In this document: one piece after another, positions 1 to 64,000 of the stretch
How the letters are laid out: every line of letters begins with the position of its first letter
How positions within the stretch are numbered: position 1 is the first letter of the stretch
The notes under the pieces: model-generated
The model's database searches: none
Told to the model about the DNA's origin: nothing
What the model saw: the letters and a program-made list of their open reading frames with translations, nothing else
From: Candidatus Saccharimonadota bacterium
GTDB lineage: Bacteria > Patescibacteriota > Saccharimonadia > Saccharimonadales > Saccharimonadaceae
DNA length: 64,000 nt
Assembly: GCA_030445245.1 (NCBI GenBank)
Contig: JAUCSD010000001.1
Location: forward strand, 688,671-752,670
Direction: 5' to 3'
Made by a program: the position numbers and the translations under genes

Positions 1-2
1 AG

Positions 3-776
3 ATCGGCCTTGGCTATGAAGTGATCCTTGCTGCCATTACTGGTATTCCAACAGCCATCGGTATAGCCTCAAGTATTGGTTTCTTTGGTCAAAAACTCAT
101 TCCTAAGCTTGGACGCTACGCCCTTTCACTTGGTGCAGTCATCATGGCTCTTGGACTGTGGGTAACTTATTTCATTGTGAATGCAAATGGTCTACACATA
201 AGTGCATGGCAGTTTATCCCAGGACTACTGCTAACCGGTGCTGGTATGGGCCTTGTCATGGCACCAATCTTCGCTGTTACTCTTAACGACGTCGACCCTC
301 GTCATGCCGGTTCTGCATCTGGAGTATTGAGCGCCGTTCAGCAACTTGGTGGCGCAATCGGTATTGCCGTTGTTGGAGTTATCTTCTTCGGTCAGTTGAC
401 TCAGCACTCTGATATTAGCTTTACGTCAGTCGAATCAAATATTCATACTGAGCTTAGTAAAACGAATCTACCAGTTCAGGCTCACGAGACACTCTTAAAG
501 GCTGTACGTACATGCTACAACGATAGCGCAAAGCAAAAGGATTCAACTGAACGACCAGAAAGCTGTAAAACGCTTGAGTCTCAACCTCAGAACCCTGATA
601 GCCAAAAGATCAGCTCAATAATTTCCGATGGCATTAAACAAGCAAACGCTAATAACTTCATCAACGCCTTCCGCGCTGGAGTTATCTACGAGTCAATCCT
701 CGTCGGTATTACCTTTGTTCTCAGCTTCATGCTCCCTCGACGTATTCGTCAGGAAGCGCCTGGACAGAGCCACTAA
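3..776 (+). CDS. MFS drug exporter, DHA2 (EmrB/QacA-like) family, C-terminal part
   Basis: This is the carboxy-terminal part of a 14-helix-type major facilitator exporter. The reading frame is already open at the first bases of the window, so the gene starts upstream. Visible are four or five hydrophobic helices, including the glycine-rich stretch GAGMGLVMAPIF, and then NDVDPRHAGSASGVLSAVQQLGGAIG, which is typical of EmrB/QacA proton-driven multidrug antiporters. Before the last helix lies a polar extracytoplasmic loop of about 100 residues with two cysteines, which is longer than usual. The protein ends with a basic, cytoplasmic-looking tail. The substrate cannot be read from the sequence. 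A strong hairpin terminator follows directly. Confidence 0.85.
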   Translation: MGLGYEVILAAITGIPTAIGIASSIGFFGQKLIPKLGRYALSLGAVIMALGLWVTYFIVNANGLHISAWQFIPGLLLTGAGMGLVMAPIFAVTLNDVDPRHAGSASGVLSAVQQLGGAIGIAVVGVIFFGQLTQHSDISFTSVESNIHTELSKTNLPVQAHETLLKAVRTCYNDSAKQKDSTERPESCKTLESQPQNPDSQKISSIISDGIKQANANNFINAFRAGVIYESILVGITFVLSFMLPRRIRQEAPGQSH

Positions 777-793
777 TAACTAAATCCCGTTAT

Positions 794-829
794 AAAAAAT
801 AACCAGGTCGTAACGACCTGGTTATTTTT
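794..829 (+). terminator. Rho-independent terminator after the MFS gene
   Basis: An inverted repeat AACCAGGTCG / CGACCTGGTT is flanked by A-rich and T-rich runs, so it can terminate transcription from both sides. It lies between the end of the MFS gene and the convergent trhO gene. Confidence 0.85.
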
Positions 830-843
830 TATGCACCGTATAA

Positions 844-1752
844 TTAGGTACTGGCGGTTGCGCCAACTTTTGCCTGTTCTCGACAAGCGTCGGTGTGAAA
901 GAGTAGGTCAGGGTTTTGCTTACAGAATAAACAAATCAAGACAAGATCATTACAGTTCGCCCAAGCACAGTTCTCGTAATTATTTGTTTGACCACCGCAA
1001 TGACTACATGCTCCGATAACCGCTGCATGATCACTAAAATCAACCGTCATGCGATCATCAAAGACACGCAGGCTACCCTCCCAGAGTCCATCGTCTCCGT
1101 AGGCTTCACCGTACCTCACGATCCCACCATCGATCTGATAGACTTCCTTAAACCCGCGATTCTTCATAAGGCTTGAAAGAATCTCGCAGCGGATACCACC
1201 GGTACAGTAGGTGACGATCGCCTTATCTTTGAGATCATCATACTTACCACTCTCAAGTTCACGAATAAAATCCCGTGACGTGTGCGTATCGGGAACTACG
1301 GCATTCTTAAACTTGCCGATAGCCGCTTCGTGAGCATTGCGTCCATCGAAAAAGACAACTTCATCACCGCGCTCTTCAACAAGTTCATTCACTTGTTTTG
1401 GCTTTAAATGAACACCACCACCGATAACTCCAGCCTCATTAACTTGTAGCTCATCGGCTGCGTCAAATGCAACAATCTCAGGACGAACTTTAACACTCAT
1501 ACGTGGGAAGTTCTCCCGACCACCGTCACTCCACTTGAATACGATGCCTGAAAAACCAGGAAATTCCTTAGTAGCTTTAATGTAAGCCTTGAGATTATCC
1601 ATGTCGCCACCGACTGTTCCATTCAAACCATGTTTCGAGATAAGGATGCGCCCCTGTAGATTAAGACCATCGCATAATGTTTTTTGCCATAGCTTAAGTG
1701 CCGTAGGGTCGGCAATCGGTGTAAACTTATAGTAGAGAAGAATCTTCTGCAT
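844..1752 (-). CDS. trhO: tRNA uridine(34) hydroxylase TrhO (rhodanese domain, UPF0176)
   Basis: This 302-residue protein has the usual TrhO/YceA layout: an N-terminal ferredoxin-like domain, a central rhodanese domain with the catalytic-cysteine loop YCTGGIRCE, and a C-terminal cysteine-rich segment with CSHCGG, CAWANC and CLFC that probably binds a metal. The family hydroxylates U34 of some tRNAs to 5-hydroxyuridine in the cytoplasm. A TATAAT box at 1763-1768 lies only 10 nt before the ATG and no ribosome binding site is visible, so the mRNA is probably leaderless. The gene is transcribed alone, divergently from the ABC exporter pair. Confidence 0.93.
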
Positions 1753-1798
1753 AATGATATATATTATACCTTTTTATACACAAATTATCCAACTCCTC

Positions 1799-1827
1799 TT
1801 GTGTGTATGGTCGAGGGTTGCTATACT
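1799..1827 (+). promoter_or_regulatory. Promoter of the ABC exporter operon
   Basis: TTGTGT and TATACT are separated by 17 nt. The predicted start near 1834 leaves a leader of about 100 nt before the ATG at 1931. A small hairpin, GATCAC TTA GTGATC, lies just downstream at about 1840-1854. Confidence 0.6.
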
Positions 1828-1930
1828 CTAAAATACTATGATCACTTAGTGATCCTCTACCTGTCTACGTCCGGACGTGCCGAACCACTAGCAGACCATG
1901 CACTATCAATTACATTCAACAAGGAAGCTT

Positions 1931-3682
1931 ATGCAAAAACAAACTATCAAACTCCTATGGCAAACCGCCATGAAGTACCCTTTTCGTACGATATTTTCGA
2001 TCGCTGGGTCACTTACGACAACGATCGTCGGCTCGTTTGCGGGGCCGTATATTATTTCAGGGTTACTAAACCAACTACAACATGGCTCGATAACCTTAGA
2101 TGGGTCCATTCCACTTATCTTGATGTATACTGCCGCACAAGTTTACGGACAAGTTATTGGCTGGCGCGTCAATCTCTTCCTCACATGGACGATGCAGACC
2201 GCCGCACAGCGCGACCTGTACCAACGAATATTTTCTGCGCTGACCGAACAAAGCCTTACATTTCATTCAAATCGATTCGGTGGTGCACTCGTATCACAAA
2301 CGACCAAGCTGATCGGCTCGTTTGAACGGTTTTGGGATACAATTATTTTTCAGGTCGTACCATCCATTGCAAGTGTGTTAGCTGCTACGATCATTCTTAG
2401 CTTCTTCTTCTGGCAATACGCGGCGTTCCTACTTGTACTGTCAATCATCTTTGCAACCGTGGTTATTCTTGGTTCTCGCTTTATCGCAGTCTACAACCGC
2501 GAAGAAGCTCAAGCGAGTACCGCAACAAATGCATACGTAGCCGACGCAGTAACGAATGTCATGACAATCAAGTCCCATGGCCACGAGGGCAAGGAGCTTG
2601 AAGAGCTCACTCGTCGTGCCACCTTCTGGCGCTCAAAAAGTCTTATTAGTATGCGTGGCTTTCTAACGGTCAGTAGCGTCTATTCGATATTGCTAAGCAT
2701 ACTGAATGTCGGCACATTAATTGGCGCAATCTGGGCATCTGAGCACCATCTTATCTCGATTGGTACCGTTTACCTATGCCTTTCCTATACGCTTGTCGTT
2801 GGTCGCCAACTTTGGGAAATAAATGGTATCATGCGCAGTTATAACCGTGTTATAGGTGATGCGCATGACATGACTGAAATACTCAATCTTACGCCTACAG
2901 TAACTGACGTCAGTACTCAGACGCTCACCGTAAATAAGGGATCAATTCGCTTTAATAACGTTACGTTCGCACATCCTGGAAGTAACGAATCCCTTTTTGA
3001 AAAATTCTCATTAACTGTTGACGCTGGAGAACAGATCGGTCTTGTGGGGCATTCGGGTTCTGGCAAGACGACCCTTACGAAGCTATTGCTTCGTTTTACC
3101 GACATTGATGCTGGCTCTATTACCATTGATAACCAAGATATAAGTAAGGTTACGCAAGTATCTCTACGAAAGAATATTGCCTACGTACCACAAGAACCTA
3201 TGCTCTTTCATCGCAGCCTACGCGAAAATATTGCCTATGGGAAGCCCGGTGCAAGTGATAAAGAAATCCTCAAAGCAGCCAAACAAGCTAACGCATTGGA
3301 GTTTATTGACAAACTACCCGAGGGACTCGATACGATGGTTGGCGAGCGCGGCGTAAAGCTTTCGGGCGGCCAGCGTCAGCGTATTGTTATCGCACGAGCA
3401 ATTCTGAAGAACGCTCCTATCCTTTTGCTCGATGAAGCAACCTCAGCCCTCGATAGTGAAAGTGAGAAGCTTATCCAAGATGCTCTCGAAAAACTCATGA
3501 AAGGACGCACAAGTATTGTCATTGCTCACCGACTCTCTACCATCGCTAAGCTTGATCGTATCGTTGTTCTTGAAGATGGTGCAATTCGCGAGCAAGGCTC
3601 GCACAGTGAGCTGTTAAAGCATGACGGCATGTATACAAAGCTCTGGTCGCATCAATCGGGCGGATTCATGGAAGATGAGTAG
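1931..3682 (+). CDS. ABC exporter half-transporter (first of a pair)
   Basis: This is a membrane domain of about 330 residues with roughly six helices fused to a C-terminal ATPase domain. Walker A (GHSGSGKTT) lies near residue 373, the signature LSGGQRQR near 476 and Walker B (LLLDEATSALD) near 498. The ATG at 1931 is preferred over upstream in-frame codons because AAGGA precedes it at suitable spacing and the protein then begins like family members (583 residues). The gene is followed after 2 nt by a second half-transporter, so the two probably form a heterodimeric exporter in the cytoplasmic membrane. The cargo (lipid, drug or peptide) is unknown. Confidence 0.9.
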   Translation: MQKQTIKLLWQTAMKYPFRTIFSIAGSLTTTIVGSFAGPYIISGLLNQLQHGSITLDGSIPLILMYTAAQVYGQVIGWRVNLFLTWTMQTAAQRDLYQRIFSALTEQSLTFHSNRFGGALVSQTTKLIGSFERFWDTIIFQVVPSIASVLAATIILSFFFWQYAAFLLVLSIIFATVVILGSRFIAVYNREEAQASTATNAYVADAVTNVMTIKSHGHEGKELEELTRRATFWRSKSLISMRGFLTVSSVYSILLSILNVGTLIGAIWASEHHLISIGTVYLCLSYTLVVGRQLWEINGIMRSYNRVIGDAHDMTEILNLTPTVTDVSTQTLTVNKGSIRFNNVTFAHPGSNESLFEKFSLTVDAGEQIGLVGHSGSGKTTLTKLLLRFTDIDAGSITIDNQDISKVTQVSLRKNIAYVPQEPMLFHRSLRENIAYGKPGASDKEILKAAKQANALEFIDKLPEGLDTMVGERGVKLSGGQRQRIVIARAILKNAPILLLDEATSALDSESEKLIQDALEKLMKGRTSIVIAHRLSTIAKLDRIVVLEDGAIREQGSHSELLKHDGMYTKLWSHQSGGFMEDE

Positions 3683-3684
3683 GC

Positions 3685-5472
3685 ATGGCACTTCAAGTAT
3701 TTAGTCGTGCCGATTCGCAAACAGCCAGAAAGACATTGGCGATTTTTCTTCATGAAATAGTTAAAGACAAAAAGGCCCTTCTAGGTTATGGGCTGATTAT
3801 ACCGTTCAACCGCTTACTTTATATCGTAATACTACCCTTCCTGTTTAGTATTATTATCCAGTCACTTATCCTGCATCCGCACGATTGGCACTATCCGCTA
3901 CAAGTTCTAGCTATAGCTGGAGTCGTATCGATACTGTCACTCATTACCGCATACCTCGGATTTGAGAAGTTATTCACGAGCGAAGAGAAGATGCGCACTA
4001 GGCTTCTCCATCAAGCAATGGATAACTTAATGCATCACAGTGATCAGTTCTTCGCGAGCCGTAAGGTCGGATCGCTCGCTGGAGATGTTAGTACATTCAG
4101 CAGCTCAATTATGAGCTTTCTGGATATTATATTCCTGCAGGCAAGTGGCATAGTCGTCAACTTTGTAGCAAGCTTGGTCATCATAAGCATACTCTCGCCT
4201 GTTCTTTTGATACCACTCGGACTCGCAACAAGTCTCCTCGTGTGGCGTAGTATTAGGGCTGTTGCATCAAGAGGGCCGCTGCGTCATGAACGCAAGAGGC
4301 TCACATCACAACTGAGTGGTACGATCGCAGATATTATCGGTAACCTGCAGATCGTTCGTTACTTCGCGATGGGCAACCATGAGATGAAGCGAATCATACA
4401 TGATCGCTCCCAAATTGAATCAGTTGCAAAAGCTGAGATTACTATTATCCAAAGAGAAACATTTTGGCGACAGCTGACACTCTTTAGCTTTCAGATCATC
4501 ACTATGGGAGTGTGTATCTGGCTATTTACGGCTGGCAATGTCACAATTGTAGCGCTTATTTTTGCGGTAACATACCTTGGTCGCCTAACGAGTACTTTAT
4601 TTGAGATTACTCCCATCATACGCGGCATGGAGCAGGCGTTCTTGGATGCAGCCAACATTACCGACATACTTGATGAAGAGCCTGAAATACTCGATTCATC
4701 TCGCGCCAAAGAGCTTAGAGTCAAAGCCGGTGAGGTAGTTCTGAGTGATGTCTCATTCAAATATAAAGACAACATCGATACAAACGTCATTAGCAACGTC
4801 TCTCTTGTGATTAAGCCAGGACAGCGAGTCGGACTCGCCGGACTAAGTGGTGGTGGCAAAACCACACTCACGAAGCTGCTCTTACGATTCGCCGACGTCA
4901 CTAGTGGCTCCATTGCTATTGACGGCCAAAACATTTCGAAAGTATCACAAAGGAGTCTCCGTAACGCTATTGCGTATGTTCCACAGGAACCATATCTCTT
5001 TCACCGCAGCCTGCGAGAAAACATCGCCTACGGAAAGCCAACCGCTAATGATGAGGAAATTTTTAAAGCCATCAAACGTGCCAATGCCTACGAATTCATC
5101 AAGGACTTACCAAGTGGACTCGACACGATAGTTGGCGAACGCGGCGTGAAGCTTTCTGGTGGCCAACGCCAACGAATCGCTATCGCACGAGCAATACTTA
5201 AAGATGCCCCTATTCTTATTCTCGATGAAGCCACTTCAGCTCTCGACAGCGAAAGTGAGAAACTCATCCAAGATGCACTCGAAAAGCTTATGAAGGGTCG
5301 AACATCCATTGTCGTTGCCCATCGGCTAAGTACGATTGCTGGTCTCGACCGTATTGTCATACTCGATCATGGAAGTATTATCGAAGATGGATCGCACCGC
5401 ACACTGCTCGCTCAAAAGGGTATGTACGCTTCCTTATGGGCACGCCAATCTGGCGGCTTTCTAGAGGAATAG
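3685..5472 (+). CDS. ABC exporter half-transporter (second of a pair)
   Basis: This 595-residue fused membrane/ATPase protein follows the preceding gene after 2 nt, so the two are surely co-transcribed and probably translationally coupled. Walker A reads GLSGGGKTT near residue 385, the signature LSGGQRQR near 490 and Walker B LILDEATSALD near 510. Both ATPase sites therefore look consensus, unlike many heterodimeric exporters that keep one degenerate site. Its ATPase domain is far more similar to that of its partner than its membrane domain is. The two genes end in a shared bidirectional terminator facing ribosomal protein L25. Confidence 0.9.
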   Translation: MALQVFSRADSQTARKTLAIFLHEIVKDKKALLGYGLIIPFNRLLYIVILPFLFSIIIQSLILHPHDWHYPLQVLAIAGVVSILSLITAYLGFEKLFTSEEKMRTRLLHQAMDNLMHHSDQFFASRKVGSLAGDVSTFSSSIMSFLDIIFLQASGIVVNFVASLVIISILSPVLLIPLGLATSLLVWRSIRAVASRGPLRHERKRLTSQLSGTIADIIGNLQIVRYFAMGNHEMKRIIHDRSQIESVAKAEITIIQRETFWRQLTLFSFQIITMGVCIWLFTAGNVTIVALIFAVTYLGRLTSTLFEITPIIRGMEQAFLDAANITDILDEEPEILDSSRAKELRVKAGEVVLSDVSFKYKDNIDTNVISNVSLVIKPGQRVGLAGLSGGGKTTLTKLLLRFADVTSGSIAIDGQNISKVSQRSLRNAIAYVPQEPYLFHRSLRENIAYGKPTANDEEIFKAIKRANAYEFIKDLPSGLDTIVGERGVKLSGGQRQRIAIARAILKDAPILILDEATSALDSESEKLIQDALEKLMKGRTSIVVAHRLSTIAGLDRIVILDHGSIIEDGSHRTLLAQKGMYASLWARQSGGFLEE

Positions 5473-5473
5473 C

Positions 5474-5513
5474 AATAATAAAAATCGCTCCAAAAGGAGC
5501 GATTTTTATTATT
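5474..5513. terminator. Bidirectional terminator between ABC exporter and L25 genes
   Basis: A nearly perfect 18-bp inverted repeat has the core AAAAATCGCTCC / GGAGCGATTTTT and a 4-nt AAAA loop. A runs on one side and T runs on the other let it serve both convergent genes. Confidence 0.9.
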
Positions 5514-5528
5514 GCTAGCATCAACGTT

Positions 5529-6233
5529 TTATTGTTTTGGCTCGTCCTGTTTCTTGCCACCTGGCTGTGACTCTTCGGCCTGAGTTGCATCGCTATCGGC
5601 ATCACCAATAACTGCTGACTCGTCATCGGCGTCTCCACCAGCTGCATCGTTCGCTGCTTGAAGCGCGCTTGGTTCATAGACATTCGCTACAACAAGAGTC
5701 ATATCTTGATCAACGTCAGCAAATTCAACACCATGTGGAAGCTTTACGTCTTCGAGTGTTATTTTGTCTTCTGCAGTTTCAAGACCTGCAATTGATATCT
5801 CAAGAGATTCAGGTAAATTAGCTGGAATAGCTTTAACTTCAATCTTTTCGATTGCTTGTAAGACGACAAGTCCTGCTCGTTCAGCCGCACTTTCGCCGGT
5901 ACCGATCAAAACAATTGGCACTTCCGTCGTGATCATATCGTTCTTGTGAACCGTATGAAATGCTACGTGACGAATGTGGTGCTTAACTGGGTCAATATCA
6001 ATATCCTTGATAATCGCCAGCGTCTTTTTTGTACCAATCGTGATGTGTACTGGTGTGTGCTTACCAGCTGCTCGAGCAACCTTCGTTGTCTCTACAGTGG
6101 GTGACTGCGTCGCCTGAGGTTCATCATGACCACCGTATACTACGCTTGGAATAAATCCATCTCGAAGCAGCTGAGCTGCCTTTTTTCCGCCAACTTGAGC
6201 TCTTTCGCTCAGTTTCAATGAAATTTCGTTCAT
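5529..6233 (-). CDS. rplY: 50S ribosomal protein L25/CTC
   Basis: This 234-residue protein is of the long CTC type: an N-terminal 5S-rRNA-binding L25 domain (MNEISLKLSERAQVGGKKAAQLLRDG region, then VVYGG), a C-terminal TL5-like beta domain (around residues 100-180), and an acidic, low-complexity tail rich in D, E and A. The family binds 5S rRNA in the large ribosomal subunit. The start is supported by GGAGG about 6 nt upstream. A TATAAT box at about 6258 gives a short leader of roughly 20 nt. Confidence 0.93.
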   Translation of the reverse strand: MNEISLKLSERAQVGGKKAAQLLRDGFIPSVVYGGHDEPQATQSPTVETTKVARAAGKHTPVHITIGTKKTLAIIKDIDIDPVKHHIRHVAFHTVHKNDMITTEVPIVLIGTGESAAERAGLVVLQAIEKIEVKAIPANLPESLEISIAGLETAEDKITLEDVKLPHGVEFADVDQDMTLVVANVYEPSALQAANDAAGGDADDESAVIGDADSDATQAEESQPGGKKQDEPKQ

Positions 6234-6296
6234 AATCCTCCTATCAGAATATATCTATTATACCATTTCTACCCTGTATGCTAAAATAAGACAGAT

Positions 6297-6980
6297 ATGA
6301 TACCTGGATTTGATCTTATGACATTTGCCTCGACGACCGGATCTTGGGTGGTTCTCCTTGTTATTGCTCTGATCATTTTTGCCGAATCTGGCTTGCTTAT
6401 TGGCTTCTTTCTACCCGGTGATACATTACTATTTACCGCGGGTTTCCTCGTTAATGTCGGTAAGTTGCACGTAGATATCCATCTTGTTGTTCTTGTTGTT
6501 TTCCTAGCGGCTGTTCTCGGTGATGGGGTTGGATACCTATTTGGTAAACGGGTTGGCCGAAGACTCTTTAACCGTCCGAATTCACGCCTTCTTAAACAAG
6601 AAAACATCCAAAGAGCTGAAGACTTCTACGAAAAACATGGTGCCATTACCGTCATCATCGCCCGTTTCATTCCTGTCATTCGAACCTTTGCTCCAATCGT
6701 TGCGGGTGTTGGCAAAATGAGCTACCGCACATTTCTTACGTACAACGTTATTGGCGCGCTGTTATGGGCTGGTGGAGTTACCTACGCTGGTTTTTATATA
6801 GGGGAGATGCTCCATAAAATTGGTATTAACATCGATACCATTCTCCTACCTGTCATGGGTATCATTGTAGTTATCACCTTTCTTTCTCCTGCAATTCACG
6901 CGCTTAGCAGCAAAGACAAGCGTGCTGCAATTTGGAATAGTTCGAAAAGACAAATTCGCGTCCTTTTGAAACGAAAATAG
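6297..6980 (+). CDS. DedA-family membrane protein
   Basis: This 227-residue polytopic protein shows the DedA/SNARE-associated signature: FAESGLLIGFFLPGDTLLFTAGF near the N-terminus, then GDGVGYLFGKRVGRR, and the conserved arginine segment ARFIPVIRTFAPIVAGVGKMSYRTF. Four or more hydrophobic segments follow. DedA proteins are undecaprenyl-phosphate or phospholipid flippase-type transporters of the cytoplasmic membrane; which lipid is moved here is unknown. TAAAAT lies about 9 nt before the ATG, so the transcript may be leaderless. Confidence 0.9.
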   Translation: MIPGFDLMTFASTTGSWVVLLVIALIIFAESGLLIGFFLPGDTLLFTAGFLVNVGKLHVDIHLVVLVVFLAAVLGDGVGYLFGKRVGRRLFNRPNSRLLKQENIQRAEDFYEKHGAITVIIARFIPVIRTFAPIVAGVGKMSYRTFLTYNVIGALLWAGGVTYAGFYIGEMLHKIGINIDTILLPVMGIIVVITFLSPAIHALSSKDKRAAIWNSSKRQIRVLLKRK

Positions 6981-7031
6981 ATCTTAGACGCCTATGTTCG
7001 AGTCCGCTAGCCCCTGCTATAGTACTTATGT

Positions 7032-7066
7032 TAAAAAGACTTCCATTGAGGGGGGCTTTTTTGTTT
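7032..7066 (+). terminator. Weak terminator after the DedA gene
   Basis: AAAAAG..CTTCC pairs imperfectly with GGGGGG..CTTTTTT and ends in a T run. It overlaps the -35 region of the next gene's promoter. Confidence 0.5.
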
Positions 7067-7074
7067 GCTATAAT
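7046..7074 (+). promoter_or_regulatory. Promoter giving a leaderless mRNA for the 2H phosphoesterase gene
   Basis: TTGAGG, a 17-nt spacer and TATAAT (7069-7074) are followed after 10 nt by the ATG at 7085. The expected start of transcription falls within about 4 nt of the ATG. Confidence 0.65.
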
Positions 7075-7084
7075 ACCAACTACT

Positions 7085-7609
7085 ATGGTGAATTTACTTA
7101 TCAGCTATCCTACTATCGAAACTGCAGACTTCGAATGGATTCAAGGTATTCGTAAAGAACATGATCCTCGTTATTACTCAGTTGTTAGACCTCATATCAC
7201 CCTTGTTTTTGGTACCAACAAATTAGACCAGCGAGAGCTATTTGAACATGCTCAAAGAAAATTAGAAAATTTTCCAAAAATAGCCGTTAAGTTTGATTCA
7301 GCGCGAGTCGTTGAAGATGATTCAAAAAAATTCTTTCATACGTTTCTGGTTCCATCAGAAGGCTACGATGAAATTAATAAGCTACATGACCTACTCTACG
7401 AAGATAGTATGGCGAGTGAACTGCGATTAGACATTCCTTTTATTCCGCACATTGGCATCGGGACGAGTGTTAACGAACAAGACATGAGCTCACTTGCAAA
7501 ACAAATAAATGAGGGGAAGAGAACAATTCATGGGCTCCTCGATATCGTCACATCAGTTCAATTTGATGGTACTGAAGTCGAGGATTTAGATAAAATATCC
7601 CTGTCGTAA
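7085..7609 (+). CDS. 2H phosphoesterase / 2'-5' RNA ligase-like protein
   Basis: This 174-residue protein has the paired histidine motifs of the 2H phosphoesterase superfamily: HITLVFG near residue 38 and HIGIGT near 125, spaced as in LigT/CPDase-like enzymes. Such enzymes open or form 2'-5' or cyclic phosphodiester bonds in RNA or nucleotides; the substrate here is unknown. The ATG at 7085 is chosen because a promoter sits immediately in front of it and an upstream in-frame ATG lies before that promoter. A clear terminator follows at 7648-7678. Confidence 0.8.
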   Translation: MVNLLISYPTIETADFEWIQGIRKEHDPRYYSVVRPHITLVFGTNKLDQRELFEHAQRKLENFPKIAVKFDSARVVEDDSKKFFHTFLVPSEGYDEINKLHDLLYEDSMASELRLDIPFIPHIGIGTSVNEQDMSSLAKQINEGKRTIHGLLDIVTSVQFDGTEVEDLDKISLS

Positions 7610-7647
7610 ATTCGAAGTGCATCCACCAGTGCTGCCAAGTTGAGTCG

Positions 7648-7678
7648 CAAAAAGCCATCGTTTCGGATGGCTTTTTCT
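7648..7678 (+). terminator. Terminator after the 2H phosphoesterase gene
   Basis: AGCCATC pairs with GATGGCT around a 6-nt loop and is followed by TTTTT. Confidence 0.85.
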
Positions 7679-7683
7679 ATACT

Positions 7684-7725
7684 TCAAAAAATATATGACC
7701 TCGAAGCGAGTCGCTTCGAGGTCAT
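7684..7725 (-). terminator. Terminator of the small GC-rich membrane protein gene
   Basis: A perfect 15-bp inverted repeat (ATGACCTCGAAGCGA and its complement) has a single central base. On the minus strand a T-rich run follows it, 27 nt after the stop codon at 7753. Confidence 0.8.
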
Positions 7726-7752
7726 GAGCCTGTAGTGTATCGTGCTCTGTGT

Positions 7753-7926
7753 CTACTCACCCTTAGAGAGGGCGGCAAGCACAAGCAGGATCAGACCCAC
7801 GGTAAGAATTGCTGTCATCCAGCCGATGAAGAACGGCGTAGCCGTGCCCATGATGCGAACGGGCACCAGTGGGCCGAGTGCCGCTCCGACAAGCCCAGCA
7901 CCGAGAGTCGCAAGGTTCTTTCTCAC
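7753..7926 (-). CDS. Small membrane protein, two helices, GC-rich islet
   Basis: This 57-residue hydrophobic protein starts at a GTG preceded by AAGGAG at 6-nt spacing. It shows two probable membrane helices (around LGAGLVGAALGPLVPV and FFIGWMTAILTVGLILLVLAAL) and a short basic N-terminus. I do not recognise the family. Base use is markedly G+C rich compared with the genes around it. It also has its own promoter (8023-8051), a leader of about 90 nt and its own terminator, so it is a self-contained unit. Architecture and codon use suggest horizontal acquisition, perhaps from an actinobacterium. Confidence 0.6.
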   Translation of the reverse strand: MRKNLATLGAGLVGAALGPLVPVRIMGTATPFFIGWMTAILTVGLILLVLAALSKGE

Positions 7927-8022
7927 AACGTTCTCCTTCAACAAGGAACGCCTAAGCCAAGGCAACGGGTTCTACCTACTGCAGGCGAACAGTGTGACGA
8001 TGAACTGAATTCATCGGTTGTT

Positions 8023-8051
8023 ACATTAGTATTTATTAACATATTTGTCAA
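8023..8051 (-). promoter_or_regulatory. Promoter of the small GC-rich membrane protein gene
   Basis: On the minus strand TTGACA and TAATGT are separated by 17 nt. The stretch between this promoter and the end of uvrA (8052-8220) contains no gene with a recognisable start. Confidence 0.65.
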
Positions 8052-8220
8052 TGATGAGGAGTCACGATCCTTAGATCAGCTTTCCAGCGGAATAGAGACT
8101 TCTTATATTTATTTACTAAGCGTTGCGACGTCAAATACAAGTGATAAAGGCAATACAACGGTGAGCGTAAGTGCAAGTAAGAATATTATACCGGTAATCT
8201 TTTCAATCGTAGGAATGATG

Positions 8221-11034
8221 CTAGAGAAGTTCTTTAAGGTATCGTCCTGTAAACGACTCTTTCACTTTGGCAACTTGTTCGGGCGTGCCTTCAGCAACTA
8301 CCATACCACCGCCTAGTCCACCCTCAGGACCCATGTCGATAACGTGATCGGCCGACTTCACTACGTCGAGGTTGTGTTCAATAATCACCATACTGTTGCC
8401 ACCTTCAATTAGCTTCTGTAAGATAGCGATAAGTCGCTTTACATCGGCACTGTGAAGCCCTGTAGTCGGTTCATCAAGAATATAGAGTGTCTTGCCTGTC
8501 GCACGTCGAGATAGCTCTGTAGCGAGCTTAATGCGTTGCGCTTCACCACCACTAAACGTTGTTGCTGGTTGACCGAGACGAATGTAGCCAAGACCAACTT
8601 CAACCAACGTATCAAGCTTACGGGCAATGGTAGGAATATTTTCAAAGAATTTTGCCGATTGTTCAACGGTCATTTCAAGAACGTCGCTAATCGTAGCATC
8701 CTTGTATTTAATTTCAAGAGCTTCGCGGTTGTAGCGCTTGCCATTACAGACGTCACAAGTGACGTATACGTCAGGCAGGAAGTGCATTTCAATCTTGATG
8801 ACACCATCACCCTGACAGTTCTCACAGCGACCACCTTTAACATTGAAGCTGAAGCGCCCTGCTTTATAACCACGGATGTTAGCCTCGGGCGTACCAGCGA
8901 AGAGTTCACGGATAGGCGTAAAGACACCCGTGTACGTTGCCGGGTTAGAACGTGGCGTACGTCCAATAGCTGACTGATCAATAATAATTGCTTTATCGAG
9001 ATGCTTAATTCCCTCAATGTTTTCGTGAGCACCAGGTACTGTCTGGGCACGATGTAACCGAGCAGAGAGTTCCTTAGCCAGGATGTCATTAACAAGCGTC
9101 GATTTGCCGCTACCACTGACGCCGCTCACGACAGTCATAACACCAAGCGGAAATGCTACATCGATATTTTTGAGATTATTCTCACGCGCACCACGGATGA
9201 CTAATTGGCGATCCTGCATAACCTGTCGTCGCTTTTTAGGAACATCGATTTTTTCTTTACCAGATAAGTACCGACCGGTAATACTGTCCTCTTGTTCGGC
9301 GACTTCAGCCGGCGTACCCGCAGCCACGACTTCACCACCGGCTACACCCGCACCAGGACCAATATCAAGCAGATAATCTGCCTGACGGATCGTATCCTCA
9401 TCGTGTTCAACAACAAGTACCGTATTACCAAGATCACGCAGACGCTTGAGCGTGGCGATAAGGCGATCATTGTCACGTTGGTGAAGCCCGATAGATGGCT
9501 CGTCAAGAACGTACAGTACGCCTTGAAGACCTGAGCCAATTTGAGTTGCAAGACGAATACGTTGCGCCTCACCACCTGATAGAGTATTTGCAGCTCGTGC
9601 CAGCTCAAGATAGTTTAGACCCACATTACTCATAAAGCCAAGACGCTCAGTGATTTCTTTCATAATTTGACGAGCGATAAATAACTCTTGATCGGTTAAC
9701 TTAAGGTCACTCGTGAATAGGTCGAGAGCATCATCAACTCCAAGATTACAGATATCCATAATATTGAGATCGTGAACGGTCACTGCCAAAACAACGGGTT
9801 TAAGACGAGCACCCTTGCACGTATGACATTGCCGTTCGCGCATAAAGCGTTCGATATCCTTACGCATAAATTCGCTGTCTGTTTCCTTGTGACGACGTTC
9901 AAGGTTTGGAATGACACCTTCGTAGACTGATTCATAGCGACGACCAGCCCCGATCTCTACGGTATATTTCTGGCTACCAGTACCGTACAAAATTTTATCC
10001 AGATCATCTTTACTCAGTTGTCCAACTGGTACTTGTAGGCTAAAGCCATGGGCATCGGCAACCTTTCCGAGTCGCTTCATATACCAAGCATCACTGTTGA
10101 CGCGGTTGTATGGACGAATTGCGCCTTCGGATATTGTCAGGTTAGGATTGAATACCAATTCTGGATCCACTTCGAGACGACTACCGAGACCGGTACAAAC
10201 AGGACAAGCACCTTGTGGCGCGTTAAAGCTAAAGAGTCGAGGTTCAAGTTCAGGAATATCCTCATTCGGATGATCGACACAAGCATATCGCTGGCTAAAC
10301 GTCACGACAGTATCTGTTTCTGCATTCAGTAGTTCGACGACACCATCGGCGATTTCAAGTGCTTGTTCAACCGACTGAGTAATACGACCAAGAATGTCAT
10401 TATTCATGGCGATGCGGTCTACGACGATCTCGATAGTGTGTTTGTAACTTTTTTGCAGTTCAGGGAATTCATCGAGTGAGTACACGACACCATCTACTCG
10501 CGCCCTGGCAAAACCGAGCCTTCGGTATTGCTCGGGAATATGAGCAAACTCACCTTTCTTATCTTTGATAATTGGTGCCAAAATCATGAGACGCGTCCCA
10601 GATTCAATTTTCATAATTTCATCAATAATCGCCTGCGGCGTACGACGAGACACGGGCTTACCACAAACTGGACAGTGTGGCACTCCGATACGCGCGAATA
10701 AAAGTCGCAAGTAGTCGTAGATCTCAGTTACGGTAGCAACAGTCGAACGTGGGTTGCGACTTGTCGACTTCTGATCGATAGAGATTGCCGGGCTGAGACC
10801 TTCGATAGAATCGACATCAGGCTTATCCATAATGCCAAGAAACTGCCGAGCGTAGCTGCTCAAACTTTCCACATATCGACGCTGACCTTCAGCATAGATA
10901 GTATCGAAAGCAAGACTCGACTTACCAGAGCCAGATAGCCCCGTGATAACTACCAATTTATCACGAGGAATTTCAACACTGATATTTTTTAGGTTGTGCT
11001 CACGAGCACCAGTAACACGAATAACCTCTGGCAT
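8221..11034 (-). CDS. uvrA: Excinuclease ABC subunit A
   Basis: This 937-residue protein is the full-length UvrA damage sensor of nucleotide excision repair. Two ABC ATPase modules are present (Walker [10 protein letters not shown] near residue 31 and GVSGSGKST near 640). Zinc-finger cysteines appear in CPVCGK and CHTCKG of the first half and in CENCQGDG...CDVC of the second. LSGGEAQRI is present in the first module and FSGGEAQRI in the second. It works with UvrB and UvrC on DNA in the cytoplasm. TATACT sits 8 nt before the ATG, suggesting a leaderless message. Confidence 0.97.
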
Positions 11035-11189
11035 AACGACTTAGTATACCATGGTTTCGCCCACCTTTTCCACCCCGTCAGCCCTCTAAGTGTTTAATCG
11101 TAATAATCATCATGCTTATCTTTGCATGCTTTTGACAGGAATGCTACTATGAGTCTAAATCTTATATTACAAATAACAAGGTGTGGAAC

Positions 11190-11480
11190 ATGAAAAAAGC
11201 AATCGTCGTCGTCAGCCTAGCTAGCCTAGGTCTGGTTATTCTTATCAAATCGGGGGTGCTTGGGTCGCTCGCTCTTTTCCTACTCGTGGGAATTATTCCG
11301 GGTACAAACTATGCGCTTTCATCAAACATGATGTTACTTATTATTATGAGCATCGTATGGCTGGTTGTTGTTCGCTTTGCCGGTATGGAGTTATTCTATT
11401 TTCTGATAGACAAACGAATGACTTCTCAGAAGCCTTCTCATAAAAAACACATGCCAAAGCGTCGTTACAGCCAAATCTAG
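11190..11480 (+). CDS. Small membrane protein, unknown function
   Basis: This 96-residue protein begins MKKAIVVVSLASLG and has three hydrophobic stretches followed by a strongly basic tail (KRMTSQKPSHKKHMPKRRYSQI), which should face the cytoplasm. The ATG at 11190 follows AAGGTG at about 8 nt; an in-frame ATG lies 9 nt upstream. A TTGACA box near 11133 probably marks the promoter. The stop codon overlaps the end of the convergent sbcB gene by 4 nt. I do not recognise the family. Confidence 0.6.
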   Translation: MKKAIVVVSLASLGLVILIKSGVLGSLALFLLVGIIPGTNYALSSNMMLLIIMSIVWLVVVRFAGMELFYFLIDKRMTSQKPSHKKHMPKRRYSQI

Positions 11481-12913
11481 CCTTCACTCTCCTGACCGGA
11501 AATATCACTTGGCATAATACTCTCAGCCCATAGCTGTAGTTCTTGTAGAATAAACTGTTTTGACTCATCAGGCTCTGTTGTCGCAATTCGTTGCATTGAT
11601 TTCACAAACTGAGGTAACTGCGCATTTACATGTTCGCTACGCCAGAGTTCCCAGGCGAGTGATTCATCTTCACTCAGAACCCTTGGAAAACTGCGTGCTT
11701 TGTAATGCAAAAGAAGAGGATTCAAACGTTCATCCGTAAAGTCGGGATGGAAATCTGCTAATTCACGTTCGCTAGCATTACGGACAGTCTCAATCCGTAA
11801 TCTATCTCGATCACTAACGAAACCATCATAGAGCTGTGCTTCAGGGTCAATTGCCTTTTTAAACTCACGTCTGGTTTCAAAAATAGATCGAATATTCTCC
11901 GCAAAGTGAGGTGCTTGAAGAAGTACCGTCTTATGTTTTTCAATGGTCTCTTTATCGAGGTGTATGCGCTTCCAGCCATCAGACTGTTCCAATACCCCAA
12001 GTGGAGCTACGGCTGGAGCCCGATTGTACTGCAGCTCCTGGACGGGGAGAGATATGAAGTCATCTTTTTGTCGCTCTTCCCAGGTAGCATACAACTTCTT
12101 TTTCAGTTCTTCAGAACTAAGGTCTACGACCGTTGCGGGATCGTAGCGCAAATCGTACACGACCACGCTCCCGTTCTTGCCCATCGTGAGCGGAAAAGCA
12201 ACGGTCGTCTTTTCATGATCGGCACCGTATCGTCCGCTCGTATAGACAAAAGGCTTTTTATCTTCAAGATTCACTAATTGCTTAATCTTATTCTTGTCGC
12301 GCATGCCAAGCAGGTATTCGTATAATTGCGGCTGCTTCGTTTTGATTAAATTCGTTACGGCGATAAGAGCCTCGACGTCACTGAGCGCATCATGAGCTTT
12401 AAAGTGATCAATCCCATTTTCTTTAGTAAGAAGTTCGAGTCGGTTAGTCGCCTTTCCGTCCACAACAGGCCACACGATACCATCGGGTCGCAATGCCCGT
12501 GTCATACGGACCACATCAAGAAGATCCCAACGCGAGCGTCCATCTTTCCAACACCATTCATATGGATCATAGAAGTTCCGCCACAACAAATGGCGCACAA
12601 ACTCATCATCAAAGCTAATGTTATTGAAGCCGACCATGATAGTCTCGGGCTTGCAGATCTCTTCGCTGATAAGTTTCGCGAACTCAGCTTCAGTAAGACC
12701 ATCCATTTGAGTTTGTTGGGGAGTGATACCGGTTACCATCAATGCCTCGGGACTTGGAATCGTATCATCACTTAATTTAACGAGTACATTATATGGCTCG
12801 CCTATGGGGTTAAGCTCCATATCGGTTCGAATACCAGCAAACTGCATAATGCGGCTACTACGAGGATCGAGGCCGCTTGTTTCAAGGTCATAAAAGAAAA
12901 AGGTTTGTGCCAT
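11477..12913 (-). CDS. sbcB: Exodeoxyribonuclease I
   Basis: At 478 residues this matches the length of proteobacterial ExoI. The DEDD exonuclease core is visible: YDLETSG (acidic pair near residues 9-11), NNISFDDEF near 107-115 and HDALSDVEAL near 180. The ExoI-specific SH3-like and C-terminal regions follow. The enzyme degrades single-stranded DNA 3' to 5' in recombination and repair. Only 13 nt separate its ATG from the terminator T run of the upstream structured RNA, and a TATGCT box in that gap suggests a leaderless transcript. Confidence 0.9.
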   Translation of the reverse strand: MAQTFFFYDLETSGLDPRSSRIMQFAGIRTDMELNPIGEPYNVLVKLSDDTIPSPEALMVTGITPQQTQMDGLTEAEFAKLISEEICKPETIMVGFNNISFDDEFVRHLLWRNFYDPYEWCWKDGRSRWDLLDVVRMTRALRPDGIVWPVVDGKATNRLELLTKENGIDHFKAHDALSDVEALIAVTNLIKTKQPQLYEYLLGMRDKNKIKQLVNLEDKKPFVYTSGRYGADHEKTTVAFPLTMGKNGSVVVYDLRYDPATVVDLSSEELKKKLYATWEERQKDDFISLPVQELQYNRAPAVAPLGVLEQSDGWKRIHLDKETIEKHKTVLLQAPHFAENIRSIFETRREFKKAIDPEAQLYDGFVSDRDRLRIETVRNASERELADFHPDFTDERLNPLLLHYKARSFPRVLSEDESLAWELWRSEHVNAQLPQFVKSMQRIATTEPDESKQFILQELQLWAESIMPSDISGQESEG

Positions 12914-12926
12914 ACTCTTAGCATAA

Positions 12927-12950
12927 CAAAAAACACGCTCGCTAGCGTGT
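12927..12950 (-). terminator. Terminator of the large structured RNA unit
   Basis: On the minus strand ACACGCTAGCGAGCGTGT folds into a compact hairpin and is followed by TTTTTTGTT. It fits transcription from 13712 towards sbcB, not the reverse. Confidence 0.85.
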
Positions 12951-13712
12951 AAACAAACATTAAATTATGACAAGTTGGACATATGCGTGCCGCCCGAAGG
13001 CAGAGCGGGAGGTTCGACCCCCGGCTCCCCTCCCCTTCGGGCGACGACGTCTCATGACGACTAGACTCGCGTTCAGGCTTGTTCAGCCTTTTATCTGTCT
13101 TCGCTTGCGCATAGACCACCTCTCGTTAAATGCGAGACGGGACGATGAATTACCGTGTAGCACGCGCCGTGCTGACCGACGGTAATGTCGAGCGGGTGCA
13201 TGGGTCCGCGCTGCGGGCGGCAAAGTGAGATGGAACGGGTAGTGTCAGGCGAGCCTTTACGTCACACAAGAGTGATCAGAGCTCGCCTCAGTAAAGATAC
13301 TTTCGCACAGTCCCTCAGCTTCTTGTCGAAGATGGAATCCGTCGCGCTGTCTCGTCGAGCGCCGGGCGGATTATCTGGACGGGTGGTGCCTGCCAGGCGA
13401 GATACCGCTTGAAAGCGGGCTCGCCTAGAGTCTTCGCTTGTACACTTGTTCTCCTGGTCCGGTTGAATTCCTAGCGCCTTACCCCGAAGGGCTTGGCTCG
13501 GACGAATCCGGACTTAGGTAAAACCACTGTAATGCAACAGGTCTCCTTACGAATAAAATTACTTTTCTCCGTCAGGTGGCCCGCGTCATTTCGTCGGTTC
13601 GACGCGGATTTCTATTCACAAAAGATGAACAGGAAACCGCGTCGACGTTACGTTATATATCCAACTTGTCAATGAACTATAGGAGATACGGATCGTAACT
13701 CAACTTTATAGT
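12933..13712 (-). ncRNA. Large structured non-coding RNA of unknown class (about 785 nt)
   Basis: This stretch has no credible protein gene but reads as one structured transcript on the minus strand. A promoter (13719-13747) and an intrinsic terminator (12927-12950) bracket it. The ends pair as a 17-bp stem, 13655-13671 with 12968-12984; its one non-Watson-Crick pair is G-U on the minus strand but C-A on the plus strand, which supports the strand call. Inside are a long hairpin at 13599-13645, a UUCG-capped hairpin within 13445-13513, nested hairpins at 13395-13426, 13331-13375, 13149-13186 and 12991-13042 (10-bp outer stem CGCCCGAAGG), and a pseudoknot at 13247-13296. I looked for the conserved cores of RNase P RNA, tmRNA and SRP RNA and did not find them. 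The length class resembles OLE, ROOL or GOLLD RNAs, but no match is claimed. Confidence 0.75.
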
Positions 13713-13718
13713 GTATGT

Positions 13719-13747
13719 ATATTAACACATTAATATACAAAAGTCAA
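13719..13747 (-). promoter_or_regulatory. Promoter of the large structured RNA
   Basis: TTGACT, a 17-nt spacer and TAATAT on the minus strand predict a start near 13712. A second possible -10 box, TATAAA, lies at 13705-13710. Confidence 0.6.
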
Positions 13748-13761
13748 TGATATTTGTAATT

Positions 13762-15048
13762 TTATTGTTCAAGAAGAGGAAATTCGGTATCACCAATTTC
13801 GATGATACTGTCACCCACGGCACCAGCACGTGATAGTTCATGATTGATACCAAGTTTTTTCATGATGTCGCGAAGACGGTTGACACCTTCAAAGTTATCG
13901 AAGTTCGTACGACGAGCAAATTTCTCGATTTTGTCACCCTTGATGATGAAGTGTCCGGTTTCTTGATCTTTTTCAACAGTCCATGCATCGGCAATCTGAT
14001 TATCAGTTAGACTGATAGTTGGCATGTCATCATCAGTCGCATTGATTTCATCTTCAATCGCTCGAACATGCTCAACCTTCGTGCGAAGCGCACGAAGTAC
14101 TTCTTTAAGTCCCTTGTGAGATGGAGATGAGACGGCGAATATTTCTGCCGACTTGCCTGCTGCTACTCGTAATGCATCAATCTGCATTTGAATAATTTCA
14201 TCATCGAGTCCTTCTACCTTCGTCAGTGCAATCACTTCGGGACGCTGGATGAGTTCGCTACTGTAATTTTCAAGTTCTTTACGAATAGTCTTGTATGCAC
14301 CGGCGATGTCATCCGTATATGCATCGATAAGATGCAGGAGAACAGCTGTACGCTCTACGTGACGCAAGAATGCATCACCAAGGCCCTTGCCTTCGCTGGC
14401 GCCTTCAATGAGTCCTGGGATGTCTGCAATCAATAAGCTACTGTTATCAATGTCAGCCACACCAAGGTTAGGAGTTAGTGTTGTGAACGCATAATCAGCG
14501 ATTTCTGGTCGTGCGTTACTGACAACTGATAAGAAGGTTGATTTTCCCGCGTTTGGAAATCCTACGAGTCCGACATCAGCAATTAACTTCAGCTCGAGCT
14601 CACCTTCGAACGTATCACCCTGCTCACCAAGTTCAGCGACACGAGGCGTCTGACGAACTGATGACTTGAAGTGAGCATTGCCAAAACCACCATCACCACC
14701 TTTAGCGATAACAACACGTTGGCCGTTATCAGTAAGGTCAGCGATAATTTCGCCCTTACGACGGACAATAGTGCCCATAGGTACTTTCACAATAAGGTCT
14801 TCACCAGAACGACCGCGTTTGTTCTGCTTTGATCCGTTACGGCCGTGGAACGCTTTGAGTTCAGGCTTGAAACGAAAATCTACCAGTGTGTTGACGTTCT
14901 CACTAGCTTCAAAGATAACGTCGCCGCCCCTACCGCCGTCACCACCATCAGGGCCACCTTTATCAACATAAATTTCATGACGAAAACTAACGTTTCCGTT
15001 TCCACCGTTTCCGGCTGCGATAAATACTTTAGCTGTGTCAACAAACAT
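13762..15048 (-). CDS. obg: GTPase Obg (ribosome assembly)
   Basis: This 428-residue protein has the glycine-rich Obg fold (residues 1-155, many GGxGG repeats) and a central GTPase domain with GFPNAGKST, DIPGLIEGA and the NKxD-like LTKVEG. It ends in an OCT domain (about 340-420). Obg GTPases act in late assembly of the 50S ribosomal subunit and in stress control. TATAAT at 15057-15062 lies 8 nt before the ATG, so the mRNA is probably leaderless. Confidence 0.96.
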   Translation of the reverse strand: MFVDTAKVFIAAGNGGNGNVSFRHEIYVDKGGPDGGDGGRGGDVIFEASENVNTLVDFRFKPELKAFHGRNGSKQNKRGRSGEDLIVKVPMGTIVRRKGEIIADLTDNGQRVVIAKGGDGGFGNAHFKSSVRQTPRVAELGEQGDTFEGELELKLIADVGLVGFPNAGKSTFLSVVSNARPEIADYAFTTLTPNLGVADIDNSSLLIADIPGLIEGASEGKGLGDAFLRHVERTAVLLHLIDAYTDDIAGAYKTIRKELENYSSELIQRPEVIALTKVEGLDDEIIQMQIDALRVAAGKSAEIFAVSSPSHKGLKEVLRALRTKVEHVRAIEDEINATDDDMPTISLTDNQIADAWTVEKDQETGHFIIKGDKIEKFARRTNFDNFEGVNRLRDIMKKLGINHELSRAGAVGDSIIEIGDTEFPLLEQ

Positions 15049-15064
15049 ATTTATTCATTATACC

Positions 15065-15093
15065 AAAATCGCCTCAGTATTGACAGAGGCGAT
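15065..15093 (-). terminator. Terminator after the LysM/CHAP gene
   Basis: ATCGCCTC pairs with GAGGCGAT and is followed on the minus strand by TTT. It abuts the obg promoter. Confidence 0.65.
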
Positions 15094-15125
15094 AGTGATA
15101 TTGTATAAATAGCAGTTTTTAATTG

Positions 15126-16271
15126 TTAATGAATGAAGTTATAACGGCCACCTACAGCCTCACCCCAACTCATAGTACGGCTTGTAACTCGGTTGAAGTT
15201 ACCGGCGTAGTTCATTTCACTAATGGTAATACTTTCGCCAGGATTAACTGACTCAACAATTCCAACGTGACCAGCACCACCACCATTTTGGATGATCGAA
15301 CCAACTTCAGGATCACCATCAACGGCAAGTCCTGCAGCGCGGGCATTCATTGCCCAGGTTGCGGCATTACCCCAGTAGCTGCCAACTGGACGGCCGAGTT
15401 GCATACGGCGTTCGTAAGCGTACCAAGTACAGTTACCGAAAGCATATTTGTTACCGGCTGAGGCTCGAGCTATCTGTGAGTTTACCGTTGAGTAACCACC
15501 TAGATATGAACCTTGGCTTGCAGCATTTCGAGGTGCAACGTAGCCAGGACGTTCAGCTTCTGGCAATACACCGCCAGGGACTACAATAGTTGTACCAACG
15601 TTAAGACCGCTTAGCTCGAGGTCATTAAAGGCAACAATGCGATCTTTATTCGATGCATACTTTTGAGCAATGCTATCAATAGTGTCTCCACTCTTAACGA
15701 CGTAGATAGTTCCATCTACTGGAGGAATGACAATATTCTTGCCGACTTCGATAGCATCAGAGGTAAGGTTGTTTGCCCAACGGATCGTGTCAGCTGAAAG
15801 ACCGTAGTCACTAGCTAATTTAGCGACCGTATCACCGGCAACACCAGTATACTGCTTCATCTTACGGCTATCTGCCATAGGTTGAATGATTTGTGGTTTG
15901 CTAATCACATTACTGTCATTTTGAGCAAGTTGACTCTCAGCAGAGAGTGAGACAGAAAGGTTAGCAACGTTAGTAGCGATTGGTAACTCAGCACGCTCAG
16001 CGATACCAGCAGCAACGTTAGTTGCAACAAGTTGATCGACTGACGGCTGTGTCGAAGTACTAGGCTGGACATTTGCCGCGTTGGCGACATTGTCCATTTT
16101 TTGTGGGGGTTGGTAGCCGATGGCAACCATCGACATAATAAGCAAGAAAACACCAGTATAAGCTGCTATAGTGGTTGATTTAGGTCCGCTTTTGATCTTC
16201 TTCAAACCTGAAGAATGACGAGCAAAGACCTGTTGTTTCAGCTCAGCAGTTGTAGCTTGGGCAGAACCCAT
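15126..16271 (-). CDS. Secreted or membrane-anchored peptidoglycan hydrolase, LysM-LysM-CHAP
   Basis: This 381-residue protein has a membrane anchor or signal segment near residues 31-50 and two LysM carbohydrate-binding modules (about 140-185 and 190-235). A C-terminal CHAP domain carries the catalytic cysteine in GNCTWYAYERR (near 280) and its histidine in GAGHVGIVE. CHAP enzymes cut peptidoglycan peptide bonds, as amidases or endopeptidases. The protein would act outside the cytoplasmic membrane in wall remodelling or daughter-cell separation, or against neighbouring cells. A strong promoter (16531-16559) lies about 250 nt upstream, an unusually long leader for this genome. The ATG at 16271 lacks a nearby ribosome binding site; AGGAG lies in front of an ATT 24 nt upstream. 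Confidence 0.9.
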   Translation of the reverse strand: MGSAQATTAELKQQVFARHSSGLKKIKSGPKSTTIAAYTGVFLLIMSMVAIGYQPPQKMDNVANAANVQPSTSTQPSVDQLVATNVAAGIAERAELPIATNVANLSVSLSAESQLAQNDSNVISKPQIIQPMADSRKMKQYTGVAGDTVAKLASDYGLSADTIRWANNLTSDAIEVGKNIVIPPVDGTIYVVKSGDTIDSIAQKYASNKDRIVAFNDLELSGLNVGTTIVVPGGVLPEAERPGYVAPRNAASQGSYLGGYSTVNSQIARASAGNKYAFGNCTWYAYERRMQLGRPVGSYWGNAATWAMNARAAGLAVDGDPEVGSIIQNGGGAGHVGIVESVNPGESITISEMNYAGNFNRVTSRTMSWGEAVGGRYNFIH

Positions 16272-16530
16272 AACTGATTGAGATTCACTAATAATCGTTC
16301 TCCTGCCAGTGCATTACTGCAAAGGCGTCTACCTTAATTTGTCTTTCTTCTCGCAAATAGAACAGGGTATGTGTGTCGACCTATTTCATTAATTAATATT
16401 AGGTGAAAATGCTCTTAATTCAATACCCGTAACGACATTTATGGTAGGCGCATTTATGATTCGTATTCCACTCGCAGATGTAGCCATACAGACGACACTA
16501 GTAGACGAACTCACAAATGTGCTATGACTC
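16272..16530 (-). promoter_or_regulatory. Long 5' leader of the LysM/CHAP gene
   Basis: About 250 nt lie between the predicted transcription start and the hydrolase gene. I see a short hairpin (ACCTA/TAGGT) and a 47-codon open frame that begins inside the -10 box. No pattern I can name as a known riboswitch is visible. Regulation in this leader is possible but unproven. Confidence 0.35.
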
Positions 16531-16559
16531 ATTGTATCAGCTATTGCAAAGTATGTCAA
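16531..16559 (-). promoter_or_regulatory. Consensus-like promoter for the LysM/CHAP gene
   Basis: TTGACA, a 17-nt spacer and TACAAT on the minus strand. Confidence 0.7.
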
Positions 16560-16590
16560 TTTATTTTATGAATAGTATAATTTGTCAAGC

Positions 16591-17790
16591 TTATGGTACT
16601 AGGCACTTAATTTTACAGTGGTCACGAATATTTGCCTCATGTTCGGCATCCGTACGAGCAAAGTAGGTAATATCGTCATCTCCACTCAAAAAGTACAGAT
16701 AATCGCCTGTTGCAGGTGCCGCGACAGCCTGCAATGACGTCTCTCCGGGACTTGCGATAGGCCCGGGAGGTAGTCCGGGATTGATACGTGTATTATAGGG
16801 TGAATCAAGGCTTGGAGAAGGTGTGACACCCAGCTTTTTAGCAGCATACTGATATGTCACGTCAGACCCTAAGGCCATTCCCATTGCAAGTCGCTTAAAG
16901 AACACCTGTGCCACCTGTTTTTGATCCGTAACATGAGACACTTCTCGTTGGATGATCGAAGCTAATGTTATCCCTTGATACAAGTCTAGCCCCTGCTGCT
17001 TAAAGCCAGTAACAAGATCATCCTTCTGAATTGTCGAATAAAATTGATCAAACGTACGAAGGAGAATCTGGCTAACCGTCGCATCTGAAGGAAATGAGTA
17101 GGTTTCACCGTAGATATAACCCTCGAGATCAGCAGAAGCAGGTTTACCGGCGAATAATGGATGATCGTAGGTTTCACCTAAGGCCGCGTCTACCTCTTCA
17201 GCGCTATAGCCCGCCTTGATGAGCACGGTGCGATCTTCGGCAAGTGTAGCGCCAGGCAAGAATGTTATTGAAATATCATCAGTATTGCCCGAGACGAGAT
17301 GTGTAACGATCTCCTCCGTTGACTGAGAAGGAGATAGATTATACGTCCCTGCTTGTAGTTTTGATTTCGTATTTGAAAGACGAGTGTAAAGATCAAAGGC
17401 AAGCTGACTACGAATAACGTGCTTTTCTTCTAGCAACGTTCCGATGGCAGACGGAGAGGTTCCTTCAACGATTTGAACGCGCACCTTCGTGGTTGTTGAA
17501 TCAGAAACGGGGCGAAGTGCCGTCTTATACCACACGAATGCACCACCTGCTGTAAGGATGCCCGCTAGGATAATGATCCCGACGATCCACCATAAAAGTT
17601 TCTTTCCAAAACGTCTCTTCGACTTCTCAAGCAAGAGAGGTGGTGGCGTTGGATCGATTAAATGCACAGGAGGTGGCGTTGGTAAAGCTTCTTTCACCGA
17701 TGGCAGTGCGGACGGGCGCTGGGGGCGTACAGGACGTTGCGGAACTCGTATGTCAGATACAGGTCGTTTGGGAGGAAGAAAGTCATTCAT
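16591..17790 (-). CDS. mltG: Endolytic murein transglycosylase MltG (YceG-like)
   Basis: This 399-residue protein has a proline-rich cytoplasmic N-terminus (1-60), one membrane helix (about 66-88) and a YceG/MltG catalytic domain. Typical blocks are SIIQREVSHVTDQKQVAQVF, with the catalytic glutamate in QRE, and NPGLPPGPIASPG near the end. MltG cuts nascent glycan strands near the membrane and sets their length. The gene follows ruvX after 1 nt and is the last gene of the ftsA-like operon, fitting a role in growth and division. Confidence 0.93.
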   Translation of the reverse strand: MNDFLPPKRPVSDIRVPQRPVRPQRPSALPSVKEALPTPPPVHLIDPTPPPLLLEKSKRRFGKKLLWWIVGIIILAGILTAGGAFVWYKTALRPVSDSTTTKVRVQIVEGTSPSAIGTLLEEKHVIRSQLAFDLYTRLSNTKSKLQAGTYNLSPSQSTEEIVTHLVSGNTDDISITFLPGATLAEDRTVLIKAGYSAEEVDAALGETYDHPLFAGKPASADLEGYIYGETYSFPSDATVSQILLRTFDQFYSTIQKDDLVTGFKQQGLDLYQGITLASIIQREVSHVTDQKQVAQVFFKRLAMGMALGSDVTYQYAAKKLGVTPSPSLDSPYNTRINPGLPPGPIASPGETSLQAVAAPATGDYLYFLSGDDDITYFARTDAEHEANIRDHCKIKCLVP

Positions 17791-17791
17791 A

Positions 17792-18196
17792 TCAGCGTTG
17801 CTCCAAGAAATCCGTCAATATTAATGCTGCCGCTTGAGCGTCAATGTCGCCTTTCGTGTATGGCTTGCCGTATTTTTTTAGTTGTTGCTCAGCAAGAACA
17901 CTCGTCAATGACTCGTCCTGAAATACAAGTTTCGGAGCAATATCAGTTAATTGACGAGCGAAGTTCTCAACATATTCGGTCTGAAGTGTCGGTTCTCCTG
18001 ATTGATTTCGAGGATACCCTACAACAACCGTATCAACATTCTCATCGATAACGAGCCGCGCTATACGTTCAAGCTCAGCACCATCAACCTCAATCGTATC
18101 AAGAGGTACTGCAATTCGCACCATATCATCACCTACAGCGACACCGATTCGCTTCTCTCCGACATCAAGCGCCAGAAAAGATTTAGTTCGACTCAT
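17792..18196 (-). CDS. ruvX: Holliday-junction resolvase-like nuclease RuvX/YqgF
   Basis: This 134-residue RNase H-fold protein shows LALDVGEKRIGVAVGD with the first catalytic aspartate at the start, VVVGYPRN, and FQDESLTSVLAE. YqgF proteins act in processing of 16S rRNA precursor and possibly on branched DNA. The start overlaps the end of the upstream 554-residue gene by 14 nt and mltG follows after 1 nt, so it is co-transcribed with wall and division genes. Confidence 0.92.
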   Translation of the reverse strand: MSRTKSFLALDVGEKRIGVAVGDDMVRIAVPLDTIEVDGAELERIARLVIDENVDTVVVGYPRNQSGEPTLQTEYVENFARQLTDIAPKLVFQDESLTSVLAEQQLKKYGKPYTKGDIDAQAAALILTDFLEQR

Positions 18197-19847
18197 TCAG
18201 TTTAAATTCTATGATGATCTTCTTAGTATCATTAGGAGCCGAAGACACCCAGAACGGCCAGAACTTCACATCAACATTATCAACACCTTGGATTGTTTCG
18301 ATGCTTGATTGAATCTCACCAAAACGTTTACCCTTCGCTGTTTCTTTAATCGCTTCGTCATCAATCTTTGGTCCAATTTTGGCTGTCGTAACAATATTAG
18401 CGGTAAAACCAGTATCAACGGGAGCTATACTCGTAAACGTTACCTTCTTGGCGCCATTATCATATACACGACGGTCAGTCTGTCCCTCGAGTTGTTTCTT
18501 GAAATAGTCGCTCAAGTATTGGTCAACATCCGCCTTAGACACTCCGGAAAGACTGTACGTGATGCTAGCCGTCAACTTTGGCTTAACACCATCAGCAACT
18601 TCTTGATCAACAGCTGGAGATGACTGAGGTGTTCCTCGGTCAATTTTGAATGTTTGATCAAGGACATTAAACGTATCGTTGAACTGACCGGTAAGCTGTT
18701 TCTTAACCGCATCAGTGCTCTGTCCGGCAAGCTGATCAGTTGCCGCTTGGATATCACCTGCGCTCACAACCTTAATCTCACGACTCGATCCGCCAGCCAT
18801 GTCGGTACCCGTAGCACTAATACCACTGACACTTGACTGGTAGGGGCGAGCAGACAGATTGTAACTATCACCTAGGTCAGACGCTTCTACGCCAATAGTT
18901 GCCGAGTCTTGTACAATTCCACCAGGTCCAACCGTTGTGCCATTGAGCGTTGCGCTCTCGGTGCTAACAAACGTGATTTGACCACTAGTAAAGCTTGTAC
19001 CTGCAGGTACAACGATAGGACTACTCGATACCGAGGTACGATTTAATGTCATCTTTCCTTTAGCTTTTTCACCTACAGTTTTCTTACCGGTCGCAACAAA
19101 TTCGACACTACCATCTTTCTTTACTTGCTGGACAGTCGTCTTAATCGTACTGGCCGTTGAACTTGTCGCGATATCACTGCCAAGCGTCACCTTTGCATTA
19201 GCAGATGATTCAGTAGTACGCGCCGTAATAATGACGTCTGCCCGTGCGGCAAAGAACAAGGCCCACACTAAGAAGCCGAGCAATACAACAACACCAGCGA
19301 TGATAAGGATCATTTTTTTACGAAACTTGTTAAAGTTAGGAACGCCCATGCCGCTCTTTGACTTAGGCTTTCGAGGTGCCTGACCAGCAAGTGGCGGCGT
19401 AGCTCGCGATGTCTCTTCGGCTGCATTCTCACGAACTGCTTGGTCAATTGCAGGATCAGTGAAGGCAACGATACCAAGGGCACCGGCGTCAGCTGTACGC
19501 GCAAGTTCACCGACAGGGAGCTGAGCTCCGTCAATTATATCGTCTCCGTTATCAATGTCGAGTGCTGAAATTTCAGCTAATTCCGGCTTGCTCTGGAGGT
19601 TTTTTGCCACAGGTATTTTTGCAGCCGCAGCCAGAGCACCAAGTGCAGCATTGCTCGAGATGAGAACGAGTCGCTTATCCACTTGATCTGCGGCACGAGA
19701 CAATAGTCGCAGATTAACCGCACTTTGTAATACACCTACTCGTTTTGGCGGTACAAGGGCAACAATTTTTTCTTTTGCATCCTTAACCTTACCAATAATA
19801 GCGGTGATATCGTCTTCAACATCGATATAAATGACATCTTTATTCAT
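18183..19847 (-). CDS. Single-pass membrane protein, possibly baseplate-J-like, unknown function
   Basis: This 554-residue protein has a cytoplasmic N-terminal part of about 170 residues that looks like an alpha/beta domain (IVALVPPKRVGVLQSAVNLRLLS...). A proline/lysine-rich linker, one membrane helix (IIAGVVVLLGFLVWALFFAA, near 180-200) and a large extracytoplasmic serine/threonine-rich beta region follow. The outer part (GTSFTSGQITFVSTESATLNG..., IGVEASDLGDSYNLSA) resembles the repeating beta folds annotated as baseplate-J-like in other CPR bacteria, though I cannot prove that. It begins 2 nt after the ftsA/pilM-like gene and overlaps ruvX, so it belongs to that operon. Confidence 0.65.
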   Translation of the reverse strand: MNKDVIYIDVEDDITAIIGKVKDAKEKIVALVPPKRVGVLQSAVNLRLLSRAADQVDKRLVLISSNAALGALAAAAKIPVAKNLQSKPELAEISALDIDNGDDIIDGAQLPVGELARTADAGALGIVAFTDPAIDQAVRENAAEETSRATPPLAGQAPRKPKSKSGMGVPNFNKFRKKMILIIAGVVVLLGFLVWALFFAARADVIITARTTESSANAKVTLGSDIATSSTASTIKTTVQQVKKDGSVEFVATGKKTVGEKAKGKMTLNRTSVSSSPIVVPAGTSFTSGQITFVSTESATLNGTTVGPGGIVQDSATIGVEASDLGDSYNLSARPYQSSVSGISATGTDMAGGSSREIKVVSAGDIQAATDQLAGQSTDAVKKQLTGQFNDTFNVLDQTFKIDRGTPQSSPAVDQEVADGVKPKLTASITYSLSGVSKADVDQYLSDYFKKQLEGQTDRRVYDNGAKKVTFTSIAPVDTGFTANIVTTAKIGPKIDDEAIKETAKGKRFGEIQSSIETIQGVDNVDVKFWPFWVSSAPNDTKKIIIEFKLNESN

Positions 19848-19849
19848 AT

Positions 19850-21115
19850 TTATATACGCAGAATTCGATTAAGTTTATCTTTAATGGTGTCAGTGTCACT
19901 ACTACCTCCCATTGTATCATAACCAACACGGAGCAAGCCCATGGCGGTAATGTAGGTATGGTCGTTCGCAACCCCTGTGGTATCCTTAATTCCAATCACT
20001 TCGCTTGGATGAATCAGCTGAACTGTCGGCCGTTTCGTAAATGGCAAATCTTTATACCATTCACGTTCACTTAAGGCTGTGACTAGCCGCGATAAGCTTG
20101 CACCACCACCACAAAGTAAAATACGGTTTGGTAAGTGGTCAACAGAATCAAACTCACCGAGAGCTAACTCTACACCCGCCAACCAAACATCAAGCGTCTT
20201 ATCAATTGCCTTTTCAGCATCATGCTTTACAGTGGCTTTAATCTGAGTGCTTTCAATATTAACTTTCAATTTTTCAGCATCACTATAGCTAAGATCCATC
20301 TCGCTCGCGATCGTACGGGTAAAACTTCTACCCCCTATCCCAAACATCTTAGTACCCTCAACACCACCATCATTGACTACAGCAATATCGGTAGTACCGC
20401 CACCAACGTCAGCAAGAATAGCCGTAAAGTTACTACTTGCATCATTCCCAAGCACTGAGCGACTGACCGCAAACGGCTCCGCCGCAACGGCTACAAGTTC
20501 GAGCGCAAGCTCGTCAGCGACGCGTTCCAAGGCACCAATGTGAACCATTGGAGCAAAAGCAGTGTAGATTTGAACCGCCACGTCGCGTCCTTGGAATCCG
20601 ATGGGGTTGCTCACCTTATAGCCGTCAATGTGGATGCTGACAAGCGCGCTGTTCACCAGCTTGACCTCTACTTCTTCATTGCCCGTCTCAAGTGCAATCT
20701 GACGTTGAGCTTTGCCTTGAGCACGTTCTTGAACTTTCTCGATAATGAATTCCATTTCAGCTGTATCAAGTGGACGGTCTGGTTGAGGTCGACGGTAACG
20801 AATCGTATTAGTAACGCCCTTTACTAATTCACCAGCAATACCGATTACCACGCGCTTGGCCTGCAAACCAGCTTGATCTTCGGCTTCCGATAACGCTTCT
20901 TCACAATTCTTTACAACACCGGATATATCGGCGATAGCTCCAGAGTGCATATCACTTATATCTTGACGAGCTCGACCTACGCCAACAATTTCAAGTGTGT
21001 CATCGTTCTGTTTGGCAATAAGTGCCTTTACGAACTCTGTTCCAATATCAAGTGCCACTACGTAATCGTTGTCGAGCTTGTTTTGAGATTTATGACGTAA
21101 TTTTTCGAAAACCAT
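19850..21115 (-). CDS. ftsA: Actin-like ATPase of the FtsA/PilM family
   Basis: This protein of about 421 residues has actin-fold nucleotide-binding motifs: VALDIGTEFVKALIA at the N-terminus, LADVGGGTTDIAVV in the middle and CGGGASLSRL near the end. An SHS2-like insert (VKNCEEALSEAEDQ...) is present. FtsA tethers FtsZ to the membrane in division; PilM plays a similar scaffold role in type IV pili. With ruvX and mltG in the operon, a division role is more likely. An upstream ATG at 21127 overlaps a TATAAT box (21126-21131), so the ATG at 21115, 10 nt after that box, is chosen as a leaderless start. Confidence 0.82.
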   Translation of the reverse strand: MVFEKLRHKSQNKLDNDYVVALDIGTEFVKALIAKQNDDTLEIVGVGRARQDISDMHSGAIADISGVVKNCEEALSEAEDQAGLQAKRVVIGIAGELVKGVTNTIRYRRPQPDRPLDTAEMEFIIEKVQERAQGKAQRQIALETGNEEVEVKLVNSALVSIHIDGYKVSNPIGFQGRDVAVQIYTAFAPMVHIGALERVADELALELVAVAAEPFAVSRSVLGNDASSNFTAILADVGGGTTDIAVVNDGGVEGTKMFGIGGRSFTRTIASEMDLSYSDAEKLKVNIESTQIKATVKHDAEKAIDKTLDVWLAGVELALGEFDSVDHLPNRILLCGGGASLSRLVTALSEREWYKDLPFTKRPTVQLIHPSEVIGIKDTTGVANDHTYITAMGLLRVGYDTMGGSSDTDTIKDKLNRILRI

Positions 21116-21266
21116 AATTAGTATCATTATATACCATATACGGCGCTGCGGTAAGAAATTTTACTAACATATGTATTTATGTACTCGTATGCTTTACTAC
21201 ACAGATACATTTCTTTGACTATTTAACATACCCCTGTCGTAGTAAAAGTATTGTTGTTTCTTACGT

Positions 21267-23147
21267 TTAGACTAAAATAGCCTTAATACGACGTATACCA
21301 GATGAGCTTGACTCTTCTTTAGTAATCTTAAATACCTTACCATCTTCACCAAGTTGCCCTGTATGATCGACGTGAGGGCCACCACAGATCTCAAAACTGA
21401 AGCGCTGATCACCTTCGCCCATTTTGTATACTTTTACAGTATCACCGTATTTATCACCAAATGCCCCAATAGCACCCATTTCAAATGCCTCGGTCGTTGG
21501 GTATTCGTGAAATGAAATAGGTAGATCGGCCTTAATTTTCTCATTGACGATATGTTCGACTTTAGCCAACTGTTCGGGAGTTACTTTTTCGTCATTATTA
21601 AAATCAAAGCGCAGACGTTCTTCGGTTATATTGCTACCATGCTGCGTCACGTGATCACCGAGTACCTGTTTGAGTGCAGCATACATAAGGTGCGTTGCGG
21701 TGTGGTATTTCTTGTGCTGTAGCGTCTGGCCACCAAGACCACCCTTGAATGTACCTTTAGCCGCAGTTTGACTGCGCATGCGTTGTTCGGTCATCTTGCT
21801 ATCAAATTCTTGACGCCAATTGTCAGATAACTGAATATTTTGTTTAAATGCTTCCTCAGTTGAAAGCTCCACTGGAAAACCAAATGTGTCATAAAGTGTA
21901 AATAGTTCAGCGCCAGTAAGACCCTCACTTGAAAACTTTTCAAGCTGCTTAAGTCCTTTTCGAAGTGTTTGGCGGAAAACCTTCTCTTCTTTAACAAGCG
22001 TCGCGATAACATCACTGCGCTTGCTGGCAACTTCAGGATAATCATTGCTGTACATATCGGCAATGATAGGAACGATCTCTTCGAAGAAGTTCTGTTCAAT
22101 ACCCAGTTCAAAAGCAAAACGAATCGCTCGGCGAAGGAGACGTCGCATAACGTATCCTTGCTCTTTGTTGCCTGGCTTAACATCGTCGACTGCAAGGAAC
22201 GTAGCCCCGCGTAAATGGTCGGCAATCACGCGCATACTCTCAGTGTGCGACTCATATTTTTTACCGCTGAGAGCTTCGAGTTTATCGATAATTGGGCGAA
22301 GCAAGCTGATGTAATATACATCCGGGTTATCCAACGCTGCCGCCGCGATACGCTCAAGACCTCCACCGAAATCAACATTTTTACGAGCAAGAGGCTCGAA
22401 TGTGTCCTCATCGATCCGACGATATTGCATGAAGACTTGGTTGCCAATTTCCATAAATTGTCCGCTGTCGCTAGCCGGGTGAGCTAAGCCATAACCAGAT
22501 GCATGATTCTGCGGACCAAAGTCATAAAAGACTTCGCTATCAGGGCCGCATGGATCACCGATTGGCGTTTTATTAAGTCCGCCACCGCGCGACCAGAAGT
22601 TTTCGCTTTCATCATAGAAGAAGATACGCTCACCAGGCTTAATGCCTCTATTGTTTCCGTCTTCTTGTGAGCCAATTGCGACAATACCAGCATCAATGTC
22701 TTTTTCTGCGAAGACTTTTTTCCATATATCGGCGGCTTCAGTATCCCGAGGTATGCCGTGCGTCTCATCACCGATAAAGCAGGTGACATAGATCTTATGT
22801 GGATCAAGACCAACGACATCTGTTAGAAATTCAAAGAACCAACGAATCTGCTGTTCTTTAAAGTAATCACCCATGCTCCAGTTACCGAGCATTTCAAAAA
22901 AAGTAGTATGTCGGTTGTCGCCAACATCTTCAATATCTTGCGCCCGCAAGCAAGTTTGGCTATCGACAAGGCGAACACCAGCAGGATGATCTTGACCGAG
23001 CAAGTAAGGCATAAGTGGCTGCATGCCGCTACCAGTAAATAATGTCGTGGGATCATTCTTGAGCATTATCGGCGCACGCTCGATAACTTCGTGTTGACGG
23101 TCCTTATAAAACTGGAGGTAGGCGTTGCGAATATCTTGTGCGTTCAT
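21267..23147 (-). CDS. alaS: Alanyl-tRNA synthetase, minimal form
   Basis: At about 626 residues this is some 250 shorter than a standard bacterial AlaRS. The class II catalytic core (RAQDIEDVGDNRHTTFFEMLGNWSMGDYFK; GGGLERI) and helical tRNA-binding domain are present, as is the editing-site zinc motif (HTATH and, later, CGGPHVDHTG). The beta-barrel linker that normally joins catalytic and editing parts seems lost, and the C-terminal C-Ala domain is absent. The protein charges tRNA-Ala in the cytoplasm. TATAAT at 23156-23161 sits 8 nt before the ATG at 23147, and an in-frame TTG further upstream lies in the promoter. Confidence 0.93.
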   Translation of the reverse strand: MNAQDIRNAYLQFYKDRQHEVIERAPIMLKNDPTTLFTGSGMQPLMPYLLGQDHPAGVRLVDSQTCLRAQDIEDVGDNRHTTFFEMLGNWSMGDYFKEQQIRWFFEFLTDVVGLDPHKIYVTCFIGDETHGIPRDTEAADIWKKVFAEKDIDAGIVAIGSQEDGNNRGIKPGERIFFYDESENFWSRGGGLNKTPIGDPCGPDSEVFYDFGPQNHASGYGLAHPASDSGQFMEIGNQVFMQYRRIDEDTFEPLARKNVDFGGGLERIAAAALDNPDVYYISLLRPIIDKLEALSGKKYESHTESMRVIADHLRGATFLAVDDVKPGNKEQGYVMRRLLRRAIRFAFELGIEQNFFEEIVPIIADMYSNDYPEVASKRSDVIATLVKEEKVFRQTLRKGLKQLEKFSSEGLTGAELFTLYDTFGFPVELSTEEAFKQNIQLSDNWRQEFDSKMTEQRMRSQTAAKGTFKGGLGGQTLQHKKYHTATHLMYAALKQVLGDHVTQHGSNITEERLRFDFNNDEKVTPEQLAKVEHIVNEKIKADLPISFHEYPTTEAFEMGAIGAFGDKYGDTVKVYKMGEGDQRFSFEICGGPHVDHTGQLGEDGKVFKITKEESSSSGIRRIKAILV

Positions 23148-23191
23148 AGTACTCAATTATAACAGAGGTATACGGCTATGAAAACAATGCT

Positions 23192-24232
23192 TTAGGCAAC
23201 AATACCACCACCGAGGCAAACATCACCGTCATAAATAACAACCGACTGCCCACTGGCTACAGCTCGCTCAGGATCAATAAGCTGCAAGGTAACGTCACCA
23301 TTTTCGTCTATTGAGAGCTGCGCCTTCTTAAGTGGAGCGCGATGACGAACGCGAATATCATACTCACCACTCGCTGGAGCGTTGTTAATCCAGTGGACTG
23401 AGCTGAGTTTAATCACCTCCCTCCATAACGTATTGTCATTAAGGTCAGTCGTCACATAGACTTCATTTTTCTCCATACTCTTACCAACAACGTAGTAGGG
23501 TAAGCCACCACCAACATCAAGTCCGTGACGCTGTCCGAGCGTGTAGAAAATCGCACCGTCATGATGACCGAGTAATTTATTCGTTTTCTTATCAATCACA
23601 TCACCTGGCGTCTGCTCGACATACTGACTGAGAAAGTCCCGAATACCGACTTTACCAACAAAACAAATACCCTGGCTATCTTTTTTGTTAGCTGTAAAGA
23701 GACCTCGATCTTTCGCCATTTCACGTACCGTCGGCTTCGTATATTCACCAAGTGGAAAGAGTGTCTTGGTAAGTGCTTCGCCAGTTACTCGATAGAGGAA
23801 ATAGGTCTGATCTTTATTGGTGTCAACTGCCTGTAATAATGTACCGTCTTTTACCCGAGCGTAGTGACCGGTTGCTATAAGATCTGCTCCATCTTCTATT
23901 GCAGCCTCTAGGAATAACTTGAATTTTACTTCTTGATTACACATGATATCAGGATTCGGTGTACGACCAAGCTTATACTCTTCAATCATATAGTCAACGA
24001 CTTTATGTTTATATTCTTTTTCGAAGTCAAAAACCTTGAAATCAATGCCAAGCTGTACGGCCACGCGTTTTGCATCGGCCAGGTCATCCGCCCATGGACA
24101 TTTCATACCAGGTAGATCCTCAGTCCAGTTCTTCATGTATACGCCAGTTACCTCATAGCCCTGTTCCTTTAAAAGAGCGGCCGTCAGGCTGCTATCTACT
24201 CCCCCGCTCATACCAACATATACTTTACTCAT
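23192..24232 (-). CDS. mnmA: tRNA-specific 2-thiouridylase MnmA
   Basis: This 346-residue protein has the PP-loop GMSGGVDSSLTAALL at the start and the catalytic cysteines in NPDIMCNQEVKF and SQGICFVGK. The C-terminal OB/beta-barrel region (DVGGGLPYYVVGK, RAVASGQSVVIYDGDVCLGGGIV) is intact. It makes 2-thiouridine at position 34 of tRNAs for Lys, Glu and Gln. It overlaps the upstream YdcF-like gene by 4 nt and is the third gene of a unit headed by a cysteine desulfurase, which would supply its sulfur. Confidence 0.96.
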   Translation of the reverse strand: MSKVYVGMSGGVDSSLTAALLKEQGYEVTGVYMKNWTEDLPGMKCPWADDLADAKRVAVQLGIDFKVFDFEKEYKHKVVDYMIEEYKLGRTPNPDIMCNQEVKFKLFLEAAIEDGADLIATGHYARVKDGTLLQAVDTNKDQTYFLYRVTGEALTKTLFPLGEYTKPTVREMAKDRGLFTANKKDSQGICFVGKVGIRDFLSQYVEQTPGDVIDKKTNKLLGHHDGAIFYTLGQRHGLDVGGGLPYYVVGKSMEKNEVYVTTDLNDNTLWREVIKLSSVHWINNAPASGEYDIRVRHRAPLKKAQLSIDENGDVTLQLIDPERAVASGQSVVIYDGDVCLGGGIVA

Positions 24233-24831
24233 CGAGTGCCTCCAATATAAAACAACATAATTTTTACAAACTCACTGAGTGCTAAGTACCAGCCCGTTGG
24301 TGTTAGCCACCAAAAGGTCGACCATTGGTTATCGGTCATAACCGGGTGGTTATAGACCGTAACAGTACCGGCAGCACGTTTAGTAAACTCAAGGCCAGCA
24401 CGGCGCTGGTGATAGGCTGAGGTTACAAGGATAACTGCAGAAACATTATTCCGCTCGAGTATACTTTGTGTATTATCGGCATTTTGCTTCGTAGTAGCGC
24501 CAAGTTCTTCAGTAATAATATCACTATCGGGTACGCCCAAGCTCCGAGCTTCTCGACGCATAGCTTCCGCGTTACTCGGACCAGTTTTATCTTGTGCGGC
24601 TCCTGAAAAAATGAGCTTCGGTGCCCATCCGTGCTGATATAATTTTATAGCTTCACGCGTACGAGCGCTGGTATCACCCCCACTCACAGCTACAATTGCA
24701 TCAACAGGCTCGCATGGCTTCACGCTACCCGGCGTATCATTACACCCAGCAAGATCATTCGGTGCTAAATAGGTACTAAGTCCAACGATAATAATGACTA
24801 AGGCAACCAAACCAGCGATTATTGTTTTCAT
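24229..24831 (-). CDS. DUF218 (SanA/YdcF/ElyC-like) membrane-anchored protein
   Basis: This 200-residue protein has one N-terminal membrane helix (IIAGLVALVIIIVGLSTYL) and a DUF218 domain: DAIVAVSGGDTSARTREAIKLY, APKLIFSGA, then EELGATTKQNADNTQSIL and ILVTSAYHQRRAGLEF. Family members are linked to envelope maintenance, and the exact reaction is not settled. It overlaps both neighbours by 4 nt (ATGA), so it is translated with the cysteine desulfurase and mnmA. That pairing looks like operon economy rather than shared function. Confidence 0.85.
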   Translation of the reverse strand: MKTIIAGLVALVIIIVGLSTYLAPNDLAGCNDTPGSVKPCEPVDAIVAVSGGDTSARTREAIKLYQHGWAPKLIFSGAAQDKTGPSNAEAMRREARSLGVPDSDIITEELGATTKQNADNTQSILERNNVSAVILVTSAYHQRRAGLEFTKRAAGTVTVYNHPVMTDNQWSTFWWLTPTGWYLALSEFVKIMLFYIGGTR

Positions 24832-25982
24832 CGTCGGGTTCTTTCACGTTCACGAGTAACTTCTTCAATGATAATATCAGCCGCCTTTTTTGTATTTTCG
24901 TCATTTGAAAGATGACCAAGACTCAGGCGTAAGCTGCCATCAGCTACGCTTGAATCGAGACCAATTGCCGTTAAAACATGTGAACGCGTTCCTTTGTTCG
25001 CGGCGCAGGCACTACCGGTAGCGACCAATACACCCCGCATTTCGAGTCCAAATACCAGACGTTCAGCATCAAGCTTAGGGAACGAGATGTGAAGGTGACC
25101 TGGCAGACGACGCTTCGCGTGGCCGGAAACAATCGCATCAGGGAAAGCTGCTACAAGGCGCGCCTGCAGCTTGTCGCGAAGATTGCGCAATCGGTCGGAT
25201 TCAAATTTACGATGGGACTCAGCTAGTTCCATCGCACGAGCGAATCCAATCACACCGGCAACATTCTCGGTACCACTGCGAAGTCCTCGCTCTTGACCGC
25301 CACCGACAATTTGAGGTTTAAGGCGGACATGACTCGCTGCCCAAAGCAGACCAACCTGTTTTGGGCCATATACTTTACCGGCGTTAAGCGTCAGAAGATC
25401 AACGCCAAGACGCGTCGCATGAATATCGAGCTGTCCAGCCCCTTGAGAGGCGTCGCTATGCAAGTAAATTGGAGTTGTGTCTCCGAGCGCAAGACGCCTT
25501 GCTCGCTCCTCACGAACAACCGCCGCGATATCACGCAGTGGCTGAACCGTGCCCACTTCATTGTTAGCCAGCGCAATACTCACCAGACGCGTTTCAGGTC
25601 GAATAGCGGCCCTTACGACGCTACTTTCAATAAACCCGCGCTTGTCGCTCGAGACGATAGTATGATCATACTGACGAGCAGCCGCAAGCACCGCGTGGTG
25701 TTCAATATTTGCCGTTACAATATGGCCACCGATACTACCAAGTGCTAGATTAATTGACTCTGTTGCCCCTGCTGTGATGACCAATTCATCCCCTTTTGCA
25801 CCAAATGTGCTTGCAAGCACCTGTTTTGCAGACTCATATTCCCGACGAACTGCCAAAGCAGGAGCATACGGACTCGAAGGATTGAAAAAAAGATCCGTGA
25901 AGTACGGTTGCATAGCCTCAAGCACACGACGATCAAGCGGCGTCGCTGCGGCATGGTCAAGATAGATCATTTCTTCATTCAT
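24828..25982 (-). CDS. Cysteine desulfurase (NifS/IscS family)
   Basis: This 384-residue PLP enzyme carries YLDHAAATPLD at the N-terminus, HSDASQGAGQ, the lysine-bearing NAGKVYGPKQVGLL (the family usually has SxHKxxGPKG) and the catalytic cysteine in TGSACAANKGTRSHVL. It removes sulfur from cysteine for tRNA thiolation and iron-sulfur centres. The direct operon link to mnmA suggests tRNA thiolation as a main job. TATACT precedes the ATG by about 9 nt. It is the first gene of a three-gene unit. Confidence 0.94.
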   Translation of the reverse strand: MNEEMIYLDHAAATPLDRRVLEAMQPYFTDLFFNPSSPYAPALAVRREYESAKQVLASTFGAKGDELVITAGATESINLALGSIGGHIVTANIEHHAVLAAARQYDHTIVSSDKRGFIESSVVRAAIRPETRLVSIALANNEVGTVQPLRDIAAVVREERARRLALGDTTPIYLHSDASQGAGQLDIHATRLGVDLLTLNAGKVYGPKQVGLLWAASHVRLKPQIVGGGQERGLRSGTENVAGVIGFARAMELAESHRKFESDRLRNLRDKLQARLVAAFPDAIVSGHAKRRLPGHLHISFPKLDAERLVFGLEMRGVLVATGSACAANKGTRSHVLTAIGLDSSVADGSLRLSLGHLSNDENTKKAADIIIEEVTRERERTRR

Positions 25983-26002
25983 TGCTTTACTAGTATAGCA
26001 AG

Positions 26003-26443
26003 TTAGACGAGCTTTTGACCTGTGGCAGGGTCGCGCTTATAGACGTTACGAGCAACTTGTTCGTAATACATTTTAGTAGCTGCAACTAAGTTCGCTAGTT
26101 CCTCACCTTCAATATAGGAATAACGAGCACCTTCTTGCACCTTCATGATGCCATTTTCATGAACTTCATAACGAATAGTCATGCGTTCAGTCTTTCTTGT
26201 CTTAGAATCAATCCACTCTTCATACCAAATCCAGGTTTTTTCATCAAGACAAAAGAACTCGCGACGATGACCTTTTGGCACATCGCCAAATAACGTAGAG
26301 CCAATCTCACTTTCAAGTTGAATCAACTCACGTTCGGTCAGCTTTTTAAGTGGTCGCTTCAGCTCTTTTGGCATACTAAGATCGAGAACACCTGACGTAT
26401 CGCCGACGATGAGAGATAACGCTTTTTTTAGTATGCCGCTCAT
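26003..26443 (-). CDS. Conserved-looking hypothetical protein, 146 residues
   Basis: This soluble, charged protein has no signal peptide and a compact predicted alpha/beta core (REFFCLDEKTWIWYEEWID...MTIRYEVHENGIMKVQEGARYSYIEGEEL). It begins 4 nt after the preceding gene and has a good AAGGAG site. It is the last gene of the metG-tatD string. I do not recognise a domain. Confidence 0.75.
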   Translation of the reverse strand: MSGILKKALSLIVGDTSGVLDLSMPKELKRPLKKLTERELIQLESEIGSTLFGDVPKGHRREFFCLDEKTWIWYEEWIDSKTRKTERMTIRYEVHENGIMKVQEGARYSYIEGEELANLVAATKMYYEQVARNVYKRDPATGQKLV

Positions 26444-26447
26444 AATG

Positions 26448-26870
26448 TTAGCTCCTTATGGTTGCTTCGTAACTAAGCATACCAGGGTCAGATGATTGGC
26501 GCGAGAAAGGAGTATCAGAACGAGGGTATCGATCAGCTTGCGATGCACGCCGTTCGAATTCAGTCCCTACCTCGCGGAACGTCCTTGCACTTTCACTCTG
26601 TCCTTCATTCAGCTCACCAGCCCAAGCACGAAAATCCGCAAGATGCGCACCATACAGAGCCAGTTGCCCCTGCGGGAGAAGTGGTGGTGGTCCATCACGA
26701 TTAAGCTCCGCGTCAATTAATGCCCGTGCTGCACGAGCTTCAAGACGACCTTCTTCGGCAGATCCTAGACTGCTTCTATGGAGGTCTATATCTGTATCAG
26801 GGGTCAGCAAGGGTGCCTCGGTACGAGATCCGAAGAATTCAGAAGCTGGAGCAGGGCGTGATTCGAACAT
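26448..26870 (-). CDS. Hypothetical protein, low-complexity, 140 residues
   Basis: The likely start is the ATG at 26870 (MFESRPAPAS), with GAGGTGG about 9 nt upstream; a longer frame would run into tatD. The protein is polar and rich in R, E, A, S and P, has no membrane segment, and includes a helical stretch (LEARAARALIDAELNRDG). No domain is recognised. It sits between tatD and the 146-residue gene with tight spacing and is probably co-transcribed. Confidence 0.6.
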   Translation of the reverse strand: MFESRPAPASEFFGSRTEAPLLTPDTDIDLHRSSLGSAEEGRLEARAARALIDAELNRDGPPPLLPQGQLALYGAHLADFRAWAGELNEGQSESARTFREVGTEFERRASQADRYPRSDTPFSRQSSDPGMLSYEATIRS

Positions 26871-26916
26871 AATAATATCCACCTCGGTTAAAGTTGGCTC
26901 TATTTGCTTTGTTTGT

Positions 26917-27678
26917 TTAAAGCGCGAATAACGCGTTGGCGTTTGCGGAGGTAGCTGTCGCGATTTCTTCAAATGAAAGTCCACGAACTCGAGCATGATA
27001 CTCGGCTACGTTTTTCACAAACGCTGGCTCATTGACTTTACCACGTAATGGCGTTGGAGTCAAGAAAGGTGCGTCCGTTTCTAGAAGCAGTCTCTCGAGG
27101 GGAATTGTGTTAAACATTGCTTTTTGCGTCTTATCCTTAGTGAACGTACTGATTCCATTCACACCGACGTATAAACCACGCTGTAAACCAGCTTCAAGAT
27201 TCTTTTGCGTGTCTGTAAATGAGTGTAGCTCCCCACGAATCCCCGTGAAGTTATCAAATATCGGCCAAAAATCATCGAATGCCTCGCGGACATGGAAAAT
27301 AATCGGCAGATTATATTTGAGAGCCAGTTCAATTTGCGCCTGAAAGGCTTCAATTTGGAGATGACGGGGACTATGTGTGTAAAAATAATCGAGTCCAATT
27401 TCACCAACGGCGACAAGCTTATCGTCGACAGGCTTACTCGAACGTATAATACTTTCAACCTCAGTCCAGCCATCCTTTGTGTCATGAGGATGCACACCGA
27501 TAGACGCAAAGACTCTTTCATGCCTATTGGCAAAGTCGAGCGCTTCACGCGAGCTTTGCTCATTCGTGCCAACACAAATAAGCTTTTCGACGCCAGCGTG
27601 ATGCGCACGCTTCAATACATCAAGACTGTCGAGCGGATATGATGCTTCATGTATGTGACAATGTGTGTCAATCAACAT
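26917..27678 (-). CDS. tatD: TatD-family metal-dependent DNase
   Basis: This 253-residue TIM-barrel hydrolase shows all expected metal-binding motifs in order: DTHCHIH at the start, GEIGLDYFYTHSP, FHVREAFDDF, ELHSFTD and LLETDAPFLTP. TatD proteins are 3'-5' exonucleases or endonucleases linked to DNA repair and turnover. The start codon lies 2 nt after the metG stop, which indicates co-transcription with the synthetase. Confidence 0.93.
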   Translation of the reverse strand: MLIDTHCHIHEASYPLDSLDVLKRAHHAGVEKLICVGTNEQSSREALDFANRHERVFASIGVHPHDTKDGWTEVESIIRSSKPVDDKLVAVGEIGLDYFYTHSPRHLQIEAFQAQIELALKYNLPIIFHVREAFDDFWPIFDNFTGIRGELHSFTDTQKNLEAGLQRGLYVGVNGISTFTKDKTQKAMFNTIPLERLLLETDAPFLTPTPLRGKVNEPAFVKNVAEYHARVRGLSFEEIATATSANANALFAL

Positions 27679-27680
27679 TA

Positions 27681-29189
27681 TTACTTCTCAGGCGCAGAAG
27701 CGGTTTTTGGTGCACGAGGATCTTCAGAATGAAGGTAGACTTTCGGGAATAGCCCGCCAACCGTTTCGATAGGAACAATGACACCACTCGCAAAGATCCG
27801 CTTAATCGACTCGGCTGTTGATGGTAGGAGTGGTGTTAGCTGCTCAGCGACCTGCAGAAGTGTTCCAACTGACTGATTAAGTACTTCACCAAGGTGTGCT
27901 TCCGCTTCAGGATCAGCTTCACGTCTTTTAGCGATTTCCCAAGGTTTTACCATTTCAATATATTTATTCAGCCCACGAACTGAATCCCATATTTCTTCCA
28001 TCGCTACGTTAAATTTAAGGTCATGCATAGCATCGTAATACGGTTTCATATCATGATCACCCTTTGGCGCATCACCGATCACTCCACTTTGATAACGACT
28101 TACCATACTGGCAACACGCGAGACTAGGTTACCAAGATCGTTGCCAAGCTCGTTGTTGTAGGCGTTCTCAAACTTTTCCCAGGTGAAATCACCGTCATCA
28201 AGCGTTGGAATATGGCGGGAGAAGAAATAACGGAAGGCATCGACGCCATACTCATCAATGATCTGGTTCGGGTCGACTCCGTTACCAAGTGACTTACTTT
28301 GCTTTACGCCCCCCACATTGATGAAACCGTGCACCATTAATTTCTTTGGAAGTGGCAACTCAAGGCCAAGGAGCATGGCTGGCCAGATACCAGCGTGAAA
28401 ACGCAGTATGTCTTTACCAATTACCTGGACATCTGCAGGCCAATACTCTTCCCAACCTGCGCGATCCGGATAACCGAGTACCGTAATATAGTTAGAGAGC
28501 GCATCGAGCCATACGTACATTACCTGATCGGGATCACCCGGTACTGGTATACCCCAGCTAAGGTTTTTTCTCGGACGAGAAATACTAACATCTTGTAAGC
28601 CGTCTTTAATGAGTTCTAGGAATTCATTTTTTCGAAACTCAGGAACTATTTCCATGTGACCCGTAGTGATTGCCTCTCGAATTTGATCGGTAAATGCACT
28701 TGTTTTAAGGTAGTAGTTTTCCTCGCTTACGCGTTCATACGGCTTCTGATGATCTTCACAAATACCACCCGTCGCCTCCACTTCTTTATCCGTAAAAAAA
28801 GCTTCGTGTCCAACACAGTACCAACCCTCGTAACTACCCTTGTAGATGTACGGCTGTAGTTTCTGCCAGATGTATTGGACGGCACCTTCGTGGTGAGGTT
28901 CAGTCGTACGAATGAAATCAGTATACTGGGCGCCGATCTTTTTCATCATCATTTCAAAGTTACCGTACATTTTATCAGTGTAATCTTTAGGTGTCATGCC
29001 AAGTTCAGCAGCCTTAGCGGCAATTTTGTTACCATGCTCGTCGGTTCCTACTTGGAAACGAACCTCTTTGCCGTTTTGTTTCTGATAGCGAGCCCAGATA
29101 TCCGCCAAGAGATAACCAAGAGCGTGTCCAATATGCGGCGTACCATTGACGTAAGGAATTGCGGTTGTGATGTATAATTTTTTTCCCAT
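27681..29189 (-). CDS. metG: Methionyl-tRNA synthetase
   Basis: This 502-residue class I synthetase of the short type has YVNGTPHIGHALGYL (HIGH motif) near residue 15, the catalytic loop KQSKSLGNG (a variant of KMSKS) near 300 and a C-terminal anticodon-binding helix bundle. There is no appended tRNA-binding domain of the Trbp111 type. The gene is followed after 2 nt by tatD. TACACT lies about 12 nt upstream of the ATG. Confidence 0.96.
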   Translation of the reverse strand: MGKKLYITTAIPYVNGTPHIGHALGYLLADIWARYQKQNGKEVRFQVGTDEHGNKIAAKAAELGMTPKDYTDKMYGNFEMMMKKIGAQYTDFIRTTEPHHEGAVQYIWQKLQPYIYKGSYEGWYCVGHEAFFTDKEVEATGGICEDHQKPYERVSEENYYLKTSAFTDQIREAITTGHMEIVPEFRKNEFLELIKDGLQDVSISRPRKNLSWGIPVPGDPDQVMYVWLDALSNYITVLGYPDRAGWEEYWPADVQVIGKDILRFHAGIWPAMLLGLELPLPKKLMVHGFINVGGVKQSKSLGNGVDPNQIIDEYGVDAFRYFFSRHIPTLDDGDFTWEKFENAYNNELGNDLGNLVSRVASMVSRYQSGVIGDAPKGDHDMKPYYDAMHDLKFNVAMEEIWDSVRGLNKYIEMVKPWEIAKRREADPEAEAHLGEVLNQSVGTLLQVAEQLTPLLPSTAESIKRIFASGVIVPIETVGGLFPKVYLHSEDPRAPKTASAPEK

Positions 29190-29226
29190 AACTTACTTTC
29201 TAGTGTAACAGATTGATTAATGGTCT

Positions 29227-29952
29227 TTAAGAAGCAGGCTCACCCTGCTCGCGCATAACAGCTACAACCGTAAAACGACTATCGAGTGTCTTAGCACCTT
29301 TTAAAAATGCACTGTGTGAAAAATAGTCTGGATGAGTCGCCGTATCAACTTGGCTAACTTCTATACTGGCCGCTGGGACACCAGCTTCATGGAGCTGTTC
29401 AAGAATCGCTTCATGAATACCCTTATTCTCAAGGCGGTGGAGTTGATAGCTCTCCTTGCTAACGGTAGGACCTACCCATATTTTAAGAGCGAGTGGATCA
29501 CTGTCAAACTCACGTTGTAGGTATTCAACGCTTTTCTTACCACCCCCTATCTCAGTGCTTTGTCTTCCAAGATGTGAAACCATAAGAACTCGGTGCTTTG
29601 GGTCATAGATAACCGTAGGCGAGCAGTCGGCAACTGGGAGAAAAATGGCATGTCCAGGCTTTGTTGCTACGAGCGCATCACCAATAAGATCAGAATGTGG
29701 ACTGAGCATACCCTTCCCTTTTTGGTCATCGGTGAGTGTAACATATCGGGCGAAGTCCGTAACTCCCTCAAAGGATACCTGAACGAGCGTTGCGTCATCG
29801 ATCGCTACTCCCGCTTTTTCGAGAAATTGCTTACGATTGTTAAGGGCTGTGTGCGTTTCATCGTGTTTAAAAGACATATTCCCGTCTTGTGCCGAAGAAA
29901 GAGCCACAGTGACATCATCATCAAAGATGGTCGGCTGATCACTCGCTATCAT
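29227..29952 (-). CDS. Laccase-domain protein of the PgeF/YfiH family
   Basis: This 241-residue protein of the DUF152 or multicopper-oxidase-like family is now known in part as purine nucleoside phosphorylase or peptidoglycan editing factor. The cysteine motif VADCSP and the histidine of VSHLGRQ are present, and HPDYFSH sits near the C-terminus. The usual first histidine (QVHG) reads QVSFEG here, so one zinc ligand may be missing. The gene overlaps rsmA by 4 nt (ATGA). Function is uncertain because of the altered metal site. Confidence 0.82.
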   Translation of the reverse strand: MIASDQPTIFDDDVTVALSSAQDGNMSFKHDETHTALNNRKQFLEKAGVAIDDATLVQVSFEGVTDFARYVTLTDDQKGKGMLSPHSDLIGDALVATKPGHAIFLPVADCSPTVIYDPKHRVLMVSHLGRQSTEIGGGKKSVEYLQREFDSDPLALKIWVGPTVSKESYQLHRLENKGIHEAILEQLHEAGVPAASIEVSQVDTATHPDYFSHSAFLKGAKTLDSRFTVVAVMREQGEPAS

Positions 29953-30722
29953 TTAATCTGCCTCGTGAGGTTAACCCAATCATCGAGTGATAAACTTTCA
30001 GCTCGAGCGTTCGGATCAATACCAGCCGCAATAAGATACGTTTCAGCCTGAACAGTTGGGATGCTCAAGCCTCCCGAAAGGCTACTCCGTAGTTTTTTAC
30101 GTTTGGATGAAAAACCCGCTTTAACCGCACGAAAAAAGTCCTTCTCAGCTACGTCCGTAAGGTATGGTTGAGCGCGCGTCTTAAATATAACCACTTGAGA
30201 ATCAACCTTTGGAGGTGGTGTAAATAGCGCTGCCGGTACGATCTCACCAAGGGTTACATCGGCGAAAATCTGTGCACTGATTGCAAGAATACTCATATCC
30301 CCAGGTCGAGCAGCAAGGCGTTGAGCGACTTCTTTTTGAACAAGGAGAACTGCAATCGATGGTTTATTACTGCTCGTCATAAGAAGTTGGACGATTTTAC
30401 TCGTAATGTAATAGGGAACGTTGGCAACAACTTTGTATCCTGACGGTAGATCAGAAAGGTCAAATGCTAGGATATCACTTCGGACTACTTCGAGATTTTT
30501 ACCGGGAAATTGCGCTGGTAGCTTGCGCGCCAGTTCTTCATCAAATTCAACCGCTACAACGCGTTCGCTACGACGAAGTAACTCACTCGTAAGCGTACCG
30601 AGTCCAGGACCGATCTCAAGAACCGTATCACTTTCATTAAGTTCTGCACAGTCAGCGATATGAGCAAGCACGCCACGATCACGTAGCCAATGCTGACCGA
30701 GAGATTTTTTAGGTGTTACCAT
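29949..30722 (-). CDS. rsmA: 16S rRNA dimethyladenosine transferase
   Basis: This 257-residue KsgA-type methyltransferase has GQHWLRD at the start, the SAM-binding VLEIGPGLGTLTSELL and the catalytic NVPYYITSKIV (NxPY type). It dimethylates two adjacent adenines in helix 45 of 16S rRNA. The ATG at 30722 overlaps the rpfB stop (TAATG), so this start is preferred to an upstream in-frame ATG inside rpfB. Confidence 0.95.
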   Translation of the reverse strand: MVTPKKSLGQHWLRDRGVLAHIADCAELNESDTVLEIGPGLGTLTSELLRRSERVVAVEFDEELARKLPAQFPGKNLEVVRSDILAFDLSDLPSGYKVVANVPYYITSKIVQLLMTSSNKPSIAVLLVQKEVAQRLAARPGDMSILAISAQIFADVTLGEIVPAALFTPPPKVDSQVVIFKTRAQPYLTDVAEKDFFRAVKAGFSSKRKKLRSSLSGGLSIPTVQAETYLIAAGIDPNARAESLSLDDWVNLTRQIK

Positions 30723-31873
30723 TAGCGATAAGTATCTGGCAAGTTTTTGCCACAATTAGGCCAAGGCTGCCAGCCTCGACGTACGTATAAGTTTCGTGCC
30801 GCCTGATCTTGTTGAGCAGGTGTTGCATTGCCAAATTGAGCTCCTTCAGGAGCTGACGCCGCCCATGTATTTTGATTGAACTGGTATGCACCATAATATG
30901 GACCGGCAGGATTCATACTATTATATCCACCTTCGCAACTACGTAGTTTTGCAAGAGCTGCGGCAAAATCACCACTAAAATCAGGCTTAGCGCCAACTAC
31001 TTCAACTTGTTTTTTAGGTTCTTTAGTTACAACGCTTTGAATTTCGGCACGGTTCACTTGTACACCGTTTTTCATTTCAACTTCGTACGTCACTGTTTTC
31101 TTCCCGGTTTCACCAGCTGTGGTTACATTATGATATCCTACTGGCTGATCAGCATCTTGAACTTTTTCCGTTTCAAAAGCAATGTCCTGTTCTTCAGTGG
31201 CCGTTTGTTTGCCGTTACGCCACAACTCCACTTCCATGCCTGCTTGCATGTTTGCCGTTACAGAAACATTGAGTGTATCATTACCACCTAACACAATATT
31301 TTTGTCCTTAAGCATATCGCCTACCGTCTTCTTCTGGGTATAAACGGTTGTTTTTGTACCATAGAGTACAAGCGTAAAAGGAGTGGCACGTGAGATCGTT
31401 AGTTGCACGCCAGCACCATCGGCAACCATATTCGCACTAGCAGCCATGGTGACCTTGTCTTCATCTTGCAACGTAATATTTGCCTGTTCAGCGATTTGCT
31501 TAGGAGTCTGATACGACGACATAACCTTTTGACGAATAGCACCATCAATAATCGTCACTGGTCGAGCTCGATAGACGTTTACTTCATAGTGACTCGCGAC
31601 AAGTGGCGCATCGATACCTGGCTCTACGCGATCATTTGGGTCAAGTTCGATCGAAGCCTCACTAAATGCCGCCCGAAGCGTTGTCGAATGAGTCAGTACA
31701 CTGCGCTCAGTACCACGATCATGTATCGTAATAAGTCGCTCACCACCAGATGGACGCGTTGAAGCGGCGTCGGTACGCACGGCAAAAATAATAACAATAA
31801 AAACTACAAGCAAACTAAATGCTGCAATCACGAATGCGCGTGGCGTGGATGATCTTTTAGTTAGACTGTTCAT
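30722..31873 (-). CDS. rpfB: Resuscitation-promoting factor RpfB-like muralytic protein
   Basis: This protein of about 383 residues has a membrane anchor or signal segment near residues 15-35 and several DUF348 repeats (SVLTHSTTLRAAFSEASIEL; QTPKQIAEQANITLQDEDKV; KKTVGDMLKDKNIVL). A G5 domain follows (about 225-300), then a C-terminal lysozyme-like Rpf domain whose catalytic glutamate is in RSCEGGYNSMNPAGPYYGAYQF. Such proteins cut peptidoglycan and wake dormant actinobacteria. The ATG at 31873 is preferred; a GTG 15 nt upstream is possible. The message starts after a TATAAT box with a leader. It overlaps rsmA, an arrangement also seen in actinobacteria, where rpfB precedes ksgA. Confidence 0.92.
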   Translation of the reverse strand: MNSLTKRSSTPRAFVIAAFSLLVVFIVIIFAVRTDAASTRPSGGERLITIHDRGTERSVLTHSTTLRAAFSEASIELDPNDRVEPGIDAPLVASHYEVNVYRARPVTIIDGAIRQKVMSSYQTPKQIAEQANITLQDEDKVTMAASANMVADGAGVQLTISRATPFTLVLYGTKTTVYTQKKTVGDMLKDKNIVLGGNDTLNVSVTANMQAGMEVELWRNGKQTATEEQDIAFETEKVQDADQPVGYHNVTTAGETGKKTVTYEVEMKNGVQVNRAEIQSVVTKEPKKQVEVVGAKPDFSGDFAAALAKLRSCEGGYNSMNPAGPYYGAYQFNQNTWAASAPEGAQFGNATPAQQDQAARNLYVRRGWQPWPNCGKNLPDTYR

Positions 31874-31986
31874 AAAATAAGGTAACACCTCGAGTGTCCC
31901 GTGAAGAAATTATACCAAATATATGTAGGTTTGGATAGTTTCTACCCCTTCGTAATGAAGGTAGCTTCACTACCACACTATGACAA

Positions 31987-32026
31987 AGCCCCACACCATC
32001 CGCAGATTGACGGACGATGCGGGGCT
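31987..32026 (-). terminator. Probable terminator of the small cysteine-containing protein unit
   Basis: AGCCCC..CATCCG pairs with CGGA.GATG..GGGGCT; on the minus strand only three T follow, so its efficiency is uncertain. Confidence 0.45.
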
Positions 32027-32183
32027 CGCGAATCACGTAAGGCTCAGGCCTTCAGCCGATATAGCCTTCCACCGACCCTGTCGATATTCGCGTTTTTTGT
32101 TGTCGAGCCATGATCAAGCGGACAAGGTGGCCGGATGGAAGCTTCGCGTCACTCGACGTAACACCAGTTTTGATTTCTTCCCG

Positions 32184-32447
32184 TCAGCGTACATTCTCAT
32201 TGGGAAGAGGAACGGGGATGTTTACCCGATACTCTCTACCCTTATGGCGGTAGATATCTGCCTTCGCATCACGGAAAGGCCCATGCCTTCCACAACTCGG
32301 TCGGGGATTGAGTGAGCTCCTTGAGACCCTGATGAAGGGACATTGCCGAGGTGTCTGGCACGTGCAGTAGTAGGCGTGAGCCACGAAACTGCCCCGCGGC
32401 CTGTCTACTTCCGTCAACTCAAGCAACTGGACAACAGTTCCTATCAT
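32184..32447 (-). CDS. Small cysteine-containing protein, GC-rich islet
   Basis: This 87-residue hypothetical protein starts MIGTVVQLLEL and holds four cysteines (CTC, QCPF, PSCG), which suggests metal binding or disulfides. It ends in a polar, basic segment. The start chosen at 32447 has GGAGG at 7-nt spacing, and a TTGACA promoter lies upstream. Codon use is rich in CGG, CCC, AGG and GTC, unlike the neighbours, so transfer from a GC-rich organism is plausible. No domain is recognised, and it could be a non-coding transcript instead. The stretch 32027-32183 downstream contains only a 19-codon open frame (32052-32111) without a ribosome binding site. Confidence 0.45.
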   Translation of the reverse strand: MIGTVVQLLELTEVDRPRGSFVAHAYYCTCQTPRQCPFIRVSRSSLNPRPSCGRHGPFRDAKADIYRHKGREYRVNIPVPLPNENVR

Positions 32448-32483
32448 AAGAACGCCTCCAAGACCAATAGTACCGACCATTAC

Positions 32484-32512
32484 ATAGTCGTATGAGAATT
32501 AGAAAATGTCAA
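32484..32512 (-). promoter_or_regulatory. Promoter of the small cysteine-containing protein gene
   Basis: TTGACA, a 17-nt spacer and a weak GACTAT on the minus strand predict a start near 32476. That is downstream of the first possible ATG at 32480, which supports the start at 32447. Confidence 0.5.
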
Positions 32513-32537
32513 TCGATAATCTCGACGAGGAACGTCG

Positions 32538-33272
32538 CTAAACTTGTTTGTATTTCTGAGCGAAGGCCCTTAAGACAAGTGGAGCGTATGATAGATCCGC
32601 CGACAGAGCACCACTGATCACCTTGTCAGCATCTTCCGGTGGAAAATAACCAGCATTCTTATAAATACCCACCCGTACACGCAATCCGTTCATATCAAGT
32701 TCGGGATGAAACTGCGTAACATACAGATTCTTCTTAACGCGGAACATCTGCATCGGGCACATCGGTGATGAGGCCAAATGAACAGCCCCTGGTGGTAGTG
32801 ACTCACAGGCTTCCTTGTGTCCAACGATAGCCTCGAATGTATCTGGTATGTCAGCGAGCAGTGGATCATTTCGACCGTCGGTAGTTAACGAGATCAGTAC
32901 CGGCGCGACAGGCTCGGCGTATGTACGTGAGATAGTGCCACCGAGCAGCTTACCTAATGTTCCAATGCCATAACATGCACCGAAAAAAGGGAAATCTCTC
33001 GCAATTAACACGGGAAGTAACCGAGCAAAATCAGCCTCGACTCTCTTCTGGGTATCAGACTTCGTTTCTTCTGGATCGCTCGTGTTATATGGGCCACCGC
33101 CAACAATAATGCCCGAGTAGCGATCAAGATTAATTTCGGGAAGCGGAGCTGCTTCAACGCGGAAACGCTCGAGTTGGCTAGAACTCAGACCTGACGCCGC
33201 TAAAAATCCTGCATATTCATTATCTGAAGCGGCATCTTCAGGCCTCGACTGAAGTAATAAAAAAGGTTTCAT
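32538..33272 (-). CDS. Class I glutamine amidotransferase (GMP-synthase-like)
   Basis: This 244-residue stand-alone GATase1 domain shows IIVGGGPYNTSDPEE, the nucleophile cysteine in FFGACYGIGTLGKLLGG and the HxE pair in TQFHPELD. It would release ammonia from glutamine or act as a gamma-glutamyl hydrolase. No synthetase partner is adjacent, so the acceptor is unknown. It resembles YfeJ-like orphan amidotransferases. A TATAGT/TATAAA box lies just before the ATG. Confidence 0.88.
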   Translation of the reverse strand: MKPFLLLQSRPEDAASDNEYAGFLAASGLSSSQLERFRVEAAPLPEINLDRYSGIIVGGGPYNTSDPEETKSDTQKRVEADFARLLPVLIARDFPFFGACYGIGTLGKLLGGTISRTYAEPVAPVLISLTTDGRNDPLLADIPDTFEAIVGHKEACESLPPGAVHLASSPMCPMQMFRVKKNLYVTQFHPELDMNGLRVRVGIYKNAGYFPPEDADKVISGALSADLSYAPLVLRAFAQKYKQV

Positions 33273-33323
33273 TATCTTTATACTATACGATATTTTTGAG
33301 TCTGTGTGCAGAAGGTGTGTAAG

Positions 33324-35441
33324 TTACAATTTTTCAAGTCGAGCATATTCGACATTGAGTTTTTTCGTTTGTCCACTAGAAAATCGAACTGTCACGGCCA
33401 TGCCATCGATGTCAATTACCTCACCGACACCAAACTGCGATGAGCGGACACCATCGCCAATATCAAAATCAGGCAAATCACTAAATTCATTATATTCTGC
33501 CGAAGCACGCGTGTTGAATGAGGGAGAAGGCGCCATAACGATCTCGTGTCCCATGTCTGCCAGAAATCGTGATGCAGGATTATAGCCCCGTTGACCGAAC
33601 TGCAAACGACTCTGCGCATAGCTGAGATGTAGCTCCTGTCGCGCACGGGTCATCCCTACGTAACAAAGCCGACGTTCCTCCTCGAGTTCATTTGGGCCAC
33701 CTTCAGCAGCACGAGTGGTTGGGAATATACCCTCTTCGAGTCCTACCATAAATACCACAGGGAATTCGAGACCCTTTGCGGCGTGAATTGTCATGAGCGT
33801 TACCTTTTGATCGGTACTGCTCGTATCGGCACTCGACATTAAGGCAACTTCCTCGAGAAAATCCGGTAACGTTGCGAACGACTTGCCGTCGGAAATTAAG
33901 GCACCAATGTTAGCTTCACGCTCTTCGGCCTGTGGCGTGCCATCAAGAATGTAGTCGCGGTAACTAGTTCTATCGATCAATGTCTCAATGATATCGCTTG
34001 GCGAGACATCGGATTGCAGTTTTGCTTGTAAATTCCGTAAAAGCTCCCCGAGACGCGCAAGAGCTATTCTGGCTCGAGGCGTTAGACTGCTCGTCTGCTC
34101 GACGTTCACCAAGCTGGAGATAATGTCCAAGCCACTATTTGCCTGCCATGTTAAGAACTTCTCAAGACTTGTCGCACCAATTCCACGTGCAGGCACGTTA
34201 ACAATCCGGCTGAAGCTCATGCGATCATTTGGCTGATATAACAAACGTAAGTAGGCGATTATATCCTTAATCTCTTTGCGATCATAAAAACGAACGCCAC
34301 CAATGATTTGATACGGAACATGTTGCTGCAATAGAGCGCGCTCTAGCGTGTAGCTCTGTGAGTTCATGCGGTAGAGTACAGCAAAATCACCATACTGACG
34401 AGCGCCCATACCCACCTGGGTGTCAACTCGATTCGCGACTAGGAATGCCTCTTCAGCTTCATCGTAAACAGCATGGACTTGCACGGGTAGTCCTGGTGGT
34501 TCGGCTGTCCAAAGTTCCTTTTCTGAACGCTGGGTGTTTTTAGTGATTACCTTATGGGCAGCTTCCAGGATAGCACCGGTACTGCGGTAGTTTTGCTCAA
34601 GTTTAATAACTTTAGCGCCCTTGAAGTCACGCTCGAAATTAAGAATATTAGTAAAGTCAGCTCCACGCCAGCTATAGATCGATTGCCAGTCATCACCAAC
34701 CACGCAAATGTTACGCGTCTCACCAACCAAGCTTTTAACAATGGCGTATTGCGCCGCGTTTGTGTCCTGATACTCGTCGATCAAAATGTGTTTGAAGTGC
34801 GATCGCCACTTAACCCGCACTTCAGGCTGATCACGAAAGAGACGCACAGTCTCAATGAGTAGATCATCAAAATCGAGTGCGCCAGCTTCAATACGCATCT
34901 TTTCATAGCGTGAGTAGATTTTTGCAACCTCTTTTTGAAAAGGATAATTTGCCGATAGCTCATAGTCCTCAGGATTTATCAGTTCGTTCTTTGCACCGGA
35001 AATGGCGCTGCTAACCGCTCGCGGTTTAATTTGCTTATCGGTAATCGAGAGCTGCTTCATAGCCTGCTTAATGAGTCCCTGGCGGTCATCCTCATCATAA
35101 ATAACATAATTGGGCGAAATACCAATCTTATCACCGTCCATCCTTAGTAAGCGTACGCAAATACCGTGGAATGTTCCCATCCATGGCATAAAATTACGAG
35201 ACGCTCCGTCCTGGCCCAGCAAATGGCCCAGACGTTCACGCATTTCACGCGCCGCTTTGTTGGTGAATGTGACGGCGAGAATTTCATTTGGCCAGATATT
35301 CTCATGCGAGATGAGATACCCAATACGATGGGTAAGTGTTTTCGTCTTGCCACTACCAGCGCCAGCAAGTATCAAAAGAGGTCCGGACGTCGTTTTCACC
35401 GCGTCGGCCTGCGCGGGATTAAGGTCTTTTAATAAATCCAT
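33324..35441 (-). CDS. pcrA: UvrD/PcrA-type DNA helicase
   Basis: This 705-residue SF1A helicase has the Q motif LNPAQADAV, Walker A (LAGAGSGKTKTLTHRI), DEYQDTNAAQY (motif II), VVGDDWQSIYSWRGAD, LEQNYRST, VTLMTIHAAKGLEFPVVF and VGMTRARQELHL. A short C-terminal domain (VRSSQFGVGEVIDIDGMAVTVRF) resembles the PcrA tail that contacts RNA polymerase. It unwinds DNA 3' to 5' in repair and replication-conflict removal. TATAAT at 35449-35454 lies 7 nt before the ATG. Confidence 0.96.
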   Translation of the reverse strand: MDLLKDLNPAQADAVKTTSGPLLILAGAGSGKTKTLTHRIGYLISHENIWPNEILAVTFTNKAAREMRERLGHLLGQDGASRNFMPWMGTFHGICVRLLRMDGDKIGISPNYVIYDEDDRQGLIKQAMKQLSITDKQIKPRAVSSAISGAKNELINPEDYELSANYPFQKEVAKIYSRYEKMRIEAGALDFDDLLIETVRLFRDQPEVRVKWRSHFKHILIDEYQDTNAAQYAIVKSLVGETRNICVVGDDWQSIYSWRGADFTNILNFERDFKGAKVIKLEQNYRSTGAILEAAHKVITKNTQRSEKELWTAEPPGLPVQVHAVYDEAEEAFLVANRVDTQVGMGARQYGDFAVLYRMNSQSYTLERALLQQHVPYQIIGGVRFYDRKEIKDIIAYLRLLYQPNDRMSFSRIVNVPARGIGATSLEKFLTWQANSGLDIISSLVNVEQTSSLTPRARIALARLGELLRNLQAKLQSDVSPSDIIETLIDRTSYRDYILDGTPQAEEREANIGALISDGKSFATLPDFLEEVALMSSADTSSTDQKVTLMTIHAAKGLEFPVVFMVGLEEGIFPTTRAAEGGPNELEEERRLCYVGMTRARQELHLSYAQSRLQFGQRGYNPASRFLADMGHEIVMAPSPSFNTRASAEYNEFSDLPDFDIGDGVRSSQFGVGEVIDIDGMAVTVRFSSGQTKKLNVEYARLEKL

Positions 35442-35499
35442 TGACTCTATTATACCTAAGTATGAGACTTATTTCTGCTGCATTTATGGCAACAGGCTA

Positions 35500-36669
35500 C
35501 TATTTAACCAGACCGAGGAAATAGACTGCCGCGCCTGCACCTGCACCGACCAATAAGATAATAACGATCCAGATAATCCACATCCAACCAGACTTTTTCT
35601 TAGCGGGGTGTTCTAGCGGACGGTGGTATGAGTCCGTGTCGTAAATTCCACCATTTTTTTGATCACTCGTACTTGGTTCTTCTCGGTATTGCTGAGGGAT
35701 TGAAACTGGGCCAGTAGGTGTTGGCCTTACTGGTTGCGTATCAGGTTCTTGAGGCAGTAGACCACTTTCAAGTAGCTTCTCATCAGAAGGATGAGTCAAC
35801 TCAGTCTTTGGTGTGCCCATGTGCGTATCCGCCTCTACGCTCATCATGTCACTTTGAAGTTCTTCAGGAAGCTGAACCGCCGTATCACTTGGCATGGCTG
35901 GCAGCTGATCATTAGGATCATCGACTGTTTTGTCCTCACGAGGTTCGGCAGAATCATCAGCGCTATCAGATTCATCATTCGTGGCAAGCGCACCACTACC
36001 GAGCGGCCTTTTCTCCACTTTAGTATCAGGCAAAAATGGTGACGTTAGCGGACTAGGTTCTGCATCATGGTGGTCCGTCGATGGAGCCGTAGGAACGCTC
36101 CACTCTTCCTCTTTGGGCGTGACGTCATCCTTAAAGTCAGTCATCTCAAGTGGATCAGGCCATCCGCCAGACAAAATTGCATCTTCAGTCTCAGATTTTG
36201 AGGATTCGGTTTTTTCAGACGCCTTCTCCTCTGCTGGAGAAGCGAACGGTGTTGATGCCCGAGGGGCATCGGGTCGCGTTGGCATCGTTGGCTCGATTGC
36301 AACGCCTTGACGAGAGATGGCGCGCGCAGGCATTGTCGCTTTTTTCATGTCTGAAGATGGGTGTACAACGTCCATGAAACGACCACCTCGACGAGTAGCT
36401 GGAGGAGGAGTTGAACCAGAACCAGGTAGGCTAGCAACAGTTGTTGCAACAACGTCGTTTTTTTGCTCTTCGGTTGTCGTAGCTTCATTGACCGCCTCAG
36501 CCGTAGCAGTATCGAGTTTATCAAATGAAAGAGGCTCATCCGCACTAAGAGTCGGCTTGATATCGAGGGTTTTTTCTTCATCCTTATTCGATGGTGGGGG
36601 TGTTTTGGGAACACCTGTCATGAGCGAATTGACCGCCTTATCGAGTTCATCAAAATCTAAATCTTTCAT
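35500..36669 (-). CDS. Acidic, proline-rich tail-anchored protein, unknown function
   Basis: This 389-residue protein is almost entirely low-complexity (D, E, P, S, T rich, probably disordered) and ends in a single membrane helix (GWMWIIWIVIILLVGAGAGAAVYFL) with a tiny outside tail. It overlaps tpiA by 4 nt (ATGA) and is the last gene of the glycolytic operon pyk-pgk-tpiA. No domain is recognised. It could be a tail-anchored scaffold on the inner face of the membrane, but that is a guess from the layout. Confidence 0.7.
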   Translation of the reverse strand: MKDLDFDELDKAVNSLMTGVPKTPPPSNKDEEKTLDIKPTLSADEPLSFDKLDTATAEAVNEATTTEEQKNDVVATTVASLPGSGSTPPPATRRGGRFMDVVHPSSDMKKATMPARAISRQGVAIEPTMPTRPDAPRASTPFASPAEEKASEKTESSKSETEDAILSGGWPDPLEMTDFKDDVTPKEEEWSVPTAPSTDHHDAEPSPLTSPFLPDTKVEKRPLGSGALATNDESDSADDSAEPREDKTVDDPNDQLPAMPSDTAVQLPEELQSDMMSVEADTHMGTPKTELTHPSDEKLLESGLLPQEPDTQPVRPTPTGPVSIPQQYREEPSTSDQKNGGIYDTDSYHRPLEHPAKKKSGWMWIIWIVIILLVGAGAGAAVYFLGLVK

Positions 36670-37463
36670 TTCCCACCCCTACTTTTAATGTCCGGCTTTG
36701 AGCCCTTATGCGCCTTGTTTATAATTTCTTCAAATACATGCGCGTCAAGACTAGCGCCGCCAACCAGCAAACCGTCAATACCGTCAATCGCTAGATAGTC
36801 TGCAGCACTATCAGCTTTGACGCTACCACCGTAGAGCACGCGTACGTCATCCGCTGCCGCAACACCGTATAAGTGCTTGATCTGGCTACGAATAGCCTTT
36901 ACGGCCTTCACGACGTCCGCTGGTACGGCATTATTGCCGGTTCCAATAGCCCAAACGGGTTCATAGGCAATCGTTATGCGTTTGAGCTCTTCACTCGTAA
37001 CGTTCGTTAGTCCACCAATGAGTTGGTCGTTGATAGTATCGATTGTTTCATTATTCACTCGTTCGGTGGTTGTCTCACCAATACAAAGAATGGGTTGAAT
37101 ATCATTACGAATTGCCGCTTGAACTTTATTACGAATGTCTTTATCAGTCTCGCCGAAGATATGACGACGCTCTGAGTGGCCGACTAAGGCATATTCAACG
37201 ACACCACGTAGTTGTGGGGCTGAGACTTCACCAGTATAGGCACCATGATCTCGCCAGTAAAAGTTTTGAACTGCTAATTTGAACTGTCGACGATCAATTT
37301 GCAGACTCAGTGATTGCAAGGCCAGTATCGTCGGCGCGAGGACAACTTCCACGTCACGATGGGTCTTAACGAGGCCAGATAATTTATGCAAATATAAACT
37401 TGCCTCATGGGTATTGAGGTTCATTTTCCAGTTGCCAACTATAAGTTTCTTATCTCGAGTCAT
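36666..37463 (-). CDS. tpiA: Triosephosphate isomerase
   Basis: This 265-residue TIM barrel has NWKMN at the start, GHSERR, the catalytic glutamate in AYEPVWAIGTG and the phosphate loop LYGGSVK. It interconverts dihydroxyacetone phosphate and glyceraldehyde-3-phosphate. It lies 37 nt after pgk in one operon and overlaps the next gene. Confidence 0.97.
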   Translation of the reverse strand: MTRDKKLIVGNWKMNLNTHEASLYLHKLSGLVKTHRDVEVVLAPTILALQSLSLQIDRRQFKLAVQNFYWRDHGAYTGEVSAPQLRGVVEYALVGHSERRHIFGETDKDIRNKVQAAIRNDIQPILCIGETTTERVNNETIDTINDQLIGGLTNVTSEELKRITIAYEPVWAIGTGNNAVPADVVKAVKAIRSQIKHLYGVAAADDVRVLYGGSVKADSAADYLAIDGIDGLLVGGASLDAHVFEEIINKAHKGSKPDIKSRGGK

Positions 37464-37500
37464 ATGCCGCTTATGCTTCTTTGCTTTTAGTGTAACGTAA

Positions 37501-38727
37501 TTATGAATGGGCGTCTAGCAAACTTTCGATGCCCGGTAACTTTTCCCCAGCCATCAGTTCCATACTGGCACCGCCACCGGTTGAGATATGAGTAAAACTC
37601 TCCCCGCCGCGTGCGTCCCAGCCCAGCACGAAATCGGCCGTATCACCACCGCCAATGATTGAAGTAATTTCTGAGTGCGTCGCTAGCGTGAGAGCTAAGC
37701 GCGCTGAACCATGAGTAAACGCAGGATATTCGGTCATGCCTAGTGGACCGTTCCAAATGACCGTCTTAGCCTTAACGATAAGATCAACCATCTTTTCAAT
37801 AGTCTTATCGCCAATATCAAGCGCTTTCTCATTTTCGCCAATCGAATCGATGCTCGTAATTCTTCGATTATCGTCAAGTGGCGGCAGCTGGCCTACGGCA
37901 GCGTCCGTTGGAAGTACAAGAAAATCATCTACTTTATCAGCTCCAACTTTTTCGGTAGCTGCTGCGTAAATCTTATTGAGTGTATCTTCTTGTCCTGTCT
38001 CGACAAGGCTCGTGCCCATTGCCTTGCCCTTGTAGGCCAGGAACGTATTAGCCATTGCCCCACCGATAATAATCGTGTCCGCTACACTCACTAATGCTTG
38101 GATGACACCGATCTTATCACTTACTTTAGCACCACCAAGTACTGCAACGAGAGGACGTTGAGGATCTCTCATTGTTTTAGTAATAGTTGTATACTCTCGC
38201 TCGATAAGCAGTCCCGCTACACTTGGAAGGAAATGGGTTATCGCGGAGGTGCTCGCGTGAGCTCGGTGCACTACACCAAAGCCATCTTGAACAAAATAAC
38301 GCGCGCCGGTGTCCTGAGCAAGTTGACGAGCGAATGTTTCGTCATTTGCCTCTTCTTGGGCGTAGAAACGAAGATTTTCCAGCATCGTGACACTCTTTTT
38401 CGGAGCACGACGAATTGCCATTTTAACTTTATCCCCGATAGTTTGATCACAAAAACGTACTTGTTCACCAAGCAACTGTGCCAATCTCTGGGCAATAGGC
38501 TCAAGGCTGAATTTCTTATCCCGACCCTCAGGTCGACCACAATGACTAATGAGCACCACTTTGCAGTTATCACTCAGTAGCCTTTTTATCGTAGGCAGAC
38601 TTGCACGAATACGAAAATCATCGCCAATCGTTCCATCTTTGTTAAAAGGCACATTATAGTCTACCCTTACCAGTACTGTTTGACCTTGCAGCGGCACCGT
38701 ATTGATCGTTTGTTTAAAAAAACTCAT
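37501..38727 (-). CDS. pgk: Phosphoglycerate kinase
   Basis: This 408-residue protein shows VRVDYNVPF, LISHCGRPEGRD, the ADP-site region GGAKVSDKIGVI and GGGDTADFV. The conserved GPxGxFE loop reads GPLGMTEYP, a mild variant. It makes ATP from 1,3-bisphosphoglycerate. The ATG at 38727 is chosen because AGGGTGGG precedes it. It sits 26 nt after pyk in the glycolytic operon. Confidence 0.96.
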   Translation of the reverse strand: MSFFKQTINTVPLQGQTVLVRVDYNVPFNKDGTIGDDFRIRASLPTIKRLLSDNCKVVLISHCGRPEGRDKKFSLEPIAQRLAQLLGEQVRFCDQTIGDKVKMAIRRAPKKSVTMLENLRFYAQEEANDETFARQLAQDTGARYFVQDGFGVVHRAHASTSAITHFLPSVAGLLIEREYTTITKTMRDPQRPLVAVLGGAKVSDKIGVIQALVSVADTIIIGGAMANTFLAYKGKAMGTSLVETGQEDTLNKIYAAATEKVGADKVDDFLVLPTDAAVGQLPPLDDNRRITSIDSIGENEKALDIGDKTIEKMVDLIVKAKTVIWNGPLGMTEYPAFTHGSARLALTLATHSEITSIIGGGDTADFVLGWDARGGESFTHISTGGGASMELMAGEKLPGIESLLDAHS

Positions 38728-38753
38728 TCCCACCCTAGTTTTAATCGTTAGCT

Positions 38754-40172
38754 TTATTCTAACACACGCACACGGATTGTGTCAGTACCACCGATGAGGC
38801 CTGGCTGTCGCCCGCTCACAATTGCAACAGTAACATTTCCTTTGTCACCGAAGAAACCATCCGCCTTTAACTCTCTGGCGAGATCAAGTCCGGACGTTTC
38901 ACCGTCAGGACGAATGTAACTGCGATTGGCATAGCTGAGTGCCAGTTGCTGAGCCGAGCGAACACTGCTCGTTACGCTGATAAGCGGGAGGTTTGGCCTA
39001 TGAGCAGCGATGTTTGCCGCCGTACCACCTGATTTGGTCTCAGCAATAATGGCGACAACTTTCAGCTGTTCGGCGAGTTTGACAGCCGCTGTGCTGATTG
39101 CGTCTTGCTGGCTGTTCTTCATTTGAATTATCTCATCCAGCGGACGGATAGAGGCGTTTTCCTGAGTATACAAAATAACCTTTTTCATAGAAGCGACTGC
39201 TTCGATTGGATAGGAGCCATTAGCTGTCTCGTCTGATAACATCACCGTGTCCGTACCCTGAATAACCGCATTCGCAACGTCACTTACTTCAGCGCGCGTT
39301 GGTTCAGGTGAATCAACCATGCTGGCCATCATTTGCGTCGCGACGATACTTAGTTTGCCGTACTTACGACACAAAGCAATAATTCTCCGTTGTACTATAG
39401 GAACCACTTCGGCACCTGCTTCAACAGCAAGATCACCACGAGCCACCATAACTCCATCGCTTACTTTGACGATAGCCTCGAGGACATCGTCTTTAATAGC
39501 TGCTTTGGTTTCAATTTTAGCAATTACCTGCACATCTGAACCCATACCAAGAAGGATCTGACGAAGGTTGGTTATGTCATCGGGTGACTGCACGAAGCTA
39601 AGAGAGACGAAGTCAAAATCTCTAGTGATGCCATACTCAATATCCTTGAGGTCTTTTGGTGTTAAGATGTCACCGCCAAAGTTAGTATCTGGTAGGTTAA
39701 TGCCTTTACGACTCATGAGCGTACCAGGATTCTCAACACGAACCTTAATAGCAGTCTCAGACGTAATCTCAGTAACAGTCGTACGAATCTTACCGTCAAA
39801 TATGTAGATCGGTTCACCTACCTTTACTTTCTCAGCAAGGTTATATTGGGTTGGAATCGTAAAACCGTCATGTTCAGCAGCATAATCCAGAATAAGCTCA
39901 TCGCCAATTGCTACGGTCATATTTTCCTTTAGCACACCCAGACGAATCTTAGGTCCTTGAAGATCTTGTAAGATCGCGACAGGCTTATTATGCTTTTTAC
40001 TTGCCTGACGGATCCATTCGGTCTGCTGGTTACATTTTTCGTACGTTGCGTGACTAAAGTTAAAACGAAAACCATTTACACCCGCAAGAAGGAGTGACTC
40101 AATAGCTTCGTAACTGTCTGTTGCTGGACCAAGGGTGGCCAAAATCTTAGTTCGTTTGAAGATAATACTCAT
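38754..40172 (-). CDS. pyk: Pyruvate kinase
   Basis: This 472-residue protein has ILATLGPATDS at the start, DLQGPKIRLG, KIETKAAI with the catalytic lysine, MVARGDLAVE and TQMMASMVDSPEPTRAEVSDVANAV. It has the usual A, B and C domains and no extra C-terminal PEP-like domain. It forms ATP and pyruvate at the end of glycolysis. TACAAT at 40180-40185 is 7 nt before the ATG, so the operon pyk-pgk-tpiA appears to start with a leaderless message. Confidence 0.97.
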   Translation of the reverse strand: MSIIFKRTKILATLGPATDSYEAIESLLLAGVNGFRFNFSHATYEKCNQQTEWIRQASKKHNKPVAILQDLQGPKIRLGVLKENMTVAIGDELILDYAAEHDGFTIPTQYNLAEKVKVGEPIYIFDGKIRTTVTEITSETAIKVRVENPGTLMSRKGINLPDTNFGGDILTPKDLKDIEYGITRDFDFVSLSFVQSPDDITNLRQILLGMGSDVQVIAKIETKAAIKDDVLEAIVKVSDGVMVARGDLAVEAGAEVVPIVQRRIIALCRKYGKLSIVATQMMASMVDSPEPTRAEVSDVANAVIQGTDTVMLSDETANGSYPIEAVASMKKVILYTQENASIRPLDEIIQMKNSQQDAISTAAVKLAEQLKVVAIIAETKSGGTAANIAAHRPNLPLISVTSSVRSAQQLALSYANRSYIRPDGETSGLDLARELKADGFFGDKGNVTVAIVSGRQPGLIGGTDTIRVRVLE

Positions 40173-40280
40173 GAGTGATATTGTAACACCTTACCCGTTA
40201 TGTACTGATATCAAAAGGCATTCAACTACATATATTATACGTGTATACTAGTATTAGTACGATTACTAAAAAGGACCTCC

Positions 40281-41402
40281 ATGCAAGAAAGTCTTGAAAA
40301 TACTCTCGCGAGTCTCGTGGCCATACCGAGCATTCCAACTGATTCCTTTGCCTGTCAGGCCGTTATGGATTTTGTTCACGAAGAGCTAAAAGTATATGAC
40401 CTATTTGTCCAAACTCATTTCGATTCAGCAAATCCATGGCTGATTGCCACGACGCGAGCGACACTCACGCCGGACATTCTTTTTTACGCCCACCTGGACG
40501 TCATACCCGCTGAGCCTCACATGTTCCATATGCAAAAAGACGACGGACGCCTACTCGGACGCGGCGTCTTTGATATGAAATTCGCGACGGCCTGCTACCT
40601 TGAGTTCTTACGTAATCACTCGGACGAACTTTCAACTCTGAATATCGGCTTTCTTTTTACGACAGACGAGGAGAAGGATAGCGGCTGCATGGACGAAGTT
40701 ATCGCGACCGGTCTTCGCCCTAAGGTTGTCTTTATGCCTGATGGCGGCGACAACTGGGCAATCGAAGAACGCGCCAAAGGTTTCTATGCCGCTGAATTGA
40801 CCGCTACGGGAAAAACAGCACATGGTTCTCGTCCTTGGGAAGGTGCTAATGCCCTTCATAGTCTTCTTGACAGTATTGAACCCCTACGTAAAAAATACGC
40901 CTCTCAGGAAAAACATCATCCGACACTCATGGTCAATGGCATCCAAAGTGGCCAAGCTATCAATCAGATTCCAGATTATGCTGTAGCCCAACTTGATTTC
41001 CGCTGCTTTAATCAGCATGAAATGGATGAATACCTAGCACTCCTTACAGATATCCCTCGCAAACACTCTAATCTCAGCCTTAATGTTTACAAATCTGGTG
41101 AGACAATCATATTTAATAAAACATCATCTCACGTCCAGGGATTTCTACAGGCCTTCGAAGAAGTACGCGGCGTATCGCCCACGTTCAGTGATTCGTATGG
41201 CGGGTCAGACTCACGCTTTTTTGCGCCCATCGAGATACCCTGCATTATCATTGAGCCTCGCGGCGGTGGCCGTCATGGCAGCAAAGAATGGCTTATCGCG
41301 GATGATCTCATTGAGTACTACCGACTCATCGAACACTGGATTATGCATGATACGAGCGAGCCATTTGCTTCCATCCAGCACCAGGAGCAAGTACTCGTTT
41401 AG
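40281..41402 (+). CDS. M20-family metallopeptidase (ArgE/DapE/CPG2-like)
   Basis: This 373-residue protein carries the metal-site motifs FYAHLDVIP (His, Asp), RGVFDMK (Asp), TTDEEKDSG (Glu-Glu), MPDGGDNW and the late GGGRHGSKEW (His). A lid domain (about 165-275) is present. It probably removes amino acids or acyl groups from peptides or N-acyl amino acids in the cytoplasm; there is no signal peptide. AAGGA precedes the ATG and a TATACT box lies upstream. The next two genes on the same strand, purD and the CofE-like ligase, also act on amide bonds. Confidence 0.86.
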   Translation: MQESLENTLASLVAIPSIPTDSFACQAVMDFVHEELKVYDLFVQTHFDSANPWLIATTRATLTPDILFYAHLDVIPAEPHMFHMQKDDGRLLGRGVFDMKFATACYLEFLRNHSDELSTLNIGFLFTTDEEKDSGCMDEVIATGLRPKVVFMPDGGDNWAIEERAKGFYAAELTATGKTAHGSRPWEGANALHSLLDSIEPLRKKYASQEKHHPTLMVNGIQSGQAINQIPDYAVAQLDFRCFNQHEMDEYLALLTDIPRKHSNLSLNVYKSGETIIFNKTSSHVQGFLQAFEEVRGVSPTFSDSYGGSDSRFFAPIEIPCIIIEPRGGGRHGSKEWLIADDLIEYYRLIEHWIMHDTSEPFASIQHQEQVLV

Positions 41403-41474
41403 TCGGCTTCATGCACTTTAACTTGCGTAAACGGTCAAACTCTACTTTAATTAAGGTAAACATAAGGGGGAAAG

Positions 41475-42806
41475 ATGCCGGTTGAAGATACTGTTGTTCT
41501 AGTTGTGGGTAGTGGCGGACGAGAGCACGAATTAGTAAGGCAGCTTGCATGGACCGCTGACATTCAAAAGGTCTACGCAATACCTGGAAATGCCGGAACC
41601 GCCCTTCTTGACATTGTTGAAAATGTCGATTTATCAGTTACGGATGTACCTGCGATTGTCGCGTTCGTGCATGAACATGCCGTCACAACCGTTCTTATTG
41701 GACCTGAAGCACCCCTCCTAGCTGGCTTAAGCGATGCGCTCCGAGCTGAAGGTATCGTCGTATTCGGCGCAAGTAAAGCCGCAGCCATGCTTGAAGCGAG
41801 CAAGGCATTTGCAGCCGGCTTCATGAGACGCCAGGGCATACCCCAACCTCAATATTGGACTGTTCATTCACTTGAAGAGGCACTTGAGGTCATAAAAGAG
41901 AGAGACCCGACTACCTACGTCCTGAAAGCTGATGGCCTCGCTGCCGGCAAGGGTGTCGTCCTACCTCAAACAACCTACGAAGCCGAGGAGGCGCTACAAC
42001 TCATGTTCTCGGGAGAGGGCTTCGATGCTGCAGGCAAAGACGGTGTGGTCATCCAAGAACGCCTGCATGGACCTGAAGTCTCAGCATTCGCGATTAGTGA
42101 TGGCACAAACGTTATCTTACTTCCTTTTGCTCAAGACCATAAACGACTGCTTGATAACAATGAGGGGCCAAACACGGGAGGCATGGGTGCATATACTCCA
42201 TTGCCATCTTACATCGTGAGCGAAGATCAGACAGCCAGAATTCACGCTATTGCAGCGCAGAGTATCACGGGCATGGCAAACGAAGGAAATCCCTACCAAG
42301 GAGTCCTCTACATCGGCCTGATCCTTGCCGAAGAACGAGGCGGCGCTCCGGTCGTCATTGAATACAATGCTCGTTTTGGTGACCCTGAGGCCGAGGTGCT
42401 GCTCCCTGCACTTAGCGAATCCGATGTTGATGTCGCTCACCTCCTCATACAGACTGCCCATGGCACCCTGCCCGCCATACATCCGTCATTTAAGACATCC
42501 GTATTGACAGTATGCCTAGCGGCCAGCGGTTATCCGCAGACACCTCGAAAAGGTGATCTTATTGAAGGCCTCGAGAACACATACGAGAACGTGATCATCC
42601 ATCATGCCGGTACTAAAAAAGTAGACGATACTACCCTCACAAACGGCGGCCGCGTTCTGTATGTAACTGGTTTTGGACCAACACTCGATGAGGCAGCGGC
42701 TCACGCCTATGCGGCAATCGGAGAAAACGCAATTCATTTTGAAGGCATGCAATATCGCACCGACATCGGCTATCAGGGACGAACACCTAATACAACCGTG
42801 GTATAG
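41475..42806 (+). CDS. purD: Phosphoribosylamine-glycine ligase
   Basis: This 443-residue ATP-grasp enzyme has VLVVGSGGREHELVRQL at the start, LKADGLAAGKGVVLP, QDHKRLLDNNEGPNTGGMGAY and EYNARFGDPEAEVLLP. All are typical of PurD, which joins glycine to phosphoribosylamine in purine synthesis. No other purine gene is in the window except prs (PRPP synthesis). A strong AAGGGGGAAAG site precedes the ATG. Confidence 0.95.
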   Translation: MPVEDTVVLVVGSGGREHELVRQLAWTADIQKVYAIPGNAGTALLDIVENVDLSVTDVPAIVAFVHEHAVTTVLIGPEAPLLAGLSDALRAEGIVVFGASKAAAMLEASKAFAAGFMRRQGIPQPQYWTVHSLEEALEVIKERDPTTYVLKADGLAAGKGVVLPQTTYEAEEALQLMFSGEGFDAAGKDGVVIQERLHGPEVSAFAISDGTNVILLPFAQDHKRLLDNNEGPNTGGMGAYTPLPSYIVSEDQTARIHAIAAQSITGMANEGNPYQGVLYIGLILAEERGGAPVVIEYNARFGDPEAEVLLPALSESDVDVAHLLIQTAHGTLPAIHPSFKTSVLTVCLAASGYPQTPRKGDLIEGLENTYENVIIHHAGTKKVDDTTLTNGGRVLYVTGFGPTLDEAAAHAYAAIGENAIHFEGMQYRTDIGYQGRTPNTTVV

Positions 42807-42895
42807 TAAGTAAAAATAAGTTCGAAAGAGATACCCCATGTTACTTAGTAAACGTCTCACTACCTAGTCTAGTTTCATCAGATTAATCTCTGTTC

Positions 42896-42943
42896 TATGA
42901 GGATGTTTACAACTTTAGTGATCTAGGCTAGCGATCATCCTCG
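42896..42943 (+). other. Imperfect hairpin between purD and the CofE-like gene
   Basis: GAGGATG pairs with CATCCTC around an inner TGATC/GATCA stem. It has no T run. It could be a leader structure of the downstream gene or part of the 171-nt intergenic region without function. Confidence 0.3.
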
Positions 42944-42977
42944 CATTAATTCTATACAAACGAGGAAATCCATTACA

Positions 42978-43745
42978 ATGAACATTACTACCATAAAAAC
43001 ACGGCTCGTCCATGCAAACGAATGCACGCTTGAGACGCTCCTCACCGAGAGTCTCACAGATGTGCCGGAGCATTCGATTATCGTTATCAGCTCAAAAATT
43101 ATAGCGCTCTGTCAAAACCGGGTCGTCGATAAAAACACCATAACAAAAAGTGAGTTAATCAAACAGGAAGCTGATTTTTATACGCCTGATGGCTTTAATA
43201 AATATGGCCATAATTTTACGATCATACATAATACATTCATTGCATCTGCCGGCATTGATGAATCAAATGTTGACGATAGCTTCGTGCTTTGGCCAGCCAA
43301 TCCCCAAGCAGTCGCGAATGAAATACGAAGCTTTTTATGCCAGTTATTCAATCGACAATTTATCGGTGTTATCATCACTGACAGCTCAGGCATGCCTTCT
43401 ATGCGAGCAGGTACTATTGGCATCATGATCGCGCACAGTGGCTTCATGGCGGTAAAAAAACTCGCAGGCACGAACGATCTATTTGGACGTCCATTCAAAG
43501 TGTCAAAATCAGCAATTGGCGGAGGACTTGCGGCCGCGGCAAATGTCGTGATGGGTGAATCTACCGAACAGACACCAATCGCCCTCATCAGCGATGCCCC
43601 TTTCGTTGTGTTTCAAGACTCTAATCCAAGCACGAATGATCTTGAAACTACCTACATATCGCCCGAGACCGACCTGTATGCTCCTTTCATCCAATCAGCG
43701 CCATGGCAAAAGGGCGGCGGTAAATACAGAGAGACGGTTGAATAA
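42978..43745 (+). CDS. Coenzyme F420:L-glutamate ligase-like protein (CofE family)
   Basis: This 255-residue protein has the CofE fold: IIVISSKIIALCQNR near the start, FIASAGIDESNVDDSFVLWP, IGVIITDSSGMPSMRAGTIGIMIAHSGFMAV and KVSKSAIGGGLAAAANVVMGE. CofE adds gamma-linked glutamates to F420 or, in relatives, probably to other acceptors such as folates. No F420 biosynthesis gene is in view, so the acceptor is unknown. It lies downstream of purD on the same strand after a 171-nt gap, with GAGGAAAT before the ATG. Confidence 0.85.
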   Translation: MNITTIKTRLVHANECTLETLLTESLTDVPEHSIIVISSKIIALCQNRVVDKNTITKSELIKQEADFYTPDGFNKYGHNFTIIHNTFIASAGIDESNVDDSFVLWPANPQAVANEIRSFLCQLFNRQFIGVIITDSSGMPSMRAGTIGIMIAHSGFMAVKKLAGTNDLFGRPFKVSKSAIGGGLAAAANVVMGESTEQTPIALISDAPFVVFQDSNPSTNDLETTYISPETDLYAPFIQSAPWQKGGGKYRETVE

Positions 43746-43820
43746 ACATAAGCACTATTGTCAGGGCAATTGTAATTACTTATTATTGAATTACATCCAT
43801 ACATAATTGGGGATAGAACG

Positions 43821-44528
43821 ATGATAATGTATAACACGCTCATGGGAGTTTGCGCCGGGCTTGCGTTGGTCTTACTCGCCTTACTTGGTAGGAAGCTGGT
43901 TCGTCGAGAAATTATCGCACCGGAAGGCTGGTCGCTCACATTTGGCATCGTCGGTGTCGTACTCACCTTTCTGAGCGGGCTCATGGCCATCACCTGACCA
44001 CTTACCGTTAATCCGCCCCTTAATATCTTATTTGCCGAACCTTCATTAATACTGGGTATTATGCTCATTGCGGCATCTATTTTCCTTGGAAAACAAAAAG
44101 ACATCGTCAACGCCCTTGCTTCCACTAACAAAAAGAAGGCGAATGAAGCTGACCTGTATTTACGTCGCGTACTTGCACCGTTATCTTGGGTGATATTCGG
44201 CGTCGGGCTTATCCTCGGCTTTAGTACGATAGCTATTTTCCGCTTTACGATTGTTGGCTCAGCTCCAGCGATAGAACCGATCAGCGGCTTACTTCACGAC
44301 TACCCATTAATTGAAAATACATTCTTCGGCATTTTATATGGCCTACCTGCGCTTGGGGCCTTACTTATGCCATTCGCCCTCCGCAAGCCTCGTAGTAAAT
44401 TACCGACCATTGTCGGCTATAGCTGGGTGATCGCTGGTGCGACATTTCTGCTTTTTAGCGCACTCAACTACTACACACACTCTGGTATGCTCATAAATAT
44501 GCTACGTGGCACCAACTTTACTTTTTAA
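43821..44528 (+). pseudogene. DUF981-like membrane protein interrupted by an in-frame TGA
   Basis: From the ATG at 43821 the frame reads through 58 codons to TGA (43995-43997) and then continues open, in the same frame, to a stop at 44526-44528. The conceptual product has 235 codons and about six membrane helices. The text around the stop, GLMAIT-stop-PLTVNPPLNILFAEPSLILGIML, fits my memory of DUF981-type proteins with a tryptophan at that place. A single TGG to TGA change therefore explains it. GGGGA lies 8 nt before the ATG. Because TGA is a normal stop elsewhere in this window, a nonsense-mutated gene is the simplest reading; readthrough or a sequencing error are alternatives. Confidence 0.7.
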
Positions 44529-44551
44529 TAGATTCTTCAAAGGAGAATCCC

Positions 44552-44926
44552 GTCCAAATAACATTTAACTCTTACCTCGGTTTTAAAACAAGTGCTCGTG
44601 ACGCCATGGAATTCTATAAAACTATCTTTGACGGCACGCTTGTCCTAAACACTTTCAAAGACCCTAACGCCTCAAAGAATCCAGATGAGGATAATTTCAT
44701 AATGCACGCGCTTCTTACAGGCGACAATGGTACTACCCTTATGGCCAGTGACACACTAAGCTACATGGAGTACGAACCTGGAACGAGTTTCAGCATGTCG
44801 CTAAGCGGCGATAATAAAGACGAGCTTACGACATATTTCAACAAGGTCTCTGAAGGCGGTATGATCACCGACAAGTTCGGCATTCAGTGGATAGTCAATA
44901 CCACCAAAAGCAAACCTCTTGAGTAA
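44552..44926 (+). pseudogene. PhnB-like VOC (glyoxalase-fold) protein, lesioned
   Basis: The frame encodes VQITFNSYLGFKTSARDAMEFYKTIF at its front, the normal beginning of PhnB-like VOC proteins. However, the codon where the start should be (44552, 6 nt after AAAGGAG) is GTC, and no start codon lies upstream in frame. Translation could only use ATG 44606, which would remove the first strand. Near the C-terminus SEGGMITDKFGIQW lacks the roughly 15 residues with a WGD-type motif that usually precede DKFG. It follows directly after the broken DUF981-like gene. It is probably a decaying gene, though use of a non-standard start is possible. Confidence 0.6.
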
Positions 44927-44955
44927 ATTGGCTTCGCTCCTTATTGCGATCTGAC

Positions 44956-46923
44956 TTACACATCACGACTAGCAGCCACGATCGCCTGCCCTACCGCTAT
45001 CGAAACCATTGTTTGAGCGGTGTAGAGTATAATGCCCCGATGTGTGCGCGCTCGGAACTTTTTAGTGAAGTAGAGGTCATCGTCGGATTTCACTATTTCG
45101 TGTGCAAGACTCTCAATGTTCCGATAGTTGGCGTCAACGTAAGGATATTTTCGATGGATAATATTAACAAGTTCATTAAGACTAATATATGACGTAGTAC
45201 CGACACGAAGACCCAAGCCTGTGTGGACAGCGTTCGGCAAATCTGCCAAACAACTCTGAATTTGGTCTTCATCATAAGCTTCGATTGCTTCCTGGTAGCG
45301 ACGTACCATGCGAATATCAATATCTTTGTATTGTTTTAGATGACTAAGTGCGAAACTATCAATATTGAGTCGAGTAAATAATCGGCCAGCCGAGGCGAAG
45401 GTGCGTACCTTACCGTCTTGCTTAATCGAAGCTTGGCCACGTGTTAAATGAGGTAGTGTTTCAAGCAGTTCAGCGTATAGGGTGTAGTTATTTATGATCG
45501 TTTCGACGGCACCGTATTCTTTAAAAATAGTATCGACTAATTGTTTCACCGCAGCATGCATTGGTTCTATCTTGCCTATTGCCGTACCATTTTTGATGCT
45601 TTCAAGCGTAAAGATATCGGCCATTGAAACTTGTGGAGCGGTGTTTGATGCGATTACGTCAACGATATCAATTGCGAGAGCCGGGCGATTATCGTGTTTG
45701 TTACGCAAGATTCGTCCTGTGCGTTGACGAGCCGATACGAGTGACCGGGTTGGCCGGGCGTTGATAATAACATTTGCACGCTGACTGTCCCAGCCTTCGG
45801 TCAGAACGTCAATATATGTCAAAGCATCGATAGCCCCCTTCTCAAGTTCGGCGTAGATTTTTTGACGAGCCGCGGCTGAAATAGAGCTGGTAATTGCACT
45901 GACACGTATCGCGCGCGGAATGCCGTGTTCATCATCGACAAATTGCTCGGAGAGCATATCAGCCAAAAGATGTGGATGTGCCATGGTGTCACCTGGGATA
46001 CAAGCGATGATAGGCGTATTGCCTGCTTGAATCAACTTGGCTGCGATGGATACAATCATACGGTTACGGTCTGTGTTATGAATTAATTGTTTCAAGCTTT
46101 TGTTTTCGTATTCGCCAAACGCGCTGATTGAAAACTCCTGAGCTATTGCGGTAGGTGCTGGGATGGCCATCGGAATAACCGACGAGAGCATATTGAGTTC
46201 AATCGCTTCTTTTAGGTCGAGACGATGGATTAAAGCTGGCAGCAAGCTTTCGAGACTACGAGATGCATGGTAGTCAGGTGTCGCAGTAAAGCCTATGATT
46301 AATGTATCGGAGCTAATATCATTGATGATTCGTTGACTGCTGGCGCCGAGTGCTTTGTGACCTTCATCAAGGAAAATGATATCGAAATGCTGATCAACTA
46401 GATTAACTGATTTGGTGTGATGCGTGCCCTGTTCATCAATCGTTACGATGGGCGTAGAGGCGAGTTTCACTAACGAGGCGTAGGTCGTGATAGTCACTTG
46501 GGCCTCGAGTCCGCGCATACCAGCTGGCGTGTCGCTGTAGAATGTACCGACACTCATTTGAGGTGCAAATCCGGCAAAGCCTTTGTCGCCGCGACTACCG
46601 CCGAGAGTTTGACGAACGAGATCCTTTGTCGGTGTTACAACGAGGATCTTTGATAGTTCTTCCGCGTGATACGTGAAGGCCTCAGCCAGAGTAACAAATA
46701 AAACGGTCTTACCTGTGCCGGTCGGTGCTTCAATATAGCCACGACGATTACCGCTGCGCAAAAACTTAACTGTATCATTGATGATCGCCTTTTGATGCTC
46801 ATATAAAATATCGGCTTTCTTATCATCAGCAATATAGCGTTCTAGATTATGGAGATAGCGTGAATCGAGCACTTGTGATGCATCGTTAGACGGGTTAATA
46901 GCTGGTATAGGTATTGTCTTCAA
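44956..46923 (-). CDS. Superfamily 2 DEAD/DEAH-type helicase
   Basis: This 655-residue protein has motif I APTGTGKTVLF near residue 65, motif II DEGH (FLDEGHKAL), motif III GFTATPDYH and the C-terminal helicase block LTEGWDSQRANVIINARPTRS and RQRTGRILR (motif VI). It resembles the SSL2/RecG-like or type III restriction R-subunit-like helicases. About 200 C-terminal residues match nothing I know. No methylase or nuclease gene is adjacent, so a restriction role is not supported. It is transcribed alone on the minus strand. Confidence 0.85.
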   Translation of the reverse strand: MKTIPIPAINPSNDASQVLDSRYLHNLERYIADDKKADILYEHQKAIINDTVKFLRSGNRRGYIEAPTGTGKTVLFVTLAEAFTYHAEELSKILVVTPTKDLVRQTLGGSRGDKGFAGFAPQMSVGTFYSDTPAGMRGLEAQVTITTYASLVKLASTPIVTIDEQGTHHTKSVNLVDQHFDIIFLDEGHKALGASSQRIINDISSDTLIIGFTATPDYHASRSLESLLPALIHRLDLKEAIELNMLSSVIPMAIPAPTAIAQEFSISAFGEYENKSLKQLIHNTDRNRMIVSIAAKLIQAGNTPIIACIPGDTMAHPHLLADMLSEQFVDDEHGIPRAIRVSAITSSISAAARQKIYAELEKGAIDALTYIDVLTEGWDSQRANVIINARPTRSLVSARQRTGRILRNKHDNRPALAIDIVDVIASNTAPQVSMADIFTLESIKNGTAIGKIEPMHAAVKQLVDTIFKEYGAVETIINNYTLYAELLETLPHLTRGQASIKQDGKVRTFASAGRLFTRLNIDSFALSHLKQYKDIDIRMVRRYQEAIEAYDEDQIQSCLADLPNAVHTGLGLRVGTTSYISLNELVNIIHRKYPYVDANYRNIESLAHEIVKSDDDLYFTKKFRARTHRGIILYTAQTMVSIAVGQAIVAASRDV

Positions 46924-46970
46924 GCGACTATTATCTCATTTTAGCGGCAATCTGTCGCCTGTATTTTCCT

Positions 46971-47047
46971 TGATGATCTCACGAGAAGAGTTGAACCCGG
47001 ATCACCAGGATGAAAACCTGGTGTCCTAACTGCTAGGCGATGAAACC
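46971..47047 (-). pseudogene. Degenerate tRNA-Glu (anticodon UUC)
   Basis: The first two thirds match the intact tRNA-Glu at 50170-50244: the anticodon arm CCAGG-TTTTCAT-CCTGG is identical and the D arm has four changes. The T arm is broken: CCGGG is followed by TTCAACT and CTTCTCG instead of CCCGG, with 2 extra nt. The 3' end reads ATCA instead of ACCA. By eye the two are about 85 percent identical. The gene is unlikely to give a working tRNA. Confidence 0.75.
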
Positions 47048-47188
47048 AAATGTATCCTGCCGACACTGGTCGATTTTGTGGCCTCGGATCAAAACCGACC
47101 TCAGTATACCGTTGTTGCGATACTTTATTTTCTAGTATATAGTATTGCACACGTCTTTCGGGCAGGAACAAGAGGAAGGATCATTTCG

Positions 47189-48700
47189 ATGACCTCAGTC
47201 AAGTCTACTCCCGTGACGTCGCCCTCTAATCTATCGGGGTATCCGCTAAAGATAGCCGGACGGTGCATCAAAACTGTCCTAAGTGTTGTCACGGGCGCCA
47301 AACGATGGCGTTGGATCGTGGCGATACTGGCCCTGTTCATGGGTATCAGCACGCTATCGGTCCTGTTCGCAATCGTCGTCACGCCCAGCCAGAGCGTTGA
47401 CGCGCTTGGACAGCACTTTACTGTCAACGCTGCATCGCCGAGCTGGTCACTGACTGGTCCTGGCGAGATAACGGTCAACACGGGCACGCCGCAAACGTTT
47501 TACCTGGTTCCGACCAACTATTACGGCCCCGTGCGGGCGCATCTCACCGTAGATGCACCGTTTCAAGGAAGCGACCTGCTCAACAAAGCAGCGATTGACC
47601 ACAAGCTGCCGCCCGAGGTAAGCGCACGGTTTACAGCCGGTTTCCAGTCATGGCTAATGAGCTTTGTGCTCATCGTGCTTGGTACCGGTCTCTTGCTAGG
47701 CGCTAGTGTCGCCTTCCTAATCCTCCTGTTCAACAACGGGAGGAGACGGCAAGCAGGCTTGCTCGTTGTCCGTTCGTTCGTTGCAATAGTGGTGAGCTTG
47801 GTTACCGTCATCGTACTGTTCGTGACTGGCTCAAGCTCCATCGCAAAGGCAACTTCACTCGACGGGCTAGTTGGCCACAGCACACTGCACTTGTCGCCCG
47901 TGCCGAAGGGTCCAAAACTCACCGGTTACGACGCCGTCTCCATCGGCGACTCACGGGCAGCAACGCAGGGCGGGAAGGACATGGAGAAACCCTCCAAGGA
48001 GGATTCCGACTGTCGACGCAGTAGCGACTCGCTTGCGGCGCAAATTGGCCGCATCGAAAACTGGCGAGTGCTGAACCTAGCGTGTTCCGCAGCCACCATT
48101 ACCGAGGGGCTGATGGGCGAGCAATCCCGTGGCGGTCGTTTCTTGATTCCGCAAATCAGCGTAGTCAAGCAAATGACCGATGTGAAAGTTGTGTTCGTCA
48201 CCATAGGACCCAATGACCTATGGTGGTCGCGTGCAATTGGTCTGTGTTACCTGTCGGATGTCTGCAACGACAACCTGACGACACCGGACTACCAGGCGCT
48301 CCTCGAGAAGTTCAAGTGGAACTACCACGACCTTCTCGTCGAGCTTCAGGGATTGCGAAACGGTCCCGATGGGACTCAACCCGTGGTCGTCATCAACGGA
48401 TCGTACGACGTCGTCAAGCCGGGTGCAAGTTGCTTGGCAACCAAGGGCCTTAGCCCAGAGAAAATCGCCATGTTGGATCAGCGCAACGAAGATCTCAACC
48501 AGGCCCTACAAGACGGTGCCGGACTGTTCGGCTTCAGGTTCGTCAAGCCGAGGCTCAAAACCCTCTGCGCGGATCTATCCGACAGCCCCGGTCCCGACAT
48601 CCGACTGCCTACCGACCATGACGCCTTTCACCCTACGGATACCGGGGTGCTAGTTATCGCCGCCGCTGACGCGGTGACTCTGGCTGGTGCCTACCGATAG
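47189..48700 (+). CDS. Membrane-anchored SGNH/GDSL-type hydrolase, GC-rich
   Basis: This 503-residue protein starts at the ATG at 47189 (MTSVKSTPVTSP), with GAGGAAGGA about 9 nt upstream. It has a membrane helix at about 45-70, an outside domain of about 75 residues, two more helices (about 150-210) and then an SGNH hydrolase domain. The nucleophile lies in SIGDSRA (near 253), the third block is TIGPNDLWW (near 340) and the Asp/His pair is in DHDAFHPTD (near 478). Such enzymes remove acetyl or acyl groups from sugars or lipids, here outside the cell. G+C content and codon use are clearly higher than in neighbours, and it lies between two tRNA-Glu copies. Both point to acquisition from a high-GC donor. 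Confidence 0.8.
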   Translation: MTSVKSTPVTSPSNLSGYPLKIAGRCIKTVLSVVTGAKRWRWIVAILALFMGISTLSVLFAIVVTPSQSVDALGQHFTVNAASPSWSLTGPGEITVNTGTPQTFYLVPTNYYGPVRAHLTVDAPFQGSDLLNKAAIDHKLPPEVSARFTAGFQSWLMSFVLIVLGTGLLLGASVAFLILLFNNGRRRQAGLLVVRSFVAIVVSLVTVIVLFVTGSSSIAKATSLDGLVGHSTLHLSPVPKGPKLTGYDAVSIGDSRAATQGGKDMEKPSKEDSDCRRSSDSLAAQIGRIENWRVLNLACSAATITEGLMGEQSRGGRFLIPQISVVKQMTDVKVVFVTIGPNDLWWSRAIGLCYLSDVCNDNLTTPDYQALLEKFKWNYHDLLVELQGLRNGPDGTQPVVVINGSYDVVKPGASCLATKGLSPEKIAMLDQRNEDLNQALQDGAGLFGFRFVKPRLKTLCADLSDSPGPDIRLPTDHDAFHPTDTGVLVIAAADAVTLAGAYR

Positions 48701-48720
48701 ACTGAGGAGATGCAACAAAA

Positions 48721-48762
48721 GCCCCCGGAATCACTGCGTTCCGGGGGCTGCTTCATTTTTTT
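48721..48762 (+). terminator. Terminator after the SGNH hydrolase gene
   Basis: GCCCCCGGAA pairs with TTCCGGGGGC and TTTTTTT follows. Confidence 0.9.
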
Positions 48763-48772
48763 AATAATTAAT

Positions 48773-48812
48773 AGACACGCCCCAGAAAATACATTCTGGG
48801 GCGTGTCTTTGT
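48773..48812. terminator. Second strong hairpin, terminator-like
   Basis: A 14-bp inverted repeat (AGACACGCCCCAGA and its complement) is followed by TTTGTTTG. It stands 25 nt after the previous terminator and ahead of 150 nt (48813-48964) in which I see nothing. Confidence 0.65.
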
Positions 48813-48964
48813 TTGTAAATTCAATTTGGTGACCCCACTCCTCCCGAATTGGAATAGCATCTGTTTCGAAATACTACGATGGTATGAAGTATTGAAGAAT
48901 ATACAGTGGCCAGTAACATCCCCTGTGTGAATAGAATACGGATAGTGCTAAAACGTAATGAGTC

Positions 48965-49534
48965 TTAGGCAATTACGGCTTCAGGTACTACTCCAATTGA
49001 AAGTAGCTCGTCTCCAGCTTCTTTTAGCATAGCCAAGTATGGTTCAAATGCTTCTGAGATATTTTTTATCTTTCCATCTTCCCCTGACATATCACGAGTT
49101 ATCGTGAACGCTGGGCTGAGGCCTGTCGGTCGCATTTTTAGAAGTTCAACGACATCACGAAGATGCGTTGATGCACCCTGGCCACCACGTACTCCATAGC
49201 TGGCAATCATAGTTGGCTTATCTGTCCATTCATGATAGAGATAGTCGATGGCATTTTTCAATGCCGCTGGGAAGCTTGCGTTATATTCTGGCGTCAAAAA
49301 TATATATCCATCAGCTTCCTTGATTTTCTGGCTCCATGCTTTAGTGTGGGCTTTTGTATATTGGTTCATAGCAGGATGAATCGGTTCATCTAAAAGTGGC
49401 AGGTTGTAGTCAGTGATGTCGACAATTTCATATTCTGTTAATTTTTGCGTCGGTAGATTTGCTACTAGCCAGTCGGCAATTTGCGGACCGACACGGCCAG
49501 GGCGTGTGCTGCCAATAATTAATTGGATTTTCAT
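48965..49534 (-). CDS. NAD(P)H-dependent FMN reductase
   Basis: This 189-residue flavodoxin-fold protein has IIGSTRPGRVG at the FMN phosphate site, NLPLLDEP and LTPEYNASFPAALKNAIDYLYHEW, the classic block of the NADPH-dependent FMN reductase family (ChrR/YieF-like quinone or azo reductases). AAAGGAG precedes the ATG. It is divergent from an HxlR regulator, which likely controls it in response to quinones or other electrophiles. Confidence 0.92.
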   Translation of the reverse strand: MKIQLIIGSTRPGRVGPQIADWLVANLPTQKLTEYEIVDITDYNLPLLDEPIHPAMNQYTKAHTKAWSQKIKEADGYIFLTPEYNASFPAALKNAIDYLYHEWTDKPTMIASYGVRGGQGASTHLRDVVELLKMRPTGLSPAFTITRDMSGEDGKIKNISEAFEPYLAMLKEAGDELLSIGVVPEAVIA

Positions 49535-49581
49535 GGTTGAGGCTCCTTTAAAACTTTACTATGTATAGTATGTACATAGAT

Positions 49582-49600
49582 GGTACTTATTGTAAGTACC
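49582..49600. promoter_or_regulatory. Candidate HxlR operator
   Basis: The palindrome GGTACTT-ATTGT-AAGTACC sits between the divergent reductase and regulator promoters. A second palindrome, TATGTACATA, lies about 5 nt away. The placement fits binding by the dimeric HxlR protein. Confidence 0.55.
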
Positions 49601-49625
49601 GACATTAAAGTGCTATACTAACCAT

Positions 49626-50000
49626 ATGGTACGTATAAACGACGAAGATATACTGAGACCCGAATGTGCAGCTCCATCTGTATTAAATCTAATAGCCAGT
49701 AAATGGACGGTCATGGTTATGCACGTTTTACAAGGCGATGTAAAACGATACAGCGAGCTGACAAGTGCTATGCCGGGTATCACTCAAAAAGTATTGACCG
49801 CTACACTCAGAAAACTAGAGCGAAATGGTATTGTCGAGAGAACTGTTTACCCTGTTGTCCCACCAAAAGTAGACTATAAGCTAACGAAACTTGGTTATGA
49901 GTTGCTTCATGCTACAGAAGGAATGGCAGAGTGGGCAGAAAGTTATAGTAAAGAAGTTACAAAAGCTCAACTAGAATATGATAATCGTAATTCTTTATAG
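49626..50000 (+). CDS. HxlR-family transcriptional regulator
   Basis: This 124-residue winged-helix protein has the HxlR pattern: CAAPSVLNLIASKWTVMVMHVL, with a cysteine near the N-terminus that could sense electrophiles, RYSELTSAMPGITQKVLTATLRKLERNGIVER and KVDYKLTKLGYEL. It would bind as a dimer to the palindrome upstream and control the divergent FMN reductase and itself. TATACT lies 6 nt before the ATG, so the message is probably leaderless. Confidence 0.92.
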   Translation: MVRINDEDILRPECAAPSVLNLIASKWTVMVMHVLQGDVKRYSELTSAMPGITQKVLTATLRKLERNGIVERTVYPVVPPKVDYKLTKLGYELLHATEGMAEWAESYSKEVTKAQLEYDNRNSL

Positions 50001-50169
50001 CGACAAATACGTCTAACTTATAAATTATAATTTGGCACATGAAGTGGATTAGATCTAACATATTTCTATATATTCGCCAATGTAAATTGAAGTCTCCTAA
50101 CAGATACGAAAAAACCTCCAAGCTTATTTAACAAAACTTAGAGACTCTTTCTCATCTATCTGCGACACT

Positions 50170-50244
50170 TGGTGATCTCACCGGGAATCGAACCCGGATT
50201 GCCAGGATGAAAACCTGGTGTCCTAACCGTTAGACGATGAGACC
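50170..50244 (-). tRNA. tRNA-Glu (anticodon UUC)
   Basis: The sequence folds as a full cloverleaf: acceptor GGTCTCA/TGAGATC, anticodon arm CCAGG-TTTTCAT-CCTGG with anticodon TTC, and T arm CCGGG-TTCGATT-CCCGG. The CCA end is encoded. Confidence 0.95.
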
Positions 50245-50349
50245 ATACGTAAGTTAGCGTTTGCTATTGTAACAGATTGAGACCAAAAGTAAAAGACCCT
50301 TTACCCGTTCACGAAAGTGATGTAGATAGACATGATCGAGGTCTAGCTA

Positions 50350-50378
50350 TTGACATTTAAGCACTTTTGTGATAAATT
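50350..50378 (+). promoter_or_regulatory. Promoter of the GC-rich cassette leader
   Basis: TTGACA, a 17-nt spacer and TAAATT predict a start near 50385, over 300 nt before the first large gene. Confidence 0.65.
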
Positions 50379-50390
50379 ATAAGCAACATT

Positions 50391-50443
50391 GATGAGTGAA
50401 GCAATTAGGACCTCATACTCCTATTAGCTATGAATCACTCATC
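50391..50443 (+). promoter_or_regulatory. Leader with an 11-codon open frame enclosed in a stem
   Basis: GATGAGTGA (50391-50399) pairs with TCACTCATC (50435-50443). The ATG of a short open frame, MSEAIRTSYSY (50392-50427), lies in the 5' arm, only about 7 nt after the predicted transcription start. The layout resembles a leader peptide, but no amino-acid run points to a specific attenuation signal. Confidence 0.4.
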
Positions 50444-50491
50444 GTGAGGACGTTAATAATCAGGCTACAACTTATCGTACTACTTTTGCGA

Positions 50492-50535
50492 GTGCAGCCA
50501 TGAGGATATGATTCCTCCTATCTTTATGGCTGCAC
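50492..50535 (+). promoter_or_regulatory. Hairpin over the start of a 28-residue hydrophobic frame
   Basis: GTGCAGCCAT pairs with ATGGCTGCAC, with an inner GAGGA/TCCTC stem. The structure would cover the GAGGA and ATG of the small frame at 50508 and could block its translation. Confidence 0.45.
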
Positions 50536-50594
50536 TTGTAGCTATTCTTATTGCTTCATTCTTAAAGATTGAGGTAATAAAAATAAGTATGTAA
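50508..50594 (+). CDS. Possible 28-residue membrane peptide
   Basis: MIPPIFMAALVAILIASFLK followed by IEVIKISM is one hydrophobic helix with a short charged end. Its start lies inside a stable hairpin. GAGGA is only 2-3 nt from the ATG, so the ribosome site is poor. Size and hydrophobicity are like type I toxins or small membrane regulators, but there is no homology evidence, and it may be chance. Confidence 0.25.
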   Translation: MIPPIFMAALVAILIASFLKIEVIKISM

Positions 50595-50608
50595 CTATAA
50601 ATAGATTC

Positions 50609-50664
50609 ACAGGTGTAGCACGCTATCGATCAATCCAATTTGGTCGCAGGCGTGCTACACCTGT
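50609..50664 (+). repeat. 15-bp inverted repeat upstream of the GC-rich cassette
   Basis: ACAGGTGTAGCACGC and its exact complement flank a 26-nt loop. It lies between the small leader frames and the GTG at 50702. It may act as an RNA hairpin in the leader or mark the edge of imported DNA; no T run follows. Confidence 0.6.
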
Positions 50665-50701
50665 CCAGTCACCCTGTTTCACAAGATCCGAGGAGATCAC
50701 C

Positions 50702-51136
50702 GTGGAGTCCATCGTCTTCCCTGTCGGCACCCCCATCGATGCCGAGCTCACCACCGGCACGCCCGCCGCACTGTTCCGTCCCGCCCTTGCCATCGTCGCC
50801 CACGGGCCCGACGGCTCGTCGTGGGAGCGGGGCATGCGGGCGTTCACCGAGGGCCTGCTCAACTGCGTCAACGCGACGCGGATCAGCACCCAGTGGGACC
50901 TCATCGACTGCGCCGTCCGCATCGGCCTTGAGGCTGCCGCGGAAGGTCGCACCGACGCCAACGCCGCTATCAAGCTGGCGTGGGCGGAGTACGAGCGCCT
51001 GGCCGCCGTCGAGGTCGGCGACCCCATCGAGGGTCAGCCGACCCCGAAGAAGCGCGTACCGCGCAAGCTGCGCGACGTCAAGAAGGTCGTCGTCAGCCTG
51101 TTCACGAGGGACGAGAAGCCGGCCGCCAAGGTCTAA
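50702..51136 (+). CDS. Hypothetical protein of GC-rich cassette, 144 residues
   Basis: This soluble protein has a helical middle (WERGMRAFTEGLLNCVNATRISTQW; AAEGRTDANAAIKLAWAEYERLAA) and a basic C-terminus (KKRVPRKLRDVKKVVVSLF). The GTG start has GAGGAG at 6 nt. Third codon positions are nearly all G or C (GCC, GTC, CTC, AAG), in sharp contrast to flanking genes. I do not recognise a domain. It is followed after 51 nt by a second gene of the same composition, and both probably came together from a high-GC actinobacterium-like donor. Confidence 0.7.
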   Translation: MESIVFPVGTPIDAELTTGTPAALFRPALAIVAHGPDGSSWERGMRAFTEGLLNCVNATRISTQWDLIDCAVRIGLEAAAEGRTDANAAIKLAWAEYERLAAVEVGDPIEGQPTPKKRVPRKLRDVKKVVVSLFTRDEKPAAKV

Positions 51137-51187
51137 TTCCCGTCTCATCCCCGAAACGCGTACGCTCTCAGAAGGAGACACTCGACC

Positions 51188-52168
51188 ATGTGGATCATCT
51201 ACGCCCTTCTCGGGCTCAGCACCGTGGCGGCCATCGTCATGTGCGTCAAAACCAAGAAGCTGGCGTGGGTCATCCTCGCCGGCCTCGCCGTGGCAACCAT
51301 CATCAGTCTCGCGATCAATGCCCCCTGGTGGGTGCACGTCGCGAACCTGACAATCGCGGCGATCGCCATCCTGCTCATGGCACTCCGTAGTGTCGGGCGC
51401 AGGGTTGGACCGATCGTGGCGCTTCTGTTGACCACGATCATCGTGAGTTACACGGCGATGTTCTTCGTTCACAACTTCAACGAGACGCACGTGCCGGGCA
51501 CACCGAACGCCGAGACCATCAAGGCGCTCACTGTACTCAAGCCGGATCGGTCGTGTAAGAAGTCCGAGTTCAACATCGGAGCGCTCAAGTCCGTCGACCC
51601 CGACGGACGGCAGCGGTCCGACGCAACCTCGACGCCGTTCGACTCCGCCGACCCGACCAAGATGGTCGGAGAGGTGAAGACAGCGGTGTGCACCGATCCG
51701 CTCTACGGAGCGCAGGTGATGAACTTCCTCGCCAACCTGAAGCTCGGCTCGTTCAAGGTCGTTTCCGCCAACCTGTGGCTGAACGACTTCAAGGGCGATG
51801 CTGCAGCTATCAACGCGGCGGCATCCAAGTATGTCGCGCTTCGGGACAAGAAGCACCCGACCAAGGCTGAAGTCGCGGAGATGAGCAAACTCGAAAATGA
51901 GTGGCGGACCAAGGCCAACCTGGCCAACGCGCTGCTCGACAGGTTCGGCGACCCCGTGGTTCGCACGGGTCAGCCGACCCTGAGCTACCACCTGCTCGGC
52001 ACTGGTTCTGTGATCTCGGGTCTTCCCGCGGTCGCACTCAACGACAAGCAGCAGACACGGTCGTCCCTACAGCTCACGCTCACCCCGAAAGGTGAGTCGA
52101 ACTGCGTGATGGTCGTCGGCTTCGACATCACTACCAAAGACCTGGGTCAGTACCCCTGCCCTAGCTGA
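51188..52168 (+). CDS. Membrane protein with large outside domain, GC-rich cassette
   Basis: This 326-residue protein has about four N-terminal helices (1-95) and an outside domain of about 225 residues with four cysteines (SCKK, VCTD, NCVM, YPCPS) that may form disulfides. A helical section (KYVALRDKKHPTKAEVAEMSKLENEWRTKANLANALL) lies in the middle. AGAAGGAGA stands about 10 nt before the ATG. Codon use matches the preceding gene and not the rest of the window. No domain is recognised. Confidence 0.75.
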   Translation: MWIIYALLGLSTVAAIVMCVKTKKLAWVILAGLAVATIISLAINAPWWVHVANLTIAAIAILLMALRSVGRRVGPIVALLLTTIIVSYTAMFFVHNFNETHVPGTPNAETIKALTVLKPDRSCKKSEFNIGALKSVDPDGRQRSDATSTPFDSADPTKMVGEVKTAVCTDPLYGAQVMNFLANLKLGSFKVVSANLWLNDFKGDAAAINAAASKYVALRDKKHPTKAEVAEMSKLENEWRTKANLANALLDRFGDPVVRTGQPTLSYHLLGTGSVISGLPAVALNDKQQTRSSLQLTLTPKGESNCVMVVGFDITTKDLGQYPCPS

Positions 52169-52174
52169 TCCGAT

Positions 52175-52216
52175 GGGCGGGCGCGCGCGGCTCCTTGAGT
52201 CGCGACGTGCCCGCCC
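52175..52216 (+). terminator. GC-rich hairpin after the cassette
   Basis: GGGCGGGC pairs with GCCCGCCC, with inner CGCG/CGCG pairing. Only a weak T stretch follows, as is common for terminators in high-GC genomes. Confidence 0.6.
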
Positions 52217-52247
52217 AAGGGTTTATCTATTTATGCTTTACATGCTA

Positions 52248-52306
52248 CCGAGGAGATCCATTTCCGCTTGAGTCTTTTAAGACCCGCGATGCAATGATCT
52301 CCTCGG
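52248..52306. repeat. 11-bp inverted repeat containing a ribosome-site-like motif
   Basis: CCGAGGAGATC and its complement GATCTCCTCGG flank a 37-nt loop. The same 11-mer stands just before the GTG at 50702 (50690-50700). It lies at the right end of the GC-rich cassette in a 247-nt region with no gene. Confidence 0.5.
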
Positions 52307-52379
52307 AAATCAAAGACTTTGCACTATAAGTTGTACCCTGATTATGCCAACAAATGATCACCGACGAATCACTCCATTT

Positions 52380-52398
52380 TCACCCAGGGGTGATTTTT
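52380..52398 (+). terminator. Small hairpin with T run before the 75-residue gene
   Basis: TCACC-CAG-GGGTGA is followed by TTTTT, just upstream of the TATACT box of the next gene. Confidence 0.4.
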
Positions 52399-52415
52399 GA
52401 TATACTAAGTATATT

Positions 52416-52643
52416 ATGGTAAAACAAAAGAAGAAACGAAACAAAGTATATACTGGCGTCGATGCAAGCGTTGCCCGTCCAGTCATTACCCGTATTCATG
52501 CAGTAAAGCGTAATAAGGTTCAGCAATGGTGGTTTGATAAAAAGAAAATTGCCAAGCCTGTCCTTATTGCCTCAGGTGTCGCGATTGTTATACTCTGGCT
52601 ACTTATCGAGCTTATCCACGTCCTTAGTGGGAACGGCGCTTAA
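52416..52643 (+). CDS. Small single-pass membrane protein, 75 residues
   Basis: It has a very basic N-terminal half (KQKKKRNKVYTG, RIHAVKRNKVQQWWFDKKKIAK) followed by one helix (PVLIASGVAIVILWLLIELI), so it is probably anchored with the basic part inside and may touch nucleic acid or lipids. TATACT at 52401-52406 is 9 nt before the ATG, so the mRNA is probably leaderless. Its 3' end overlaps the convergent histidine kinase gene by 45 nt. No family is recognised. Confidence 0.65.
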   Translation: MVKQKKKRNKVYTGVDASVARPVITRIHAVKRNKVQQWWFDKKKIAKPVLIASGVAIVILWLLIELIHVLSGNGA

Positions 52644-54779
52644 CTTCTTTATTGGCAAACGGAACCCAAAAGTGCTGCCTTGATCTTCTACTGATTCGAA
52701 GAGCATTGTGCCCCCGTGGGCAAGAACAACTTTTTTCGCGAGAAACAACCCAACACCTGTACCATCGGGGCGTTGTTTGCGTGCATTTGTTGCTCTGAAG
52801 AACTTTGTGAATAGATGCGCCTGTTCAGCTTTTGGCACGCCTATGCCCGTGTCATATACTTGCAGGACGGCATAGCCAGCCTCAATAGATAGCTTAACAG
52901 TAATTGTCGTACCTTCTTCAGAATAATAGATTGCGTTATCAATAAAGTTCATAAGCACTTGGCGAATCTTACCTTCATCAATATAGAGTAATGGAAAATA
53001 TGATGGCGAATGGAAGTCAAGCTTTAAACCATGCGCCTGTGCCGTTGTCTGGAGACTATCTATTTCTTGCGCCGTGATCTTCGATAGATCGATTTGTCGT
53101 TGTTCGAGCATGAATTTGCCTGTTTGCAAGCGTGATACATTCAAAAAGTCACCAATCAAATGCACCATACGTTCGCTACTTGTGAATGCTTCGCTGAGCA
53201 GCTTCCGTTGAGTTGCCGTAATCCTACCGGCATCACCCTCGAGCACCATACTGATATAGCCCTTAACACTCGTGAGTGGCGTACGAAGTTGATGCGAAGC
53301 CATGCTCACAAATTCATCCTTAGCCTCGTCAAGACGCTGGAGTTGGGTATTACTAGCACGTAATTCCTTTGTAGCCTCTTCAATACGCTGTTGCAACGTA
53401 TTATTAAAATCTTGAATCTGTTCGAAACGAAGTGCATTTTGAATAGCCACCACAAGTTCATCTCGTGTGATGCGTAGTAAGTCAATATCGCGCTTACTGT
53501 ATGCACTGCCGCTCGTTTTATATCCAAAGAAGCAGTACCCCATTACGGCATCATGTGTCTCGAGTCGGGCAATGATTGATATATTCATTGCTTGCATCTT
53601 TTTGTATATAGTATCTGACTGTCCTTCATCCGCATCCAACACAACAATATCAGAAACGGTATGTAGGAGTTTCGTTGAAGAAAGCTCGTCAAAGTCGGGC
53701 ATACCTTTGCCTAGTGTGATAAATCTTTGTTTCTCATTATTAGTACCGTCTAAAAGCCATAGGCTGACATATTCAGGCTTCAAAACCTCCATGAGTATAG
53801 ATAACGAGCTATGTGCAAGCTTGTCAGTATTAGTAGAGCGAACGAGTACCGACGCGAGCTTATCTAGAACGTTTTTAGTGTCATAATCATCTTGATAGAA
53901 AATTGCACGCGTAATACGATTGAAAAATTGATGTAACGGTTGAACAAATAATATCAGTATGCCTACTACCACAGTCGATGTAGCGATTTGCGCAAAGTTT
54001 GGCGTAGTACCAACAACAAGGAATGAAGCTGCAACCGCAGTAAAACCATATAGACTGCTCGCGAATAATAACAATAGCAAATAGGCGATAAAACGGGCGA
54101 CTATGAGTCGAATATCAAATAATTGATATCTAATCATTCCGTAAGCAAAACTAGCGGTAAATATTAAAGCAAATATTGGTGATATGGAGACAAAAGCAGA
54201 GTTGTTAAAGGCAAGCACAAAAACAAAGTTAGTAAGCAGAAGAAGAGTAAAGGTAGCAATAATACCAATAAGCGCAGCTCGAATATATTCTCTCGACACA
54301 CCCTTCAGGCGGGCGAATCTTCGCATGAGGATATAGAGACTCAACCCTAGGGTTGTAAGGAGATACGGAATAAACGCCACCATACCAAATCCTGGCACAG
54401 GCTGAGGTTGTCCAGATCCATAATCAACACGAGTAAACAGCCACGGGCTAAGTGCTAAACAAAAAACAATGGACATCCATAGAGTCATGAATAAGGATAA
54501 TTTTTTGTAATAGGGTACACCCGTAGGAAATGTATTAGAGAGCAAGAGCAAAAACAAACACATGGTCGCTACTACTGCCATGACGATTCGAATCCACGTT
54601 AACTGATCAAAAAAAATGGGATGTAAAGAAATATAGTTTAAGGTCGCCCAGAATGCTAGTGTAACTGCAAAATAAGCAAAAAATCTGTTCAACTGTTTGT
54701 GAGGATTCTTCGCCACTACCAAGACTGCCAGCGCCAAGTTGCCGACAGACGATAGACTTACAATTATAAGCTCAAGCAT
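52599..54779 (-). CDS. Membrane sensor histidine kinase
   Basis: This 726-residue protein has about seven N-terminal membrane helices (1-230) and two more hydrophobic stretches near 230-285. A GAF-like domain (about 310-455), a coiled coil and the H box MASHQLRTPLTSVKGY (phospho-histidine near residue 495) follow, then a HATPase domain with DTGIGVPKAEQAHLFTKFFRA and GTGVGLFLAKKV. It would sense a membrane or small-molecule signal and phosphorylate a response regulator. The gene lies 44 nt downstream of the ThiF-like gene on the same strand. The nearest regulator is the CheY-like protein at 57710. Confidence 0.92.
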   Translation of the reverse strand: MLELIIVSLSSVGNLALAVLVVAKNPHKQLNRFFAYFAVTLAFWATLNYISLHPIFFDQLTWIRIVMAVVATMCLFLLLLSNTFPTGVPYYKKLSLFMTLWMSIVFCLALSPWLFTRVDYGSGQPQPVPGFGMVAFIPYLLTTLGLSLYILMRRFARLKGVSREYIRAALIGIIATFTLLLLTNFVFVLAFNNSAFVSISPIFALIFTASFAYGMIRYQLFDIRLIVARFIAYLLLLLFASSLYGFTAVAASFLVVGTTPNFAQIATSTVVVGILILFVQPLHQFFNRITRAIFYQDDYDTKNVLDKLASVLVRSTNTDKLAHSSLSILMEVLKPEYVSLWLLDGTNNEKQRFITLGKGMPDFDELSSTKLLHTVSDIVVLDADEGQSDTIYKKMQAMNISIIARLETHDAVMGYCFFGYKTSGSAYSKRDIDLLRITRDELVVAIQNALRFEQIQDFNNTLQQRIEEATKELRASNTQLQRLDEAKDEFVSMASHQLRTPLTSVKGYISMVLEGDAGRITATQRKLLSEAFTSSERMVHLIGDFLNVSRLQTGKFMLEQRQIDLSKITAQEIDSLQTTAQAHGLKLDFHSPSYFPLLYIDEGKIRQVLMNFIDNAIYYSEEGTTITVKLSIEAGYAVLQVYDTGIGVPKAEQAHLFTKFFRATNARKQRPDGTGVGLFLAKKVVLAHGGTMLFESVEDQGSTFGFRLPIKKLSAVPTKDVDKLDK

Positions 54780-54823
54780 TTACTTAAAAGAATACGACCT
54801 TTTGTCGCTGAATGCAAAGATGT

Positions 54824-56071
54824 TTATGTTAAACCTAACGCTTTCTCTATCATTTCTGTGGATTCTTTATGAAGCTGTCTGTACGCGTCAGTATCTTGGC
54901 TCTCGATAAGTTGTGCGTCCAAGGATATCATCGTTCGACCACTTTTGAGCTCCTCACCTAGAGCGATCTTTCGCACGGCGTATGCGATGACTGACCCAGC
55001 CATAATGGCAGTAGCTCCCAATTGAGGCTGGGTTGCAATCTCGCGTCCAATTTGCATAATTGATTCCTGGAGACGAAGTGGAGCGTTTCTCGGACCAATA
55101 ATAGCTACTGCGTACTTTAAGAATTCACGATTATCAACTTCCCTAGTTAGTAAGTCTTCTATTCCATCTACTAGTCCGTGGAAAAGAGGTAAGTTCGGAT
55201 CAAGATCGAATCGCTCAACATCAAGCATGACATTGTCACCGAGATCCGTGACCATAATGACAGGCAGTCGTCGTCGTCGCGCCTCGACGCGTAGCTGCAG
55301 CTTTATCATCAGATTATCAATTTCATCAACAACAACATGAATCGGCCAAGGTTGCTCAAAGAAATCGGTAATATTATCCACGGTAATATTACCTCCAAAG
55401 CGTTCGATAGTCATATAAGGATTCATTTCATATAACTTTCTAGCAATGATCAATGACTTAGACAGCCCAATATCACTCACGTTCGCGAGTACACGATTGA
55501 GGTTCGATCCGCTAATGACGGCACCATCCGCTAATTTCAATCGCTGCGAATAGCCACTGATACCTATGGCGAGAGCAGCGTTACTTCCAACACTCATTCC
55601 CGCACATGCCACATTGAACTTTTCTAGCAAATGCTGCTCTTCAGTGGTAATAAGATTACGATTACGCGTACTTCTTAGTTCCAAGAATTGTTCACGGGCA
55701 ATAACATGGACCAAGTTACCATTCCACGGGTAATACACCCATGCCCCTTTTTGCCAAGCGTGGCTGATTGCATGATGTGCTAAAAGCTCTTTCTCTAAGA
55801 TAATTATTTTATCTTCGTATGAAGATTGATATAGCCCCGGCTGACGACTCACTATCAGTTCGGCATATTGCTCGTCGTAATTATCAATTACACTTAGTAT
55901 ACGCTCAGACTCTATGAGATCAATCAACGCCTTCTCTGAGGCTTCTCCGGTCATTTTAATAACCTTCGGTTGCCAACTTTCCTCGTCCACGTGCGAACTC
56001 TTCGCCACGTTCTTGAGTTGCAGTGGCCAATTCAACGAGACATCAAGTGTGCTCAATTTTCCTTGTGCCAT
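54824..56071 (-). CDS. ThiF/E1-like adenylyltransferase family protein
   Basis: This 415-residue protein has about 150 N-terminal residues of no known fold, then a ThiF/E1 Rossmann domain: VACAGMSVGSNAALAIGISG (nucleotide loop, near 155), LADGAVISGSNLNRVL (Asp and Asn-Arg of the active site) and VVVDEIDNLMIKLQLRVEARRR. The CxxC zinc pairs and the catalytic cysteine of classical E1/MoeB proteins are not evident. It resembles the ThiF part of Rv1355c-like proteins without the nitroreductase part. Its ATG overlaps the stop of the PaaK-like gene (TAATG), so the two are translationally coupled and likely work in one pathway. Confidence 0.82.
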   Translation of the reverse strand: MAQGKLSTLDVSLNWPLQLKNVAKSSHVDEESWQPKVIKMTGEASEKALIDLIESERILSVIDNYDEQYAELIVSRQPGLYQSSYEDKIIILEKELLAHHAISHAWQKGAWVYYPWNGNLVHVIAREQFLELRSTRNRNLITTEEQHLLEKFNVACAGMSVGSNAALAIGISGYSQRLKLADGAVISGSNLNRVLANVSDIGLSKSLIIARKLYEMNPYMTIERFGGNITVDNITDFFEQPWPIHVVVDEIDNLMIKLQLRVEARRRRLPVIMVTDLGDNVMLDVERFDLDPNLPLFHGLVDGIEDLLTREVDNREFLKYAVAIIGPRNAPLRLQESIMQIGREIATQPQLGATAIMAGSVIAYAVRKIALGEELKSGRTMISLDAQLIESQDTDAYRQLHKESTEMIEKALGLT

Positions 56072-57531
56072 TACTCCTGCTCCTTCTTAGCCCAGCGATG
56101 TTTTACGCCACGAGCAAAGTAATTTGGATTTCCATATTCGATTAAACGAATCTTTGGCCTTACCTTATCTCCAACAGCCTCATGTAATTTACGAAATTCG
56201 CTATTAAGCGCAGGTACCGTATCATATATGGCAGTTTCAATAGCTAATTGTTTCTCGTCGGATGGTAAGACTCCCTTAGCTAATTCAATATTAACTTCAA
56301 ATGATTGATCCATTTTACTGTCGTTCGTTGTTCCCATCGTGAATTTTCCTGAAGCAATTGTTCGAGCTGCTGGCATAATAAGTGCAGCTTTTATATTTTC
56401 AGGATAGATATTCACTCCATATACCGTCACAGCAAAGTTCTTACGACCATTTAGATAAAGAAATGGCTGATTCCATTTTTGGATATCAACATCATTTTCA
56501 TCAGCGCTCTTAGCTACATAATCTCGAAGTGGCCGTATCATTTCTTCGTGTGTTACTACCCCACCTGTATCTTTTAAATTGTATCTTACGAGTGGTATGC
56601 CTGAATTTGACGTGACAACTAGCTCTTCGTCTACCTTTTCGAAATGACGTTTCAATGGATCAAATTGCACGATCGAGGGCAAGATCTCAGTGCCAAATAA
56701 CCGTCTAGCATCGACTGAATGCTCGTTGTAAGCTCGACGTACTAAAATCGACAGAGGTGTCTCGTAGCCAACCACCCCTATATCAGCGGCACCAAATATA
56801 TTAATTGAATCGAAGTAAGGATTCGCTGAACCAACCAATTCCAGCGTGTAATCACGCCATTCTTCGCTAAAAGATTCTCCTCCCATGAGTAGTTTCGTCT
56901 TTGTTTTCGACCAATCAATACCAGCGAGCGTTCCTTCGTCGATAATGTCTTTAGCAAAAGGAGGGTAGCCACCAAGAACAATCTGATCATACGAAGAGCC
57001 AAGACGCTTGATGAGATCTATGGCGTTTATTTTTTCAACACCTGGCGTTAGTACGCTAACTGGATTACCACGCCTAGCATAGTTAATAGACGACTCCATT
57101 AAGAGCGTTCCGGCAATCCATGTACCCATAGAAAAACAGAGAACAAGTAGTGTCTTCTTTTCGTTCATCTTGAGGGTGTCGTAAATGCGCGCAACCATTT
57201 CACTATCATCGATATCTTGGGATATACCACGCGGCCAAAAAGTTGGCGCTCCTGTCGAGCCAGAGCTAACAGAAATAATATCATTATTAAAAATGTCCCC
57301 ATCCAGACATAAATCTTTTAGAGGATACTGACCTACATAATTATCTTTATCAGTAATTGGAACATACTTTACAAAATCATCGTACGTTCTGATCTTTTCA
57401 TGTTCGATACCATGTTTATCGAGAAGATTCTTATACGCCGGCACTCTCGTAGCCATTGTACGAAATAGATCCAGAGCCATTTGCTCACTTTTTTCATTAA
57501 TCGTATCGTTATCCATATTGTTATTAGCCAA
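56071..57531 (-). CDS. Adenylate-forming enzyme, phenylacetate-CoA ligase (PaaK)-like
   Basis: This 486-residue protein has the ANL-superfamily motifs: VSSGSTGAPTFWPRG (phosphate loop, near 92), FGAADIGVVGYE (adenine site), VRYNLKDTGGV with the ribose-binding aspartate, and GRKNFAVTVYGVNIYPENIK leading into the small C-terminal domain. It should activate a carboxylic acid with ATP, giving an acyl-adenylate that may go to CoA, a protein or an amine. Its substrate is unknown. It overlaps the ThiF-like gene by 1 nt. The 178-nt gap upstream holds the divergent promoters shared with the response regulator. Confidence 0.85.
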   Translation of the reverse strand: MANNNMDNDTINEKSEQMALDLFRTMATRVPAYKNLLDKHGIEHEKIRTYDDFVKYVPITDKDNYVGQYPLKDLCLDGDIFNNDIISVSSGSTGAPTFWPRGISQDIDDSEMVARIYDTLKMNEKKTLLVLCFSMGTWIAGTLLMESSINYARRGNPVSVLTPGVEKINAIDLIKRLGSSYDQIVLGGYPPFAKDIIDEGTLAGIDWSKTKTKLLMGGESFSEEWRDYTLELVGSANPYFDSINIFGAADIGVVGYETPLSILVRRAYNEHSVDARRLFGTEILPSIVQFDPLKRHFEKVDEELVVTSNSGIPLVRYNLKDTGGVVTHEEMIRPLRDYVAKSADENDVDIQKWNQPFLYLNGRKNFAVTVYGVNIYPENIKAALIMPAARTIASGKFTMGTTNDSKMDQSFEVNIELAKGVLPSDEKQLAIETAIYDTVPALNSEFRKLHEAVGDKVRPKIRLIEYGNPNYFARGVKHRWAKKEQE

Positions 57532-57709
57532 GTCGTTCCTTCATATAACAGCCTATCTCCTTAACTTGATGTACACTATATAGTAAAGATACTTGTTTGA
57601 AAATATACGTATGTTATACGTATAAATAGAAGTTTATGCAAGTTAAGTTTATAGTGATAGTATAAAAAGTATTAATAAGTAAAGATAAAGAAATCCATAG
57701 ACATACAAT

Positions 57710-58081
57710 ATGACAAAGATAGCCATCATCGAAGACGATCCAGTTATTAACCAGATGTACCGCATGAAATTTGAAGCGGACGGATTTGAAGTGCAGATTG
57801 CCGATAATGGCAGACGTGGAGTCGCACTCGTTGAAAGCTTTCAGCCAGATCTTATCTTACTCGACCTTCAAATGCCTAGTATGAACGGCGCAGAAGCGCT
57901 CACTGCTATTCGCGCTCATGACTGGGGTAAAACTATCCCTGTTATTATTCTTACCAACCTTGGCGAAGAAGAGGCGCCGAAATCTCTTAAGACTCTTGGC
58001 ATCCATAGTTATATCGTCAAGGCCGACCTAACACCGCGCCAAGTAGTGAGTCGCGCTAAAGAGGCACTGAACCTCGTTTAG
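57710..58081 (+). CDS. CheY-like single-domain response regulator
   Basis: This 123-residue receiver domain only has the acidic pair D9-D10, phospho-acceptor D52 in LILLDLQMP, a threonine in ILTNLGEEE and the conserved lysine in YIVKADL. There is no output domain, so it signals by protein contact or phosphate transfer. It is divergent from the PaaK-like/ThiF-like/kinase string and is probably the partner of that kinase. It ends next to the convergent folD gene without a gap. Confidence 0.93.
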   Translation: MTKIAIIEDDPVINQMYRMKFEADGFEVQIADNGRRGVALVESFQPDLILLDLQMPSMNGAEALTAIRAHDWGKTIPVIILTNLGEEEAPKSLKTLGIHSYIVKADLTPRQVVSRAKEALNLV

Positions 58082-58903
58082 TTAAAGGAGTCGATTTCCC
58101 GCTGTCTGAGCGGCGGTAATCACATTGTCAAACAGTGCTGCGACCGTCAAAGGCCCAACACCACCCTTTTCTGGAGTAATAGTCAAATCATCGCGAGCAC
58201 GTACCGTCTCGTCAATATCGCCAACGATCAAGCCATCTTCGCTTGCCGTCCCCGCATCAACGACCGTACTCCCTATTGGAATCATTTCGGAGGTAATAAG
58301 ATGAGGCACTCCGGTAGCGGTGACAATGACATCACTTTGTCGTAATATACTGGCAATGTCTTCAGTATTTCGAGTCAATACAGTCACATCGAAACCACTC
58401 TCGCGCCACATATGAGCAAGTGGTCCTCCGACCAGACGACCATTGCCGACAATCGTAATCTTTTTAGCCTTCAATTCGATCGCATAACCGGCGAGAAGCC
58501 AGTTAATGGCTTTGGCGGTCGCACTATCAAACCGAGCATCAGGTCCTAGGCCATCAACATCTTTCTCTGGTGCAATAGTCTTAAGAATATCATCCGTATT
58601 ACTCGAGTCGTCAAGCGGAAGCTGGACCATTACTCCATGAACCTCAGGGTCATCGTTGAGCTTGGTGATAGCCTCGATCATATCTGTTTCATCGAGTGAC
58701 AGTACGATCGTTTCAATTAAGATATCGTCACCATATCTTCCTTTCATGCGAAGATATGTATCTATTACCGGTGAAGCTGTTTTGCTCTTGATAATCACGA
58801 GACGAGGCGATATATGTGCGCCCTGACGAAGCGCACGAACCTGTCGAGCTTGGCGCTCTTTAATATAACCAACTAATTCGGAACCGTTCAGTATTTTTGT
58901 CAT
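58082..58903 (-). CDS. folD: Methylenetetrahydrofolate dehydrogenase/cyclohydrolase
   Basis: This 273-residue protein has the catalytic lysine in TYLRMKGRYG, VQLPLDDSSNTDDIL, PEKDVDGLG, the NADP site TIVGNGRLVGGPLAHM and TPEKGGVGPLTVAAL (family PGGVGPMT). The PCTP block that usually follows the DVDG motif is replaced by ARFDSATAKAINWLL. It interconverts one-carbon folates. TAAAAT at 58912-58917 is 8 nt before the ATG. Confidence 0.93.
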   Translation of the reverse strand: MTKILNGSELVGYIKERQARQVRALRQGAHISPRLVIIKSKTASPVIDTYLRMKGRYGDDILIETIVLSLDETDMIEAITKLNDDPEVHGVMVQLPLDDSSNTDDILKTIAPEKDVDGLGPDARFDSATAKAINWLLAGYAIELKAKKITIVGNGRLVGGPLAHMWRESGFDVTVLTRNTEDIASILRQSDVIVTATGVPHLITSEMIPIGSTVVDAGTASEDGLIVGDIDETVRARDDLTITPEKGGVGPLTVAALFDNVITAAQTAGNRLL

Positions 58904-58959
58904 TATGTTCTATTTTACCATCGTGTTAAACTAAAACCCAAGATAACAAGGAGAAACAC

Positions 58960-59457
58960 ATGAATTTCGTATCATTATTTGCACAGTCCTATTATTACCC
59001 TCAAGACGTTGCCACGCCTGATAGCGCGACCTCAGCTGGAATAGCTATCTTTTTTTTCTTGTTTATGTTCGCGACTATAGTTATATCCTATGCGATTACC
59101 TCTTTTCTATTCAGCCGAATTTTTAAAAAAGCTGGCGTAGAAAGCTGGAAAGCATGGGTTCCTGTTTATAGTAGTTGGATCCTTCTCGAATTAGGTGGGC
59201 AAAAAGGTTATTGGGCCGTACTCGCACTTATTCCCGTTGTTAATATCGCATCAGTTATATTTATGTTTATTGCCATGTACCATATTGGTCTCAATTTCGG
59301 CAAAGAAGGCGTATTCGTACTGCTCGCTATTCTCCTTCCAATTGTATGGTGTATCTGGCTGGCATTCGATAATTCTATATGGAAAGGACCTAACCCTCTC
59401 AAAGCTCAACCCGCGCAAGCTGAAAATAATTCCGACGCCTCAGTTAATCCAAGCTGA
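58960..59457 (+). CDS. DUF5684-like membrane protein
   Basis: This 165-residue protein has four hydrophobic segments and the block KKAGVESWKAWVPVYSSWILLELGGQKGYWAVLALIPVVN, typical of DUF5684 proteins that are common in small Gram-positive and CPR genomes. A polar tail rich in Q, A, N and S follows. AAGGAG stands about 7 nt before the ATG. Function is unknown; some relatives are fused to signal peptidases. Confidence 0.78.
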   Translation: MNFVSLFAQSYYYPQDVATPDSATSAGIAIFFFLFMFATIVISYAITSFLFSRIFKKAGVESWKAWVPVYSSWILLELGGQKGYWAVLALIPVVNIASVIFMFIAMYHIGLNFGKEGVFVLLAILLPIVWCIWLAFDNSIWKGPNPLKAQPAQAENNSDASVNPS

Positions 59458-59581
59458 GGAATAGTGTTGCGCTAAATCCCTTTTACATATTTGCATATCG
59501 CTATTTATACATACCTGCTAGTATGAGGAAAGAAGACAAGCATAAGTATTGTTAATTTAAAAAAACGGACGGGGATAAGTA

Positions 59582-60460
59582 ATGGGCATAAGAAAAATCA
59601 GCACGTATTCAGTCGCGGGTATATTATCTTTAGCCATCGTAGTAGGTCTTACTGCACAGGTTATGGCTGCAACAAAAGTTAACCTAGGTACTGCAGCTAA
59701 CTTTGCTGTTCTTGCAGGAACCGCCGTAACAAACATTCCTACTTCAGTCATTACGGGTGATGTCGGACTAAGCCCTGCATCTGGAAGTAATTATGCCGGC
59801 CTAACTCAAGCTCAAGTTACTGGTACTATCTTTGCAGTAGACGGCGCAGGACCTGGCGGATCTGTTAATAATCCTGGGTTACTAACGATAGCTAAAAATG
59901 ACCTTACCGCAGCCTACATTGAAGCAGCTGGGCAAACCCCAACTCAAACATTTGTAGCCGGAGACAATCAACTTGGTGGACAGTCACTTACCGCAGGCGT
60001 CTACGCCTTTGGTCACGCCACTTCAGCGAACATAACCGCTGCAAATCCACTTATCCTTAACGGTCAAGGTAACCCAGACGCTGTCTTTGTTTTCCAGGCA
60101 TCATCAGACCTCATTACCGCTTCAGGTAGCGTAGTTCAGCTTATAAATGGTGCACAAGCTTGTAACGTTTTCTGGCAGGTTACGAGCTCGACAACACTTG
60201 GCACAAACTCGACATTCGTCGGAACAATCATGTCTCTTACTACCGCCACAATGGCCACCGGTGCTAGTCTCCAAGGTAGGATCCTATCTCGTAACGGCGC
60301 AGTCAATCTTAGTTCCAATACAATTACTCGTCCAACAACGTGTACTACAACGAGTGGTGGCACTGGCGGTTCTGGTTCTGGTGGCTCAACAGTACCTGGC
60401 GTGCCAAACACAAGCCGTAGTTCTTCTATGTTGCCTCGCGCATTCCCAGCTTCACTATAG
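59582..60460 (+). CDS. Secreted DUF3494 ice-binding-like protein
   Basis: This 292-residue protein has a signal peptide (about residues 1-30, ending VMAATK) and a DUF3494 beta-helix domain (about 30-255): NLGTAANFAVLAGTAVTNIPTSVITGDVGLSP, SLTAGVYAFGHATSANIT, GNPDAVFVFQASSDLIT, NVFWQVTSSTTLGTNSTFVGTIMS and GRILSRNGAVNLSSNTI. Proteins of this family bind ice or act as surface adhesins. The C-terminus is a Gly/Ser linker and a short tail (PGVPNTSR) that looks like a degraded cell-wall sorting region without a final helix. It has its own terminator. Confidence 0.88.
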   Translation: MGIRKISTYSVAGILSLAIVVGLTAQVMAATKVNLGTAANFAVLAGTAVTNIPTSVITGDVGLSPASGSNYAGLTQAQVTGTIFAVDGAGPGGSVNNPGLLTIAKNDLTAAYIEAAGQTPTQTFVAGDNQLGGQSLTAGVYAFGHATSANITAANPLILNGQGNPDAVFVFQASSDLITASGSVVQLINGAQACNVFWQVTSSTTLGTNSTFVGTIMSLTTATMATGASLQGRILSRNGAVNLSSNTITRPTTCTTTSGGTGGSGSGGSTVPGVPNTSRSSSMLPRAFPASL

Positions 60461-60486
60461 AAAACTCTACTGCTTTCTAAACATAG

Positions 60487-60522
60487 AAAGAGCGACACAA
60501 AACCGTGTTGCTCTTTTTGTTT
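60487..60522 (+). terminator. Terminator after the DUF3494 gene
   Basis: AAAGAGC..ACAC pairs with GTGT..GCTCTTT and TTTTTGTTTT follows. Confidence 0.85.
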
Positions 60523-60582
60523 TATCAATTTAATTTATTCAGACTTATAGAGAATAGCTGTATCGTTCAGAAAAGGTACAGC

Positions 60583-61317
60583 TTATTTGCTAGAGCTGAG
60601 AATGAACGATCTAAAGACTAAGTTCCATTTCGGTTCAACATCGTGCAGTGATTCAGGGTGACATTGCACGCCAATAGCGTAAGAATCGTCGTGACTTTCA
60701 ATTGCCTCGATGATACCATCTTCTGCCCAGGCCGAAGCTTGTATGCCCTCACCGAGCACTTTGAATGCCTGATGGTGATGCGTATTAGCATTAATAGTGT
60801 TTGAGTGAATGATGTCTGCAAAGCATGAGGACTCATCCACTTTAAGTGCATGTGCTAAATGCTCCAGATCCTGTAGTTTAGTCGAGATATCATGATCGCT
60901 GGCAGCTGGCAAATCAGTAGGTATGTTTTGGTAGAGTGAACCACCCTGCAAGGCGTTCCATAGTTGGGCACCGCGACAGATGCCAAGCATCGGCTTTTTA
61001 TCTCGAAGCGTCCACTTAAGTAGCGTCATTTCAATATCATCTCGTCTGTCGGAAACATCCGTCGTATATTCCGTAGCCTCTTCACCGTACAGCTTCGGAT
61101 TGATATCGTTACCACCAGCAAATAAGATGCCATCTAACTTAGCATACAATTGCTTAAGCGTATCCATGTCGCTCGTTATTGGAATTAATACCGGTACCCC
61201 ACCAGCACGAATAACGGCATCACTATAGGTGTAGCTTTGACCATATGCTTGAGGCGACCAAGCACTCGTTAGATTGTATATTTCTCCTGTAGTAATGCCA
61301 ATGAGAGGTTTCATCAT
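60583..61317 (-). CDS. Peptidase C26 / gamma-glutamyl hydrolase (PuuD-like)
   Basis: This 244-residue class I amidotransferase-fold hydrolase shows ILFAGGNDINPKLYG, the nucleophile cysteine in LGICRGAQLWNAL and VQCHPESLHD (His and Glu). It would cut gamma-glutamyl amide bonds, as in PuuD or folate polyglutamate hydrolases. It begins 30 nt after the DUF1028 gene and is probably co-transcribed with it. Confidence 0.9.
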   Translation of the reverse strand: MMKPLIGITTGEIYNLTSAWSPQAYGQSYTYSDAVIRAGGVPVLIPITSDMDTLKQLYAKLDGILFAGGNDINPKLYGEEATEYTTDVSDRRDDIEMTLLKWTLRDKKPMLGICRGAQLWNALQGGSLYQNIPTDLPAASDHDISTKLQDLEHLAHALKVDESSCFADIIHSNTINANTHHHQAFKVLGEGIQASAWAEDGIIEAIESHDDSYAIGVQCHPESLHDVEPKWNLVFRSFILSSSK

Positions 61318-61347
61318 CTAATCATACCAAAAACTGAGGAATTCTTT

Positions 61348-62202
61348 TTAGGCAGCTTTGTCACTACTCATCATTTTCAACTGATCAAATACAACTGGAT
61401 CAATCTTGCCCTCATGCCAGCGTTCTTCGAAGTTCTCTTTACCCATCCAATCATAGAGATCTCGAGCCGTATCTCCCGACCCGTATCCAACCGTCCTAAG
61501 TAGAGATCGCAGCTCTTCTGCCATAGTCTCATTAATAGAAAGAAGCTTATCCTCTGGCGTTGATCCAAAGTAAAGCTCATGTAGCTCAAGCATTCGTAGG
61601 AGTTCATCAATTGGTTCAGGTGCATCATCACAACGCAAATCAACGACAACATCCGATAGGCCGCCATATCCTTTGCCTTTAGATACCACAAGAACCGCCG
61701 CAGCTTGCTTACCACGTGGGTCTCCACCTGCAGCTTGTCCGGCAGCAAGGCTTCTGACAAGTCGCCGTGCGAGAGGCTTGTCACTCGGCTCAAGCCAAGC
61801 TTCGGCCATTGCATCTACCACTTCTGGCCCTGTGAGCATATTTCCTTGAATGGCGTAGGAGCCCTGATCACTTTCTTCGGCTCGCCCTCCAGCCCATGGC
61901 TGACAACGATTGCCTGTAAATGTAACGACGCGACCGTCGGCGTCGACGACGCCTATTTGACGCTCTTCCTTTTGAAGGTCGCTTGCAAGGAACTTTTCAA
62001 GCATCTCACTGGCCGTCATGCCCCGCTCTAACATTGCAAGCCCCTCAGTACGGAGTGCAAGGTTACCGTACGCCTGGGTTGCTAATGCACCGCTACCAGC
62101 AGCGGCAGCTGGCACAAACCCACCTACGGCTAAGAATTTACTCGCAACGGCAACACCCAATATTTTACCATCTTTACTTCGTCCTACAATCGAAAATGTC
62201 AT
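61348..62202 (-). CDS. DUF1028 (Ntn-hydrolase-like) protein
   Basis: This 284-residue protein has a DUF1028 domain over about 1-215: MTFSIVGRSKDGKILGVAVASKFLAVG, GALATQAYGNLALRTEGL, RQIGVVDADGRVVTFTG, SYAIQGNMLTGPEVVDAMA and AAGGDPRGKQAAAVLVV. The C-terminal part of about 65 residues resembles a peptidoglycan-binding-like helical domain found in some members. The family is thought to be an N-terminal-nucleophile hydrolase, with unknown substrate. It is followed by the C26 hydrolase, so a shared amide-cleavage role is possible. Confidence 0.86.
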   Translation of the reverse strand: MTFSIVGRSKDGKILGVAVASKFLAVGGFVPAAAAGSGALATQAYGNLALRTEGLAMLERGMTASEMLEKFLASDLQKEERQIGVVDADGRVVTFTGNRCQPWAGGRAEESDQGSYAIQGNMLTGPEVVDAMAEAWLEPSDKPLARRLVRSLAAGQAAGGDPRGKQAAAVLVVSKGKGYGGLSDVVVDLRCDDAPEPIDELLRMLELHELYFGSTPEDKLLSINETMAEELRSLLRTVGYGSGDTARDLYDWMGKENFEERWHEGKIDPVVFDQLKMMSSDKAA

Positions 62203-62255
62203 GACCTGACTATAAGGTGGGCGATTCAGACTGTCAAACGAGTCAGAATTATGTC

Positions 62256-63302
62256 TTATCGATTATTACGATCGTTGAACATTTTAGACACTGATCCGTT
62301 TGTTGCTATCTCACTCAATGCTCTACCAATCACCGATGCACTGGGAAGTACAAAAAGCCTGTTGCCAAGTATCTTTTGTGCATCTTCGAGCGGAACTGTA
62401 TCAGTAACAATAACTTCGTCGATTGGAGCATCGCGCAGACGTTCAAGAGCGGGGAACGAGAAGAGGCCATGTGTTGCACCGACAATAATTCGCCGAGCGC
62501 CCGAATCTTTTAGCGTCTTAGCAGCAGACACTAGCGTCCCAGCTGTGTCGATCATGTCGTCAATGAGAAAGCAGGTGCGACCCTCGACTTCACCAATGAA
62601 ATCTGGCCGAATAATCTTACTCGAGTCATTAACATCTCGCGACTTTGGCATATGTACTACCTCGATATTCAACTTGCCTGCATAATCCTCAGCAACTTTC
62701 GCCCTGCCTCCATCGGGTGATACGACAATAAAACTAGATAGGTCCGCTTTTACGCGAACCTTCAGTGCCTCCGTAAGAAGTGGCTCTGCCATAAGATGAT
62801 CGAATGGGCCATAAAAAGCCGCCTGCGTCTGTGGTGAGTGCATATCGACGCTCACTAAACGATCCGCACCGGCGCCTTGAAGCATTTGAATAACTGCCGC
62901 TGCCGATATCGGCTCACGTCCTCTCGCTTTCCTATCTTGCCGCGAGTAGGCCATATATGGTGCGACGACGGTTATTTCCCGCGCTGATGATCGCCGCGCA
63001 GCATCAATCATCAGCATGAGTTCCATCAGTGAGTCGTTTACCGAACAACCGTTTGAGGCAGCGAGTGCTTGAATAATAAAGACATGCTGGCCCCTTACGG
63101 AGTTACCGTAGCGAACATACTGTTCAGTATTAGGAAATTGCTTCCGTTCCACTAGTCCCAACTCAAGTCCCATAAATGTCGCGATATCCTCGGCTAGTTT
63201 CGGATGGGTGCTCCCGCTTGCTAAATAAATACCTTGACGTTGTTTTAGACTTAATTTGAGACTCTGCATAGATTGTTCATCTTCCTGGAGAGGTAGCTCC
63301 AT
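62256..63302 (-). CDS. prs: Ribose-phosphate pyrophosphokinase
   Basis: This 348-residue protein has GIYLASGSTHPKLAEDIA, YMAYSRQDRKARGREPISAAAV, DMHSPQ and SPDGGRAKVAEDYA. The PRPP loop reads CFLIDDMIDTAGTLVSAA. It makes PRPP from ribose-5-phosphate and ATP for nucleotide synthesis and salvage. The start is uncertain: the ATG at 63302 or the ATG at 63269 (MQSLKLSLKQ), the latter having AGGA upstream. Confidence 0.95.
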   Translation of the reverse strand: MELPLQEDEQSMQSLKLSLKQRQGIYLASGSTHPKLAEDIATFMGLELGLVERKQFPNTEQYVRYGNSVRGQHVFIIQALAASNGCSVNDSLMELMLMIDAARRSSAREITVVAPYMAYSRQDRKARGREPISAAAVIQMLQGAGADRLVSVDMHSPQTQAAFYGPFDHLMAEPLLTEALKVRVKADLSSFIVVSPDGGRAKVAEDYAGKLNIEVVHMPKSRDVNDSSKIIRPDFIGEVEGRTCFLIDDMIDTAGTLVSAAKTLKDSGARRIIVGATHGLFSFPALERLRDAPIDEVIVTDTVPLEDAQKILGNRLFVLPSASVIGRALSEIATNGSVSKMFNDRNNR

Positions 63303-63533
63303 GATTGTTTAGTGGTGCGTATAGTCATTACCCACTATAGCACTATCTAAATAAAATGGATTTTCTGTAAAATAGCTTTCAGAACAGTGGCGACACACAA
63401 AAAAGTGCTTTTTATGTGCAACAATATCAGTTTATGCTTTAATGATCTCCCCATTAACATAAATGGATTTTACACATCTATAACCGAACTGCTGTCCCCG
63501 TCTATCGTACACACTCGCCACCTAAATCCAAAC

Positions 63534-63567
63534 AAAAAACGCCGACCGGTAGCGAAAATGTCGACGT
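63534..63567 (-). terminator. Terminator after tRNA-Lys
   Basis: On the minus strand ACGTCGAC pairs with GTCGGCGT (one G-U pair) and TTTTTTG follows. The stretch 63303-63530 upstream of prs holds no other gene that I can see. Confidence 0.75.
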
Positions 63568-63575
63568 TCTTTGCT

Positions 63576-63652
63576 TGGAGGGCCAGCGGGGACTTGAACC
63601 CCGGACACCCTGCTTAAGAGGCAGGTGCTCTAACCAGCTGAGCTACTGGCCC
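63576..63652 (-). tRNA. tRNA-Lys (anticodon CUU)
   Basis: A full cloverleaf: acceptor GGGCCAG/CTGGCCC, anticodon arm CCTGC-CTCTTAA-GCAGG with anticodon CTT, T arm CCGGG/CCCCG-type with TTCAAGT, and an encoded CCA. The discriminator base reads U, where A is usual for tRNA-Lys. Confidence 0.92.
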
Positions 63653-63712
63653 ATATTTAACTTTAGTAACTATAGCAAATAGAGGTAGATTTGTAAATAT
63701 CGATCGAGTTCT

Positions 63713-64000
63713 CTATAGTTCGTCTTTTTTGCTCGTAATGAAGACGCCCCACTGACGAATGAGATGAAGAATCGTTTTGAGTGGCAGTTCAATAACCATA
63801 TCAAGAACCATTGCAACAATGTTTACGCGAGCGTATTTCTCACTGATCCATCGGCCAACGACAACAAACGGAATATAGAGGAAGTCCCGGAGGACCGTAA
63901 TGCCGTCCTGTTGTCCGGCCACCAATTCCAACTCACGAATCTGACGAGACAAACGAAATCCAAGGAAGCTCGCAGTTGAAAGAAAGATAAAGAAGATAAA
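63713..64000 (-). CDS. Partial membrane-associated protein, C-terminal 95 residues
   Basis: The frame is open to the window edge, so the start lies outside. The visible part begins with a hydrophobic helix (FIFFIFLSTASFLGF) and continues RLSRQIRELELVAGQQDGITVLRDFLYIPFVVVGRWISEKYARVNIVAMVLDMVIELPLKTILHLIRQW. This suggests a small bitopic or polytopic membrane protein with re-entrant amphipathic helices. I do not recognise the family. Confidence 0.65.
   Translation of the reverse strand, partial: FIFFIFLSTASFLGFRLSRQIRELELVAGQQDGITVLRDFLYIPFVVVGRWISEKYARVNIVAMVLDMVIELPLKTILHLIRQWGVFITSKKDEL

Follow-up and report, generated by a model that had tools for sequence, protein, structure and literature searches.

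Between the housekeeping genes sbcB and obg, the window analyzed here (64,000 nt of G000, the complete 1.16-Mb genome of an ultrasmall Saccharibacterium) carries a minus-strand unit of 785 nt (12927–13712) in which no ORF of credible normal size was found. The question raised by this locus is what kind of transcript such a stretch specifies: a structured RNA of a known class, a purely noncoding RNA of a new one, or an RNA that is folded and translated at once.

Architecture of the Locus

The neighboring genes are both read from the minus strand (sbcB start codon at 12913, end of obg at 13762), and the features of the unit between them are collected in Table 1. Promoters of the TTGACA/TATAAT type align at equal distance in relatives, and the position and motif (GTTGA...TCC) of the 5′ hairpin P0 also recur there, the covariation tests described below having covered P1 and P2. 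The single U-G wobble in P1 makes its pairing valid on the minus strand only. The structured body reaches a GC content of 0.60, compared with approximately 0.45 outside the unit. Folding of the minus strand gives −300 kcal/mol (z = −6.9), which none of 20 shuffles equaled, but the plus strand folds well too (z = −5.6), so the strand is not given by folding alone; it is indicated by the promoter, the terminator, the wobble, and the homologues. A sequence-only reading of the window had described a promoter, a strong intrinsic terminator, a 17-bp stem joining the ends, and at least eight hairpins, with a wobble that, like promoter and terminator, fits the minus strand only; all of these structural claims hold. 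Its further statement that no credible protein gene is present is correct for genes of normal size and fails for smaller ones, as three SD-led ORFs of 6–9 codons lie inside the unit, one of them conserved.

Table 1. Features of the unit between sbcB and obg (window coordinates).
Feature	Position	Strand	Remarks
Promoter	13719..13747	(-)	−35 TTGACT 13747-13742, 17-nt spacer, extended −10 TG-x-TAATAT 13724-13719
P0, 5′ hairpin ACTATA...TATAGT	13676..13712	(-)	Internal GTTGA/TCTCC motif; adjoins presumed transcription start
P1, 5′ arm TGACAAGTTGGATATAT	13655..13671	(-)	17-bp stem with 3′ arm
P2, long hairpin right after P1	13599..13645	(-)	Fold and covariation
Micro-ORF 1, TTG CAT TAC AGT GGT TTT ACC TAA = MHYSGFT	13537-13514	(-)	SD AAGGAG 13548-13543; SGFT-stop family
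GC-rich structured body, several hairpins	12985..13513	(-)	Hypervariable among relatives
Micro-ORF 2, GTG...TAG = MYKRRL	13445-13425	(-)	SD AGGAG 13455-13451; basic class in relatives
Micro-ORF 3, ATG...TGA = MRKRRQIKG	13112-13083	(-)	SD GAGGTG 13122-13117; candidate
P1, 3′ arm ATATGTCCAACTTGTCA	12968..12984	(-)	Closes RNA end to end
Intrinsic terminator ACACGCTAGCGAGCGTGTTTTTTG	12927..12950	(-)	13 nt ahead of sbcB start codon; same site in relatives

Comparison With Known RNA Classes

The Rfam scan that had been recommended as a check was run with Rfam 15 and matched no known family at its gathering score; a permissive threshold gave chance matches only, the best of these weak hits being to a microRNA family (E = 0.16). 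A resemblance to the large ornate RNAs OLE, ROOL, and GOLLD had also been proposed, and here the models disagree, the best GOLLD score being 10 bits on the wrong strand (E = 5.2) against a gathering score of 150, so that kinship with these RNAs is not supported. Two housekeeping RNAs were rejected as well. Neither Rfam nor ARAGORN places a tmRNA at the locus and no RNase P RNA model matches there, and the genome encodes both elsewhere, the tmRNA at G000:1148501-1148909 (99 bits) and RNase P RNA at G000:1146248-1146592 (263 bits). With no Rfam match above chance, these two RNAs located elsewhere, and stems that covary, the view of a highly structured minus-strand RNA of no recognized class stands.

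Searches of phage records (BLASTN with the whole RNA) and of viral contigs returned nothing better than chance; no sbcB relative was found on the viral contigs, and the five of them that matched an SD-SGFT pattern are estimated to be no more than chance would give. In a literature search outside which most subscription papers lay, no earlier description of the RNA was found. Two other Rfam motifs do occur in the window, namely lysM-TM7 RNA (RF03005; 16300–16449, minus strand, 114 bits), which immediately precedes a LysM gene at 15126–16271, and MDR-NUDIX RNA (1835–1894, plus strand).

Relatives and Their Distribution

When the whole RNA is compared with the genomes of the family by BLASTN, only the 5′ arm of P1 (GTTCATTGACAAGTTGGATAT) is detectable, in four genomes of other genera. 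All four matches fall between obg and sbcB, and the region upstream of sbcB was therefore compared in 120 family genomes, of which about 30 others proved to have the same arrangement in the same gap. The order of elements in these relatives is fixed: promoter, P0, TACATTGACAAG, P2, 3′ arm, terminator, sbcB. The homologues that were to be sought between obg and sbcB exist, nearly invisible to BLAST. Their interiors range from approximately 350 to 780 nt and are not alignable when whole RNAs are submitted to MAFFT. A covariance model of the 5′ module, built from 22 such modules, gave 44 matches, spread over 40 of 198 family genomes; approximately 37 of them lie no more than 1.7 kb upstream of sbcB, and about 16 of these 37 are outside the model-building set.

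The RNA is a single copy in G000, the one genome by which its genus is sampled; pattern, covariance model, and leader motif searches all failed to find a second. At least 23 sampled relatives with adjacent obg and sbcB have a gap of only 17–124 nt and no RNA, and some others possess two or three tandem copies, or copies elsewhere than the sbcB site. Given this patchy presence, with 23 empty gaps, and the tandem copies, the RNA is accessory and not essential. Its retention in a reduced genome had been taken to suggest an important role, an argument weakened by the 23 relatives that lack it, by the tandem copies elsewhere, and by the very fast evolution of the interior. In one locus (L090, genome G100), three consecutive and different promoter-to-terminator structured RNAs lie between obg and sbcB, the second of which holds UCGAACCCCCG; in the window RNA, UCGAACCUCCC is present close to the 3′ end.

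Covariation of the Closing Stem and the Second Hairpin

Loci were counted for P1 at a stem score of at least 31 with the arms at the expected site. Nearly 30 loci score 31–42 there, as compared with a mean of 22.9 in shuffles (sd 3.6, n = 285), among which single ones reach the high thirties, so that position and context count besides the stem score. The arms are distinct in sequence in 30 of 30 cases and all complementary, with more than one type of pair in 15 of 16 columns, the perfect pairing being partly a matter of construction because the loci were recognized by complementarity; the independent evidence for P1 is confined to position, arm diversity, and the shuffles. P2 was folded from the alignment free of any selection for complementarity. 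Double (compensatory) changes are present in 18 of its 19 consensus pairs, in 106 double-change cells against 34 ± 4.7 in shuffles, and its covariation score is 0.61, as opposed to 0.21 in shuffles and 0.07–0.13 for slid partners. Covariation of stems among homologues had been proposed as a check, and P1 and P2 both covary strongly, which establishes a new family of structured RNA in the Saccharimonadales.

Micro-ORFs and a Conserved Peptide

In a set of 32 RNAs, ORFs led by a 6-nt SD number 38, versus 5.7 ± 2.8 in shuffled sequences (maximum 12) and 10 on the reverse strand, and the same search limited to 5–13 codons finds 22, versus 1.3 in shuffles and 1 on the reverse strand. SD-led short ORFs at a 6-nt SD are thus 7–17 times more frequent than in shuffles. 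This strong enrichment, together with the conservation of one peptide, speaks against the original interpretation of the RNA as purely noncoding. Among the three micro-ORFs in the window, conservation at the peptide level is seen for micro-ORF 1 only, which starts with TTG; basic micro-ORFs like 2 and 3 occur in several relatives. Micro-ORFs 2 and 3 themselves share AAGCGAAGAC (K-R-R), as if one had been derived from the other.

The pattern [ST]GF[TIV]-stop was observed 8 times and never in 100 shuffles. Peptides of the SGFT type include, besides MHYSGFT of the window, MVRSGFT, MLHPEAGFT, MYTSGFT, MHTSGFT, MNTSGFT, MYTSGFI, and others; each ORF has its own SD, and often there are two in an RNA, one of which encodes both MEIWSGFT and MDWPSGFT. 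About half or more of the members have no SGFT. In 26 ORFs of this type, serine is encoded by AGC, AGT, TCT, TCA, and TCG, that is from both codon boxes, glycine by all four codons, and phenylalanine by both, with the proviso that the patterns used to collect some examples fixed GGNTTYAC and TAG and so overstate how well Gly, Phe, Thr, and the stop are conserved; one search pattern left the Ser codon free. Such varied codons, and serine from both boxes in particular, point to selection acting on the peptide. Two of the features by which a dual-function RNA of the RNAIII kind can be recognized are accordingly found in the family: a conserved secondary structure, in the covariation of P1 and P2, and a conserved short ORF with a ribosome-binding site, in the SGFT-stop ORFs and the SD enrichment.

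SGFT ORFs were encountered elsewhere too, in genera without an RNA at the sbcB site. Five loci (L162, L163, L169, L170, and L209) contain SGFT micro-ORFs, mostly paired, in stand-alone transcription units away from sbcB, and the small genes around these units have promoters and terminators of similar strength and type.

Longer ORFs and Their Codon Usage

In many of the RNAs, P2 is shortly followed by an ORF of 28–55 codons that has an SD and starts with ATG, instead of or besides micro-ORFs; the window RNA is without a GC3-rich ORF of this length. GC3 in this class is 0.89–0.97 (about 0.93), with GC1 of 0.4–0.6 and GC2 of 0.4–0.65, and that of the adjacent obg 0.38–0.49 (about 0.43). Codon optimization for high expression was rejected as the cause, as ribosomal proteins and EF-Tu in four genomes with such ORFs do not share the high GC3 (0.31–0.55). 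Nine loci carry a high-GC3 ORF of 28–55 codons, against 0.03 in shuffles and 2 on the reverse strand. Ten of the peptides had no match in Pfam, and no evident common sequence was seen among the peptides of this class. In one close pair (L102/L114), indels keep the frame and most changes alter the peptide.

Elsewhere, L264 (G026) encodes, at oriented position ~2786 and near tandem copies of the RNA, an SD-led small protein with a signal peptide (MKMRLARFAAAAVLAAAMVVVPAAPSQAAP...) and a GC3 of 0.85. The window itself contains genes with a GC3 that is high for the genome, namely a GDSL lipase at 47189–48700 (0.67), 50834–51136 (0.93), and 51188–52168 (0.83), with a tRNA-Glu (50170–50244) in their midst; these genes at 47189–52168 were possibly acquired from a high-GC host.

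The Scaffold in Other Families of the Order

The covariance model also matches other families of the order, in which ordinary protein genes follow the leader with GGTACATTAACAAG. In L270, the P1 stem (GACATGTTAGGTAGG) spans 895 nt, and the SD-led gene within it encodes a protein with a signal peptide and an LPKTG anchor (LPxTG type); the leader precedes a 60-aa membrane protein in L269 and a 314-aa DUF2807 protein in L266. L267, which contains assembly gaps, lies between obg and sbcB and encodes MYTSGYP. For L265 and L266, no convincing 3′ arm was found within the DNA examined, and L268 may be a false match. These loci suggest that the scaffold serves as a format for mRNAs whose payload can be exchanged, the window RNA being a version with very short coding sequences.

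Interpretation and Alternatives

The comparisons demonstrate a conserved, covarying scaffold (P1 and P2, plus a promoter, 5′ hairpin, and terminator whose order does not vary) around an exchangeable, fast-evolving interior rich in micro-ORFs. The explanation preferred here is that the minus strand of 12927–13712 specifies a stand-alone closed-stem mini-mRNA, or "cassette", with a conserved scaffold, an exchanged payload, and translated micropeptides, a reading of sequence comparisons to which we give about an even chance. P1 and P2 would shield a strongly transcribed RNA from exonucleases and hold its ends together, while ribosomes would load at internal SDs and make the micropeptides. The selected feature in RNAs of the window type would be a C-terminal SGFT leaving the ribosome; arrest or slow release linked to termination at the SGFT stop could then park ribosomes on the RNA, and the parked ribosomes would control the folding or persistence of the structured body. 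Termination-linked arrest is favored because it is mainly the last four residues before the stop that are conserved, the N-terminus being free. A ribosome-arresting or signaling heptapeptide is our best guess, and the step from scaffold and translation to arrest is itself a guess that we regard as doubtful; the present evidence would fit arrest and a secreted or intracellular peptide product equally.

The main rival to arrest, which we consider rather unlikely, is a mini-mRNA for diversifying effector or signal micropeptides. The scaffold would then be a cassette for stable expression, and the peptides would have their action outside the cell or on the actinobacterial host, a role mirrored in their hypervariability and GC-rich codons. 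A payload that varies by genus, ORFs of 28–55 aa with an actinobacteria-like GC3 near 0.93, the in-frame indels and predominantly amino acid differences of L102/L114, the LPxTG and adhesin-like or membrane-protein payloads of other families, and the small secreted protein of L264 would all agree with it, but no signal peptide is evident in the 28–55 aa peptides, ORFs of that class are absent from the window RNA, no exporter is linked, and the SGFT peptide shows conservation, not diversification. That the RNA is instead purely noncoding, ornate or protein-binding, and its SD-led ORFs incidental to purine-rich loops, we consider improbable: the enrichment of micro-ORFs is lost in shuffles and on the reverse strand, SGFT is conserved as a peptide through both Ser codon boxes, and codon periodicity in the 28–55 aa class is strong. 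In favor of such an RNA are the strongly covarying structure, the large GC-rich body, and window ORFs of only 6–9 codons.

Pairing of 5′ and 3′ ends, small peptides, and a patchy, sometimes tandem occurrence are also properties of type I toxin mRNAs such as hok, in which an inert transcript with paired ends yields a toxic peptide upon activation. This reading is nevertheless very unlikely, since the peptides do not resemble hydrophobic helices of 20–60 aa (MHYSGFT, MYKRRL, and MRKRRQIKG are none, and the conserved peptide has only 7 aa) and no antisense gene was recognized; on the plus strand from 12000 to 15000 no promoter-terminator pair stands out in a consensus scan that itself performs at chance level. 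Two further readings have the slightest chance of all. A cis-regulatory leader or attenuator of sbcB would explain the position directly upstream of that gene in most genomes, but the RNA ends ahead of sbcB at a terminator of its own, some copies lie at other sites or in tandem, and many relatives have sbcB without the RNA. A mobile element with terminal inverted repeats forming P1 would account for inverted arms, patchy occurrence, and tandem copies, but the arms differ between genomes in 30 of 30 cases, which leaves no shared end for a transposase, the arms are flanked in constant order by promoter and terminator, and G000 has a single copy.

Relation to Known Systems

The idea of an RNA both folded and translated has precedents in RNAIII and hok. 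Staphylococcus aureus RNAIII, a folded RNA of approximately 500 nt with paired ends, encodes one peptide of 26 aa and regulates mRNAs by pairing; the window RNA resembles it in its paired ends and small coding capacity but has no sequence kinship with it, contains several ORFs of 6–9 codons, and belongs to a family in which the interior is exchanged. The mRNAs of hok and other type I toxins are stable and combine long-range 5′-3′ pairing with a short ORF, as here, whereas the window RNA has no hydrophobic toxin-like peptide and no antisense RNA was found for it. Like tmRNA it is a folded RNA with a short ORF; unlike in tmRNA, each ORF comes with an SD and a start codon of its own, and nothing resembling a tRNA end was recognized. 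The lysM-TM7 RNA is Saccharibacterial too and lies only 2.6 kb away in the window, but its model scores the window RNA at 16 bits (E = 3.8) against a gathering score of 61.5. OLE, ROOL, and GOLLD are large ornate RNAs that are densely folded and expressed on their own (PMC12286853). They are approached in size, dense folding, and predicted stand-alone expression, but the window RNA matches none of their models, has no link to phages above chance, and carries SD-led ORFs. Leader peptides and arrest uORFs, such as those of erm and TopAI-YjhQ, consist of a very short SD-led ORF acting as a ribosome-stalling sensor with RNA structure after it (PMC5118997, PMC12121999). A very short SD-led ORF is followed by structure here as well, but the RNA ends in a terminator with no regulated gene downstream in the transcript. 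We know of no kind of RNA that combines a covarying end-to-end stem, a conserved heptapeptide ORF, and an interior in which payloads from micropeptides to surface proteins are exchanged. As a sequence-structure family it is new, with nothing in Rfam 15 and no earlier description found.

Implications

With this locus, a phylum in which hardly anything is known of RNA biology gains an RNA family supported by covariation. Its members stand between noncoding RNA and mRNA, the window RNA having a large fold and being seemingly translated only into peptides of 6–9 residues, and the class goes unseen at present because RNAs and ORFs of these kinds are both passed over by annotation pipelines. There is a slim chance that it represents a Saccharibacterial class of exchangeable closed-stem mRNA cassettes, with payloads ranging from heptapeptides to surface proteins and with host-like (actinobacterial) codons, and that the RNA or its peptides may act in the host. 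The alien codon usage of the longer micro-ORFs, which would suggest peptides perhaps aimed at the actinobacterial host, poses for an obligate epibiont a directly testable question about its dealings with its hosts.
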